DNA of 64,000 nt from Lampris incognitus (lineage: Eukaryota > Chordata > Actinopteri > Lampriformes > Lampridae). The position numbers and the translations under genes are program-made. The notes below the pieces were generated by a model. That model worked only from the letters and a program-made list of their open reading frames with translations, searched no databases and was not told where the DNA came from. Shown here piece after piece: positions 1 through 64,000 of this stretch (the first letter of the stretch is position 1; the number at the start of each line of letters is the position of its first letter). Where the stretch lies: assembly GCF_029633865.1 (NCBI RefSeq), contig NC_079213.1, positions 95,763,320-95,827,319 on the forward strand. The letters run 5' to 3'.

Positions 1-690
1 CCAGTCCGGACGGTCCTGATCTGGTCCAAACAAGAGACCCGATCCCCGGTTTGCCGGCTGACGCACGTCTACGTTCACCGGTGTATATCGCTTACTAAAG
101 CGCAGTTGAGGAAGTGAGACACTTCTTTAAGGGAGTCCTCTCGGTTATGGGTGTAGCCTTCGTGTTATGTCAGCGTGTGATTTAAGGTTGCCCCCTCATT
201 TCGTACCCCCCCCCCCCGTGCCTTTTTTCTTTTTTTTAATCCCGATTGAAACAAAGTATCAGATGTGACCCGCGCGATAGAGACCGACCGCTCGTGCAAA
301 GCGGCAGCGCTTGCTGCAGCCGGTCCGTGCAGGGAGAAAAGCCTTTTTCGTGGTTTCCACGGCGGAGCCCGTGTGAAACTTCAGCGACGCGTAATTTACG
401 ACCTTAAGAGAAAGTCAATGAAACGAAAGCTTTACGGTATCATGGGTGTTGCTGTTCTTTTGACGACACAGATAAAAAAAAAAGTCACCGGCAAACAGAC
501 CGCCTGGAAACCAGGAGTGTACGGTAAACACAACCTGATTTGCAGGAATTTGGCCCTGCATCTCTCCAGAAGCAACCCCAGACAACAGCAGGTCCCAAAC
601 TCATTAGACCTTTGTCAGAACAGCTCATTATTTCAGTAGTTAGGTCAGCATTGGCACTCTCAACTTCAATTATCATTTCTATTTTTCCAC
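1..690. other. No gene recognised; moderately CpG-containing unique sequence
   Basis: The stretch contains a poly-C run near 207-219 and scattered CpGs. An open frame at 265-639 has no recognisable domain, no supporting splice pattern and low-complexity composition, so I do not call it a gene. It could be the edge of a host 5' exon or intron, but nothing in it decides this. Confidence 0.4.
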
Positions 691-853
691 CCATCCGTCC
701 ATCCATCCATCCATCCATCCATCCATCCATCCATCCATCCATCCATCCATCCATCCTCCAAGCCGCTTAACCCAAACGCTGGAGCCTATCCCAGCAGTCA
801 TTGGGCGGCAGGCAGGGAGACACCCTGGACAGGCCGCCAGGCCATCACAGGGC
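691..853 (-). repeat. 3' part of a teleost tRNA-headed SINE-like repeat with (ATCC)n tail
   Basis: An (ATCC)n array (691-755) runs directly into the sequence that forms the 3' half of the repeats at 12944-13350 and 58973-59378, here in reverse orientation. It contains the phrases for 'cctatcccagcagtcattgg' and 'ccctggacaggccgcc'. The tRNA-like head is missing, so this is a 5'-truncated copy, as expected for a retroposed sequence. The ATCC array is the expanded terminal tail of the element. Confidence 0.75.
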
Positions 854-1963
854 CCTATTTCAGCAGCTCATATATATTCTGTGTTTCAAAATCCAATACC
901 TCTCCCAGATCTTAAATCTGCTCACTAGATTTGAGGGTTTTAGTTGGTGTTCAGTATTGTTTGTGTTGATAGTCAACCCACAGTAAATATGCTGTGTTAC
1001 CATTCTGGTAAATTGGAATAGACATTTTGAATTAAATAGTTTTGACTCAATTTGTCAGCTATTGTTACCACTTTAAATCCGTTACTGTGCCACATTAGGC
1101 TTGTATTTAATAACTGGTGCGGCCCAGCAGACATGCCGCAGATGGTCACTTCTACTCGGCCCAGCTACATCACACTTGTCTTGCTCAGATGGCTGATAAT
1201 CATCACACTGAGGTTCACAGCGAGGCAGTAATCGATAGCTAGCACAGTGTGTCAGAAAGAAAAACACAGAACAAATACTGCTTAGAAAAATGCTAACATC
1301 TCAGCTGAGATCTGTCCTTCAAGCTGCAGGACAGACCGTCTGGTCTGATTACAAGACACGTTACATACAGTAAGACACCGGATCACACTATCTCAGAACT
1401 GAATCACCTTTGTGTGTGTGTGTGTGTGCGCGCGCGCGCGCGTGTGCATTTGGGAGAGGGCAGAGTTGCTTAAGAAAACATTGGCGTTATCTCCCACAGA
1501 CTCCTTGAACAAACAGGGGTGCCTGTCTTTGCCTAACTCCAGTAGCCATTTCTATCTCTGCCTCTGTCTCCATGTATTTGCGTTTCCCTCTGCTGTGCGT
1601 TGGTCCCTTTATCTGCTCTTGTCGCCGTATCTTACACAGCTGATACCGCCGAACAGTTTGTCCAGTGGTTATGCTGAGCACCTGAAATGGCGGTCTCTCA
1701 GTCACCTGAGGACGGAGAAACACGAAGGTTTAAACATTCGTGAAATGCGGTCTATTGTTGTGATTGAGCCGTATCAACCATCAGTCTGAACGCACATCAA
1801 TTATTTGCCAATCTGCAGAGACTCTCCCTCTCGCTCTCTCTTTCTGTCTTTTTCTTTGTTCGTGTTGCTAAAAAGATATCGTCTTTTCCGTTTAAATGAT
1901 TTTGTTAAATTTGTTTAAAGAAGTATGTTAACTAAAGACTGGTTCTCTTTCTCTCTCTCTGAT
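854..1963. other. No gene recognised; contains a (TG)n(CG)n microsatellite
   Basis: A compound microsatellite (TG)n followed by (CG)n lies at about 1410-1442. Alternating purine-pyrimidine tracts of this kind can adopt Z-DNA. The rest is unremarkable; the open frames at 1412-1789 and elsewhere are low-complexity or unsupported. Confidence 0.5.
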
Positions 1964-5012
<3,049 letters not shown>

Positions 5013-5171
5013 AAGGTGGAATTCAGTTCATCTGGATACAGTGTCTCTAAACGTGTCCACAATGTTTAGAAACACTGTATCCAGATAACAATGTATCCAG
5101 ATGACAATGTTTCTAAACGTTGTGGATACAACATTTAGAAACACTGTATCCAGATGAACTGATTTCACCTT
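5013..5171. repeat. Palindromic repeat with internal 'actgtatccagatg' units
   Basis: The left arm (about 5013-5050) is the reverse complement of the right arm (about 5134-5171) with few mismatches. Between them lie further direct and inverted copies of the core word TGTATCCAGATGA and of 'gtttctaaacgt'. The whole can fold as one long hairpin. No open frame is associated. It could be a foldback element or a hairpin-derived minisatellite. Confidence 0.75.
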
Positions 5172-6297
5172 CTTTGATTTTCTCACCTGGATTATTGCGC
5201 ATGCGTCAAGACGATGTATAGGATAGTGTGGCATTGAGGTTGTCAACACATTAACTATAAAACAAATCTATAATTGAAAAAAGACTTGTTTATAGATAAT
5301 AGATCATGTAAGGCGAGAACTGATCCATATCTTCATAAAATGAATAGATCACATAAAATCACAATATATTCTGCCGATGACTCAGGAGTTAGAAGGAAAA
5401 GCCTCTTTACTGATAAAGGTAAAGCCTAAAGCCATGTGTTCTTCTACTGAATAAAGGCAAATGGGTACAGGGGGACAAAGGCGAGGTTAGGGCCGGTGGG
5501 AGTATGAGGGGGTGTTGGGTTATAGGTTGATGGCAGATTTGTGGGATCTTTCTGATGTGATGCCACACCTCAGAGGAGGCCAGGTTGGGAGAAACTGGGT
5601 CAGTGATAGGTGTGACGCGATCTCAGTGTGCGTGTGTGTGATAAAATAGAGAGAGAGCGCGAGACAGAAAGAGAGCGCAAGACGGACAGAGAGAGCGAGA
5701 CAGAGAGACAGAGACAGAGAGAGAGAGAGAGAGAGTGAGAGAGAGTAGATGAGGAAAAACAGTGAGGAATGGAGGACGTGTGTGTGTGTGTGTGAGGGTG
5801 ATGAGGGTGGAGCGGAGGTTGGAAAAGGCTTACATGGTAAATGGAGAGGAATGAGAGGGCGTGGGTCTGGCCGAGGCCTCTGATCCCACACCTGCATATG
5901 GATCCCACTGTTTGAAGTGTTTCCTGCTCAGCCTCCCCACAGCCTGCCGGCTCACAGCACAGATGATTGATGACACATCTCTAGCTCCTCGGTTTTACAC
6001 ACCAAAGCAGACAACGCGCTGAGGAGTGTCAGATTCTCAGCCTGAGAAGCAGAGAGAAAATGGGGCTAAAATCATACGATGTGGGGAGACAAGAAAAGAA
6101 AGTGTCACTCCAAATCACGAGTTAGTCACAGTCACAGCTTACAGTAACTTCAGACTATCCAAGCCAAGAACATGCAAACCAGAGCCTGTTTCCAACATTA
6201 TGAGTCACGACGTCCCCTTGGCTTTTGCACTACAACACTGCTTTTCTTTATTGTGATTTAAACTCAGAGTATAGTATATATATACATATATACATAT
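5172..6297. other. No gene recognised; purine-rich (GA)n tract
   Basis: A degenerate (GAGA)n/(GAGACA)n tract spans about 5648-5745. A TATA-rich low-complexity run lies at about 6270-6297. Frames predicted across the GA tract are low-complexity artefacts. Confidence 0.5.
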
Positions 6298-6426
6298 TGT
6301 AGCAAATTCGGGGGGCAACCACTGCCGCAGCCGGGACGCGAACCCGTATGTCCCGCACCGCGAGAGACATTGCTTACCGCTCGACTAAAGGGTCCGACCC
6401 GTGTCTACTTATCCATGCACGTTACA
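6298..6426 (-). mobile_element. Solo/partial tRNA-like LTR of the TRIM family (- strand)
   Basis: In reverse orientation this begins TGTAACGTGCATGGATAAG and ends with 'tttgctaca', matching the LTRs at 54885-55041 and 55159-55313. It has a deletion of roughly 20 bases before the tRNA-like part. The tRNA-like region (A-box 'tagtcgagcgg', B-box 'ggttcgcgtcc') is retained. On its right (6427-6450) is the reverse complement of the purine-rich tract and 3' internal end, so this is a 3' LTR in minus orientation. Confidence 0.75.
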
Positions 6427-6474
6427 CTACCCCCCTCCTTCAGGAAGAGCATCCGATGGAGGGGGGTAATGTAA

Positions 6475-6613
6475 TGTAACGATCACGGATGAATAGGCTC
6501 GGTAGCCCTTGGCTAACGGGTCGGACCCTTTAGTCGAGTGGTTAGCGATGTCTCCCACGGTACAGTAGATATGGGTTCGCGTTCCGGCTTCGGCAGTTCC
6601 TGCGGTCGCTACA
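6475..6613 (+). mobile_element. tRNA-like LTR of the TRIM family (+ strand)
   Basis: It starts TGTAACGATCACGG and ends 'tcgctaca'. It belongs to the subfamily with the 'gatcacrgatgaat' 5' end, shared with 55905-56058. It is preceded by a purine-rich tract 'ggaggggggtaatgtaa', so it is a 3' LTR. Together with the minus copy at 6298-6426 it forms a head-to-head pair whose 5' LTRs are missing. The B-box-like sequence is 'ggttcgcgttcc'. Confidence 0.75.
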
Positions 6614-6644
6614 ACACACACACACACACATACACACACACACG

Positions 6645-7378
6645 TAACGAGAGTCAGCACCTCCAAGTCTGAGGCCATGGTTCTCTACCGGAAAATGGTG
6701 GATTGCTCCCTCCGGGTTGGAGATGAGTTGTTGCCTCAAGTGAAGGAGTTCAAGTATCTCAGGGTCTTGTTCACCAGTGAGGGTAGGATGGAGCGGGAGA
6801 TTGACAGGCGGATTGGTGCAGCATCAGCTGCCGTTGGGGCGAAGAAGGAGCTGAGCCGGAAGGCAAAGCTCTCAATTTACCAGTCAATCTTCGTTCCAAT
6901 CCTCACCTATGGTCATGAGCTTTGGGTAGTGACCGACAGGGTGAGATCGCGGATACAAGCAGCTGAAATGAGTTTCCTCCATAGGGTGTCTGGGCTCAGG
7001 CTTAGAGATAGGGTGAGGAGCTCGGATATCTGGAGGGAGCTTGGAGTAGAGCCGCTGCTCCTTCTCATTGAAAGGAGCCAGTTGAGATGGTTATGGCATC
7101 TGATTAAGATGCCTCCTGGGCGCCTTCCTTTGGAGGTTTACCGGGCACGGCCAACTGGGAGGAGACCCCGGGGTAGATCCAGAACTCGCTGGAGGGACTA
7201 CATGTCCAATCCGGCCTGAGTACGCCTTGGGATCGCCCAGGAGGAGCTGGAGGGCGTTGCTGGGGAGAAGGACGTCTGGAGTGCCCTACTTAGCTTGCTG
7301 CCACCAGAACCAAGCCATAGCAATGCCACCACGACCCGACCCCGGAAAAGTGGCTGAAGATGAGACGAGATGAGATAT
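6645..7378 (+). pseudogene. 5'-truncated non-LTR retrotransposon, C-terminal end of reverse transcriptase ORF
   Basis: The frame from about 6645 through the ATG at 6677 to a TGA at 7217 encodes the end of a LINE ORF2. It has the typical fish LINE sequence 'TYGHELWVVTDRVRSRIQ', a basic 'GRRPRGRSRTRWRDY' segment and 'LERSQLRWLWHL'-like spacing. The frame continues beyond the TGA (...GIAQEELEGVAGEKDVW...) to about 7360, so TGA probably replaced a Trp codon. The element ends in a GATGAGA-type tail abutting the next LTR at 7381. The catalytic YADD part is absent. I think it is CR1/Rex1-like but cannot fix the clade. It is dead. Confidence 0.75.
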
Positions 7379-7380
7379 AG

Positions 7381-7527
7381 TGTGACGACCATGGATGACT
7401 AGACCCGCTAGCCCTTGGCTGACGAGTCAGACCCTTTATTTGACTGGCTAGCGCAGTCGCCCGTGGTGCGGGCGATCCGGGTTCGATTCCCGGCTGCGGT
7501 TCCCGGCTGCCCCCTGAATTCGCTACT
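7381..7527 (+). mobile_element. TRIM-family LTR with the best-preserved tRNA-like fold
   Basis: This copy shows the tRNA likeness most clearly. An anticodon-type arm has a 5-bp stem CGCCC/GGGCG (7458-7462 / 7470-7474), extendable by one T-A pair, around a 7-base loop GTGGTGC with T in the conserved position 33. A T-arm has a 5-bp stem CCGGG/CCCGG (7477-7481 / 7489-7493) around the 7-base loop TTCGATT. The B-box 'ggttcgattcc' (7480-7490) is perfect. It begins TGTGACGACC and ends 'cgctact' (final A changed). It is a solo LTR, flanked by ATAG on the left and ATAT on the right. Confidence 0.75.
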
Positions 7528-7620
7528 ATATATATATATATATATATACTACACACACACATACATACATACATACATACATATAGACACACACATACAC
7601 ACACACACACACACCGTGTG
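7527..7620. repeat. (TA)n, (CATA)n and (CA)n microsatellites
   Basis: Consecutive AT, CATA and CA tracts directly follow the LTR. The (TG)n at 7617-7628 is complementary to the CA tract and could pair with it. Confidence 0.9.
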
Positions 7621-7628
7621 TGTGTGTA

Positions 7629-8579
7629 ACTTCTCTAAGAAAAACAGTAAAACTCAATTCGTTCTCATTTATTGTTGAGTGAGCAAACTTGGCTCCCGAG
7701 ACCCAAGTAAGCTTTGTAGTCTGAGTAGCAGCCTGAGGCATGCTGGCTATCTTCCAGGTATATTTCACAACCGAGCAGGTTCACTGCATTTATTCTATAG
7801 AGATGGAATGTTCAACATATGGCCCTGTGTGTGCGTGTGTGTGTGTGGGGGGGGTCTGTGTCCGTGTCTTGTGCTATATGTGTACTGTTGCATACGTGAA
7901 TGAGATTATCTATGATGAGTTTCAGCCCCACCTCTTATTATTACACGTTAGTCAAAGAGTACGTCATCACATCCTTGGCCAACGCATTCCAAAGTGTCGG
8001 GTGTGATGGGGCGACAAAACCTGTATATCACGCTGGTGAGCAATCAACAATCCATTTGTTAATTGTTGGCATGTGACAGTACAAATAACCCTAGACTGCT
8101 GATTGATATGTTTGTCAATGTGTTTACCTGCTCTACGAGCAGTGACAAGACTATGGAGAGGGTGCAGCCGCCCCCCCCCTGCATGATTACATATAGACTT
8201 AATGCATTAAAATGAGTCATTGTTCCTGACTTCAGTGTTCGTGATTAAAGCCACTGGCATGCATATGACTAAAGAAGTGTGTAATCAGCACATCAATGTC
8301 ACTTCAAACTCAAACTCATGCCTGTCGCAGTTAGATCAAGGCGTGTCATCAATCAGCATGTATTGATTGATTGATTTGCACCACTAAGGCAGGGCCTATC
8401 ACGTTTGCAGTTTGAAACTCAACTCTTGGTTTTGCATTCTTTCCCCGTGTGCTGGGCCATTCATCTCGTCCACAGTTTCTCCAGTGTTGTGAGGCCATCC
8501 AGATAGTAAAACTGCTGTGGCCTGGACACGTCCCACACTGACACTTTCATCCGACCCACATACTGTGTGCACTTGGGCG
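7629..8579. other. No gene recognised
   Basis: Unique-looking AT-rich sequence with a short (TG)n near 7826-7846 and a poly-C run near 8170. No frame has recognisable similarity. Confidence 0.5.
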
Positions 8580-8915
8580 GTCAGCTCCTGTTTGCCAGAT
8601 CTGGGCCAGAACCAAGCCATAGCAATGCCGCATGTGCCACATATTAAAGGTGGCCCATATTTGTTTTGTGATATTTGGGCCATATTCACCATTTACCACA
8701 CGGGCCACTTCAGGGTCACATCCAAATTATATATTGCTGAGCCGAGAGCACTACATCTTTGCCAAAAAAGGCCCACATTTGATTTGGCATATTTGGGCCA
8801 TATTTGCTATTATACATGTGGGCCACTTCAGGCTCACATCCATTTTATTAGGGCCAGAAGAAGGCCATCAGTGCCGCATCATTGCCTGAAGTGGCCCAAA
8901 TCCTGATGCTATCTG
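8580..8915. repeat. GGCCCA/TGGGCC-rich internal repeat
   Basis: Several degenerate units built around 'tttgggccatatt', 'gtgggccacttcagg' and 'ggcccacatttg' occur on both strands. A duplication of about 130 bp is visible (about 8630-8760 against 8765-8885). The frames across it are not credible genes. A similar GGGCCC-rich block occurs at 21640-21940. Confidence 0.65.
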
Positions 8916-9480
8916 GGCAGCATGGCACGACTCACAGGAGGACGCTGTGCCATCTGAGCTGAGGCGCTGCGCTGTCCTCCCAAAAACCCAGAGTCATTCT
9001 GTGAGCCTCTTACTTCACAGCCTGATCCAAGCGGTGCAAACTTGACACCCCCGCAAAGTGGACCTGATAATTGCAGCCTTTTGTGGCGGCAGAGTCAGCC
9101 TCCTCACATTGAAAGGGCCCACAATAGGACATCCCCTGAAACTGGGCTGAATGTGCTAAATAAGCTAATAAAATCCACCCACATGACACAAGCCGGGCAC
9201 GATAAGAACCTTTATAGCTTTGAAACTTGGCAGGCCTGGAAATTGTGTTAACTCTATTTGTTGATTTTTTTTTCCTGTTTGCACAGCCTGTAGCATTTGG
9301 GAGTGGTGATGGTCTGAAAAAGGTCAGATGAGACTGTATGCACAGAATACAATAGGAAAGGGCAGAACAAGAACAGTGAAAAAGAGGGAAAGAGACACTC
9401 GGGGCAGAAAAGTGTGGGTGGTTGGGTAGGTGGTTTTGGCACTGTTCTTGTGTGTTACTCATTTCTGGTAAAAACAACGT

Positions 9481-9524
<44 letters not shown>

Positions 9525-10056
9525 ACAGCTTCACCAATTCACTGAATACTATCGGTTGTAAAATCTGCTCGTAGAGGTCAGTGAGTGTGCAAGGGACGTC
9601 GTATCAGCGAAAGAGAGGAAGGTCATTATGTGAACCAGTAGCACCGGCCCTTTTCCACACAAAGCTAAGAGATAGAAGATAATGGAGGTGAATGCGTGTG
9701 TACAGCACACAGTGACGAATACCAGATGCTGGCATTTCCTTTTGTTGGTTCCAGCGAGTTCACAACTTGCCAAATCACCCTGCTTTCCTCCCACGTGGTC
9801 AAATACTTACACACACACACGCACGCACGCACGCACTCGCACGTGCACACGCGCTCCAGTATCCGTGCCCGCTAATCCCCCTCCATTCCGAGTTTAATAG
9901 TATTCAGCGCTGCAGGCTAATTCCAGTCTTGGCTGGTGCGCCTGTTTTATATCTGCAGTTGTCTCCCTCTTCCCCCACTCTTGCTCTTTGCTCTCTCTCA
10001 CTCTTTCATAATTTGTTTACTCCTCTATGTCTCCCTCTCCTGTTAAAAACCCTACC

Positions 10057-10059
<3 letters not shown>
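8916..10059. other. No gene recognised; (TG)n at 9482-9521
   Basis: It contains a 40-bp TG tract and a short CA/GCAC tract near 9810-9850. The longest frame (9010-9477, - strand) has no recognisable domain. Confidence 0.5.

Positions 10060-10112
<53 letters not shown>
10060..10112. repeat. (CT)n microsatellite
   Basis: About 52 bp of uninterrupted CT repeats, in a pyrimidine-rich environment that continues to about 10160. Confidence 0.95.
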
Positions 10113-10115
<3 letters not shown>

Positions 10116-10179
10116 AAGCGCTCTGTCCTGCCTTTTCTCTCCCCCGCCTCACTCCTTCGCTTCCTCTCCTGTCCCATCT

Positions 10180-10420
10180 TGTTTCCCGCTGCGGCGTATC
10201 TGCCGAATAGTCCTTTTGCTTCGCCGTCTGCTTGAGATAATCGGATCATCGTTGATACCGAAGGTGATCGCGGGCCGCGCGCCTCGGCTGCCAGGACGCG
10301 TGGAGAGTTGACCTCATCTGTGACGTCGGCCCGGAGGGGAGCACAGCGGCCCTTCTCCGTATCGCGCGCTTAAAATAGCCCTCTGTCCACACCGATGACG
10401 TCATTCATCCCGTGTGTCCC
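10180..10420. promoter_or_regulatory. CpG-rich promoter-like patch with cAMP-response-element motifs
   Basis: This is the densest CpG cluster in the left third of the window, for example 'gatcgcgggccgcgcgcctcgg'-type sequence, described here by position 10266-10290. It includes a perfect CRE octamer TGACGTCA at 10396-10403, a second near-CRE (TGACGTCG) at about 10320 and an AT-rich TTAAAATAG near 10370 that could serve as a TATA-like element. CREs near a TATA-like box suggest a cAMP/CREB-responsive promoter. No coding exon is visible nearby, so the target gene and strand are unknown, and it might be only a CpG-rich non-promoter patch. Confidence 0.35.
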
Positions 10421-11217
10421 ACTAGCTCAGCCACCCACCTCTCTCTCCCCTTCCTTTCCTCACGCGCCCTCTCTCCTCCTCTCTCGCGTTATCTGCTCCA
10501 CCTCCCCCAATTCTGCAAATCTGTGCCAGCATCCAGCGCGCGCGCGCGCGTTTCCATTCCTCAGTTTTTCCTCCCTTCTCTTTCTCTATCTGTTTTTTTT
10601 TCTGATAACAGAGGTAAATCCATAGAAGAGAGCTCATTGTCCTTTAGTCGACCGGGGGGGGGGGGTCTGTCCAACAGCTGTCTTTCCTGTAAACCTTAAA
10701 GTCAAAGAATATTCCTGCAACAGGTTTACTCAGTAAACATCCGCCCAGGGGTTCCACTGAAAATGATGGTAATAACATGCAAATGAAGGAAGCTTCCCCC
10801 AGCAGTTAAACTGTTCAGGCTTTCATTGTGAAAATTCAATAAAAACGCCGCCATCATTTCCAAGGATAGAGCGCACGCGTTTGGATTATATGAACAGGAA
10901 TATCATCGGTAAAAATATTCATTGTGAATAGGCGGAATAACATGAACCAATGGTGGGTTCAGAATGTATTGAAATTCAGTGAAAGGCTGCCCTCATTTCT
11001 TGGAAGGGGTGGGTTTGGATACTGGAAGCAGAATATCATCAGTGACATCTAGTCAAATATTTACTCTGAATGGATGGAATAACGTTAACCAAAAATGAGT
11101 CATAGAGGGAACGCTGCATTTGACTCTATATAACCAATGACCCAAAGCAAAGCTGGAATTCAAAGTCTATGACAAGTAAACCACCCGCAATCAAAATATT
11201 CTTCAACATTTATATAC

Positions 11218-11220
<3 letters not shown>
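10404..11220. other. No gene; diverged tandem duplication at 10847-11098
   Basis: Segments at about 10847-10957 and 10986-11098 are recognisable as old duplicates. Shared words in order are 'catcatttc', 'gtttggat', 'agaatatcatc', 'aatggatggaataac' or similar, and 'aaccaa'. Short (CG)n at about 10536-10550 and poly-G at 10652-10661. Confidence 0.5.

Positions 11221-11275
<55 letters not shown>
11221..11275. repeat. (CA)n microsatellite
   Basis: About 55 bp of CA repeats immediately left of the Tc1-like transposon. Confidence 0.95.
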
Positions 11276-11279
<4 letters not shown>

Positions 11280-11282
<3 letters not shown>

Positions 11283-12466
11283 TCACCGGCCACTTTATTA
11301 GGCACACCTGCCCAACTGCTCGTTAACGCAAATTTCTAATCAGCCAATCACATGGCAGCAACTCAATGCATTTAGGCATGTAGACATGGTCAAGACGATC
11401 TGCTGCAGTTCAAACCGAGCATCAGAATGGGGAAGAAAGGTGATTTAAGTGACTTTGAACGTGGCATGGTTGTTGGTGCCAGATGGGCTGATCTGAGTAT
11501 TTCAGAAACTGCTGATCTACTGGGATTTTCACGCACAACCATCTCTAGGGTTTACAGAGAATGGTCCGAAAAAGAGAAAATATCCAGTGAGCGGCAGTTC
11601 TGTGGGCGAAAATGCCTTGTTGATGCCAGAGGTCAGAGGAGAATGGCCAGACTGGTTCGAGCTGATAGAAAGACAACAGTAACTCAAATAACCACTCATT
11701 ACAACCGAGGTATGGAGAAGAGCATCTCTGAACGCACAACACGTCGAACCTTGAGGCAGATGGGCTACAGCAGCAGAAGACCACACCGGGTGCCACTCCT
11801 GTCAGCTAAGAACAGGAAACTGAGGTTACAATTCGCACAGGCTCACCAAAATTGGACAATAGAAGATTGGAAAAACGTTGCCTGGTCTGATGAGTCTCGA
11901 ATTTGACGTCAACAACATGAAAGCATGGATCCATCCTGTCTTGTATCAACGGTTCAGGCTGCTGGTGGTGGTGTAATGGTGTGGGGGATATTTTCTTGGC
12001 ACACTTTGGGCCCCTTAGTACCAATTGAGCATTGTGTCAACGCCACAGCCCACCTGAGTATTGTTGCTGACCATGTCCATCCCTTTATGACCACAGTGTT
12101 CCCATCTTCTGATGGCTACTTCCAGCAGGATAACGTGCCATGTCATAAAGCTCGAATCATCTCAGACTGGTTTCTTGAACATGACAGTGAGTTCACTGTA
12201 CTCAAATGGCCTCCACAGTCACCAGATCTCAATCCAATAGAGCACCTTTGGGATGTGGTGGACCGGGAGATTCGCATCATGGATGTGCAGCCGACAAATC
12301 TGCAGCAACTGCGTGATGCTATCATGTCAATATGGACCAAACTCTCTGAGGAATGTTTCCAGTACCTTGTTGAATCTATGCCACGAAAGATTAAGGCAGT
12401 TCTGAAGGCAAAAGGGGGTCCAACCCGGTACTAGCAAGGTGTACCTAATAAAGTGGCCAGTGAGTG
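11280..12466 (+). mobile_element. Tc1/mariner DNA transposon, 1187 bp, TA target duplication
   Basis: The terminal inverted repeats are CACTCACCGGCCACTTTATT at the left and its near-complement ending 'aagtggccagtgagtg' at the right. TA flanks both ends (11278-11279 and 12467-12468), the target duplication used by Tc1/mariner elements. The interior holds one transposase gene, now broken. The clean ends suggest a fairly recent insertion, but the transposase is inactivated. Confidence 0.92.
11427..12434 (+). pseudogene. Tc1-like transposase (broken)
   Basis: The first part (11427-11903) contains an N-terminal paired-like helix-turn-helix (about residues 5-60, including 'ETADLLGFSRTTISRVYREW') and a second HTH. 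It then reaches the first catalytic Asp in 'WSDESRI' before a TGA at 11904. The second part, in the same frame (11907-12434), carries the second Asp in 'QQDNVPCHK' and the third acidic residue in 'SPDLNPIEHLWD'. Between 'SDESRI' and 'QQHESMDP' the family normally has more residues, so a short in-frame deletion has removed them and a stop codon sits at the junction. The cut-and-paste transposase is therefore non-functional. Start is the first ATG after the left inverted repeat. Confidence 0.9.
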
Positions 12467-12943
12467 TATATTTAAATATATACACACATACATGTGCCAT
12501 GCCCCACCCAGAGTTTAGCTGCCCAACACTGGTGCATGGCTTTTCAGTTTCTACTTGGGTCATATTTTCATATTTTATTTGGTCTAATGCACTACGCTCT
12601 ATGGGGGAGTACACCGGAATAAAAAAAAAAAGAATGAATTATTTAACATATAAATAATGTATCGTGTAACATGACAATGATAAATAGAAATGTAAGCATA
12701 AATACTTTATATGTCGATGCATCTATCTAAAAATAATACTTGCAAGAGCCCGCTCTCCCAACTTTGATGGGTAAAAGTGACAGCTTTAATTTCAAGCCTT
12801 ATTTAATGTCACACGTAGAATCAATTTAAGTAAGTAAATGCATAAATTTCATGCCACATTTTGATATTTATGCTCACATTTCAATTTGTTTTTATTTATT
12901 AGTCATTCCATTACCAATTTTTTTATGATTATAATATCATCTA
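12467..12943. other. No gene recognised; AT-rich
   Basis: AT-rich spacer between the Tc1-like element and the first SINE. Nothing recognisable. Confidence 0.5.
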
Positions 12944-13166
12944 GGGCGGCGCAGTGGTTAGCACGGCTGCCTCACAGCAAGAAGGTCCTGGGTTTGAGCC
13001 CTGGGGTAGTTCAACATTAGGGGTCATCCCAGGTCATCCTCTGTGTGGAGTTTGCATGTTCTCCCCGTGTCTGCATGGGTTTCCTCCGGGTGCTCCGGTT
13101 TCCTCCCACAGTCCAAAGACATGTAGGTCAGGTGAATCAGCCACACTAAATTGTCCCTAGGTGTGA

Positions 13167-13225
<59 letters not shown>

Positions 13226-13350
13226 AGCCCTGTGATGGACTGGCGGCCTGTCCAGGGTGTCTCCCCGCCAGCCGCCCAATGACTGCTGGGATAGGCTTTA
13301 GCTTCCCATGACCCTGCATAGGATAAGCAGCTTGGATAATGGATGAATGG
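12944..13350 (+). repeat. tRNA-headed SINE-like repeat with internal (TG)n and GGATAATGGATG tail
   Basis: The head 'gcagtggttagcacggctgcc' region resembles a Pol III A-box. The later 'gggtttgagccctgg' resembles a B-box, 35-40 bp downstream. The body ('ctccggtttcctcccacagt' and so on) is a very common teleost interspersed sequence, followed by (TG)n at 13168-13224 and the tail phrase 'cctgtccagggtgtctcc'. Similar copies are at 58973-59378, 60081-60421 (-) and 691-853 (-). Flanks show a poor 'taatat.at' duplication. It is non-coding; the frame at 12954-13160 is the translated repeat. Confidence 0.8.
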
Positions 13351-13367
13351 CTAATATAATCTATAAT

Positions 13368-13700
13368 GTATTTTTTTAAAAAGAAGATACGTATACTTCA
13401 TACATCCTCTGCATTTAACCCATCCTACTGTATAGGAGCAGTGGGCAACTGCAGTGACTGGGGACCAACTCCAGTTCTTCTTTCCATTGCCTTGCTCACG
13501 GGCACAGATAGGAGTATTAACCCTAACACGCATGTCTTTTTGATGGTGGGAGGAAACCGGAGCACCTGGAGGAAACCCACGCAAACACAGGGAAAACAAT
13601 GCAAACTCCACACAGAAAGGACCTGCGATGGCCTTGGGTTCGAACCCAGGACCTTCTTGCTGTGAAGTAACAGTGCTAACCACTGGGCCACCGTGCCACC
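13368..13700 (-). repeat. tRNA-headed SINE, second tail type (- strand)
   Basis: In reverse orientation it starts 'ggtggcacggtggcccagtgg', with 'gggttcgaacccaagg' as B-box. Its downstream part differs from the 12944 copy: 'caaaaagacatgcgtgttag', a 'ctggagttggtccc' segment and an end near 'gatgggttaaatgcagagga'. It shares the head of the previous repeat but has another tail, so the two are composite SINE families. Confidence 0.75.
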
Positions 13701-13738
13701 AATCATGTATGTATATGAGGTGTCAATGTCTTTGATTC

Positions 13739-14117
13739 TTTTTTTATTTTTTTTATTTTGATATACTTTTATTAATCCCTGTAGGGAAATTATGCTCTGC
13801 ATTTAACTCATCCTAGCTGTGTAGCTAGGAGCAGTGGGCAGCTGCTGTGCAGCACCTAGGGACCAACTCCAGTTCGTCTTGCCATGCCTTGATCAGGGGC
13901 ACAGACACAAGTATTAACCTTAATGTGCCTGTCTTTTTGATGGTGGGGGAAACTGGAGAACCCCGGAGAAAACCCACCGCAGACATAGGGAGAACATACA
14001 AATGCCACACAAAGGATGACGTGGGATGACCCCCAAGGTTGGACAACCCCGGTTTTCGAACCCAGGACCTTCTTGCTGTGAGGCGAGAGCGCTAACCACT
14101 GCGCCACCGTGCTGCCC
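13739..14117 (-). repeat. tRNA-headed SINE, second tail type, fuller copy (- strand)
   Basis: Same family as 13368-13700, but extending to the 3' terminus. In reverse orientation it ends in a LINE-like tail 'tttccctacagggattaata' followed by an A-rich run at 13739-13760. The B-box is 'ggttcgaaaaccggg'-like, with the last bases degenerate. Two copies of the same family lie side by side in the same orientation. Confidence 0.78.
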
Positions 14118-17100
14118 AAATGATGCCCCAATATGACTGTGGCAACAGTTTTCCTGAACTCGAACTTTCTACCTCTTTAAAAATGACAAATCTAAACCAT
14201 TCTTGCAACTTTAATCACTTGACTTTTTGGGCTGAACCGTATTTCTTTTGCCGCTGTTGTGCTGCTTCGGTATGAATGCAAGCTAATAAAAAGGCCACAA
14301 ATTCACTCCCACATATTCAAATACACAATCTCCATCTGTTCACGTTAACATAATTTAATGGTTATGTATTAATAATGTAATATAATAAACAGAAAAAATA
14401 GCATCACATAGGTGAATTGCCCAAATGAAGAAGAAGGTCGGGGATCAGTATCACTTGCTGATGCTTGGTCTTCATCCATAACATCTTACCACCTGCTTTC
14501 ACAATATAGGCTAGTGTAGGGTGTCAGGGTCATGGACACATCAGTCCAAACACTGTGATGTTTTTGCTTTGCTTGTTATGAAATTGCTCAAAAACACCAT
14601 TACACTCTACCAGCTGAATCTTTCAAATGCTTGCTAAATCTTTATTGACTGACTACAATTATTTTTAACCCCATCCTGTCCCTCGACCACATAGTGTTGG
14701 TTTTATTGTTCATTAACATACCTGACACATAAACTAAGTCATAAGTATCCTCCCCTTACCCTGCTCCGTGTATGTTTTATTTCGGTTCAGTGTTACTCGA
14801 TGCCACCAATCATTAGGCACGTATGTCTATGTATAGTGTACATAAACATAACTAGCATAGTATACATGTATACTAAGCTAGCTGATATACCATCTGTTTA
14901 CTTCTCGCTAAGGACGTGTTTATAAAGTAAAGCCAAGGTTAGCCACACCAGTGCAGAATCACAGACTGGAATATGAGAGGGTGTGTGGAATTATATCACC
15001 AGAAACTTCAAGATTTTGAAATTACAAGTGGCAAAGGAAGCAGGTTGCCACTGAACTGGCATATATCACAAGTAAAAGATGATCGACTGGACAACGCCAT
15101 TGATTCTACACACATACTATGTATGCTCTATGAGTACGGCCGCCAGCTTCTGCTGATTTCTATGATGAATTTTTAATCCTTGAGCGGTCCACAGAGGAAT
15201 AACTTTGGGTCTGAGAATCCGAAGGACATCATGGCTTCAGGGGAGCCATCATTATGGAACTTCTCATAGTCTGCGGTTGTAATTGTAACATGTTTACATT
15301 CCAGCTCATGCAGCTCGCAGTTTAAACATATTTCAGATATTTACTTCGGCAACAGTAGTTGGGGAAAAAGTATTAGCAAAACTCTTGACAAATATGATTA
15401 AGGCAATCGTGATAGGTGTTTGTTTTTTTGGGGGGGGGTGTTATACACACACACACACACACACATACATGTATGAATGTATATATACATGTATATACAT
15501 GTATACACGCGTGTGTGTGTGTGTGTGTGTGTGTATATACATGTAGGGGTGTAGTATGGGAAAAGCTGGACTATTGATTTGATAAAGTTGAATACTCAGC
15601 ATCTGAAAAAGCTATGTGCTGATCAGACTTGATCACCATAGATAGTAATGTAGAGGTGGTGCTGAACTGGAATACATCTATCTGACCTTTCGGAGTCCGT
15701 GGAAAAGTGCTTTGGGGATCTATTTGGAGTCATGGACTCATGGAGTCATGTGGAGTCTCCACATGTTGCATAGTCAGTGGCTGCATTCAGAAGACACACA
15801 CACACAAGCACATGTAGCTAGTGTTATAACAGACAGTGGAGCTAAGTCATTCACAGTAGACATATGGGTGTTACGACACAGCAGTCAAACACAGTTCCTT
15901 GTATCAGTAGTAGTAGAAATGGGACCAAAGTCCACTATTTGAACTTCACCATACTGTTGGCCCGATGGGGCCTCTGCAATGCAGCGCTGCAGTATTAGCA
16001 GGCCTAGCCGTCATCATCAACATCTTGACCCAGTTAGTGTGACGCTGGGTAACTGGAGGTGGGCTGACCTGGGGGAGATGCAGGGATTAGCAGATGAGTG
16101 GGAGGAGGGGGGGTATGGGTAGGGGTGTAGCGAGGAGGAGAAACAGTGAAAAAAAATGTATTGAATCTAAGGGACGATTTTCTCAGTAGACGCAAGACAG
16201 AAAAGACACAGGGCTCTAACCTTAACGGACAGTGAACATGAGTAATTTAAGTTTCATTCCAGTATCAGGTATAAACACTGTTTACACAAAGTTGCAATCC
16301 ATCACGAATGAAAATGAACCAAACTAAAATACGTTTGACAAATGGTTTACACATTTTAAAACTAAATGTTAACTTTAAAGTTTGCTTCTTTTTTTTTACA
16401 AATTGAATACAAGATACACCGCATTTTGGACAGCAATTTTTCAACATAATTCTTTATTTGTTCTTTCATAAACACTGGAATGAGATTTGCAGGCCATAAG
16501 AATACTCATTCAGGTATGCACGCACACATGTACACATGCACACACACACACACAGAGCTGTGTATTATTAGTCTTTGTTTGTTGCCCTACAACCCACCCC
16601 AGTGTGTAGTTGAAGGGTATTTGCAAACAGGGGTCCCGACAGCGAAGTCCGGGCCTGTCAGAGCTGGTTCCAGCGTGCTAAGAGAGCTATGCCTGCATGC
16701 TTCGGGTGTCTTTGGTGGAAACTAGCTGGATGGCATATTTTCCTAGTGCTTCAGTGAACAGGCATGTGACTGGGAAACTACAATGAGTACACAGTCATCC
16801 AGAGGTGAAGGATGGGCTGGAAGGTCAAAGGTTAATCTTTGCTAACCAACTGTCATATTGTACATGTTTTGTACATTACGCAAACATTCAAGAAACTTTA
16901 CAAAAAGGTATTCTCTACGAAGTGGTTAATACATTATTATATTTGTTAATAACTCATTTATTCCTGCATTAAGAATCATTTATTAGATGGTTTAACTCAT
17001 TATGAAGACATTTTGGGTTGCCAGGTTAGGAGCCCACCTATTATCAATTTGACAGTCTCCACTGACATTCTCTCAGAAACCACATGACTTACATGTGTGC

Positions 17101-17154
17101 GACCACCGATTTCGTTCTCAGCAAGTTGTGTACTACAAATACTGCAACTTTAAA
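14118..17154. other. No gene recognised; AT-rich with a self-complementary CA/TG microsatellite
   Basis: About 3 kb without coding or transposon signature that I can recognise. At about 15447-15546 a (CA)n tract, 'tacatgtatatacatgta' words and a (TG)n tract form an imperfect palindrome. Small frames (14973-15176, 15712-15942, 16265-16447, 16480-16725) have no supporting features. Confidence 0.5.
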
Positions 17155-17164
17155 GTGTCGTGCA

Positions 17165-17596
17165 GGGGGGCATCTGGGTGGCGTGGCAGTCTATTCCATT
17201 GCCTACCAACACGGGGCTCGCCGGTTCGAATCCCCATGTTACCTCCGGCTTGGTCGGGCATCCCTACACGGACACAGTTGGCCGTGTCTGCAGGTGGAAA
17301 GACGGATGTGGATGTGTTTCCTGGTTGCTGCACTAGCGCCTCATCTGGTCGGTCGGGGCGCCTGTTCAGGGGGGAGGGGGAACTGCGGGGAATAGCGAGA
17401 TCGTGCCACATGCCCCTGGTGAAATTCTTCACTGTCAGGTGAAAAGAAGCGGCTGGTGACTCCACATGTATCGGAGGAGGCATGTGGTAGTCTGCAGCTC
17501 TCCCCGGATAGGCAGAGTGGGTGGAGCAGTGACCGGGATGGCTCGGAAGAGTAGGGTAATTGGCCAGATACAATTGGGGAGGAAAAGGGGGGGGGG
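17165..17596 (+). repeat. Full-length tRNA-derived SINE with 10-bp target-site duplication
   Basis: The element starts 'catctgggtggcgtggcag', contains a perfect B-box 'ggttcgaatcc' near 17222-17233 and ends in a purine-rich run with poly-G. It is bounded by the direct repeat GTGTCGTGCA at 17155-17164 and 17597-17606, a target duplication expected of LINE-driven retroposition. The body ('ctcatctggtcggtcggggc' and so on) is a common teleost SINE sequence whose family name I cannot assign. Frames in both directions across it are translated repeat, not genes. Confidence 0.88.
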
Positions 17597-17606
17597 GTGT
17601 CGTGCA

Positions 17607-18254
17607 TATGCAAAAGTCAATTTTTGTGCAGTTGTGACAGCAACTTTTGTCGCAATCTTTAGGTTGTGGTTTGTGAGGTTGGCACATAACTGCTCAGCTA
17701 GCTTCATCCAATCACATGGTTTCCATAACAACTTCTGTGAAGGCGCTCCCCATGTGGGCTCCCAACCTGGCAACCCAAAAAGTCTTTTAATCATTGCGTT
17801 TTAACACCGTATTACTGATTTATGACAAGTTATTAACAAATATTGAAGTCATCAGTAACCACTCATTTGCCTTTTGTAAAGTGCTATCCTTTTTCAGAAA
17901 TCCTACTTACCAGCAGGAAATATCACCCAGCAGCTCAGAGGGGAGTAGACACATTTCTGGTGAGAGGGTCATTACGTTTGCGTTCAGGAAACTTTACATC
18001 ATCTGTGTGGCTGGGCAGTTGGGAAGTTTCAAAACGGCACAGGTGGCAGAACAGATAAGGTAACGTGCATGTTTCGACACAGCACAGGAGGGAAGAAAGG
18101 GAGCTTTGAGGTTGTCTGCCAGTGTTACGCTCTTCAGCGATTACTCTTGGGTCAAGTTGTCTGTCTGTGTGCTCATATCTACACCTAGAGAACACTGCAC
18201 TCATTTCTGGGGTAATTAAAAGGGCCACCAAAACATATTCTAACTATGATTGTT

Positions 18255-18317
<63 letters not shown>

Positions 18318-18441
18318 CAGCCCACCCACAGAAATTGCTGGGCCGCTGAAAAGATCCAGTGAACCCCCCCCACACACACACACACACACACAAATCTGCT
18401 TTACTCATATCAATGCATTTGCTTGCTCTCTCTCTCCTACT

Positions 18442-18477
<36 letters not shown>

Positions 18478-20934
18478 CACAATAGAGCTCTTTGACACAC
18501 TTAAACACACCAAGGTCAACAAAGCTCTGCTACACTTACGCCACACAGTAGAAAATGCAATTTATTACCTCGAAGCTTCATCTTTGCCTCTTACACGGCC
18601 GTCTTCCTGGAAGCAAAGTCCTTTATAATGTCTTAAAAGTCCATCTGTTCAGCCAGTTCACACTCAATGGTACTTGCCCTTATAATTGCTTATATTTAGG
18701 ATGAACATGATTATTGGCCTCCGTGGGCTCCCCCTAGCGGCCGGGTTCCAGAAAGCTTACACCCCCCCCCCCCATGGGAGACCCTGTGTGTGTGTGTGTT
18801 TACATTTATGTGAGGTCTCTGTGCCTGAGGCTGAGCCTGTGTGAGCGTGTGTCCACACACGCATGTGAACGTGTGCAGGTGAACGTGTGTGTGAGTGAGT
18901 GTGCTCAGGTGCTCTCACGTGCATACGCAGTCCCATGTGGTGTGGTGGAAACAGTGGGCAAAGCGACTTACTCTAGATAAAGGGGATCCAGAGGAAAATC
19001 TGTGTTGAAGGGATCTGCTGTGCCTTAGGAGGCCGGAGAACATGGCCTGAGCTGATGATGGACCGATCACAACTGGGCTGAGGAACTGAATATAAGGGGA
19101 GGGGGCTGGTGAGATTCAAAGGACAGGAGATTCGGTATCATTCAAGAAAGACTAACCCGCAAAAAAAGAAGTTACAGCCAGACGTCATCCGCTAAAGGCA
19201 ATGGTATTTGGCTCCTTGTTTGGGAAGAGCCAAGTGAGAGTCTGCTCTAGGATTAGTGGTGTTCCTCTGCTGGTGCTGTTAGCTTTGGTTCGCAGCTGTC
19301 GTACCAGCCGCATCTCCCCACCCCCTAGGGGGTATCATGCGTGCATGACTCCTTCATGGAATGAACCATTACGCAGGTGCTAAGTTTACCTCCCTTTCTG
19401 CAATGGATGTCAATCACAGTGGGATGATGAGGCCAAAGGACGACATAGACACGGCTCTCTAAACTGTTTGCTCATCTTTAGCATAGCAAAGCAGCCATGC
19501 ATATTCCCTATTTAGGAACAGTTGTGTGATGAAGAGGCCCTTTAGTATGCCGGCTTTCCCCCCTGCGCTATTTTTTGTGTTGCTGGTAATTTAGGAACTA
19601 AGTAAGTAAGCAAGCAAGTAAATAAACTTCATTTATATAGCACTTTTCAAAACAGGAGTTATACAGCGTTTCATAGCTGATAATAAAAAATGCACAATAG
19701 TACACAACATGAAAACATCAAGTTAAGTCAATTTTATTTTGTATAGCTCAATATGGCAAATTACAAATTTGCCTCAAGGGGCTTTACAGCAACACAACAT
19801 CCTGTCCTTAAACCCTCGTATCGGATAACTCACTAAAACACAGTTCATAAAATGGAAACAAACGCTCGACAAATAAATCAAGATTAAAAGACAAGTGAGT
19901 GACCTCCAAGTGAGAAAATCATGAGAAACATAAATCCAAATAGGAGCAAGCCCCTACCAGCCCCATGACTAAACATAGATGCATTGATTCTGTCAGTGAG
20001 GGCATGAAAGGGCAAGCTGCTTGCTTCTATTCACACTTCCATGAAATGCATGACTGCGTGTGTGTGTGTGTGGGTGTGTGTGTGTGTGTGCGCGCAAGAG
20101 AGTGACTTGGCTTGGCCTTGCCCTTATACTACAACACAACATTTCAAGTCCCCTCTTTCCATCCACACCACACTTGTCCCAAAAAAAACATGCACAGACC
20201 CACACTTACACACACAGAAAGAATACACACATTGTACACATATTTTCGATCCCGCCCCGCTGATGTTCTCCTCTCACCTCTCCAGTATGTGACACTTCAC
20301 ACTGGAATGTCAGCTGATCACAAACCCCATTGTCAGGAGCTCGAGGGAAAGACGGGGATATTTTACACGTCTGTCCCAGCCAAACAACCTGATGTCACAC
20401 TTACATTCTCTTACACACACACCCTTCTCTCAGGTGTGTGTGGGCTTTATTGGCATGAAAGTTTTACAACAATGTTGCCAAAGCATCAAAAAATACAGTT
20501 TAAACGGTACTCTCTCTCTATTACAGAGAAATGAAAGATATCAAGCAATTCAGTGTCATCTGGGCTCATGGGGATGTGTTGTGCTCGGTAAACGACAACC
20601 AACTTGTCCTTTTTTTCTAGAGAATTGATGCGATTTATTTATTTTTAAGTAGTTATTTATTTGCTTGTGTTTTGAATATGGCTGCATTTTAAAAAAAAAA
20701 GTTACTTTTAAAAATCAACCCCCCCCCCTCTCTCTTTCTCTCTCGATTGATATGTGAAGTGGTTCTGTGATGGAAAATGCAAGTCTTTATTGGACAGGTT
20801 ATTGTGAAGGAGTGACTTTGTTCATATTGTTAAAAAAAGATGTCATGCTTAAGTCTGTTTCTTGTTGAAATTAAACTTGTTTTACAATTAAAAAATGGAA
20901 GAGGAACTCTTTCATTTTTTGGATGTGTTAAGTA
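17607..20934. other. No gene recognised; microsatellites and fragments of dispersed repeats
   Basis: (TG)n at about 18255-18316 and (CA)n at about 18370-18392 and 18445-18472 could pair with each other. Around 19627-19655 ('atttatatagcacttttcaa') and 19727-19790 ('tttgcctcaaggggctttac') are short tails typical of fish interspersed repeats. Poly-C runs occur at about 18762-18773 and 20717-20728. No credible coding frame. Confidence 0.5.
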
Positions 20935-21262
20935 GAGTTCAGTGCCGACTCTGTCCATGGGTAAGTCTGCCATTTTCTGCACTTCACATCTGCCACGGAG
21001 CCTTCGGCAAGTAACATAGTATCTGAAGACGAGGGAGCATACAGATCTTTTAGCTCCCACAAACCAGTGACCTGCCATGTGTACAGCACCTTCAGTTAAA
21101 TGCCGCCCCTGATGTTGAGACTGCTCATGATGTCTCACAATGAGCAATGCAAGGTGATGTCGTCCAGGGATTATGATGGGATTCTTCTCATTATGTCCAA
21201 TGTTTTCTCAAGAAATGCGTCCTCCAACTGTCAGCAGGCCATCCTCTCCTATGACTACCCCA
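20935..21262 (-). pseudogene. BEL/Pao retrotransposon, integrase zinc-finger fragment
   Basis: Reading the - strand from about 21262, a degenerate frame shows 'LLTVGGRIS', then 'PIIIPGRHHLALLIVRHH', 'HQGRHLTEGAVHMAGHWFVG' and 'CRRLRGRCEVQKMADLP'. This is the pre-integrase region of BEL/Pao elements, with its paired His and paired Cys (HHCC) zinc-binding pattern. A stop follows 'GRIS', and the catalytic core is absent beyond about 20935. It is in the same orientation and order as the gag/protease pieces at 21.9-27.8 kb, so it is the 3' part of the same decayed element, with the reverse transcriptase/RNase H region lost or replaced. Confidence 0.78.
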
Positions 21263-21352
21263 ACAGGTGAATGGAATCCCAGGCTAGATTAAATGTTCCA
21301 CCTGGGGCTAACTCATGCTGTGCACTTAGATTTCAATTGCTGTTTTCTTCAG

Positions 21353-21590
21353 ATGCTGTGACAAAAAGCAGCCGGGCCACAGCATCCGAGGTGGAAGCTG
21401 CCATCAAAATGTGGCTCAGAAATGCCAGGGATAGAGACGGAGGAAGGAACAGAAGGAGCAAAAAATAAATAGATTTCATGTTTGGGGTTTTTTTTATATT
21501 TAATGTTCTTATTGTGTTCAAATGTGGTTCTATGTTTCCATTCCAATTGTTTCCAATTTTCAATAAATTATTTCTTCGTATAATTTATAT
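21353..21590 (+). CDS. Isolated terminal exon of an unidentified gene or transposon
   Basis: A strong splice acceptor ('tgctgttttcttcag', AG at 21351-21352) precedes an open frame (phase one) that ends with 'RDRDGGRNRRSKK' and TAA at 21466-21468. An AATAAA polyadenylation signal lies at 21562-21567. The encoded segment of about 38 residues is basic and helical-looking ('ASEVEAAIKMWLRNA'). No upstream exon is visible on this strand nearby. It sits in the gap of the BEL element, so it may have arrived with another element. I do not recognise the family. Confidence 0.35.
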
Positions 21591-21639
21591 TTTCTTCATT
21601 TTTTTGTTGAAGCTGGCTGTCAATAAATGTCACTAGCAT

Positions 21640-21945
21640 ACACATGGGGCACTATGGGCCCGTGTGGGACCACTGCTCCCAGCCCAAAGTGTGGGCATAC
21701 GTACTATGGGCATGCTGCGGGCCCACAATGGGTCCCAGTGAGGGCCCACTCTGCTTAGTGTGGGCAGCCATGTGGGCTGAGTGTGGGCTGCCCACTGGGG
21801 CCCCACCAGGGGCCTTTAGTGTGGGGCCCACATGTGCCCCGCATTTCATGCCGGTAACGGGGCCCACAGTGGGCTGCCCACAGTGAGCCCTTGTTCCTGC
21901 CCGCAGTGGCCCTATAAGGGCCCCAAAGAGGCATGTTTGTTGGGG
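21640..21945. repeat. GGGCCC / GTGGGC palindromic-motif cluster
   Basis: Roughly 300 bp dominated by 'gggcccac', 'gtgggctgcccac' and 'ggggccccac' words, each self-complementary and spaced 10-40 bp apart. The frames on both strands are simple translations of these words. The cluster interrupts the BEL pol reading frame at about 21945. Confidence 0.7.
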
Positions 21946-22637
21946 ACAACTTGAACCGAAGGCCACCCTGATCTGGCCCGACTTTCTTGGGTGGTAGACC
22001 CCGAACAGCAGTAAATACCAGCATTCCGCATGCTTCTTGAGTGGAGGAGCCACTTCGGCATGGCCTTGCTCCAGTATCTTCTCCATAAAGCCAAAGAAGT
22101 GTTCCTTCATGTCAGGTTTCATTGAGAAAGACCGATCTAATGATCTGAAATGATTCAGGGCCTGTTCTGTTACTGGGTAGATGCCATCTCTGAGGCTTGA
22201 AGGGGATGGGGGCTACCCAACTGTTTCCTTTATCTTTGTAGAAGCCTTGTTTCATCATATGTAGGAAGGTCAGGTCTTCGATGGAAGGGGCTAGCTTTTC
22301 ATCATCTTCCTTTCTCTTGAAGATGTCATCTGCCCTTGTCTTGTGTCAGTTTCTTAGCTAAGACATTAGTGTGCATTCCTCGGGCATTCACTTTACAGAA
22401 ACTCTCCTTCACATGAAAAGTGTTGGGGCATGGTTTAAAGAGGGACTGTCTACCATTTTCCAGAGTGTTGGTAAAGAAGACGTTGACGCTAAGTGGCTTA
22501 TGGACTCTGCCCAAACAAATGTTACCGACTAGGACCCACCCAAGGTCTAGTTTTTGGGCATATGGTGCATCATGTGGTCCATTTATCTGTCCTCTCGCCT
22601 TGTGTATTCTGATGATATCTCTGCTAAGTAGCATCAT
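21946..22637 (-). pseudogene. BEL/Pao protease-reverse transcriptase junction fragments
   Basis: The - strand frame 22326-22637 encodes 'GRDIIRIHKARGQINGPHDAPYAQKLDLGWVLVG' in pieces, followed by 'FTNTLENGRQ'. This is the segment downstream of the BEL aspartic protease. The frame 21946-22122 continues with 'HAEVAPPLK' and 'GVYHPRKSGQIRVAF', the entry to the reverse transcriptase, and then runs into the GGGCCC cluster. Frameshifts separate the pieces. No polymerase catalytic motif remains. Confidence 0.8.
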
Positions 22638-22824
22638 AATTGGAGCATCATGGTCAAGCTCTGGGATCTGGCCTGCTATAGGCTGTAAGTAAGTGTGGGT
22701 GTTGAAGAGCAGCTTGTGGTGTAGGGATCTCCAACCGGTTATTTGGAATGTTGTTACACTCTATTAAGGTCGGAAGAGAAAGTGTGACATGTTCGTCCGT
22801 GGAACTTACTGGAAAGCAATGTGC

Positions 22825-24785
22825 TCATCTCCCACTTGTCTCTGCCACACCTGCGCAGGTTTTTAGATGGTAAGGAGAGCTGTGGCTTTCCAACTTGAAA
22901 ACAAAGAATTCTGGTCTCACCAAGGAACGATTACTTTGGTCATCAATAACAGCATACACTTTGATTGCCTTATCCTGCTGACCATTCGGAAACTCTTTGA
23001 CGAGGCAGATCTTTGAGCAGGTTTTACCACTCAAGATTACCTCTGCAGACTTCAGTGCAACTGGCTGACACATCTTCTTTGGAAATATCACACCTCTCCC
23101 CGCCATGATCTTCAGTAGGGGTGAGGGCGTTTACAGACTCAGGTGCAGCCCCTGGGTGTAGAGCAGAGTGACGCCTCTCACTGCCGCACTCATTACACTT
23201 TAAAGACCTTTCGGAATTCCTTGCTAGGTGTGTGGTTAACGTTATGCATTTAAAGCAAATGCCATTCTGCTTTAGAAAGGCTTTCAGACTTTTCCCTGAA
23301 CCCTCTGCATTTGTATAAAGGGTGTGGCTTCTTATGAATTGGACACAGCTTTGCTGGATCAATGTTAGCCTTTTGTATGTCTTCGTCTGCTGTTTTATTC
23401 AGAGAGATGTCTCTCTTGTGGACTGAGACAGATGTTCTGTTCGAGTTTCTAAGGTGTTCTTGTTTTGTGTGGTCTGCATGGGGAGGGAGAAAGAAACTAG
23501 GGTCATTGCGCATCTTTGCTTGATCTGATACTCATATGAAATCAACAATGACAGAAAATGGAGGATAGGAGACACCATGCTGCTTTTTAACGTGTAGCCT
23601 AGCATCATCCATCTCTCCTGTAGATTAAAGCGCAGCTTTTGAACTATGCTGGTTATGCCCCGTGCTGTATCTAAACAGGCAAGACCAGAAAGCACTCCCT
23701 CTGATTTTGCTGCTTGAAGCTCCATCAACAGATCTCCCAGTTCTCTCAGTTTCTTCCAGTCTGTTTGAAATCTTTGGGAAGCTGTCAACTCTTTTGAGTA
23801 ATGCACTCTCAGGTGCCCCAAAGCATTCATCAAGTCACTGCCAAACCATCTGCAGTCCCTTTTCTGGGTTATGGACATGTATGGCTCTTATCCTTTTTGC
23901 TTGTTCTTTTGACTCCGCACCTAGCCACTTAACTAGGAGATCCATCTCTTCTTTAACTGAGAGGTGAAGGCCTATTGTGGTATTCAAGAATGACGCTTTC
24001 CAGGCCTTATAATTTTCTGGGTGATCATCAAACTGCAGTAGGCCTGTGGCAATAACCTCTCTACCTGCCATGAACCTAACAAGATCAGACATATTCTGAC
24101 TGTCTCCATAGTGAGCCTGTGGGGTGCTAACAGGAAACTGGGCATGTGTTTTTGGTGAAGGTGGGTGTGGCTTGACCTGTGGGTAAGTCTGAGATTGTGG
24201 CACTGGGGTTAGGGCTGGTGGCTGCGCCACACCATGGTGGAGAGTATCTGCGAGTAAGTAACTATGATTCTCAGGTTGCCTGACATGGCCAAAATAAGCT
24301 TTGTGCTTCTGCTCTCTAAAGCCTGAATGCTCTGTGGTTTGTGATGGCCTGGTAGCATTGGGATCAGAGTAGGTAACTTGTCTCTCTACGATAACTGCTA
24401 GGGAAATGTGTTTCAACATCATAGGTGGCCCTTGTAGATGGCCTGCTATGGGGAAAGCTACTGTCTGTGTCTAAGCCATACATTTGGGATGGCACTGGTG
24501 GTGGCCTTGGGTCTTCTGATGTCATGACTGGGTCTGCCTGAGTGTCAGTCCATAGCCTGGTCTGCTCTTTAACATAGTCAATGGTTCGCTGAGCAGAATC
24601 ATGAGCACTGAATTCTACATCACGTTTCAACTCAAAGTTCGATTCTTTGTTGCACACGAGGGCTGCCGCCAATGCTCTGGCCTTTGCAACTGCTGCTGCT
24701 ATTTTTTTTTCAGCATTTAGGACATCAAGTTGTGCATCTAAGTATACTTTCTCTGCATCCAAGTGTGCTTTTTGCATTCTAATCT
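22825..24785 (-). pseudogene. BEL/Pao gag and protease region, frameshifted
   Basis: Successive - strand frames overlap in order from high to low coordinate. They are a coiled-coil-like gag N-terminus (24364-24777, 'AEKKIAAAVAKARALAAALV'), 'MSDLVRFMAGREVIATGLLQ' (23835-24422), 'RELGDLLMELQAAKSEG' (23399-23878), and 'LCPIHKKPHPLYKCRGF' with a CCHC-like knuckle (23024-23513). Last comes 'VKVYAVIDDQSNRSLVRPEF' (22825-23106), the aspartic-protease-like motif with D-D-Q in place of a simple DSG. This order and these motifs are typical of teleost BEL/Pao elements. Several frameshifts make it non-functional. Confidence 0.85.
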
Positions 24786-25019
24786 ACTACTATTATTTTC
24801 GGCTGCTCCCGTTAGGGGTCGCCACAGTGGATCATCCATTTCCATTTATTCCTGTCTTCTGCGTCTTCCTCTGTCACACCAGTCACCTGCATGTCACCCC
24901 TCACCAAACCATAAACCTCCTCTTTGGCCTTCCTCTTTTCCTCTTTCCTGGCAGCTCCATAATCAGTATCCTTCTCCCAATATACCCAGCATCTCTCCTC
25001 CACACATGTCCAAGCCATC

Positions 25020-26388
25020 TCAATCTTGCCTCTCTTGCTTTGTCTCCAAACCGTCCAACTTGAGTGGTCCCTCCATATAATCGTTCCTAATCCTGTCCTT
25101 CTTCATTACTCCCAGTGAAAATCTTAGCATCTTCAACTCTGCCACCTTCAGCTCCGCCTCCTGTCTTTTCATCAGTGCCACTGTCTCCAAACCATATAAC
25201 ATAGCTGGTCTCACAACCATCTTGTAAACCTTCCCTTTAAATATTGCTGGTACCCTTCTGTCGCAAATCACTCCTGACACTCTTCTCCACCCACTCCACC
25301 CTTTCTGCACTCTCTTCTTCACCTCTCTACTGCACTTCCCGTTACTTTGGACAGTTGACCCAAAGTATTTAAACTCATATGCTTTCATCACTTCCACTCC
25401 TTGCATCCTGACCATTCCACTGGCCTCCCTCTCATTCACGCATAGGTATTCCATCTTGCTCCTACTGACTTTCATTCCTCTTCTCTCCAGTGCATACCTC
25501 CACCTCTCCAGGCTCTCCTCAACCTGCACCCTACTCTTGCTACGGATCACAATGTCATCCGCGAACATCATCGTCCATGGAGACTCCTGCCTGATCTTGT
25601 CCGTCAACCTGTCCATCACCATTGCAAACAAGAAAGGGCTCAGAGCCGATCCTTGATGTAATCCCACCCTCACCTTGAACCCATCTGTCATTCCAACCGC
25701 ACACCTCACCATTGTCACACTTCCCTCATACATATCCTGCACCACTCCTACATACTTCTCTGCAACTCCCGACTTCCTCATACAATACCACACCTCCTCT
25801 CTCGGCACCCTGCCGTATGCTTTCTCTAAATCTACAAAGACACAATGCAACTCTTTCTGGCCTTCTCTATACTTCTCAATCAACATTCTCAAAGCAAACA
25901 TCACACTTGTGGTGCTCTTTCGTGGCATGAAACCATACTGCTGCTCGCTAATCATCCCCTCTCCTCTTAACCTAGCTTCTATTACTCTTTCCCAAATCTT
26001 CATGCTGTGGCTGATCAACTTTATACCTCTGTAGTTGCTACAGTTCTACACATCGCCCTTGTTCTTGAAAATCGGTACCAGTATGCTTCTTCTCCACTCC
26101 TGTCATCCTCTCACTTTCCAAGATTGTGTTAAACAATCTAGTTAAAAATCCCACCGCCATCTCTCCTAAACATCTCCATGCCTCCACAGGTATGTCATCA
26201 GGACGAACTGCCTTTCCACTCTTCATCCTCTTCATAGCTGTGCTCACTTCCTCCTTGCTAATCCACTGAACTTCCTGATTCACTATCCCTACATCATCCA
26301 ACCTTCTCTCGCTCTCATTTTCTTCATTCATCAGCTCCTCAAAGTACTCCTTCCACCTTCTCAGCACACTCTCTTCACTTGTCAGCAC
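25020..26388 (-). pseudogene. LINE reverse transcriptase domain
   Basis: Two - strand frames, 26038-26388 ('MKRMKSGKAVRPDDIPVEAW') and 25020-26018, make up the palm and fingers. Motifs seen are 'YGFMPRKSTTSVMFALRML', 'VFVDLEKAYGRVPREEVW' (first catalytic Asp), 'GLHQGSALSPFLFAMVMD', and 'TMMFADDIVI' (the FADD catalytic pair). The C-terminal connection 'VVRPAMLYGLETVALMKRQE' follows. The two frames are separated by a stop/frameshift near 26020-26040, so no single functional protein can be made. Confidence 0.87.
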
Positions 26389-26914
26389 ATTTCCATCTCT
26401 ATCCTTGATCGCCCTAACTTGCTGAACATCCTTTGCAGCTCAGTCCCTCTGTCTAGCCAATCGGTACAAGTCCTTTTCTCCTTCCTTAGTGTCTAACCTG
26501 TTATACAACTCACCATATGCCTTTTCCTTTGCCTTCTATCTCTTCACTTTACACCGCAGCTCCTTGTACTTCTGTCTACTTTCTTCATCTCTCTGACTAT
26601 CCCACTTCTTCTTTGCCAACCTCTTCCTCTGTATACTTTGCTGTACTTCCTCATTCCACCACCAAGTCTTCTTGTCCTCCTTCCTCTGTCCTGATGACAC
26701 ACCAAGTACCTTCCTAGCTGTCTCCCTCACTATTTCTGCAGTGGTTGCCCAGCCATCTCGCAACTCTTCACTACCACCCAGTGCCTGTTTTAACTCGAAC
26801 TCCACACAACAGTCTTTCTTCTTCAACTTTCACCATTTTATCTTCGGCTGTGTCTTCACTCGCTTCCTCTTCTTGGTCTCCAAAGTCATCCTACAGACCA
26901 CCATCCGATGCTGC

Positions 26915-27480
26915 CTAAGTACATTTTCCCGTCACCACCTTGCAGTCTCCATTCCCTTTTAGATCGTGCCTTCCACATAAGATATAGTCCACCTGTGTGC
27001 ACTTTCCTCCACTCTTGTACGTCACCCTGTGTTCCTCCCTCTTCTTGAAATATGTATTCACCACAGCCATTTCCATCGTTTTCGCAAAATCGACCACCAT
27101 CTGTCCTTCCACATTTCTCTCCTTTACTCCATACCTTCCCATCACCTCCTCATCACCTCTGTTCCCTTCACCAACATGTCCATTGAAGTCCACTCCAATC
27201 ACCACTCTCTCCTCCTTGGGTACCCTCTCCACCATGTCGTCCAACTCACTCCAGAATTCTTCTTTCTCATCCATCTCACACCCAACTTGCGGGGCATATG
27301 TGCTGATAACATTCAGCAATACACCTTCGATTTCCAGCTTCATACTCATCACTCTGTCTGACACTCTCTTCTTCACCTCCACCACGCTCTTGACATACTC
27401 TTCCTTCAGAATTACCCCTACCCAATTTCTCCTCCGATTCACACCACGGTAGAAGAGTTTGAAGCCACCTCCGATACTCC
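26915..27480 (-). pseudogene. LINE apurinic-type endonuclease domain
   Basis: The frame carries 'LNVISTYAPQVGCEMDEKEE' (active-site 'APQ' region), 'ERVVIGVDFNGHVG' (the D-x-N of AP endonucleases), 'VVNTYFKKREEHRVTYKSGG' and 'TQVDYILCGRHDLK' (the 'D-Y' motif). This nuclease nicks target DNA for target-primed reverse transcription. The usual final 'SDH' is not reached because the frame breaks near 26915. A frameshift also separates it from the RT. The first part of the open frame (27481-27598) belongs partly to the 5' flank and the BEL gag. Confidence 0.82.
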
Positions 27481-27584
27481 ATTTGTCCGAAGTCCATTTG
27501 TCTGGACTTGGGACCGGCACTAAGAATGCACTGGCTTGTGCATCCTCAGTGGCTGGGTTTTTCTTTTTGCATTCTAATCTGCAT

Positions 27585-27818
27585 TTACTTTTCTGCATAT
27601 TTTACTTTAGCTTTGGCTTCTTCAGCCTTTGCAAAGGCTATGACAGCCGCTGAGCTAGCAGAGGAGTCGCAAGAGCGTTTAAATGTTGCTGACCCGCCAA
27701 ACCGGTAATAAAGCTGTTTGGGGATCGTGACTTCTGTTCTTCCATAATGTCGTGGAAGCCTGATTGTTAAGCTGGTGTTCTGTTGTAAGCCTGTTTCACT
27801 GTTCTGTTGTGATGACAC
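27585..27818 (-). pseudogene. BEL/Pao gag N-terminus (start of element ORF)
   Basis: The - strand frame starts with ATG at 27816-27818 ('MSSQQNSETGLQ') and runs to 'FAKAEEAKAKVKYAEK'. That is the start of the Lys/Ala/Glu-rich coiled coil which resumes at 24777 after the LINE insertion. It is therefore the 5' end of the BEL gag. Confidence 0.72.
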
Positions 27819-27822
27819 TGAC

Positions 27823-28089
27823 CTCCTCTGCTGTATCTCAGCCCGTTAGGAAGCTGTCGTTTTACTATTCTGCCAGTTTATAGTAAAACAACAGTGCATC
27901 CAAAAGCATGAAATGTATGTAGAGAATAGCAATATCGTGAACAAAACATTTCAAGGTTTTATTATGTTTTCTGTTGACTGCTGCACTTCCTGTACTGGCG
28001 ATGTCGTGCTGGTGACATCATCAGTGAACAAAAGACTCTTAAAGAGACGGTACACATTAACTAATACTGACAGCAGATTATGTTGTTAG
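27823..28089 (-). other. Probable 5' leader or LTR remnant of the BEL element
   Basis: No coding frame. By position it lies immediately 5' of the BEL gag start, so it is the expected place for leader and LTR. No matching copy occurs at the other end of the element in this window, so the LTR cannot be proven. 'tattatgttttctg' and a run 'ttttactattctgcc' / 'tttatagtaaaac' (a short inverted repeat) are the only structure. Confidence 0.35.
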
Positions 28090-28244
28090 TGTAACGTGCA
28101 TGGATAAGTAGACACGTTGGTCCTTGACTAACGGGTCGGACCCTTTAGTCGACTGGTTAACGTTGTCGCTTGCGGTGCAGGAGATACGGGTTCGCGTCCC
28201 GGCTGTGGCGACGGTATCTCGGACTGCCCCCCGAATTCGCTACA
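28090..28244 (+). mobile_element. Solo tRNA-like LTR of the TRIM family (155 bp)
   Basis: It begins TGTAACGTGCATGGATAAG and ends 'cgaattcgctaca', and is nearly identical to the LTRs at 54885 and 55159. It contains 'tagtcgactgg' (A-box-like) and 'ggttcgcgtcc' (B-box-like). It is flanked by TTAG and TTAT, a possible imperfect 4-bp target duplication. No primer-binding site or internal domain follows, so it is a solo LTR formed by LTR-LTR recombination. Confidence 0.8.
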
Positions 28245-28249
28245 TTATG

Positions 28250-28625
28250 TTCCCAGTGTGGGAAGATGGCGGCGCGAATTCACATTCACAGCCGCCTCAC
28301 CCTGTACCAGTGTGGGGAAGATGGCGGTGCGAGTTCACAGCTTCGCCTGAGGAGGAAACACAGAGGACGGTCTGACAGGTGTGTCAAGGGTGTCTGGCTG
28401 GGAGAGCTGGCGCTGGATCGGCTGGAAGGGCTTGGTCTGCTTTGTCTGCTTGCCACAGGGACCATGGCCCCTGTCTAGAGCTGCGCCCGAGGAGGAAACA
28501 CGGAGGTCGATCTGACAGGACGCGTAATCGGGGCAGGCTAGGCTAACTGCTAGCCCACGCAGACCGGCGGTTCCGACAGTCATCTCGGCTGGCGTGTGCT
28601 CCCTTGGACAGTGATTTTTTTCTTC
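28250..28625 (+). repeat. LINE-type 5' UTR-like repeat with duplicated 'aagatggcgg' motif
   Basis: Two tandem units begin with 'tgtgggaagatggcggc' (about 28257-28275) and 'gtggggaagatggcggtg' (about 28313). The following sequence, including 'gctggcgctggatcggctgg', 'gaggaggaaacac' and 'agaccggcggttccgacagt', is shared with 56172-56500. AAGATGGCGGC is the YY1-site core found at the start of many LINE promoters. No ORF of the parent is present here. Confidence 0.65.
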
Positions 28626-28706
28626 TTCTTCTTTTTGGGGGTTTGGATATATGTGTTAGTATGAACAGTAGCAGCCCGTGGCCATAAATACTAGTGGAGC
28701 GTGTAA

Positions 28707-28905
28707 TGTTTACGGATGTGTACAACAGTACAGTGATAAATATTTACGACAGTGATATATTGCCGTCATGTGCAGTCATACATTACATGAGTCAGTTAGT
28801 AGTTCACAGTACGGCTGTATGCATTGAACCTGAGCTTCTCCAGTAAAGTTCCGCGTTTGTTTAATAAGTTGTCTGCCTATTTGTATTACACACGATATCA
28901 TCACA
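28707..28905 (+). mobile_element. 5' LTR of decayed Gypsy element
   Basis: It starts TGTTTACGGATGTG and ends near 'cgatatcatcaca'. It pairs with 35188-35353 plus 38544-38571. Shared internal words include 'tatgcattgaacctgag' and 'ctccagtaaagttccgcg'. Immediately downstream 'ttggtgacggcaac' is the likely primer-binding region, but its tRNA is not clear. LTR divergence is high (many indels), so the insertion is old. Confidence 0.75.
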
Positions 28906-28992
28906 TTGGTGACGGCAACAAAAGGACGACTAATGACACACTGCACGAAAAAGAGACTTGAATGAGTGGCTAGCAAAAGACTTAAATTCAAA

Positions 28993-29680
28993 ATGTCACC
29001 CGCAAACACCGTCACTTTGCCAGCTTTCGACACAGAAACGGATCCAGGGTCAGTAGGACCACGCTGGACCAAATGGGTGCAGAAGTTTGAAAATTATACT
29101 ACTGCCATGGACATTACAGGCGCTGCAAGGCAAAAAGAATTGCTGCTACACTTAACAGGAGAATGTGTTCATGACATTTATGACACACTGGCAGCAGAGG
29201 CAGACCAGTTTGCTGAGGTAAAGCAGAAGCTAGGAAAGTACTTCGTGCCTAAAAAGAATGTGCAATACCAAGTGTACACATACTATACAAGACTACATAT
29301 GCTAGCGAAGAATTGTGAGTTTACGACGTCGACGAGGAGATTAAAACGCAACGATTCAAAGCTGCTCTTCAACATGGCTATGCAGACGAGCGCTCCAGGG
29401 AGCCTGATAGCAGCCTGGATGAACTCCTGGAGCACAGGAGATCACTGGAATTGTCAGATGAGCAAGCAGCAGACATGGAACAGAGTGTAGCTGCATCAGT
29501 GAATGCAGTGTAGCAGAAGGGGCGACCAGCTACCAGCCGACACGCTGGGACAGCCAGGCCCAACAACTGCGGTGGAAAATACCGTAACGATGGAGAATGC
29601 CCAGCAAAAGGGAAAGACTATAAAGCATACGGCAAGCTGAATCACTTTGCGAAGCAGTGCAGGTTAAAGCAAAAGCAACC
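28993..29680 (+). pseudogene. Gypsy gag, frameshifted
   Basis: The ATG at 28993 opens 'MSPANTVTLPAF', followed by 'RWTKWVQKFENY' and 'KQKLGKYFVPKKNVQYQVY'. This is the retrotransposon gag capsid pattern also seen in the intact Gypsy at 49672-53841 ('LGKYFKPAKNTIYERY'). The frame breaks after 'HMLAKNCEF' near 29320. At about 29566-29672 a degenerate double zinc knuckle survives ('NCGGKYRNDGECPAKGK' and 'YGKLNHFAKQC', with a Cys changed to Tyr). Gag would package RNA. It is non-functional. Confidence 0.8.
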
Positions 29681-29932
29681 TGGAAAAGACTTTGAAATGA
29701 AACCCAGAGACAGTAAGCAATTCAAAACACACAAGAAAGTGTATTAACAGCACAACAACACATAGTGTTAACACACAAGATTCATCTAGTAGTGACAAGG
29801 CATGTGTTCGCAGCCAGTGGCAGCAACAATGCTATGCTGCCACAGACATACATTAGACTGAATGATGTTAAGATTTCAGACTGATATACTCAGGGGCTGC
29901 AGTGAACATTATTAGTGAAAAGGTGCTCAGTA

Positions 29933-31499
29933 GTTTCTGTTATCTGGGTGTCAAAATTGCTCACTCCCTCCCCTCTCTCCATAAACATAACTTCATGAAG
30001 TTGGTTATGGAAATTAAATCTGATTTTGAAGCGCTGGGATTCACTCCCTCTCTCTCTGACAGGCAGAATCAACTCTATTATGAACATTCTGCCCATACTC
30101 ATTTCTTTTCCAGTCCCTTCCAGAATTTTTGCCAAAATCATTTATTCGAATGTTAGACAAAACAATTTCACAGTTTATTTGGGCTGGGAGGAGTCCGAGG
30201 GCTCATAGATCGGTGTTGCAGAAGGATAAACGGGACGGGGGCCTTGTGCTGCCTAACCTTTTATTTTATTATTGGGCGAACAACCTTCAAAAATATTCAT
30301 GCCTGGTGTAACTCTCCCAACCTCGACTGGTGCATAATAGAGGATAACTCCTCCTGTCCTCCATCTCTGAGGGCTCTGGTCTGTGCCCCTCTGGCTTCTT
30401 GCTGTCCTAAATACATTAGAAATCCAATTGTACTCTCTACTTTGAAAATTTGGAAACAATATAGGCAACATTTCAAACTTTCTGCCCCCACTCCATGCAA
30501 CCCCATTTGTAATAACCACTTGTGTCCTCCCTCTAATTTAGATACAGCTTTCAATCTGTGGAGAGAGAGCGGCCTGGCCCATTTCTCAGATTTATATTTA
30601 AAGGGCTCATTCAACACTTTTAATGATCTCTGCTTAAAGTACAATTTACCTCAATATCACTTGTTCCGGTATCTTCAAGCTCATAATTATGCTTGCACAC
30701 ATTTCACATCTTTCCCTCAGTTTCCAGTAGGCTCTCTTGTCTCTAAGGTACTTTCTCTCCCCAGGGCACGTGGCATGATCTGAATTTTATATGACCTTAT
30801 ATCATCCTCGGATTGGGAAAAGGAGCGAGAACGTGATGTGACAGATGAATGGTGCGACAAGGCACTAGCCAGGGTCAACGCTACATCCTCATGTTCCCGT
30901 TTAAGTTTAATTCAGTTTAAGGTCTTGCATAAGGTTCATTTTTACAAAAGCTAAGCTTTGTAGGCTGTTTCCAGGCATGAGAGATGCCTGCGATAGATGT
31001 GGCTCATCACCAGTGGATCACAGTCATATGTTTTTCTCCTGTCCAAAATTAGCTCAGTTCTGGTCCCTTTTCTTTAAGATGACAGGAGAGGCCCTCAAAA
31101 TTACACTAGATCCCTACCCCTTGATAACCATCTTTGGGGTACCCCCTATGCCAACCAGTCTTACCAAGGAAAATTCTGATGTTGTTGCCTTTACCTCACT
31201 CATTGCCCATAGACGTGTTCCGTTACAGTGGAAAAGCCCAAATCCACCTTCCACTACCTCCTGGTTAAAGAATTTAATGACATTACTCTCATTAGAGAAG
31301 TTGAAGTATTCTTTAAGAGGCTCAACTGCTAAGTTCTACAAAAAAATGGCAGCCTATTATCTCATATGTAAATTCTCTTACCTCTCTGGACCCCAACTGA
31401 TTATCAATAAATCCATTCCTTGGGGTGGACATCCCGAGCATCCTTTTGATTGCACTGACCTCCCTATTTTATTTTATTTCATTTTATTAACTCCATGTA

Positions 31500-31535
<36 letters not shown>

Positions 31536-31767
31536 CATGTGTGTCTTATTTACTTATTCAGTTCTCTATGTGCATTCTTTTTTTCTTCTTCCCTGTTAAG
31601 AATTTGGGATGGGTGGGGGGTTGGAACAAGGTGGTGTTGTATATCTCTGTTCTAACACCAAAAAAAAAAGACAAAGAAAAAGAAGGGAAAATGTTGTTAA
31701 ACACTGATCTGTTCTTTGTGTCTAACATACATAGAACACTGGTTTCCAATAAAAAAAAGAAAAAAAA
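29933..31767 (+). mobile_element. 5'-truncated L1-clade LINE inserted in the Gypsy, 16-bp target duplication
   Basis: The insertion is bounded by GAAAAGGTGCTCAGTA at 29917-29932 and 31768-31783 and ends in an A-rich tail ('aataaaaaaaag'). The coding remnant is the C-terminal third of L1 ORF2. It shows 'FCYLGVKIAHSLPSLHKHNF', 'LPLSLTGRINSIMNILPIL', 'DKRDGGLVLPNLLFYYWA', and a terminal C-x2-C...H...C motif in 'CDRCGSSPVDHSHMFFSC' (about 30987-31050). Frameshifts are present at about 30020, 30245 and 30780-30975. The 3' UTR carries (TG)n at 31502-31532. The endonuclease and RT catalytic parts are missing, so it is dead on arrival. Confidence 0.88.
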
Positions 31768-31783
31768 GAAAAGGTGCTCAGTA

Positions 31784-34700
31784 CACTGAGACCACGCCCA
31801 CAACTCACCCCAGCTGACATGAGGATATTCCCTTACGGCTGCACTAAACCACTGCCCATAGCTGGTGCATTCACGTGCAACACGGAAGCAGGAGATAAAA
31901 AGACTAAAGCTAAATGCTATGTGATGACTGGTGACAGCTGCTCTCTGCTAGGCTACAAAACAGCTGAGGAACTAGGCCTCGTCAAAATCGTGAACAGTGT
32001 GACCTCCCCAAGCAGCCGAACAGTAGCAGATGAATTGGTAGACAGCTACCCAGAGCTGTTTCAAGGCATTGGCAAGTTAAAAGACTTTCAAGTTAAGCTG
32101 CACATCAACACCGACATTCAGCCAACCTGTCAGCCACACAGGCGAGTGCTGTTTTGACACAATCACTGGCCAGAGGACCAGCATTCAATAGGTGACATTT
32201 ACCTATCGGCCTGCAATCAGCCAGTATGCGTTGCACCTGCGTACTGGTTGGCCTGTGATTATGTGCGCCTGTGCTGGGGACTATTTAATGGGTTGTTTTG
32301 CAGACATTGTGGTCGAATCTTGGAGAGGCTTCCCGTCGGTCTGCGGAAGCTCTTGTATCCTGAACCCTCTTCTGCCTCCTCTGTGTTGAGAGGGTTGTTG
32401 CTTTTGGTATTTTAGGTTTATTCTAGTTTGCAGTTTGGCAGTAGTCTTTTGTGTCTTGCTGAAGTCCAGTAAAGCCACTTTGTACATAACCAACTGCCTC
32501 TGCCTCTTCTCTGCAACTGGGTCCAAATACACGGCGTTGCATCGTTTCACATCCGACAAAGTTGAAGAGGAATTGAAAAGGCTAGAAGATGACGTCATTG
32601 AAACGGTCACAGGCCCTACGCCATGGGTCTCACCCATCATCACACCACCAAAGCCAAAAGATCCAGACGAGGTGAGTATGTGCTGACATGAGACAAGCCA
32701 ACACCGCCATCCAGTGCGAACATCACATCACCCCCACCATGGACGGACGACGTGATTCACGAGCTGAACGGAGCGACAGTCTTCTCCAAGCTTGACTTGA
32801 CAGCTGGATACCATCAGCTTGAACTCCACCCGGACAGCAGGTACATCACGATGTTCACAACACACCTAGGCTTGAGACGGCCTGAACTTTGGGATATCTT
32901 CAGCAGCGGAGGTGTTTCAGGATGCAATCTGCCACACTACAAGGGTGAAGAACCTGAGTGATAACATCGTCTATGAAAAAACGCAGACTGACCATGATGA
33001 CAGCCTCAGAGCGGTGTTTCAGAGACTGAGGAGAGAGGGCTCACGCTCAACAGGAAAAAGTGAGTTTAACAAGTCCAAGCTTGAGTTTTTCAGGTTCATC
33101 TTCTCAGCTGACCCCAAAAAGGTCGCCGCCATTCAGCAACCCACGAGACCTGACTGAAGTCAGGGGCCTACTAGGTATGGCCAACTATTGCTCATGCTTT
33201 ATCAAAGACTTTGCTTCAATTTCAGCACTACTACAGAGCAAGACAAAGCACTACAGACCATCAAACACAGTAATGTCATATTTTGACCCTAGCAAAGACA
33301 GAACTTGTCGTGGATGCCAGCCCTATCGACCTGGGCGCCATTCTCTACCAAAAGGAAGAAGGGGAGAGACAGCACCAGAAGCCACGCCAGCCGTTCCCTC
33401 AGTGATGTAGAAAGACGCTACACTCGGGGAGAAGCACTGGCCATTGTTGGAGTTGTGAACACTTCCACTTGTACCTTTTTTATGGCAATCCTTTCACCCT
33501 TGTCACAGACCACAAGGCACTCAAGGTGATCTGGAACAAACCCTGATTGAAACACCTGCCAGGATCGAAAGATGAGCACTGAGACTACAGCCCAACAACT
33601 TCAGGGTAGAATACAGAAAAGGAGCGGAGAACCCTGCGGACTACATGTTCCAGTGCAGACAAGTGGAAAAACAAGAGCAGAGAAGGTGACGGAGGGGTAT
33701 GTGAACTTTGTGGCACAACTTTGCGATAAAAGACGAAACACTTAAAGACCCAGTCCTGCAGAAGGTCAGTACCCACATCAGAGATAATATATGGTACAAC
33801 GTTGCAAGTGACACACACCACACTGAAACACTCAAGAAGTACAAACAAATCAGTAGTGAGCTCACTGATGACATCATCCTGCAAGGCACAAAGATTGTCG
33901 TCCCTGCATCTCTTGAACACAGAGTGCTACAGCTAGCCCATCATCATGAAGGACACCAGGGCACTGTAAAGACACTCCTCAGATCAGAGGTATGGTTTCC
34001 TAACACTGACCTGAAAGCAGAACTCACTGTTGACTGTTTAGCATGCCCCAGGCCAGTACAACCATAGCACAGTCAGAACCTTTGAAGAAGTCCGAACTAC
34101 CAGTAGCCCCCTGGCATAATGACAGTGCAGATTTCTATGGCCCACTTCCTACCGGAGAATACCTATTCGCTATCATAGACAAATACACATGCTATCCAGT
34201 AGTTGAAACTGAGATCCACTTCAGCAATCCCAGTCATAGATGGTGTTCTCCATGTTTGGAATTCCAAGAAACCTAAAAACAATGGGCCTCCTTTCAATAG
34301 TGAACAGTTCTCCAAGTTTGCTGGCCATCTAGGAAATGCAACAGCAGAACGCTTCATACGCATGCTTGGAAAAGCCATCCGTGTGGCAGAAACTCTTGAG
34401 CACCCCATGGAAACAGACTCAACACGTTTCTCCATGAATACCACCACACGGCACCACTGAAGCGTCACCTGCAGAACTGATGTTCCAACGCAAAATCCAC
34501 ACCAAGGTCCCGATAATCACCACAACCATTGAAAGTGACATTGACCACAAAATCAGAACGAGACGAAACTGCTAAAGCAAAGATGAAGTCTGACTCAGAC
34601 GCACGCCGTCAAGCGCACTCACCTCTGGTGATACTGTGCTTCACCAACAACCCAAGCACAAAAAGCTCACCCCTCCGTAAAACAGTGAGCCTTATAGTAT

Positions 34701-34900
34701 CAAAGGTCAATGGTTACAGCAACCAAAGATGGACATTACATAACCAGAAACTTTTCTTTCTTTAAAAAGAGCAATGCTGAGTGAGATACAGGACACTCAA
34801 GACAGATCCTGACGAGGATGATAGTGACACTGTTACTGCTGCAACACCTAAGTATCCTTTCAGAAGCAATCGCCAGCGCCTGTCATACCTCAATGACGAT
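31784..34900 (+). pseudogene. Decayed Gypsy pol (protease to integrase)
   Basis: The remnant runs in order. Protease-RT linker: 'DSYPELFQGIGKLKDFQVKL' (32040-32100). RT: 'VEEELKRLEDDVIETVTGPT' (32560-32615), then 'LNGATVFSKLDLTAGYHQLEL' in pieces (32765-32830, first catalytic Asp). The YxDD box is unrecognisable in the damaged 'SDNIVYEKTQTDHDD' (32958-33000). Next is 'EVRGLLGMANYCSCFIKDFA' (33155-33215). The integrase HHCC finger is 'LAHHHEGHQGTVKTLL'...'CLAC' (33930-34045) and the core start is 'DFYGPLPTGEYLFAIIDKYT' (34130-34195). Many frameshifts and stops occur, and a 382-bp LTR-like segment interrupts it at 32150. Confidence 0.85.
32150..32531 (+). mobile_element. Probable solo LTR inserted in the Gypsy pol
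   Basis: The Gypsy frame stops after 'QPHRRV' and resumes after about 380 bp of unrelated sequence that starts TGTTTTGACAC and ends 'aaatacaca'-like (TG...CA). It contains a 'ccagtaaagccac' region similar to a retroviral-type R/polyA zone. Flanks (GGCGAGTGC and CGGCGTTGC) hint at but do not prove a target duplication. Parent element unknown. Confidence 0.45.
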
Positions 34901-35171
34901 GATTACCTGTAGACCATCAATGTGGCCAAATGAATGAGTTTAACAATATAGATAAAACTGTTGTTTCAGACTGTTTACATTCAAGGCACCAATGGTTTCA
35001 TCTGAAGGACTCTAAATGACTGTTCTGTCTTTAAAACCATTTACACTAGGTACACTGAATGTATTTTAATGATTGTGATTGAGAATTAATATTGCCATGG
35101 CAGATAGTAAGTGAATCAGTTATGTCTAAGACTTTACAACCCGTTTGTGAAGACAATGGAGTTGATCATTT

Positions 35172-35353
35172 AAAAAAAAGGGGGTAATGTTTACAGATGT
35201 GAACAACATTACAGTGATATTTACGACAGTGACGTTTGCCGTCATACATTACGTGAGGCAGAACCCGTGAAATCAGATGGTCAGACAGTAGTTCACAGTA
35301 TGGCTGTATGCATTGAACCTGAGTTTCTCCAGTAAAGTTCCGCGTTTCTTTAA
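35172..35353 (+). mobile_element. Purine tract and first part of the 3' LTR of the decayed Gypsy
   Basis: A polypurine tract (AAAAAAAAGGGGG, from 35172) is followed by TGTTTACAGATGTG at 35188, the start of the 3' LTR. It matches the 5' LTR at 28707 up to 'aaagttccgcgttt' and breaks at about 35353, where a 3.2-kb block intervenes. The last 28 bases of the LTR reappear at 38544-38571. Confidence 0.72.
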
Positions 35354-35427
35354 AGTGATATTGACATCAAAATCTGAACATTCCTATTGATAGGCTATGT
35401 TCCGAGCTGGAATTACCTTAATTACAT

Positions 35428-36330
35428 TAGTCATTTAGCTGACGCTTTTATCCAAAGCGACATACAATATGTGCATTTAACGTAGGAAATCAGGAGAACT
35501 ACTAGTCATCAGAGGTCATAAGTGCATCTAAGCGCAAAACCAGTGATAAAGTAAAAGCACAAGAAAAGAGTTTTGTTTGTTTTTTTTCAATGAGTGAAGA
35601 CAGTAAGTGCTAAGAACAAGTAAGAGGGTAGTAGTTCTTGAAGAGGTGAGTTTTCAACCTGTGCCAAAAGATGGGCAGCGACTCCGCTGTCCTGAGATCA
35701 GTGGGGAGTTCATTCCACTACTGTGGGGCCAGGACAAAAGAGCCGTGACCGGGTCGATCGGCAGCAGGGGCCTCTGAGCAACGGGGCAACCAGGCGTCCC
35801 GAGGCAACAGAGCAAAGTGGTCGGGCAGGGGTGTAGGGCTTGACCATGGCCTGGAGACGGGAAGGAGCTGTTCCTTTCACTGCCCTGTAGGCTAGCACCA
35901 GTCTTAAACTGGATGCGAGCAGCTACTGGGAGCCAGTGTGGGGACATGAAAAGGGGAGTTGTGTGGGAGAACTTAGGGCAGTTGAACACCAGACGAGCTG
36001 CAGCTTTCTGAACAAGCTCCAGAGGTCTGATGGCCGACACCAAAGCGCCAGCAAGGAGGGAGTTGCCGTAGTCCAGCTGGGAGATGACCAGAGCCTGGAT
36101 GAGCACCTGTGCCGTCTCATCGGTGAGGAATGGGCAAATCCTCATGTTATAGAGGAGAAATCTGCAGGAGCGAGCAACCGATGCAACGTTTGCAGCAAAC
36201 GACAGTTGGTCATCCAGGATCACACCCAGATTCCTCACAGTCCCAGTTGGCGTCACCACGGTGTTGTCAATGGTGATGGCCAGGAATGTGACCACAGAGA
36301 AATTCAGCGGCCAAAACAGCGCGTCTACGG
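35428..36330 (-). pseudogene. 5'-truncated L2-clade LINE (RT C-terminal region and 3' tail)
   Basis: The - strand frame 35654-36334 carries 'TVRNLGVILDDQLSF', 'RSCRFLLYNMRICPFLTDET', 'LIQALVISQLDYGNSLLAG', and 'AIRPLELVQKAAARLVFNCP'. This is the hallmark C-terminal RT region of L2/Maui elements. After 'RIQFKTG' the frame shifts (continuing as 'MLAYRAVKGTAPSRL' at 35898). The 3' tail at 35428-35470 ('acattagtcatttagctgac' in + orientation) is the standard end of these elements. The catalytic YADD part is absent. Confidence 0.85.
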
Positions 36331-36562
36331 CCACTCAAGAGAGATCTGTGATTGACTGTAGATGGTGTCCAGTGTCACATTGTGCTGGTGGGTATGTAGA
36401 CACCAGTCAATTTGCATACAGTGTGTCCGTAGCGAGATGCTATAAAACCACTGAGAAGTCGTTCTTTCACCCCCTCCTGCTAGCTACTTGGCTCGAGTTT
36501 GTGCTATTTTGCTGAGACTATGATCGGTCTTGCTATGATGTATTACTATCTATATCTATATA

Positions 36563-36613
<51 letters not shown>

Positions 36614-36635
36614 GTCTATCCATTTACCTAAATAT
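36331..36635. other. No gene; (TA)n microsatellite
   Basis: A 70-bp TA-rich tract lies at 36542-36611. The remainder is unrecognised sequence between the L2 fragment and the YqaJ gene. Confidence 0.6.
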
Positions 36636-38372
36636 CTAACAGTTACTTGTACCACCAAATCCTCCTACCAGGTCAGAAAGAACAGCAGATTGGAAAAACT
36701 GAGTTAATCTGGCGACAGCATGATCCCAAAAGTCACTGTCAGGGTAAATGCGTTCAATGTGAACATCTTGGGGACACCAACCTATGAAACCGCAGCAGTG
36801 CACATTACAGACATGTAACTGACACTGCATTTGATAGTAGTACTCGTGGGAATGGTCTAGTGCCAGAACTTCTTCACTGATCAGCAGACAGCTTCCTTTA
36901 GTTTTTGAATAGTCTGTCAGGGACACATTTTGGTATGTAAATGGGCACTTGATTTCACATAACTCATCTCCACAACAGAGACAAGTGACACATCCATCTG
37001 GGGAGGCAGCAATATGTGGCCACTTTGTGTTGATGTGCAGCCCACTCTCTCTCACATGAAATTCTGCATGGGCATTATCCATATGCTTTTGGTAGCACAT
37101 CCTTGCATGCTTCTCCATCTTGCAACCATACCTGTAAAATAGCACATGAGACAAATGGGGAAAAAACCGAGTAAATGTTACACTGAAATATACAACCAGG
37201 GGATGTAAACAGAAACAATTAGGACAAGTTTTGCGAAGAAAGTCACATATCTCAATCACCTGGTAGCTTCTGTTGTGAATTTGTGGGCTTCAGGATAGCA
37301 GGCACCTTTCACCAAACTCTGGGATGAGCTCTCTAGATTTGTTTTCACTGCAGCCTTCAGTTTTGATAAAGTAACTCGTCCAGCATGCTGTGCAAACCAA
37401 TATCTATTCTTGTGCTGTCCTTTGGTAGCTTCCTGAATGATTTCACTTTCCCTCTCAGTGAGTGTTAAGCACACCTTACTGCATTTGCTTAGAAGCCCTT
37501 CAAAGTCTAGTTCCATTGCAGCAGGTTTAAACAAAGATAGAGATGATGGCAGAGTTCTTGGTATGAATGGCTTGTTGTGGGATTCGATCAATGACAACAC
37601 TGAGCTGGGGTACCCAGACTCAGCCACCTGCCTTAAGAAATGTTGTTGAGCATCTGAAGAGGGTGGTTTCAATGGCTGTCTTGCTCGTGTTTACTTTTCT
37701 GTGTTGTCTGACATATCTAACCTCCTTTTCTTGGGGAAGTCACTCACTGGCAGGTAGGGTATTTTCTTAACATGTGGCACATCCCACTTGTTGGCAATGT
37801 CGGTGCAAGAGATGGCGTTCTTCCTCATCAACTCTGCTTTGCATGCAAAGAGTATGGCTCCAACGTGAGAAAATGCCTCCCCAAACCCTGCCATATAATC
37901 ACAGTAGGCCAGTACAATCTCTCCTCCTCTTTCGGAAAGGACCATGTTTTTGTGGGTGTTTCATTAGCTCTCTGCGAGTGGATGACCTATTAAGCACACA
38001 TAACCAGATAACAGAAAATGGATTTAAACCCTGAGCTTCAGCACAGAGAGATCAATCAAACAACTGTAGGTGACGTTAGCTAGCTGCAACTTAGCAGCAA
38101 GTTTGATCATTTAGATAATTCATCTTACCTGTGAAAACATCAAAACCATATTCCACCCACACTTTTTCTTCTGTAGCTCCTGGATCCAGCCCAATATAAA
38201 AAGTTGTAAGCCTCAAGACTTTTTGTTGCCTTCATTTGTTTTAGCGAAATCCGTCACATTTGGATAACGAGATAATTTACAACGTCTTCATATGCTATGT
38301 TAGGCGGGTCCTTTTCATCAAACTCAGTTTTCTTCAAAATGTAGGGGTCAAATCCAACGATTTCCATTTTTT
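36636..38372 (-). pseudogene. Broken transposon-type gene with SWIM zinc finger and YqaJ-like nuclease
   Basis: Three - strand exon-like blocks. The first starts at the ATG at about 38370 ('MEIVGFDPYILKKTEFDEKD') and meets a stop/frameshift before a GTAAG donor near 38128. The second (37691-37965) holds a SWIM-like segment ('CDYMAGFGEAFSHVGAILF', where the expected Cys before S-H is Phe). The third (37256-37672) continues 'YWFAQHAGRVTLSKLKAAVK' and splices over a likely intron (about 37134-37257, GT...AG with pyrimidine-rich end) to the nuclease core. The core has 'WPHIAASPDGCVTC', 'ELCEIKCPFTYQ' and 'EYYYQMQCQLHVC', the D / E-x-K / Q triad of YqaJ exonucleases. YqaJ-type nucleases are known companions of ISL2EU transposases. 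It is non-functional as it stands. Confidence 0.72.
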
Positions 38373-38543
38373 CTTCATAACGTTTTTAGCTTCTATTTGC
38401 AGTTTTGTATAATATTCAGGGTACATTAGGCTAGTTACTCGGCATCTCTACCCTATCCCACCAAACGTAAACAAACCTCTACCAAGTACCAATATGGCGG
38501 TGAAAACTCCAGATTAAATATTTGTGACGTATTGCAACCCTCC

Positions 38544-38571
38544 TATTTGTATCACACACGAGAACATCACA
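38544..38571 (+). mobile_element. Displaced last part of the decayed Gypsy 3' LTR
   Basis: 'cctatttgtatcacacacga' and the following 'gaacatcaca' match the end of the 5' LTR (28878-28905) with a few substitutions. It completes the 3' LTR broken at 35353, showing that the whole 35354-38543 block entered the LTR after the Gypsy inserted. Confidence 0.6.
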
Positions 38572-38742
38572 GGGCGGACACTGACTCAGCTCCTGAATCG
38601 CTAGCCTCGCCCACTTTTGATATCATTATTTTAATAAAGTATATTAAATACTTATGTAGCGCCCCCATGCTGCAGTGATGGACATGTCACTTTACATTAA
38701 CTCAACTCTCTCTTAGGGGCGCCCTGAGTTCTTTTATATATC

Positions 38743-39048
38743 GACTCCCGTATTTTCACAATGTGTGTCTGGTGTGTGTCTGTGTGGGAGTCTATAAATG
38801 GCCAAACTAAAGCACTTGGGGCCTTGATTCTTTTTGGATGTTATTGGGGATGATCAGGGGCACCTATAAAAAATAGCAGAACATTAAAATTATGCATAAT
38901 ATGCGGAATATGCATAAAATATGTGGAATCGACTCCCGTATTTTCACAATGTGTGTCTGGTGTGTGTCTGTGTGGGAGTCTATAAACGGCCAAACTAAAG
39001 CACTTGGGGCCTTGATTCCTTTTGGAGGTTATTGGGGACGATCAGGGG
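38743..39048 (+). repeat. 188-bp tandem repeat, units 1 and 2 (left part)
   Basis: A unit beginning 'gactcccgtattttcacaat' starts at 38743 and again at 38931. It contains 'gcacttggggccttgattc', 'gatcagggg' and an AT-rich end with 'atgcataatatgcggaatat'. The second unit is cut at 39048 by the Gypsy insertion and resumes at 43909-43982. A diverged third relative lies at 44650-44860. Confidence 0.8.
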
Positions 39049-39611
39049 TGTTGTGACTTCTCTTATGTACACTATTGTAGTGTTACTATTCGTGGGTTAC
39101 TAACTTAATCACTATTATATATAAGTACACGGAGACGAGGATGCGGCACAAGTCTGATCTTTACTGACAGAGACATCACACACTACTAGGCTCGACCAGT
39201 GTATTACAGAACTCAGTAGTGGTGACAGTCCAACACAATCGAGCACCGAGTGCTCGATCCAATACACCACATCCCTCTTTTCCAACTGAGATGTGGCCTA
39301 CTCATCAGTTGCTTCAACAGTAGACCCTTTACCGAACCATTAACACTATGGCATTAACACTGAACAAGTCTTTTCTACTTGCATACTTCAATGATTAATA
39401 CAGCATTTTTTTTAAATGACAGATGACTCTCATTAAACAACATAAACCATTTCCTTTTCACATTCTGGTGGTTAGCATGTAAACATTTTGAACATTCAGC
39501 AATCTTGCAACATTTCAGGTTAAACACACCTTGTACTCTTTGTTTCACCATCTTTTTTTCTTTTTTTTTTCTTAATAAACACTTGAATGATCACACAAAA
39601 GAACCCTGAGG

Positions 39612-40598
39612 TTAGTCATTGTATCTGGCAGGGCGCCTAACTGCTCTGCCGCACTTTGTGTAGCATGTGGGTGTACTGCCTGTAGTCACCGGAGGAGGGT
39701 CGTGTGGTGGCAGGTCATGTGGTGGTGAGTCGACTGGCACAGGCGCTTGTGAGGGTGAGGGTTGTACCTCTGAGTCAAAATGTTCATCACTGTCCGTGTC
39801 TCTGAATAGGCTCGGATGTATCTTCCTCAGATGTCGCCTGTTCCTTCTTTGCATCCTCCCAGCCGGTGTCTGCACAGTGTAGGACCGTGGTTCATCTCGC
39901 TGTCGGATGACAACGGCAGGCTCCCAGCCGCGCCGCGTTTGCATGTGTACAGTGTCTCCTGGGGTCAACACTGGCAGGGGCTTTGCACACTGGTCGTAAC
40001 GTTGTTTTTGGCGGAACTGCAGGTTCCGGATCTTGCTGTGAATGTGCTGTGGGACTGATTGTGTCAGCACAGCACTGGAGCACGGAAGTGTGCTTCGTAG
40101 AACTCTCCCCATCAACATTTGTGCAGGTGATACGTCCAGTCCTGTCACCGGTGTGTTCCTCAGTGACAGCAGCACCAGATGTGGGTCAGTGCCGGTCTGC
40201 ATTGCCTTCTTCAGCGCATGTTTCACTGTCTTTATGGCTCTCTCAGCTATGCCATTTGAAGAGGGAAAACCCAGGCTGGAGTGTGTGAGCTTGAACTCCC
40301 ATGAAGCTGCAAATGACTTCATCTCATAGCTGGCAAATGGGACATGGTCACTCACTATCTCCCTAGGAATCCCGTGTCTGGCAAACACAGACTTCATCTT
40401 CTGGATTACTGTGTATGCTGTTTTGTCAGATATGTTGAGCACTTCAGGATATTTGTTTAGGTAATCAACTAACAACAGGTATGACTGACCGTGTAGCTCG
40501 AAGATGTCAGCTCCGACTTTCATCCATGGCAGTTCTGGGACCTGATGCGACATAAGTGGCTCAGTCTGCTGTTTGGGCTGTAGCTGCTGGCACTGCAC
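39612..40598 (-). CDS. Gypsy integrase core and C-terminus (shifted frame, 328 codons)
   Basis: It continues the integrase after the frameshift. 'WMKVGADIFELHGQSYLLLVDY' contains the first catalytic Asp, 'REIVSDHVPF' the second (canonical N after D is H here), and 'GFPSSNGIAERAIKTVKHAL' the Glu. The C-terminal part has 'LTPGDTVHMQTRRGWEPAVV', a GPY/F-like segment, and a Pro-rich end. No chromodomain is visible. The ATG at 40598 is incidental; the protein would be produced only by correction of the frameshift or by programmed shifting, which the sequence does not prove. Confidence 0.9.
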   Translation of the reverse strand: MQCQQLQPKQQTEPLMSHQVPELPWMKVGADIFELHGQSYLLLVDYLNKYPEVLNISDKTAYTVIQKMKSVFARHGIPREIVSDHVPFASYEMKSFAASWEFKLTHSSLGFPSSNGIAERAIKTVKHALKKAMQTGTDPHLVLLSLRNTPVTGLDVSPAQMLMGRVLRSTLPCSSAVLTQSVPQHIHSKIRNLQFRQKQRYDQCAKPLPVLTPGDTVHMQTRRGWEPAVVIRQRDEPRSYTVQTPAGRMQRRNRRHLRKIHPSLFRDTDSDEHFDSEVQPSPSQAPVPVDSPPHDLPPHDPPPVTTGSTPTCYTKCGRAVRRPARYND

Positions 40599-43582
40599 AC
40601 ACTTTTCACCATTGCCTCTATATCTCGTGCCATGCCAGGCCAGTAGAGAGACTTTCTTGCTCTGGCTTTTGTGCGCAGCACTCCTTGGTGTGCAAGATGC
40701 AGCTTCTCCAAAATCGTGCTCCTGAAGCTCTGGGGTATGATGATTTTGTCTCCGACCAAGACAATGTCATCTTCCATGCTTATAATGTCCTTTACTGCCC
40801 AGTAGGCATGTAGTTTTCTGTCCAAACTTTTCTTTTTCATGGGCCAGCCTTTCTTGTGTTTCTCACACACAGCTTGCAGCACGCTATCTGCTGCCGTTGC
40901 TTTCTTTAATTGGCTGAGTGTTTCCTCGCTCAAGGCATCTGTGGCATCCAAGGCATAGACAACTCTCTCATCACAAGGGTTTTCATCAATATGGTCACCT
41001 TCTCTGCTAGCTGTAGCGCGTGAGAGTGTGTCGGCAATGTACATGTGCTTGCCTGGTGTGTATGTTACACTCAGATCATACCTCTGCAGTTGTAAAAGCA
41101 TACCTTGCAGCCACGCAGGTGCTTTGCTCAGCGGCTTGCGCATGATGACCTCCAGAGGCTTATGATCGGACTGGACAGTCACTGGTCTGCCGTAGACATA
41201 CTGGTGGAATCTCTTAGCAGCAAACACTATAGCGAGCAACTCTTTCTCTATCTGTGCGTACCTCTTTTCTGTGTCGGTGAGCGCTCGTGAGGCATAGCAC
41301 ACTGGATGGTCGTCCTGCATCAGACAGGCTCCCAGTCCATCCTTTGAGGAGTCTGCTTGTAGAGTGAGAGGCTGCTTGTGATCGTAGTATCTCAGCACAG
41401 GGGCTTGTGTGAGGATGGTCTTTAGTGCCTTTAGCGCTGAGCTGTGGTGCGGGCACCATTGCCACGCTACATCCTTCTTGAGCAGCTGTCTGAGGGGTGC
41501 CGTGAGTGAGGCTTCGTTTGGTATGTATTGCGCTAGGAATTTTGTCATTCCCAGCAGACGTTGGAGACTTTGTTTGTCTTCCGGGGTTGGCATGTCGACA
41601 ATCGCTTTGATCTTTGTGTCGTCAGCTCTCTGTCCTGCTGCCGTGATGACGTGTCCCATGTACTTTACAGTATCAACTTTAAGCTGGATCTTGCCCCTGT
41701 TAAATTTCACATGTGCGGTCTTGGCTCTCTCCATTACTTTCTGCAGGATTTCATCGTGTTCCCGCTCTGATGACGCTGCGATGATCATGTCGTCTGCTAT
41801 AATGTACACACCTGGGATATCGCCGAAGGTCTCACAGTTCTTTTGTTGAAACACTTCGCTGGCCAATTTGATCCCGCATGGGAGTCTGAGGAAGCGGAAC
41901 CGGCCCCACGGCGTGTTGAAGGTGCATAGCTTAGACGACGGCTCATCTAGCTTGATCTGCCAGTATCTATCCTTTTCATCTAGGATGGAGAAGATGGATT
42001 TTCCTGTTAGCCTGCTGCGCACGTCTTCCGGTGTAGGAATGGAGTAGCGTTGACGCTTGACTGCCTCATTCAGGTTACAAGGATCCAAACATACCCTTAG
42101 CGCACCATTTTTTTTCTTTGTGGCAACAAGACTGTTCACCCATTCTGTAGGTTCATTGACAGGAGTTATGACTTTCCTGTTCTGCAAGTCTGTGAGCGTC
42201 TCTCTTAGTGAGTCCATGATGGAGAGTGGTACGTTCCTGCACGCGTGAATCACAGGCGTGACGCTGGGGTCAATGTGTATGTGATGAACTCCAGGAAATT
42301 CGCCTAATCCTGTGAAGACCTCCGCATACCTCTGTAGCAGCTCCTCTTTGGTGGCCGGAGGTTTTGCTGGTTGTGGGGACTCCACTGCAAGCGCCTCGAC
42401 TCTTCTCACCAGCTGCAGCTCTTCACACGCATCTCCACCCAGGATTGGCTTGTCAGCTCGGCTAGACACATGGAAGTCCAATATAGCCATATGCTTAGAT
42501 GTGCGGCAATCTAGAGATGCAACACCATCTGAGGGTAGTCGTGCACCACCAAAAGCAATCAGCATAGTCTTTGTGGGCAGTAACTGAACGGGACCTGGTA
42601 GCTGCCGGAATACGCGCATAGGAAGCACATTTGCATCGGCGCCCGTGTCCAACTTGAAGTTAATTGCTACGCCTCTGACCGTGGCTGTTTCACGCCATAC
42701 AGTGCCTTTAGCTCGGTGGGCTGCTTTGTTTTTGTATTTTCCAATCATACCTATATATAAGGAATCAATTTCACTTTCTAGATTATGCACTGTCTTTGTC
42801 TTGTAATTGCCGCTTTTTTCAGTGCTTGATTTACACACCTTGGAAAAATTATTGTTCTTACCAAATTTGTGGCACACTGCACCATAAGCTGGGCATTGAC
42901 GGGGCTCATGTTTATTTCCACACTTGTGGCAGAGAGTTGTTGCTACATGCCTCTTGCTGCTCGTCTTGTTCTTGTTCCAGCTGCGCGTTTGCCCTGTTGC
43001 TTTCTTCAATGCCTCCACTGAGGCGTCTTGGACAACATGTGACGTCTGCATCGCTTGTATTTGTGACTTAGCGAGCTCGGCTGATCTACATATCTCTACG
43101 GCCCTGCGCAAAGTAAGCTCATTATCACGTGACAGTCTTTCTTTCAAACGGGCATCATTTATGCTGAACACTAATTTATCCCTTATCATGTCATCTTCAT
43201 GTCTGCCAAACTCACAGTCTTTGCTCTTCTGGCGCAACTCTGTGATGAATCTGTCCACCGATATTCCTGCTGACATCGTGTGCGACCAGAATTGATGGCG
43301 TTCGAACACGACGTTCTTCCGAGGGCTGCAGTAGTCCTTGAAGGCTTTCAGAACGTCCTCCATCGATTCGTCGTCTCCTTCTGGGATGATGGTGAGTGTG
43401 TTATACACTTCCAGCGCCTCCTCGCCGATGGTGTGAAGCAGAATGGCTATTTTAACTGTCTCTGCCTTATCCAACGCACCTGAAGCGGTCATGTACAGCT
43501 GGAAACGCTGCTCCCATCTTCTCCAGTTTTCTGCGACATTCCCGGTAAGTATCAGCGGTGGTGGCAGCTTGAACTGTTCCAT
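40520..43582 (-). CDS. Gypsy gag-protease-RT-RNase H polyprotein (1020 codons)
   Basis: Starting from the ATG at 43582, the domains in order are as follows. Gag capsid (about residues 1-200). Zinc knuckles (about 218-250): 'CHKCGNKHEPRQC' and a second one in which a Cys is Phe ('CHKFGKNNNFSKVC'). Aspartic protease with 'LDTGADANVLP' (about 311-321). Reverse transcriptase (about 450-640) with 'FSILDEKDRYWQIKL' and the catalytic 'IIADDMII' (595-601). RNase H with 'LQADSSKDGLGA' (about 745) and 'SDHKPLEVI'. Start of integrase with the HHCC finger ('HLAHQGVLRTKARARKSLYW'). The frame ends in 'IRSQNCHG' because of a single frameshift near 40600, beyond which the correct frame continues at 40598-39612. 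Confidence 0.93.
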   Translation of the reverse strand: MEQFKLPPPLILTGNVAENWRRWEQRFQLYMTASGALDKAETVKIAILLHTIGEEALEVYNTLTIIPEGDDESMEDVLKAFKDYCSPRKNVVFERHQFWSHTMSAGISVDRFITELRQKSKDCEFGRHEDDMIRDKLVFSINDARLKERLSRDNELTLRRAVEICRSAELAKSQIQAMQTSHVVQDASVEALKKATGQTRSWNKNKTSSKRHVATTLCHKCGNKHEPRQCPAYGAVCHKFGKNNNFSKVCKSSTEKSGNYKTKTVHNLESEIDSLYIGMIGKYKNKAAHRAKGTVWRETATVRGVAINFKLDTGADANVLPMRVFRQLPGPVQLLPTKTMLIAFGGARLPSDGVASLDCRTSKHMAILDFHVSSRADKPILGGDACEELQLVRRVEALAVESPQPAKPPATKEELLQRYAEVFTGLGEFPGVHHIHIDPSVTPVIHACRNVPLSIMDSLRETLTDLQNRKVITPVNEPTEWVNSLVATKKKNGALRVCLDPCNLNEAVKRQRYSIPTPEDVRSRLTGKSIFSILDEKDRYWQIKLDEPSSKLCTFNTPWGRFRFLRLPCGIKLASEVFQQKNCETFGDIPGVYIIADDMIIAASSEREHDEILQKVMERAKTAHVKFNRGKIQLKVDTVKYMGHVITAAGQRADDTKIKAIVDMPTPEDKQSLQRLLGMTKFLAQYIPNEASLTAPLRQLLKKDVAWQWCPHHSSALKALKTILTQAPVLRYYDHKQPLTLQADSSKDGLGACLMQDDHPVCYASRALTDTEKRYAQIEKELLAIVFAAKRFHQYVYGRPVTVQSDHKPLEVIMRKPLSKAPAWLQGMLLQLQRYDLSVTYTPGKHMYIADTLSRATASREGDHIDENPCDERVVYALDATDALSEETLSQLKKATAADSVLQAVCEKHKKGWPMKKKSLDRKLHAYWAVKDIISMEDDIVLVGDKIIIPQSFRSTILEKLHLAHQGVLRTKARARKSLYWPGMARDIEAMVKSVCSASSYSPNSRLSHLCRIRSQNCHG

Positions 43583-43908
43583 ATTCGTGCGCAGGCTAGC
43601 ACGTGTTAGCTAGCTGCCTCAGCTACCAGCGAACTCGTTGAAGTACTGCCCTCGAATTATACCGTAACTCCGTCTTCTGACACCATGTTGTGACTTCTCT
43701 TATGTACACTATTGTAGTGTTACTATTCGTGGGTTACTAACTTAATCACTATTATATATAAGTACACGGAGACGAGGATGCGGCACAAGTCTGATCTTTA
43801 CTGATGGAGACATCACACACTACCAGGCTCGACCAGTGTATTACAGAACTCAGTAGTGGTGACAGTCCAACACAATCGAGCACCGAGTGCTCGATCCAAT
43901 ACACCACA

Positions 43909-44640
43909 AGGGGCACCTATAAAAAATAGCAGAACATTAAAAATCTGCATAATATGCGGAATATGCATAAAATATGTGGAATCCCTTCAGAATCCTGAGC
44001 AGTTCAACAAGATGGCGGGCTCTGGCTACGTCACGCCTCGGCTCTTTCCGCCGTTCGCACAAACCTCGCGTTCTTAACGGGTTGCTGGACGGCGGGCGGA
44101 GACAGCGAGCAGCGTTGGAAATACAAAGCGTCCGTGAAATAAGCCACAACGTCAGAGTCACATTTGCATGGGTCGAGCACTGGCGTATATGGCGGCTGTC
44201 ACGTGAAGTGAACTCAATAAAGTTTTCTGTTTTTGAATGGAAATCAGCGCGTACGGGCGGTTCGGGTTTTGGCGGGTCTGACGAACAATAAAGTTGTCCG
44301 CTGTTGCGCGCGTGGAAGTGTCCGAGGGTCTTGTCTGATGAATCAGATTTAAAGGCCCAAACATACTCGGGCGGAATGTACGCGGAGCGGACTCCACGAG
44401 GAATGTCCGCAGTCATTTGGGCTTCCATAGTCGAGCGCACTTCCGCGTTGTAGTTTCCTGTAAAACTCCGCGAAACACTACATTACCCACAATGCTTGCG
44501 TGTTGTTTACACTCTTCTGTCATGGCGTCCGACACTGACGACGAGGAAGAGATGCTCTTGCCTGCTGGCTCTACATGAAAATAAACTGAAGAGACGGTGG
44601 TATGTATCCTCTCTGTGACGTGTCGTACAGGTGTGGGTAC
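43909..44640. other. Right half of repeat unit 2 and CpG-rich unassigned sequence
   Basis: 43909-43982 completes the tandem unit cut by the Gypsy. 44000-44450 is rich in CpG and contains 'aagatggcgg', 'tacgtcacgc', and 'gtatatggcggc' words similar to the ends of ISL2EU-type elements, but no inverted partner was identified. Frames here are not convincing. Confidence 0.5.
44522..44578 (+). pseudogene. Possible N-terminal exon remnant of a PIF/Harbinger-type transposase
   Basis: The ATG at 44522 opens an acidic start 'MASDTDDEEEMLL' that stops at 44576. One base over, the sequence continues as a basic 'LKRRWYV' segment, a combination typical of the start of Harbinger-type proteins. There is no downstream transposase in this place. 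Evidence is slight. Confidence 0.25.
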
Positions 44641-45442
44641 TTTCGCACCTTCTGCTCATATATTTTCGGAATGTGTGTGTGTGTGTGGTGTTAGTGTGCG
44701 TGTGTGTTATTGTAGATAGCGGGACCGAAAATTAAAGCATTTATGATCCTAATTCTTTTTGGAGGTGGTAGTTATTGTCTCAGAGAGTAAGGGAAAAATC
44801 CCAGAAAATTAAAAGTATGCATAATTATGCATAAATATGCAAAATATGCATTTTTTTAGAAATGGCTAAAAACCACTTCTCGGCATTTCAGATGATTCTG
44901 AGCATTTGGGGGGAGGGAGTTGGAGTGGGGGGGTTAGGGGCAGGGGGGAGGTGGTTAGCTGGCAGGATGAAGAGGAGGGAGATTTAGACGGGTGGATAGC
45001 TAATAAACGTCATGATCACCGCAACTTGGTTGCGGGTCACTTACTAGTATATATATACACAAGGAATAATGTATAAATGCTTTGAGGGTACATTTCTCTT
45101 TCTATAGATTACTGTCAGTTACTTTAATTAACTATGAACATTTCCTCATGAAATGAGTAATGGCACTCCATCAATTAAAGCAAAACATAAAGTCTTTACT
45201 TTTCAAAGTATAAATGAAATTACAATAAAATAAAATGTTATCAAATCACGTTAATTGTCTTGTTTATTAATTCCCTTCAATTGTAGTAAACCACTTTTCA
45301 ATATACTCAAACACTGTTTCCCTTGAAACCATTTTCCTATATGAGTTCACCTTGCTTCAAATCAAAATGTTTCCAGTGAAATCCACTTTCGCTTCAAATA
45401 AGACTAGTTTTAAATCCACTTTCAATGAGCCTAGCACTCACA
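44641..45442. repeat. Diverged relative of the 188-bp repeat, then AT-rich sequence
   Basis: 44650-44860 shares layout with the 38743 unit: 'ttttcggaatgtgtgtgtg', 'aaagcattt', 'attctttttggaggt' and the AT-rich 'tatgcataattatgcataaa' end. The remaining sequence to 45442 is AT-rich and unrecognised. Confidence 0.5.
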
Positions 45443-45507
45443 AGCATACACAGTGTATGCTTTGATATCAATATCCAGTGTATGATACACTGGATATTGA
45501 TATCAAA
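45443..45507. repeat. Two adjacent perfect palindromes
   Basis: A 9+1+9 palindrome (45443-45461, 'agcatacac' / 'gtgtatgct') is followed without a gap by a 23+1+23 palindrome (45461-45483 / 45485-45507, arm 'tttgatatcaatatccagtg' and three more bases). No mismatches in either. Confidence 0.9.
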
Positions 45508-46210
45508 CCTATTTTGGATGAGCCTAGCGGGCTTCAGCAAACACTAGACAAGAAACTGAAAATTCACCCTTGTGAATACCGAACATTACATTCAACATAT
45601 ACACGCACAGTCACAAATGTCCTTTGTATTCAAGGAATTAAATTCTCAAACCAGTTCAATTCAAATAAATCACTCAGTTCAAATGATAAATGTACCCTAT
45701 GCCGACAATAAACCCCAAAGCAACTACCGTAGCAGGCCTGTTTCGCTGCTTGGGTATGTTGAGGCCAAAAACACAACGGGCCGCTTCACTCAAAAGAGCA
45801 AACAAAAGATTTCCGTTACCTCGTTGCAGCGGAATGGTAGCCAAGTTCCATCAACCGCGTTGAAGAGCCAAGCAGCCGCGTTGCTCCTCGTACACACTCG
45901 TTGATCTCTCCGTCGAGTTTCTTCAGTTCACCTCAGCCAGATGAATGGCAAACTCTCCGGTGTCCGAAATCATAAGTATTTCAAAGTCTAATCAGTTACA
46001 CGGTGGAAAACCGTATAAAAGGCCGTCTATGACTCAGCACACTCACGATGCTAACTTTATCTAAGATGGCTGCCGCACTTGGCTTCACCACTGGATGAGT
46101 TAAAACTTCGTTCCCTCACTTAACTCTAAAATATACTGTAATTCCCTCGTAGTTGTCTGACCGATAACGTAGGAAACTAAAACTGCTGCAATAGCGACAT
46201 TGGACTAGCC
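45508..46210. other. No gene recognised; TATA-box-like motif at 46014
   Basis: 'TATAAAAG' at 46014-46021 in a moderately CpG-containing setting could be a core promoter, with 'aagatggctgcc' about 45 bp downstream. No transcript can be inferred. The frame 45572-45904 has no recognisable domain. Confidence 0.35.
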
Positions 46211-46212
46211 AT

Positions 46213-48537
46213 ACGCCCGTTTCACGCCGCGGCCATCTTGGATTAAAAAAAAACACCAAGCGGTGGGAATTCAGCCATGCCCCCTTCTTACTTCATTGAA
46301 AACATTGCTGGAAGCAACATGTCGTACTGCTGCGTACCATCCTAAATTCAACTGACACATTAAGATGCCATATGGCTAAATGTTTACTCCTCCTGCTATT
46401 ATTGCAACAGACATTATGTACATGTAGGCCTACTGTATGCATTGAGCTGCAGAGGTTGCATGTACATTTAACGTTACTGTATGCATTGAGCTGCAGAGGT
46501 TGCACCATGTACAGCCAGTTAAATAATATTGGGGTGACCAGTTTCACTGTGATTAAAACATTAGAAGGGAGACAGAAGTTTGACGTTGAAAAATGTTTGC
46601 CCCTGTTTGTAGTCGCATTGGTGACTTAATAGCGGAAGAAGATGAAGAGGAACATGAAGAGGAACATGAGGGAGATAGGTGAGTTGTTACTGTCAGTACA
46701 ATACAATTTTTCAAACATGTAGATTACTGCATTGTATAATATGTATATATATATTCACTAATCTTTCAATAGTGGATAGCTCTGTTCTGACACATCATCT
46801 TGATAACAGGAAAATGTGTGGATTTATATTGCTTCCCACGTGTATGACATATCCTCATGTGTCCAGTGAGGTTTGGGCGACTCTACCTGATCATGACTAC
46901 GACGTGAAGCCCCTTTCTGTGGAAGACCAGCTTGACGCAGTAAAGAAACGCATCGCTTTCCTGGAGGACGAAAATAAAAAGCTGAAAAGTGAGCGTTTTG
47001 GTCTAGAACGCTTCCAATGTGTGCCCAATCTGATCAGGTTTTACACTGGTTTTAAGGATTACCACACCCTCAAAGCACTCCTCCTAGCTTTACAGCCTAC
47101 TGCAGAGTCCATGGTGTGATGGACTCAAATGCAAAGGAACAGCTATAACCTAGAACACATTTCTGTGTCTGGCTTCCATGCAGAGCATTTATCGCTGATT
47201 GATCAGTTGTTCCTTTTCTTGTGCAGTGTGAGGCAGAGCTTTTTTGCTCTGGATTTATCTGTACCATTCAATGTGTCACCGGCCACAGTCAGCAGGAACT
47301 GTACGACGTGGGCCAACTATTTGCTCTTTATGTTAGGGACCCTCCCAATATGGCCTAGTAGAGCAGCAGTAGATGAGCTAATGCCACCAGTATTCAGGGA
47401 CTTCTACCCAAACACAAGAGTGATACTAGACAGCACAGAGATCCGCATCGAGACAGCTAGTTCGAAGGTTTTGAACACCATGACATACTCCCATTATAAA
47501 AGTAACACTACACTGAAATCCCTAATTGGGATCACTCCCTCAGGGTCAGTTAGCCTGGTAAGTAATCTATACACAGGATGTATTTCTGATAAGGAGATAA
47601 CTAAGAGGTCAGGTGTTCTGGACCTCTTAGAGTCAGGTGATGAGGTCATGGCCGATAAGGGCTTCCTTATCAAAGACCTGCTCGATGAAATAGATGTAAA
47701 ACTTGTCATCCCTGCATTTTTAGGCCCAAGTGGACAGTTTAGCTGTGATGAGCTCACAGACACACAGAGTATTGCTGGCTTGAGAATACATGTCGAACGG
47801 TCAATAAGACGCATAAAGGAGTACCACATTTTAGATGGAGTCATACCCCTTTCACTAAGTGGAACAGTCAACCAACTGTGGACTGTGTGTGCTCTCCTAA
47901 CAAATTTTCAGGGACCACTGTTTTAAACCTTTGTTAAATTCAGCTGACAAGAAAATAGTGCAAACAAACCTTAGATAGATTGAAACATATTTAACTTCAT
48001 TTCAGTACAGTCCCATTTTTTAGCCCACACCTTGAGATGAGCAATCACTATCTTAGTTTAGTAAACAACTGATGATTTGAGTTGGTAGCGAGTTCCAGTT
48101 TATTGCTACAACAGAATGACAGTTGACCGAACATAATTTAGTTTAAAATGAACCAACAGTTTTGTTAAAGTTAAAGGACAAAGAATGAAAATATTGTAGA
48201 TGGGACAATCTAATGTATAAATATTGAATGTACAGTATAAAAATGAAATGTATCTTATTTTTTATTTTATTGTGATTAAACAGCGTCTTTGAATACAGCC
48301 CTGTGTGTGTCTCTCCTCACTGGCACAGGAGAGGCAGAAAGTACTCGAAAAAGAAAAGATCCCGCTTAGTTTTCATATTGTGGTAAATGACGGTAGGTGC
48401 TCGAGGTTGGTAGTCCAAACCATGTTTGCTGCTGGCCCCGGCTGCATTGATTTCCGATCGAGTAAGAAGGGGGCGTGGCTAAATTCCCACCACTTGTTTT
48501 TTTTTTATCCAAGATGGCCACGGCGTGAAATGGGCGT
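46213..48537 (+). mobile_element. ISL2EU-type DNA transposon, 2325 bp, AT target duplication
   Basis: Terminal inverted repeats of about 80 bp. The left end begins ACGCCCGTTTCACGCCG and the right end closes with CACGGCGTGAAATGGGCGT. Both continue inward through 'ccatcttggat', an A/T run and 'tgggaatt.agcca.gcccccttctta'. The direct repeat AT flanks both ends (46211-46212, 48538-48539), the 2-bp duplication I recall for ISL2EU. The interior holds a DDE transposase gene. A 53-bp tandem duplication lies at about 46415-46510. Confidence 0.88.
46280..47926 (+). pseudogene. ISL2EU/IS5-like DDE transposase, one nonsense codon in the main exon
   Basis: A possible THAP-like start ('MSYCCVPS', 46318) is degenerate. 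An acidic exon ('EEDEEEHEEEHEGDR') ends at a GTGAG donor near 46679. The main exon (from about 46800) has a coiled coil 'VKKRIAFLEDENKKLKSERF' and 'FQCVPNLIRFYTGF', then TGA at 47117. It continues in the same frame with 'DQLFLFLCSVRQ', a helix-turn-helix 'FNVSPATVSRNCTTW', and the DDE core: Asp in 'RVILDSTEIRI', Asp in 'EVMADKGFLI', Glu in 'IHVERSIRRIKEY'. All three catalytic acids are present, so only one stop separates it from an intact core. Ends 'TNFQGPLF'. Confidence 0.87.
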
Positions 48538-48971
48538 ATTCGCTCTCTTGCAGCTCCGCCTTCTTCTTCCCTTACCTCAACTCCTTCCGTGGCAACAGGT
48601 CAAACCCAGAATCCATCTCATTGGTCAAACTAAACATACCAACCAATAATGTTACAGAATTCAAACGATTCAAATATTCAAACATATTTTCAAATACAGG
48701 CTTCAAAAATAAAATACATTTCGGCATAGTACATTTTTATAATACATTTACATGCATTTTGGTACATTTTGGAAATAATAAAAAATAAATATTAGCACGG
48801 GTTACACTTACATTAGAAAATACAGTGCATAGCTGTAAACACAGCAGCCCCACATAACGCTGCAGAAGCCAACACATTTCAAAGATGAACAATAGGCTAC
48901 CTTTTAACCCGAGTGTAAGCGACCAAACAAAAAACACCCACGATAAACTAAAGCAGTGTCTAAAAACAGCT
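48538..48971. other. No gene recognised
   Basis: AT-rich sequence with two inverted CCAAT-like words ('ccaaccaataatg', 'cattggtcaaac'). It may be an intron of the adjacent hAT-like gene, because that gene shows a donor-like GTAAGC near 48972. Confidence 0.45.
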
Positions 48972-49311
48972 TACTCCAGTTGTTCATAATTATGAGAAGG
49001 GCATGACAGTTGCATTACGTCTAGCATGCAATCGAGGAGCTCGTTCTGGATATTTTGGACGTACCTTTGAAAACCGTTGCCTTTTCTAGGTGCTCCTGCA
49101 TTGCAGTATCCCACGACGAAACTAAATCCACAAGGCCTCGGAAGACGCCAGGGTTATCGGATGATTCGGTCTCGTCGTGTCCTCTAAGGGGTAGTTCAAA
49201 TGCTCCACAGAATTTTATGCAGTCTACAGAATGTGCCCGCTGGTTTTTGTCCACCTCCTTATTGTGATTCCGCACACTCACATGGTCGCTCTCGTCAGGC
49301 TGTGTCAGCTT
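48972..49311 (-). pseudogene. hAT-like (DUF4371) gene fragment, downstream half of the split exon
   Basis: The - strand encodes 'VRNHNKEVDKNQ', 'SVDCIKFCGAFELPLRGHDE' and 'NPGVFRGLVDLVSSWD', then 'LEKATVFKGTSK'. This is the DUF4371 signature of hAT-type transposases and ZMYM1-like proteins. After 'KGTSK' the frame shifts by one (continuing as 'IQNELLDCMLDVM') to a GTAAGC near 48972. The upstream half is at 54078-54435, separated by the Gypsy insertion, and a small indel disrupts the frame close to the junction. It was probably already degenerate when the Gypsy landed. Confidence 0.8.
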
Positions 49312-52300
49312 TGTTTCAGTAGGCTATCTTATAAAGAATGACACACACACGAGTTGCTCAGTGCAGCCAAGTATATTCAAAGTGATGTAACATGTTCCTG
49401 AGCGCGGGTCATGTGTATCTAAGGTAAACTAGTGGATAGCCGATGGCATCGATCTATCTAGACCCGTAACATCCTCCTTTTCCAAGTATAAACACATACA
49501 CATGAAGTTAGTGCAAAATAAAATTACTTTCATATACGAACAACCAATAACAGTGCAACAGCAGTAAATCTCTTCATATCCCATACCAGTGTAATAACCA
49601 CAGTAGCGTATGATAACATTTCTCCTCTTTTCCCCCTCTCTCCCACATAGCAACCATCAACATTATTCAGATTACATAGTGAGTTTCAGTGGAGGTTTAG
49701 ACAGCCGTCCAACCCTTGTGTAAGTGTGTCCATCCGAACGCGGAGCGCCAACAGGAGTAGATGGCGCCTTGGGCATGGACCTGATGGGGCTCGGCTCGAA
49801 CACAGCCTGAGGGGTCTCAATGACAGTTTCTGTAGCTGGATCCCCGTCCGGTGTGTGTGCCGCAGCGGGTTCAACAGGATCGTGCGTGGCTCGTGCAGCT
49901 GGCTCAGCCACTCTGAGATCGATCCTGTTACGACGGTACAGGGAGCCATCAATGTCCACAAGATAAGACCGCGGCGCAACCCTGCGGAGACAAGTTCCGA
50001 CTCTCCAGCGGCCAGTGTTATCACCTGGCAGGGGCTTCATCCGTACGACTTCCCCAATTTCAAGTGCCGGCAATTCACGGGCAGATCTGTCATAGAAGGA
50101 TTTGGCGAGTTGCTTCCTGTGGCGCAGCTTTTCAGTGACGCCCACGACAACAGCTGGTTCCAGGAGCTTGCTTGCCGCCGGGATGGACGTCTTCAACCGG
50201 CGGGACATGAGGCGTTGTGCTGGGCTGCTGCCCATGTTTTCCGTAGGTGTATTCCTCCAGTGAAGCACGGCTTTCCAGGGGTCTTCACCATCATGCGCGG
50301 CCTTACGCAGAAGATTTTTTACAATCTTCACGGCCGACTCGGCCTTGCCATTCGCTTTCGGGTGTCTGGGAGAGGAGGTCACGTGCTCAAATTCCCACTC
50401 AGAAGCGAACCGTGTGAACTGAGCTGTGAACTGAGGGCCGTTGTCTGTAATAACCTTCTCTGGCTGACCATGTCGGGCGAACTGTGCCTTACATCGCTTG
50501 ATGACTGTCTCTGCAGACATGTCGGGTAGAAGCTCAATCTCCCAAAAATCGGAATAGTGGTCGACTATTAGGAGATAGTCTTTCTGTCTGAAGCTGAATA
50601 GTTCCATGCTCAAGACCTGCCATGGCCTGGTTGGTACTTCGTGAGAGAGCATGGTCTCCTTTTGCTGATTGTGGGCGTACACATTGCAGGTCGAGCAGCT
50701 GCTTACAAAGTCCTTTATCTCTGACTGCATGTTGGGCCAGTACAATGTCTCTTGAGCGTGTCGGTAGCATGCATCACCCCCTATGTGACTTGAATGTATG
50801 CGCGTCAACATTTCTGGGCGGAGTGACTTTGGGATGATGACTTTTTGCCCCCGGAACAGAACTCCGCTCTGCACACTGATTTCATCCCTGAAGGGCCAGT
50901 ACTCCCTAGCGATGAGGGGCGCTTCCTCCTTTACATCTGGCCAGCCCACGAGAACAGTGTTCTTCAGTGCCTGTAAGCATTCATCTCTGTCGGTGTGTCG
51001 TCTGATCTGTTCCAGCCGCTGGTTAGTCACATTCAGGTACTCTGCCTGGTTCACGTGCTGTATGTCTTCCTGCTCTTGTTGCAGAGAGCAGATAGCGTGT
51101 CGCTGATATGCAGTCCCTCTGCCGGAGCATCCAGCCGTAGCTCTGCTGAGCGTGTCGCTTATGAACATCTCTGGGCCTGGTTTGTAGATTACCCTCAGGT
51201 CGTAGTTCTGCAGAGTCATGAGCATGCTCTGGAGTCTCTTGGGCGCATTGAGAAGTGGCTTGCTGAAAATAGAGATCAGAGGCTTATGGTCCGTCTCTGC
51301 TGTGATTGGGTCGCGGCCATATAGGTAATGGTGAAACCTCTGGCAGGCGAAGACGATACTGAGACACTCCTTCTCAATTTGTGCATAGTTTTTTTCGGTG
51401 GGGGTAAGAGCCCTCGAGGCAAATGCGATGGGCTGACCTTCCTGCATGAGACAACAACCGAGACCGCTCTGGCTGGCGTCGCTCTGGATTGCGATTGGCT
51501 TAGTTACATCATAGTAGCGCAGGACGGGCATGGCTGTCGCCAGCGCCTTAAGCTCATGAACCGCCGCCTCGTGCTTAGGCAGCCAGTGCCAGGGTGTGTC
51601 CTTGTCCAACAGGCGTCGCAACGGCTCGCAGACAGTAGATAGATGAGGCATGAACTTGGCTAAATAGTTAGCGAAGCCAATGAGACGCTGCACGCCCTTG
51701 GCATCTGTTGGGTTCGGCATGTCAATAATGGCTCTCACCTTCTCTGGATCGGGCTTCAGTCCAGCAGATGAGAGAATGTGGCCATGAAACTGCACCTCAG
51801 CCACCTTGAACTGCAACTTCTTCAGGCCGAGGCGAAGCTTGACCTCGCGGCAGCGTTCCATCAACGTCGCAAGCTTGACGTCGTGGTCGTCCCCAGCCTC
51901 CTTGTCTGTGTCCCCGCAGCCGACGACCAGGATATCGTCTGCAATGGGCTCAACGCCCTTCAGACCGGCGAGGAGCTCGTGCTGCTTGCGCTGATATACC
52001 TCGGGCGCCACTGATACTCCAAATGGTAGCTTGAGCCACCGCTTCCTCCCCCAGGGGGTCCAGAACGTGGTCATGAGGCTACTCTCATAGTCCAGTTTGC
52101 ATTGCAGGAATGCATCCCGAGCGTCCACTAACGTGAAGACTCTGGCCTTGGGCAATTTATACAAAATGTCCTCCAAGGTAGGCATGATGTAGTGAGAGCG
52201 CTTTAGGGCTTTGTTCAATGGTTTAGGGTCAATGCATATTCTCAGCTTCTCCGGTTTTTTAACAATCACCATGTTGCTGATCCAATCTGTAGGACCTGTG

Positions 52301-54077
52301 ACAGGCGCAAGGTGGCCGTCAGCCTCGTACTTGTCCAGCTGGGCTTTGACTGCTGCTTTCATTGCGATTGGGACATTGCGAGGGGCACTCTGTACTGCAG
52401 CAACACTAGCATCAAGGTCAAAATGGACCTCCCCAGGCACGGATTCCACAGGGGAGTTGAACACGTCACTGTATCTGTTGATAAGCTGTTCTTTAGTTAG
52501 GGCTCCTGGTTGTGTGTGTTCCATTTTGAGCACATCCTCTGGAATTGTGAAATGCATGAGCCCTAAGCGTTCACAGGTGGAGCCTGACAGAAGAGGATGT
52601 TGGCTGGTCCTCACTATTTCGAATGAGAGCTTGTGTGTTTGGCCTCTCACAGTACAGTCAGTCTCAAAGGTGCCCATAGAGCTCAGTGTTTCCCCCGAAT
52701 ACAGCTTCAGTCTGGTGTCACTCGGGCGGAGAGGTGTGTTTGGGGCCAGCCTTTTCTTGTCTTGAAAGCCCATTACATTGCAGGTGGCTCCAGAGTCCAG
52801 CTGACATTGTTGTGGCTTGTCGTGGAGTTTCAGAGTCACAAACCACTTCTTTCCTTTGGTGTGCACTGCGCCGATTGACTCAAACATGTACAGATCATCT
52901 GCATCATTACTATGCTCTGGGGGTTCTTCTGTGTATTCCACACAGTTTACCTTGCCCTCAGCATGCCCCTTTTTGCTCTTTAAGCACACTTTAGAAAAGT
53001 GATTAAGTGTCCCACATGACCTACATTGTTTCCCGAAGGCCGGGCAATGCTCTCTGCCCCTTGAATGCGAGCTGCCACAATATTTGCAATTGCCTGCATC
53101 TCCTGCTGTTCTGGGTGGATTGCTCTGTTTCCATTGGTTTTGTCTGGGTTGCCTAGCAACGGCATGCACTACCTCCGGCTGCGGTGTTGTTGCAAACTCC
53201 ATTGCTCTCATACGGATGTCAGTTTGCTCTGCTGCGCGACACATGTCAATAGCTGTGACCATGTTCAAATCCTTCTCTCTCAACAGCCTGCGCCTAACGG
53301 CCTCGCTTGCAACTCCCAGGACTATCTTATCACGGATCATTTCATCTTTCAACTGTCCATACTCACAGGTTGCTGCCCTCTCTCTCAGTCTCGTCACAAA
53401 GGTATCAAACGATTCTCCTTCCTCCTGCTTGCAACTCCCGAAAATGTACCTCTCGTATATTGTGTTTTTTGCTGGCTTGAAGTATTTCCCCAACTCTCTC
53501 AGTATGGCGTCAGGATCCCCTTGATCATCTTCTGAGAGGTTCAGATTGTGGCGGTAAATATGCCTGCATTCACTTCCCATCACACTTCTTAGAGTAGCCG
53601 CTTGTATTTTCTTGTCCTTGCCAAGTATGCCCGTGACGAGGACGTAGTCTTCATATTCGGCCCGAAAAATGTCCCAATTGACACTCCAATCGCCTGTGAA
53701 GCTCATCGGGGACGGTGGTGGAATATTCACGTTAGCTGCCATTGTATGTGATGCTATCGGCGCCGGTAATGCTAGCGTTAGCTCCTCTGTGACAACGTCT
53801 TCAGCAGAAGTACTTTGCTCTGAATCGGAATCCTCCGACATGTGACCTACTCAGGCCTACAAACTTAAACATGCGAGCTAGTAAAATAAGAAATAAGTTC
53901 TCCGACTTCTGGCACCATGTTTCAGTAGGCTATCTTATAAAGAATGACACACACACGAGTTGCTCAGTGCAGCCAAGTATATTCAAAGTGATGTAACATG
54001 TTCCTGAGCGCGGGTCATGTGTATCTAAGGTAAACTAGTGGATAGCCGATGGCATCGATCTATCTAGACCCGTAACA
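49312..54077 (-). mobile_element. Intact Ty3/Gypsy element with identical LTRs, 5-bp target duplication
   Basis: LTRs at 49312-49471 and 53918-54077 are 160 bp each and identical base for base by eye. They start TGTTTCAGTAGG and end CCGTAACA. The target duplication is AGCTT (49307-49311 and 54078-54082). In element orientation the primer-binding site is TGGTGCCAGAAGTCGGAG directly inside the 5' LTR. One uninterrupted ORF fills the interior. Zero LTR divergence and an open ORF indicate a very recent, possibly still active, insertion. Confidence 0.97.
49672..53841 (-). CDS. Gypsy Gag-Pol polyprotein, single intact ORF (1389 codons)
   Basis: Domains in order are as follows. Acidic N-terminus and Gag capsid (about 45-215, 'LGKYFKPAKNTIYERY'). 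Two zinc knuckles (about 252-287, 'CKYCGSSHSRGREHC' and 'CRSCGTLNHFSKVC'). Aspartic protease 'LDSGATCNVMG' (about 348). Reverse transcriptase (about 500-680) with 'TLVDARDAFLQCKL' and the catalytic 'PIADDILVVG' (632-641). RNase H 'IQSDASQSGLGC' (785). Integrase HHCC finger 'HSSHIGGDACYRHAQETLYW', then the DDE core with 'LLIVDHYSDF', 'VITDNGPQF' and 'HPKANGKAESAVK'. C-terminal 'LPALEIGEVVRMKPLPG' segment. No env and no chromodomain. The start is the ATG at 53841, about 75 bp from the LTR. All catalytic residues are present; only activity tests could show competence. Confidence 0.97.
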   Translation of the reverse strand: MSEDSDSEQSTSAEDVVTEELTLALPAPIASHTMAANVNIPPPSPMSFTGDWSVNWDIFRAEYEDYVLVTGILGKDKKIQAATLRSVMGSECRHIYRHNLNLSEDDQGDPDAILRELGKYFKPAKNTIYERYIFGSCKQEEGESFDTFVTRLRERAATCEYGQLKDEMIRDKIVLGVASEAVRRRLLREKDLNMVTAIDMCRAAEQTDIRMRAMEFATTPQPEVVHAVARQPRQNQWKQSNPPRTAGDAGNCKYCGSSHSRGREHCPAFGKQCRSCGTLNHFSKVCLKSKKGHAEGKVNCVEYTEEPPEHSNDADDLYMFESIGAVHTKGKKWFVTLKLHDKPQQCQLDSGATCNVMGFQDKKRLAPNTPLRPSDTRLKLYSGETLSSMGTFETDCTVRGQTHKLSFEIVRTSQHPLLSGSTCERLGLMHFTIPEDVLKMEHTQPGALTKEQLINRYSDVFNSPVESVPGEVHFDLDASVAAVQSAPRNVPIAMKAAVKAQLDKYEADGHLAPVTGPTDWISNMVIVKKPEKLRICIDPKPLNKALKRSHYIMPTLEDILYKLPKARVFTLVDARDAFLQCKLDYESSLMTTFWTPWGRKRWLKLPFGVSVAPEVYQRKQHELLAGLKGVEPIADDILVVGCGDTDKEAGDDHDVKLATLMERCREVKLRLGLKKLQFKVAEVQFHGHILSSAGLKPDPEKVRAIIDMPNPTDAKGVQRLIGFANYLAKFMPHLSTVCEPLRRLLDKDTPWHWLPKHEAAVHELKALATAMPVLRYYDVTKPIAIQSDASQSGLGCCLMQEGQPIAFASRALTPTEKNYAQIEKECLSIVFACQRFHHYLYGRDPITAETDHKPLISIFSKPLLNAPKRLQSMLMTLQNYDLRVIYKPGPEMFISDTLSRATAGCSGRGTAYQRHAICSLQQEQEDIQHVNQAEYLNVTNQRLEQIRRHTDRDECLQALKNTVLVGWPDVKEEAPLIAREYWPFRDEISVQSGVLFRGQKVIIPKSLRPEMLTRIHSSHIGGDACYRHAQETLYWPNMQSEIKDFVSSCSTCNVYAHNQQKETMLSHEVPTRPWQVLSMELFSFRQKDYLLIVDHYSDFWEIELLPDMSAETVIKRCKAQFARHGQPEKVITDNGPQFTAQFTRFASEWEFEHVTSSPRHPKANGKAESAVKIVKNLLRKAAHDGEDPWKAVLHWRNTPTENMGSSPAQRLMSRRLKTSIPAASKLLEPAVVVGVTEKLRHRKQLAKSFYDRSARELPALEIGEVVRMKPLPGDNTGRWRVGTCLRRVAPRSYLVDIDGSLYRRNRIDLRVAEPAARATHDPVEPAAAHTPDGDPATETVIETPQAVFEPSPIRSMPKAPSTPVGAPRSDGHTYTRVGRLSKPPLKLTM

Positions 54078-54427
54078 AGCTTGGCCAAGCATGGCTAGTT
54101 TCATAGCAAAATGTAAATGTGCTTTGCTTGACTCGTATTTCTTAGCCCGTTCTGAAAAGTGATTTAATTCACTCAGCCCTGTGTTAGTCCATATATCCCC
54201 TTGTCCTGACCCTGCTACACATGACTGGAACAATAGGCACAGACAACAGAAGACTGTATTCCGTGTTGAGCAACCGCATAGCAATGTTTTCTTTTCTTAC
54301 CATGTTCGTGAAAATGTCCTGTTGTAGGTTTTCCCATTGTCCTTTGTTCGCTGAGTATTGTTAATGTCTGGTCTATCAGGGCCAAGCTGCTTAATTACTA
54401 ACTTGTCTTGTAATTGTAGTCGTTCAA

Positions 54428-54435
<8 letters not shown>
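54078..54435 (-). pseudogene. hAT-like (DUF4371) gene fragment, upstream half
   Basis: On the - strand a frame reads 'RLQLQDKLVIKQLGPDRPDI' and 'KTYNRTFSRTW', then an in-frame TAA at 54297-54299 where the family has Tyr. It continues 'LLCGCSTRNTVFCCLCLLFQ' (a TTF-type Cys-rich zinc-finger region), 'TGLSELNHFSERAKKYESSK' and 'FAMKLAMLGQA', where the Gypsy insertion cuts it. This is the N-terminal part of hAT/ZMYM1-like proteins. An AT microsatellite lies directly upstream. Confidence 0.82.

Positions 54436-54490
<55 letters not shown>
54433..54490. repeat. (AT)n microsatellite
   Basis: About 58 bp of AT repeats. The Ile-Tyr run it would encode on the - strand is an artefact. Confidence 0.95.
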
Positions 54491-54497
<7 letters not shown>

Positions 54498-54884
54498 CTC
54501 TACATTGTTAGACACAGTAGGTGCAACAATGCTGGTCGCCATTTCTGCAGTAGTCTAAACGTGCGGACTAACTCAAGAAAACGGAAGAGGGCTGCAGAGT
54601 ACGGGAGTAGTAAGGCAGACTCATTTCTGCCCCGATGAGCCTCTGTTGGCACTTATTGCAGTTCTCATCTTTGACCACAAGGCACCATAATAAATCTGCC
54701 AGCGACAGCGGATCGCTGAGGTCTCCTGCCCCAATATTGCGCAACGCACAAATTGAGACTGAACCACTGAAACGACGATTTTAACGTTCAAAGATCAAAA
54801 GTTATTGACTAATTTGATTAATTGCACAAAAACTAGGTAATGCTTACTGCAATGTAAATTATGATGTATTAACGCGGAAAATAG
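54491..54884. other. No gene recognised
   Basis: Short unique sequence between the hAT fragment and the TRIM cluster. 'atggcgaccagcattg'-like start on the - strand near 54540 may belong to the hAT gene 5' end but is unsupported. Confidence 0.4.
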
Positions 54885-55042
54885 TGTAACGTGCATGGAT
54901 AAGTAGACACGTTGGTCCTTGACTAACGGGTCGGACCCTTTAGTCGACTGGTTTACGTTGTCGCTTGCGGTGCGGGCGATACGGGTTCGCTTCCCGGCCG
55001 CGGCAGTTCCTGTGGTTGCGTTGTCCCCCGAATTCGCTACAT

Positions 55043-55060
55043 TGGTGTCAGAAGTGGGAT
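55043..55060 (+). promoter_or_regulatory. tRNA-Leu-type primer-binding site of the TRIM
   Basis: TGGTGTCAGAAGTGGGAT is complementary to a tRNA-Leu 3' end (ATCCCACTTCTGACACCA, including CCA). It would prime minus-strand DNA synthesis. The same site occurs at 55853-55870 (one change) and in reverse at 55640-55657. Confidence 0.85.
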
Positions 55061-55143
55061 GGAGCGACCGTAAGGCCATCGGAAGCGTAGGCGCCCTGAG
55101 GCGTGAAGGAGCTGATATGCTTAAGCGCGGGGACGCGCTTCCC

Positions 55144-55158
55144 GAAGGAGGGGGGTAG
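55144..55158 (+). promoter_or_regulatory. Polypurine tract of the TRIM
   Basis: A G-rich run GAAGGAGGGGGGTAG abuts the TG of the 3' LTR, the position of a plus-strand primer. Counterparts lie at 55890-55904 (+), 55606-55623 (-), 6458-6474 (+) and 6427-6440 (-). Confidence 0.75.
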
Positions 55159-55436
55159 TGTAACGTGCATGGATAAGTAGACACGTTGGCCCGTGATTAA
55201 CGGGTCGGACCCTTTAGTCGACTGGGTAACGTTGTCGCTTACGGTGCAGGAGATACGGCTTCGCGTCCCGGCTGTGGCGACGGTATCTAGGACTACCCCC
55301 TGAATTCGCTACAATAGCTTATGAGGAGGAACTATGTTTTTAGGTGGATTTTTTTTTTTAGTGAGGCATTGTCCCACATGAGCGGGCCGCGCCTGAGTTT
55401 GAATATGCGTGTTCTTGAACGTGTTTTTGTCTGTAT

Positions 55437-55758
55437 TGTAGCAAATTCGGGGGGGTGGCAACCACAGGAACTGCCGCAGCCGGGACGCGAACCCGTATCT
55501 CCCGCACCACGGGAGACAACGCTAACCGCGCGACAAAAGGGTCTGACCCGTTAGCGAGGGCATGGATAAATAGCCTAACGTGTTTATTTATCTATGCACG
55601 TTACATTACCCCCCTCCTTCGGGAAGCGCGTCCGCGCGCATCCCACTTCTGACACCAATGTAGCGAATTCGGGGTCAGACCGACCGGACCGTCACAGCCG
55701 GGACGCGAACTCGGATATCCCGCATAGCGGGCGACAAGGTTAACCAGTCGACTAAAGG
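55437..55758 (-). mobile_element. Minus-strand TRIM copy, 5' LTR truncated
   Basis: 3' LTR 55437-55605 (169 bp, reverse orientation, ending 'gcacgttaca'). Reverse polypurine tract 55606-55623. Internal sequence of about 53 bp in all. Reverse primer-binding site ATCCCACTTCTGACACCA at 55640-55657. 5' LTR from 55659 (TGTAGCGAATTC in + orientation), truncated at about 55758 within the A-box region, where it meets the inverted neighbour. Confidence 0.8.
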
Positions 55759-56058
55759 TGGAGCGGTTAACTATGTCGCTTGCGGTGCCGAATACACGAG
55801 TTCGCGCCCCGGCTGTGACGGTCCGGTCGGTCTGACCCCGAATTCGCTACATTGGTGTCAGAAGCGGGATGCGCGCGGACGCCCTTCCCGAAGGAAGGGG
55901 ACAATGTAACGATCACAGATGAATGGGCTCGGTAGCCCTTGACTAGCGGGTCGGACCCTTAAATCGATCAGTTAACGTTGTCACCCCACGGTGCGGGAAA
56001 ATCCGAGTTCGCGTCCCGGCTGTTACAGTCCGGCCAGGCTGCTCCCGAATTCGCTACA
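55759..56058 (+). mobile_element. Plus-strand TRIM copy, 5' LTR truncated
   Basis: The 5' LTR remnant is 55759-55851, with 'gagttcgcgccccgg' around the B-box, ending 'cgctaca'. Primer-binding site TGGTGTCAGAAGCGGGAT at 55853-55870. Internal region of 53 bp. Purine tract 'gaaggaaggggacaa'. 3' LTR 55905-56058, starting TGTAACGATCACAG and ending 'gaattcgctaca'. It mirrors the minus copy at 55437-55758 as a near-perfect palindrome at the centre. Confidence 0.8.
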
Positions 56059-56171
56059 GTGAGCTGGAAGAAATGGCGTTTCATTTCATTTGTGTAAATA
56101 CTTGAGGTGACATGACAAATAAAGGTGTTCCTGATAGCATAGCATAAAATATAACATAACTTTCTTTCCGC
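56059..56171 (+). repeat. 3' tail of a short LINE-related repeat, ATAAC-type end
   Basis: 'gaagaaatggcgtttcattt' to 'gacaaataaaggtgttcctg' followed by 'atagcataaaatataacata'. It matches the 3' end of the element at 56172-56640 and is truncated on the left by the TRIM. Confidence 0.6.
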
Positions 56172-56645
56172 TTCCGGTATGGGAAGATGGCGGCGCGAAC
56201 TCATGTTTGCAGCAGCCTCACCCAGTACCGTCTATGCAGTGTCTTTGTCCATGTCTGCGTCTAATTTGTCTTCGTTTGATGGCTGGGACTGCTGGCGCTG
56301 GATCGGCTGGGAGAGCTTGGTCTGCTGCGTCCTGTGAGCCAATTAAGGGACCACGGCCCTGCGCGGAGCTGCGCCCGAAGAGGAAACACCGAGGGGGGTC
56401 TGACAGGACATGGAAGTGGGGCAGGCTAAGCTAATTGCTAGCCCACGCAGACCGGCAGTTCCGACAGTCATCCTGGACAGTGAAAAGATTTTTTGGGATA
56501 TGTTGAATATATGGGTTCTTGTAGCTTGGATATGTGTTTTTGTCTTTGCGTTGCACTGCTGTGGGCTGGGGGAAACGACATTTTGTTTCATTTTATGGAC
56601 GTAGAAATGAAATGACAGATAAATGTTCCTGCTCCCTGATAACAT
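56172..56645 (+). repeat. Short non-autonomous LINE-like element (5' UTR joined to 3' tail)
   Basis: It begins with 'ggtatgggaagatggcggcg' (YY1-like AAGATGGCGGC near 56181). It shares about 330 bp with 28250-28600, then passes to a 3' end 'gaaatgacagataaatgttc' with a long degenerate (CATAA)n tail. No ORF of size is present. It looks like an internally deleted LINE carrying promoter and 3' end only. Confidence 0.65.
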
Positions 56646-56905
56646 AGCATCGCATAAAACATAACATAACATAACATAACATAGTATAAAACATAACATA
56701 ACATAAAATAACGGCATAAACCAGAACACAGCATAAAACAACAGAGCATAAAATAACATAGCATAAAACATAACAGCATAAAACATAACATAACATTGTA
56801 TAACCTAACATAACATAACAGAGAATAAAACATAATATAACATAACATAAACAAACATAACATGACAAAACATAAAAAAACATAAAACATAACATACCTA
56901 ACACA
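56646..56905. repeat. Degenerate (ATAAC)n / (CATAA)n tail array
   Basis: About 260 bp of 'aaaacataacataac' variants forming the expanded tail of the preceding element. Frames on the - strand are Cys-Tyr-Val repeats and not genes. Confidence 0.85.
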
Positions 56906-57660
<755 letters not shown>

Positions 57661-57764
57661 TCCCACTGTAGTTGGGCTAAATATTGTCTATTATACTCTA
57701 TTGCTATATACTTAATTCCTGTATACCCTTGACTACTCTTATTTCTGTGTACATGTACACCTGC

Positions 57765-57797
57765 ACACACACACACATACACGCGCAGACACACACA

Positions 57798-57862
<65 letters not shown>
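57765..57862. repeat. (CA)n/(GCAC)n compound microsatellite
   Basis: CA tract, then about eight GCAC units, then CA tract. Confidence 0.95.
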
Positions 57863-57866
<4 letters not shown>

Positions 57867-58134
57867 GTAAGAAAAGCACTCTCTCCCTCTCCCACAAAAA
57901 CACTCAATGGAATGATTACCTGCCTTGCCACTCAGAGGCCATTTGCTGCTACCACAAAGCTGATTATCTCACCCTGACAGGAACTGTGTCTGTGGCTTTG
58001 CTTTGCTTTTTCTTTTTTTTTTTGCAAAAATGCCCACACACCTATTTGTAGAAATGTTACCTAGCTGGCATAAGCTGAACTGTATTTGTTTGTCTCTGTG
58101 TGTCTTTATGCATGTGTTTGTATGTGCTTGTCTG

Positions 58135-58137
<3 letters not shown>

Positions 58138-58201
<64 letters not shown>
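58138..58201. repeat. (TG)n microsatellite
   Basis: About 62 bp of TG repeats. The CA tract 280 bp upstream is its complement. Confidence 0.95.
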
Positions 58202-58203
<2 letters not shown>

Positions 58204-58963
58204 CTGAAGAGTATGAAGTGTGCATTAGGTGGGTGGGTGGGTGTTTGTTTGGAATGGAGGGATGGAAGAATGGAGGGAAGGATGACACAAACAGGGCAGA
58301 GTGGTAGGAGGCTGGTGTCAGGGCCCAACTCCCACTCCCAGGCTGGATGCAATATCTGACAGCTGACTGAGAGTCTGCAGGCCCCCTCTTTACACAGTAC
58401 CACCAAAAGGTCAGCACTTCAATCAGCTCCACTCTCTGGATTCCTCTCCCTCTCTCTTACTGCAGCGAACCTCAGCTCTCCCCCTTGATGCACACTTAGC
58501 CATGCTTGACCGCGCCTTGCAGGTGGAAATGTGGTTTTAGCACAGCACAGTTCAGGTCTGCAGTTGCAATGCTGTGATGCGTTGTATCTCTGTACTGTTG
58601 ATCTGTAGCATATTGTGCACAGCGCTCAATTAAGTTCAGCAGTGCGGTGCCACTTGACAATCATTCATGTTGGATTATATGTGTAATCCTGGTGCACAGT
58701 GTGGAAAATTGCTCTCCTCCAAATCATATTTGACTCTTCTCTTGAGCCGTTAAAAATGTCCAGTCCTTTAAACTTCCTTCAAACCATTCCTCCTTCATCT
58801 CTAATATGTTTTTCATACACCAAGGATGCTCAATGTTGTTCCATGAAGAAAGCAATGGGATATCTTTACCTCCTCTAAAATACACCATATAGAACATGAA
58901 ATGTATGTATAATTTATCCTTTTTTGGACAGAATTTATCATTTAGATATAATTCTTAACATAC
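58202..58963. other. No gene recognised
   Basis: Unique-looking sequence without a supported frame. It includes a short 'ggtgggtgggtg' and 'ggatggaagaatggagggaag' purine run. Confidence 0.5.
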
Positions 58964-58972
58964 AGAACCATG

Positions 58973-59378
58973 GCGGCCAGTAGCACAGTGGTTAGCGCGG
59001 TTGCCTCACAGTAAGAAGGTCCTGGGTTCAAGCCCTGGAGTAGTCCAACCTTGGGGGTTCTCCCTGGTCGTCCTCTGTGTGGAGTTTGCATGTTCTCCCC
59101 GTGTCCGCGTGGGTTTCCTCCGGGTGCTCCAGTTTCCTCCCCACGGTCCAAAGACATGTAGGTCAGGTGAATCGGCCATACTAAATTGTCCCTAAGTGTG
59201 ATTGTGTGTGTGCGCGCGTGTGCGTGTGTGTGTGTGTGTGTATGTCAGCCCTGTGATGGACTGGCAGCCTGTCCAGGGTGTCGCCCTGTCTGTTGCCCAA
59301 TGACTGCTGGGATAGGCTCCAGCATCCCTGCGACCCTGAGAGCAGGATAAGCGGTTTGGATAATGGATGGATGGATAT
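58973..59378 (+). repeat. Full-length tRNA-headed SINE-like repeat, 9-bp target duplication
   Basis: The head 'gtggttagcgcggttgcctc' (A-box-like) and 'gggttcaagccctgg' (B-box-like) are followed by a common fish body, an internal (TG)n/(CG)n at about 59200-59240, and an end 'ggataatggatggatggata'. It is bounded by AGAACCATG at 58964-58972 and 59379-59387. The same family as 12944-13350. Confidence 0.85.
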
Positions 59379-59387
59379 AGAACCATG

Positions 59388-60065
59388 ACTGATCATTATT
59401 TGTAGTAGTAGTTTTGTAATATGATGTAATTGATTTTCTATCAAACTTGCAATTCAGATGTATCTTTTTTTCTTTAATTCTAAGTTGGCGCTAACATGTG
59501 ATCTCTACAGATTGTTTGTAATATTGTTTGTAGTTATATGGTATTTCTAGCTAAAATAAAAAAATTACAATGCACATTTTGTAAAACAAAAACGTTCTCC
59601 TCTCATTCTTCTTCCATTACCGTTACCCTTTGGTTTTGTGCTTAGCTCAGTTTGTAATTTACTTGTTACACTTTCTTCCCCATAATTGCATCTGTGAAAT
59701 GAACAGGTTGCCCATGCTGGGAAAGGCTCAAATTATCATCAACACAAGGAGTAAAATGTCAACTGGCTGTGAAGTGCATCCTATGATTTTAGCGTCTAAA
59801 ACCAGAGGGTAAAAAGCACGCTGATATGAAAAGGATGAAGCACTTTGGTGATCAAGCATCCGCTGAGAGCCACTCATCAGCATTCAAGTCTGATGAGGTT
59901 AGCAGGGAGGTTGCACCATATAGTTACCATTAATAACACAGCCAATGGCGTGCATCAAACACACTCGAAACTACACTCCGGACTCAACAGCATTCAAACA
60001 TAAATATGGCACATCACGTGATGCTCCACGGCAGTTCACTGACTCAAGTTTGGGTCTTTGCTGGT
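59388..60065. other. No gene recognised
   Basis: AT-rich sequence. The frame at 59630-59812 has no support. Confidence 0.5.
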
Positions 60066-60080
60066 AAAATAAAGAAACTC

Positions 60081-60421
60081 CATCCGACATCCATTATCCA
60101 AGCCGCTTACCCTAATTAGGGTCGTGGGGATGCTGGAGCCTATCCCAGCAGTCATTGGCCGGCAGGTGGTGAGACACCCTGGACAGGCCGCCAGACCATC
60201 ACAGGGCCGACACATTCACACCTAGGCCCAATTTAGTACGGCCGATTCACCTGACCTACATGTCTTTGGACTGTGGGAGGAAACCGGATCACCCGGAGGA
60301 AACCCATGCAGACACCACACAGATGACGACCCGGGATGACTCCCCAAGGTTGTACAACCCCGGGGGTTCAAACCCAGGACCTTCTTGCTGTGACGCAACT
60401 GCGCTAACCACTGCACCACCC
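60081..60421 (-). repeat. tRNA-headed SINE-like repeat (- strand), 14-bp target duplication
   Basis: Reverse-orientation copy with tail 'ccatccgacatccattatcc' at 60081 and head 'gcagtggttagcgcagttgc' (reverse of 60385-60415). The (TG)n is almost absent, replaced by 'cacattcacaccta'. It is flanked by AAATAAAGAAACTC at 60067-60080 and 60422-60435. Confidence 0.85.
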
Positions 60422-60435
60422 AAATAAAGAAACTC

Positions 60436-63400
60436 TTGTGTCCTTATTCAAGGCATCGACACCATCTTTCATTTAATTGCTCACCATCTGAATTAAAGCT
60501 CTCACTGTGACAATTGAAACTACTTGAGAACAAGCCCACTGCTTTCCCCTGCTGACCTGTCTCAAAGACTGGGCCGAATCAGTTTTCCATATCTAAATTT
60601 GCCACAACACAGCTTATTGACTTGTCAGCAGGCTTTAGAGTTGCGCCTCAGGGTCACAAAAACAGACACAGATTCACCAACACCACACGTCTAGTCTGGA
60701 GAGCGCTCCTATCCCACAGCGTGTCTTTACAAGCATCTCTTTGTAACACACAGTGATGGGCTCAACGAATTCGGACTGCTGGATTCTCACAAAGCTGGCA
60801 GATAGCCACTATAGGATGACACTGTGGACTGTCATTACATGTCTCATGTGATGTTCGGCTGGACTTTAATTAAATTAGCATCCACGGTGGATGGAAAGGG
60901 ACAAATCCTCAGACCTCGTCAGTCCTAAAACCATGATGAGTGGCTCTTGGGTAAGGGCTCTACTGGATGCTCCATCCACCTTTTAATGGCAGCGCCCATC
61001 ACTTCATCTCTCTTACACTGATGCACAGCCCTTCAGCTCTCAGGTCACACATTTCATTTGTGAGGTACGTATTTTGTTGGTGAAGGTCGCTTGACAATTT
61101 AGAGATTGCACCGAGTGTGATGTTTGCTCTCACGATGAAGGAGGTGACATAATTGATTTAAACTAAAAAAAACAAACAAACAAAACAAACAAAAAACAAC
61201 AATTATTGACAAATGTGCATCTGTGCAAACTGTTTTCAGTCACTATTTCCAAATGGAAAAACAAAACAGTCCGGTCCATTACCGTGTCTCTTTTTTCTGA
61301 AGACCTGGGATGGAAACATTGATAGTCATCATTTTTTTTTTACAAAGTGACTGGCTATACAACTGAGGGAACAGAGCATGCCTTGTGGAGAGCATGTGGA
61401 GGTTCAACGCCTTGACTTTCGATGACAAGAGGCGTTGAAGCAAGATGAGGGACCGCTAGAACGATGGGTTTCAACGTCCCTTATCAGAAACCTGGATTAA
61501 ATGAGAAGTGGTGGTTTTGGCACAACTATTTCGTCTTGCATGTCTGGTGTGGTACAAACTCATGTCTGCAAGTATAGTCTCTTTTTCTCACATACACTAC
61601 CATTTTGGATTGTGCAGATATGATAGTGTGTGTGAGAGAGACTAAAAGCATCTGTGGGAGACATGTTAGTACGCATAGATGTGAGAGTATGTTGATGTAT
61701 ATAAGAGTATGAATTTGAGAATGAATTTCGGCCTAAACAGCCTCTTATACCTTGAGGCTGGCTGATGAGTAAGTGTGTGTGTGTGTTATGTGAACATCCT
61801 GTGTGTGCACGCATGCTGCTGGAATAGGAAAAGAGAACAGACAGCAGGATGTGGAAGACTTCAGAACTTGTTTTATTAATGGAAACTGACTGATATCCCA
61901 GTCTACCAGTAGACGTGGGCACAGATGTTCTTTTTTTATCATTGGAAAAAGATATTTCAACTTTTTTGGGAGTTATTAATCACATCTGTGAACTCAGCTG
62001 CCTGCAGCACACAATGAAAGATGGAAAAAACAATCCCATTAATTTACCTGAGTTTGAAAAACACCTTTGAGGGGGTTAAGCATGGATCAGTTTGGGTTTT
62101 CTGAAGCAAGTTGGTGATAGGCTTTCCAACACTGAAGTGGTTATTTGATTCTGACCTTGCAGGCAGGGATTTCTAAAGGTTTAAAGCTGCTTGTAAAGAT
62201 ATAGCACTAATGAGTTGAGAAACCAAGATCTGCCTGAATGAATGCATTAGAAAATAACTAGGTGCAGAAAGGAAAGTGTCCTTCTAGCATGTGCGCTCTA
62301 GAATGTTGATATTCAAAATAAATAAACTGGTCATGGCTTCAGCTTGAAAAGCCTCAAGCCTGCATGTTGATGATGCTGATGCTTTCTGGGGGATATCCTG
62401 GCTGCAACCTGCAGATATGAACCCCAAGAGAGGTCCAGCTTTCCACAGGATGGACAGTGAAGGACTACTTTTACCAGTACTGCCACAGTGGCCTGGGACT
62501 TTACTAAAATAAAGACAAGTGAGTCAATAAGATTAACTTAGATGAAATCCAAAGTTAGCTTATTGACTCAATAGTCTTTATTGGTTTTCAGTCTGAAGAC
62601 AGTAGCTACTAGATTAAGTGGATAACTGCAGCTGAATGCGTAACCAGGCCCAGGCTATGGTTAGACTATCTGATCCAGCCCAGGCTATGGTTAGGCTATC
62701 TGATCCAAACACCTGCCCTTCACAGAGTCAGCGCTGCACCAAACATCACATCGACTCTCTTTGACAATCACAAATGAACATCAGTCTCTTCTTTCTCTAA
62801 ACAATTAAATTAATCTTGCTATGTTTTATGCACAAATCCCATCCAATGTTCTTGACCTGTAGAAAGAAATGATTTTTCATCCTCCTTAGTTGTAATAAAA
62901 CATCTGGAAAAAGCTCTCAAAACCATTGAATGACCTTAAAAAAAAAACAAATTTATTATAGCTTTTGCCTGATATAAATACAGTATTGAATTCAGGTTAC
63001 CTTTTAAATTGTTCCCCATAATATTTTATCTTAATTTTTCAGATTGATGAAGTTTATTTTTCCTGTTTGTTGCACATTATCTTAGTGGTTAACTTTTATA
63101 ATATGCCATGTTTGAACTCTTAAAAGTTCTTGAATTTATTTTACACCAAAGAATAAAAATCTGCTCATATATTTTGTGTTGCTCATTTAGAGGGAAACCA
63201 CACCCCTGTAGATCTGTTGCAAGCAATTAGCCATTTCCAATGACCATCACCTTTCTGGTTAACACGGCATACGCATAGCTAAGTGAAAGAACTGTAGGCA
63301 GACGGTGAGACTTTACAGCAACCTCCAAGATAACCGAACTATGCAAAACCCCCTCCATGAGACGCGCCTGTGATGTCATCATGTTGATTCATACAACAAA

Positions 63401-63839
63401 CATGCCCTGCTAAACACCTTTCTGGCAAATCAGGAGCTTCAAAACAACGTCTGCAGCAGGCCTTCACATACCCACATGTGCAACCGCAACAGTGCATAAC
63501 CGCTCAGTGTTAACACGCCTAAGAGAAGTAAGCTCAATTAATAGGAAATCATAACTGGAAGTGGCTTGCTCGACAAATATGATAATATTTCACATTTCTT
63601 TTATTGAGTGGTGGTTTGATGAGAAGTCCTCATCCCTTAATCTGACTACAAACAGTACTGGTTTGTGGCAATTTATAGCAAGGACATCTACTGCCACCTA
63701 GTGGCAGAAAGGACAGTTGTCATATTAAGCGCCTATGTAATGTCTCCTGAATGTTGGGTTTACTTGATCATACGATTTGGACACATACCATCAAAATTGA
63801 TAGAGAGCAGGATAAAAACAAAACAAAACATAACCAGAT
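60436..63839. other. No gene recognised; small inverted and direct repeats at 62507-62706
   Basis: About 3.4 kb of unique-looking sequence. A hairpin with arms about 62507-62539 and 62551-62582 ('aataaagac..tgagtcaataag' and its complement) is followed by a two-unit direct repeat 'cccaggctatggttag.ctatctgatcca' (about 62649-62706). The frames 61560-61922 and 61745-61960 are unsupported. Confidence 0.5.
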
Positions 63840-63965
63840 AATTCCAAATACATTTATTGGTAATTTCATCCACTGTACAAAGCAAACGCTTGCGGTTACT
63901 GACTGACTGAGCTGGGAAACAGACAGCGATGGAGCATTTTCAGTTCCTTCAACACGAACGGTTAC
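63836..63965 (-). CDS. Possible terminal exon of a host gene entering from the right edge
   Basis: On the - strand a strong polypyrimidine tract ('ttttttctttttctctctct') and CCCAG end at 63966-63967. The exon would start GTAACC and continue to an AATAAA signal (complement of TTTATT at 63853-63858), about 110 bases later. One phase is open throughout; another gives an immediate or very early stop, so the coding part may be only a few residues with a short 3' UTR, as in many small housekeeping genes. The upstream exons are outside the window, so the gene cannot be named. Confidence 0.4.
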
Positions 63966-64000
63966 CTGGGAGAGAGAGAAAAAGAAAAAAGAAGTTCATT

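Follow-up and report, generated by a model that had tools for sequence, protein, structure and literature searches.

The closest described systems are the Helenus elements, TRIMs with tRNA-like LTRs which were named by Kojima (2024; PMC10886601) and reported there from fungi, animals and one plant. They are short (311-1263 bp), non-coding and carry two LTRs, and the fish families comprise LTR-11_DR of zebrafish and its relatives as well as those of the coelacanth, sterlet and paddlefish (PMC10886601). LTR-11_DR is represented in zebrafish by 5,575 LTRs and forms tandem arrays; animal members generate 4-bp target site duplications (TSDs), vertebrate members use tRNA-His, tRNA-Leu or tRNA-Lys as primers, and transcription by RNA polymerase III (Pol III) is called not validated in the same paper (PMC10886601). 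The statement of a first-pass annotation of the DNA described below, that no such case had been described, is therefore superseded.

Two other TRIMs are built on a similar plan. Cassandra of plants, whose LTRs resemble 5S rRNA, is likewise a miniature LTR element whose LTRs contain a promoter of the Pol III type, and likewise occurs as arrays of LTR-interior units, for which template switching in reverse transcription has been proposed (PMC7215508); it differs in its derivation from 5S rRNA and its plant hosts, whereas no 5S match was found in the copies tested of the family studied here. Ajax, a nemertean TRIM, also combines a small-RNA promoter with a tRNA-Leu primer, but is 5S-derived and generates 5-bp TSDs (PMC10886601).

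The element compared here with these systems lies in a stretch of 64,000 nucleotides (the window), placed on C3 of a 1.48-Gb genome. RAG1 has a strong match on C9, split into blocks that score 1254 and 148 bits (cut-off 25). This identifies the host as a jawed vertebrate, the first-pass annotation having supposed a vertebrate; a split RAG1 is a feature of bony fishes. The parts of the window copy are as follows:

54881..54884, no strand: left target site duplication ATAG, read directly; 4-bp TSDs occur family-wide
54885..55313, + strand: whole TRIM copy, 429 bp
54885..55041, + strand: 5′ LTR, 157 bp, subtype b to LTR position 81 and subtype a from 90
54941..54951, + strand: A-box-like TAGTCGACTGG at LTR position 57, one mismatch against TRGYNNARNGG
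54984..54994, + strand: B-box-like GGTTCGCTTCC, one mismatch against GGTTCGANNCC
55042..55158, + strand: non-coding interior, 117 bp, too short for gag or pol
55043..55060, + strand: primer-binding site (PBS) TGGTGTCAGAAGTGGGAT, 18 nt, one base (T) after the 5′ LTR
55144..55155, + strand: polypurine tract (PPT) GAAGGAGGGGGG, followed by TAG and then the 3′ LTR
55159..55313, + strand: 3′ LTR, 155 bp, of subtype b, with the A box preserved at 55215-55225 and a degraded B box
55314..55317, no strand: right target site duplication ATAG, read directly

Both LTRs begin with TG and end with CA, and they belong to two different subtypes with an identity of only about 83-87%. The PBS is presumably that of a tRNA-Leu, to whose 3′ end we take it to be complementary at 18 of 18 positions; a pattern for the 3′ end of the host tRNA-Leu has 48 matches in the genome and none in the control, a count that pools the isodecoders. 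The anatomy given by the first-pass annotation (LTRs of 157 and 155 bp, PBS, purine tract, 117-bp interior and ATAG duplication) is thus confirmed in every part. Its placement of both boxes in each LTR holds for the A box, which is present in both, but the B box occurs in the 5′ LTR only: at the corresponding site the 3′ LTR has GGCTTCGCGTCC and fails a test allowing one mismatch per box, so that the B box of the second LTR was overstated.

Copies of the element abound in the genome, a search of which the first-pass annotation had proposed. A 32-base pattern spanning the LTR end and the PBS has 1,819 exact matches genome-wide and none in the reversed control, the LTR stretch at the opening of the tRNA-like box (without fixing the letters that distinguish the subtypes) has 2,830 exact matches, and the genome search gave at least 46 matches, the best 40 of 3,705 candidates having been scored. 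Other copies or pieces lie within the window itself, at 6298-6426, 6475-6609, 7381-7526, 28090-28244, 55437-55605, 55659-55851 and 55905-56058. The arrangements seen among the loci examined were (i) LTR-interior-LTR units, (ii) solo LTRs, (iii) arrays of three or four LTRs, and (iv) head-to-head pairs. A stretch at G000:C1:8455278-8456588, with eight LTR box starts spaced by about 142 bp and a ninth at double that spacing, is probably an array of LTRs without interiors. At L054 an LTR is followed by about 30 bases ending in TACA, and the ATAT on its right repeats the ATAT on its left; this is a deletion copy that has retained its duplication.

Perfect 4-bp TSDs flank 25 of the 38 resolved two-LTR chains (43 in total) and 2 of the 4 resolved three-LTR chains (5 in total). 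The corresponding figure for single LTRs is 16 of 40 resolved (46 in total), where 18 of the 40 end on the PBS or PPT and hence are not solo, and where two loci are entered twice (L041 = L069 and L042 = L070, none of these with a TSD). No 5-bp TSD was present among the 82 resolved chains. When flanks were swapped between copies the match rate was 13% for two-LTR chains and 15% for single LTRs, a control this high because the target is very uniform; 38 of 43 target duplications have the sequence RTAY. Together, the genome-wide matches and the paired copies with target duplications, which the first-pass annotation had proposed to count, go far beyond what chance would give.

The family shares with Helenus the size of a TRIM, A and B boxes in the LTR, a PPT, 4-bp TSDs and tandem arrays (PMC10886601), together with a tRNA-Leu PBS, LTRs in thousands of copies and a putative partner of the Gypsy type. 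Its placement in Helenus follows these described features, and not sequence identity to named members. The RTAY preference, the coexistence of two families with tRNA-Leu-type PBSs in a single genome, and the occurrence of LTRs that are chimeric or unequal were not found in the part of Kojima (2024; PMC10886601) consulted; relative to the description given there, the second family in the same genome and the breakpoint cluster described below look additional.

This second family was met in the flanks of the first: 20 of 22 recurrent flank matches, with similarity over about LTR positions 16-112, proved to be another small LTR element, a TRIM whose LTR is likewise tRNA-like. The LTR is about 135 bp long and starts with TGTAAAC, and the one LTR tested has a perfect A box, TAGCCGAGCGG, and a B box with two mismatches. 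Its PBS, TGGTGGCAGCGGTGGGAT, presumably fits another tRNA-Leu. Duplications of 4 bp flank 5 of 10 copies delimited by script (control 1%); two of the ten copies have an end on a PBS or interior of their own. RTAY is the sequence of just one of the five TSDs, so the integrase may be a different one. Loci of this family include L029, L038, L051, L045 and L013, among others.

The LTRs of the first family fall into two subtypes, a and b, which differ along most of their length. Exact core patterns of neighbouring LTRs occur genome-wide 341 times as a/a, 21 times as b/b, 4 times as a/b and 10 times as b/a (Fisher p about 4e-23), although in the reversed control b/b itself gave 23 matches vs 0 for the other three patterns; at 12 of the 21 b/b sites there is a copy that is among the genome matches listed. 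Agreement between the two ends is expected where both LTRs are made from one RNA in reverse transcription. These counts also led us to drop the idea that the unequal a/b pairs represent a self-copying master lineage. The distance within an element's own LTR pair is 0.067 for aa and 0.044 for bb, against 0.076 and 0.071, respectively, between LTRs of different elements; own pairs being only slightly closer, the copies look old. Two arrays, at L002 and at G000:C17:27369515-27370359 (the latter read from core patterns alone), have outer LTRs of type b and one a-bodied inner LTR.

Unequal units (a/b or b/a) have matching TSDs in 12 of 18 cases, the majority of the 18 coming from the search with the window copy as the query. 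Such units were thus inserted in this form or later converted, and did not arise by exchange between loci. The type of the U3 is identical at both ends in 15 of 22 pairs whose bodies differ, and in three further pairs the body is shared and the U3 is different. At interior column 49, the sole interior site that tells the subtypes apart, the b letter is present in 10 of the 13 chimeric or unequal copies scored and the a letter in 15 of 19 a/a copies.

Chimeric LTRs, which begin as one subtype and continue as the other, make up 29 of 211 distinct LTRs, and in 13 of them the switch falls within the interval between LTR positions 42 and 49 (42/49). In a clean set of 20 loci the switch is at 42/49 in 12 and at five other places in the remaining 8; that of the window copy is between 81 and 90. 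Nine LTRs had been removed from this set by eye, eight because they are mosaics that belong to older subfamilies and one because it is the second LTR at L044; L088, in which b-like letters return at the end, was retained. Of the 20 loci, nine came from a search in which the query was the whole window copy, which favours unequal pairs, and four from one in which it was the 5′ LTR of that copy; one is the window copy, and six belong to a sample of junctions from chromosome 1. The clustering has a p of about 7e-9 for 13/29 and of 3e-10 to 2e-9 for 12/20, values which ignore the choice of loci. In the chromosome-1 sample, chosen independently of similarity to the window copy, the switch is at 42/49 in 5 of 6 clean loci and in 5 of 11 when mosaics are counted (p about 3e-4).

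The 42/49 interval sits just upstream of the expected tRNA position +1. Its end is 8 bp ahead of the A box (position 57), and an RNA start within it (LTR 43-49) would precede that box by 8-14 bp, where Pol III starts. The cluster is a hint, short of proof, that the tRNA-like promoter is in use, and it is the one new piece of evidence bearing on the Pol III step.

A tentative explanation, which we put a little short of an even chance, is that the chimeric LTRs preserve traces of first-strand transfer from one to the other of two RNAs copied together, with a 5′ end at LTR 43-49. If so, the genome itself would provide evidence that the tRNA-like box of a Helenus element does initiate transcription. 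The unequal pairs would be explained likewise, those with intact TSDs as integrated cDNA whose synthesis began at a purine tract inside a concatemer. Most of the unequal-pair patterns would follow from strand transfer at the RNA 5′ end; the three pairs with the same body and a different U3 are not predicted by it. An alternative source of both unequal pairs and chimeric LTRs is ectopic gene conversion, or crossing-over from copy to copy or inside arrays; these three pairs speak for it, as does the existence of thousands of similar copies, of arrays and of inverted pairs. It would also accommodate the breaks located elsewhere, in 16 of 29 LTRs (8 of 20 clean loci), that of the window copy (81/90) included. 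Yet under conversion it is hard to see why one 7-bp interval should hold 13 of 29 breaks (12 of 20 in the clean set) when longer identical tracts exist, why the interval recurs in the chromosome-1 loci, or why exact junctions genome-wide number 27 at 42/49 against 20 at 49/64, tracts of 7 and 15 bp, respectively (p about 4e-4). The matching TSDs of 12 of the 18 unequal units also speak against it, and we regard it as possible but somewhat doubtful. Rather unlikely, in our estimate, is that the 42/49 chimera is one inherited subfamily and its breakpoint a single old event. Common descent would fit the T at LTR position 107 in 8 of 9 chimera/b copies (one unscored), as compared with about 61% of type a, and the last part of the 5′ LTR, which is slightly closer among chimera/b copies than to a/a copies (0.031 vs 0.039). 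Against it, the distance among their 3′ LTRs (0.075) nearly equals that separating them from the remaining b LTRs (0.079), the copying of LTRs predicts chimera/chimera pairs whereas one was seen against 11 chimera/b pairs, and L101 contains the reciprocal chimera with the same breakpoint. Should strand transfer be the true source of the chimeras, many copies of one assembly would map an RNA start and template switching without transcripts, and the Pol III step, which is unproven in Helenus, could be tested directly.

Head-to-head joints were considered as a further indication of the RNA start and were left out as evidence, because only about four of nine joints (by eye) are centred there. One of these palindromes, composed of two TRIM pieces, occupies window positions 55586-55924 (85% over 340 bp) and has its joint near LTR position 53-59; comparable joints are present at L061, L047, L053, L057, L078 and L082.

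The tRNA-likeness of the family consists of the boxes, and not of a complete tRNA. With at most one mismatch per box and 20-70 bp between the boxes, both boxes at tRNA spacing were found in 148 of 211 distinct full LTRs, themselves gathered by similarity to box-bearing LTRs; among the 211 reverse complements, 2 have such a pair. None of the 211 has both boxes perfect. The A box is perfect in 83 and has at most one mismatch in 205; the corresponding numbers for the B box are 1 and 155. In tRNA genes the B box reads GGTTCGA and its A is near-universal; this final A is present in 1 of the 211 LTRs, and 161 read GGTTCGC. The boxes, whose disappearance from the consensus the first-pass annotation had named as decisive against its reading, are present in most LTRs examined, except for the B-box A. 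In the 5′ LTR of the window copy, the pair of boxes was matched by 3 of 1000 dinucleotide shuffles.

The tRNA detection proposed in the first-pass annotation gave a negative outcome: ARAGORN reported no tRNA either in the window or in any of 60 loci (out of 131), and an Rfam search of the window copy, of window positions 6200-7700 and of 20 loci gave no tRNA match. There was also no 5S match by Rfam in the window copy and positions 6200-7700 (E up to 10) or in the 20 loci (E up to 1). All Rfam matches fell short of the gathering scores of their families and were attributed to chance; the two strongest (E about 1e-4) fall in a simple repeat and a palindrome, and two weak ones concern tRNA-like or Pol III RNAs (mascRNA, E 1.7; VA, E 0.24). 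Six LTRs compared with a human tRNA-Val scored within the range of their own shuffles. TTTT is absent from all 98 interiors and from 204 of the 211 LTRs, so that no usual Pol III stop lies inside, and neither AATAAA nor ATTAAA occurs in 210 of the 211. A TATA-like GATAAGTA is located about 25-30 bp upstream of the putative RNA start, which makes initiation by Pol II possible.

Taken as a whole, the family is very probably a TRIM of the Helenus kind, a non-autonomous LTR retrotransposon present in high copy number. Its RNA would be transcribed by Pol III from the tRNA-like box of the 5′ LTR, tRNA-Leu would serve as the primer, and another element, probably of the Gypsy type, would supply the proteins for copying and integration in trans. 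Less certainly, strand transfer of the cDNA at the RNA 5′ end (LTR 43-49) would join two RNAs or make concatemers, leaving chimeric LTRs, unequal pairs (the window copy among them) and LTR-interior arrays. It is rather unlikely that the family is instead an ordinary TRIM transcribed by Pol II, in which the boxes are the inactive relic of an old SINE insertion. The B-box A missing from 210 of 211 LTRs, the absence of a tRNA fold detectable by ARAGORN or Rfam, and the TATA-like sequence about 25-30 bp upstream of the putative start would suit such an element; the lack of AATAAA/ATTAAA in 210 of 211 LTRs and of TTTT in 204 would not, nor would an A box that is kept so well (perfect in 83 of 211, within one mismatch in 205, and perfect again in the one LTR tested of the second family) or a start placed 8-14 bp upstream of it, the site known for Pol III. 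Far less probable still is a tRNA-derived SINE in tandem pairs, mobilised by a LINE, whose LTR-like look would be due to tandem duplication. Such SINEs carry A and B boxes at tRNA spacing, have no LTRs, PBS or PPT, and insert in the LINE manner; the boxes, the high copy number and the many irregular and head-to-head arrangements could be read in this way. However, the family departs from the other SINE traits (absence of LTR, PBS and PPT, a LINE-type tail, TSDs of variable length): exact 4-bp TSDs with a preference for RTAY abut the TG...CA ends, there is an 18-nt PBS as well as a PPT, solo LTRs have TSDs, LTR types are paired, and the window copy has no A-rich or LINE-like tail. The precise TSD/LTR termini contradict this reading, and the sequence does not occur only as the single tRNA-type SINEs, lacking a PBS or paired ends, that the first-pass annotation had named as a refutation. 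What the annotation proposed, a vertebrate TRIM transcribed by Pol III from a tRNA-like LTR, stands as regards the TRIM and the boxes in most LTRs examined; its Pol III transcription is putative, and no tRNA fold was detected by the programs used. The combination of TRIM and SINE logic is thus real and common in this genome, and can be tied to a named group.

The junction between LTR end and PBS was followed at 66 distinct sites (L039-L111), of which 57 continue into the TRIM interior, 3 into part of it and 6 into other DNA. At two of these six, L041 and L042 (L069 and L070 after extension to 6.3 kb), and at L055 (L071), no gag-pol is joined to the TRIM LTR and PBS, so the full-length element sharing the LTR that had been envisaged in the annotation did not appear at the three loci followed. 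At L041/L069 and L042/L070 the LTR and PBS are joined to unrelated DNA soon after the PBS, and at L069 they run into a LINE-like reverse transcriptase stretch. The window also contains two Gypsy-type elements:

49312..54077, - strand: Gypsy-type element, 160-bp LTRs 100% identical, 1392-aa open frame (stop to stop)
38740..43983, - strand: second Gypsy-type element, 1029-aa frame, PBS-like TGGTGTCAGAAGACGGAG

The element at 49312-54077 was considered as the partner and rejected, as it is flanked by a 5-bp duplication (AAGCT) and its LTRs are not matched by the TRIM LTR; it looks like a recent insertion. The element at 38740-43983 has a 121-bp duplication on the side of its 3′ LTR.
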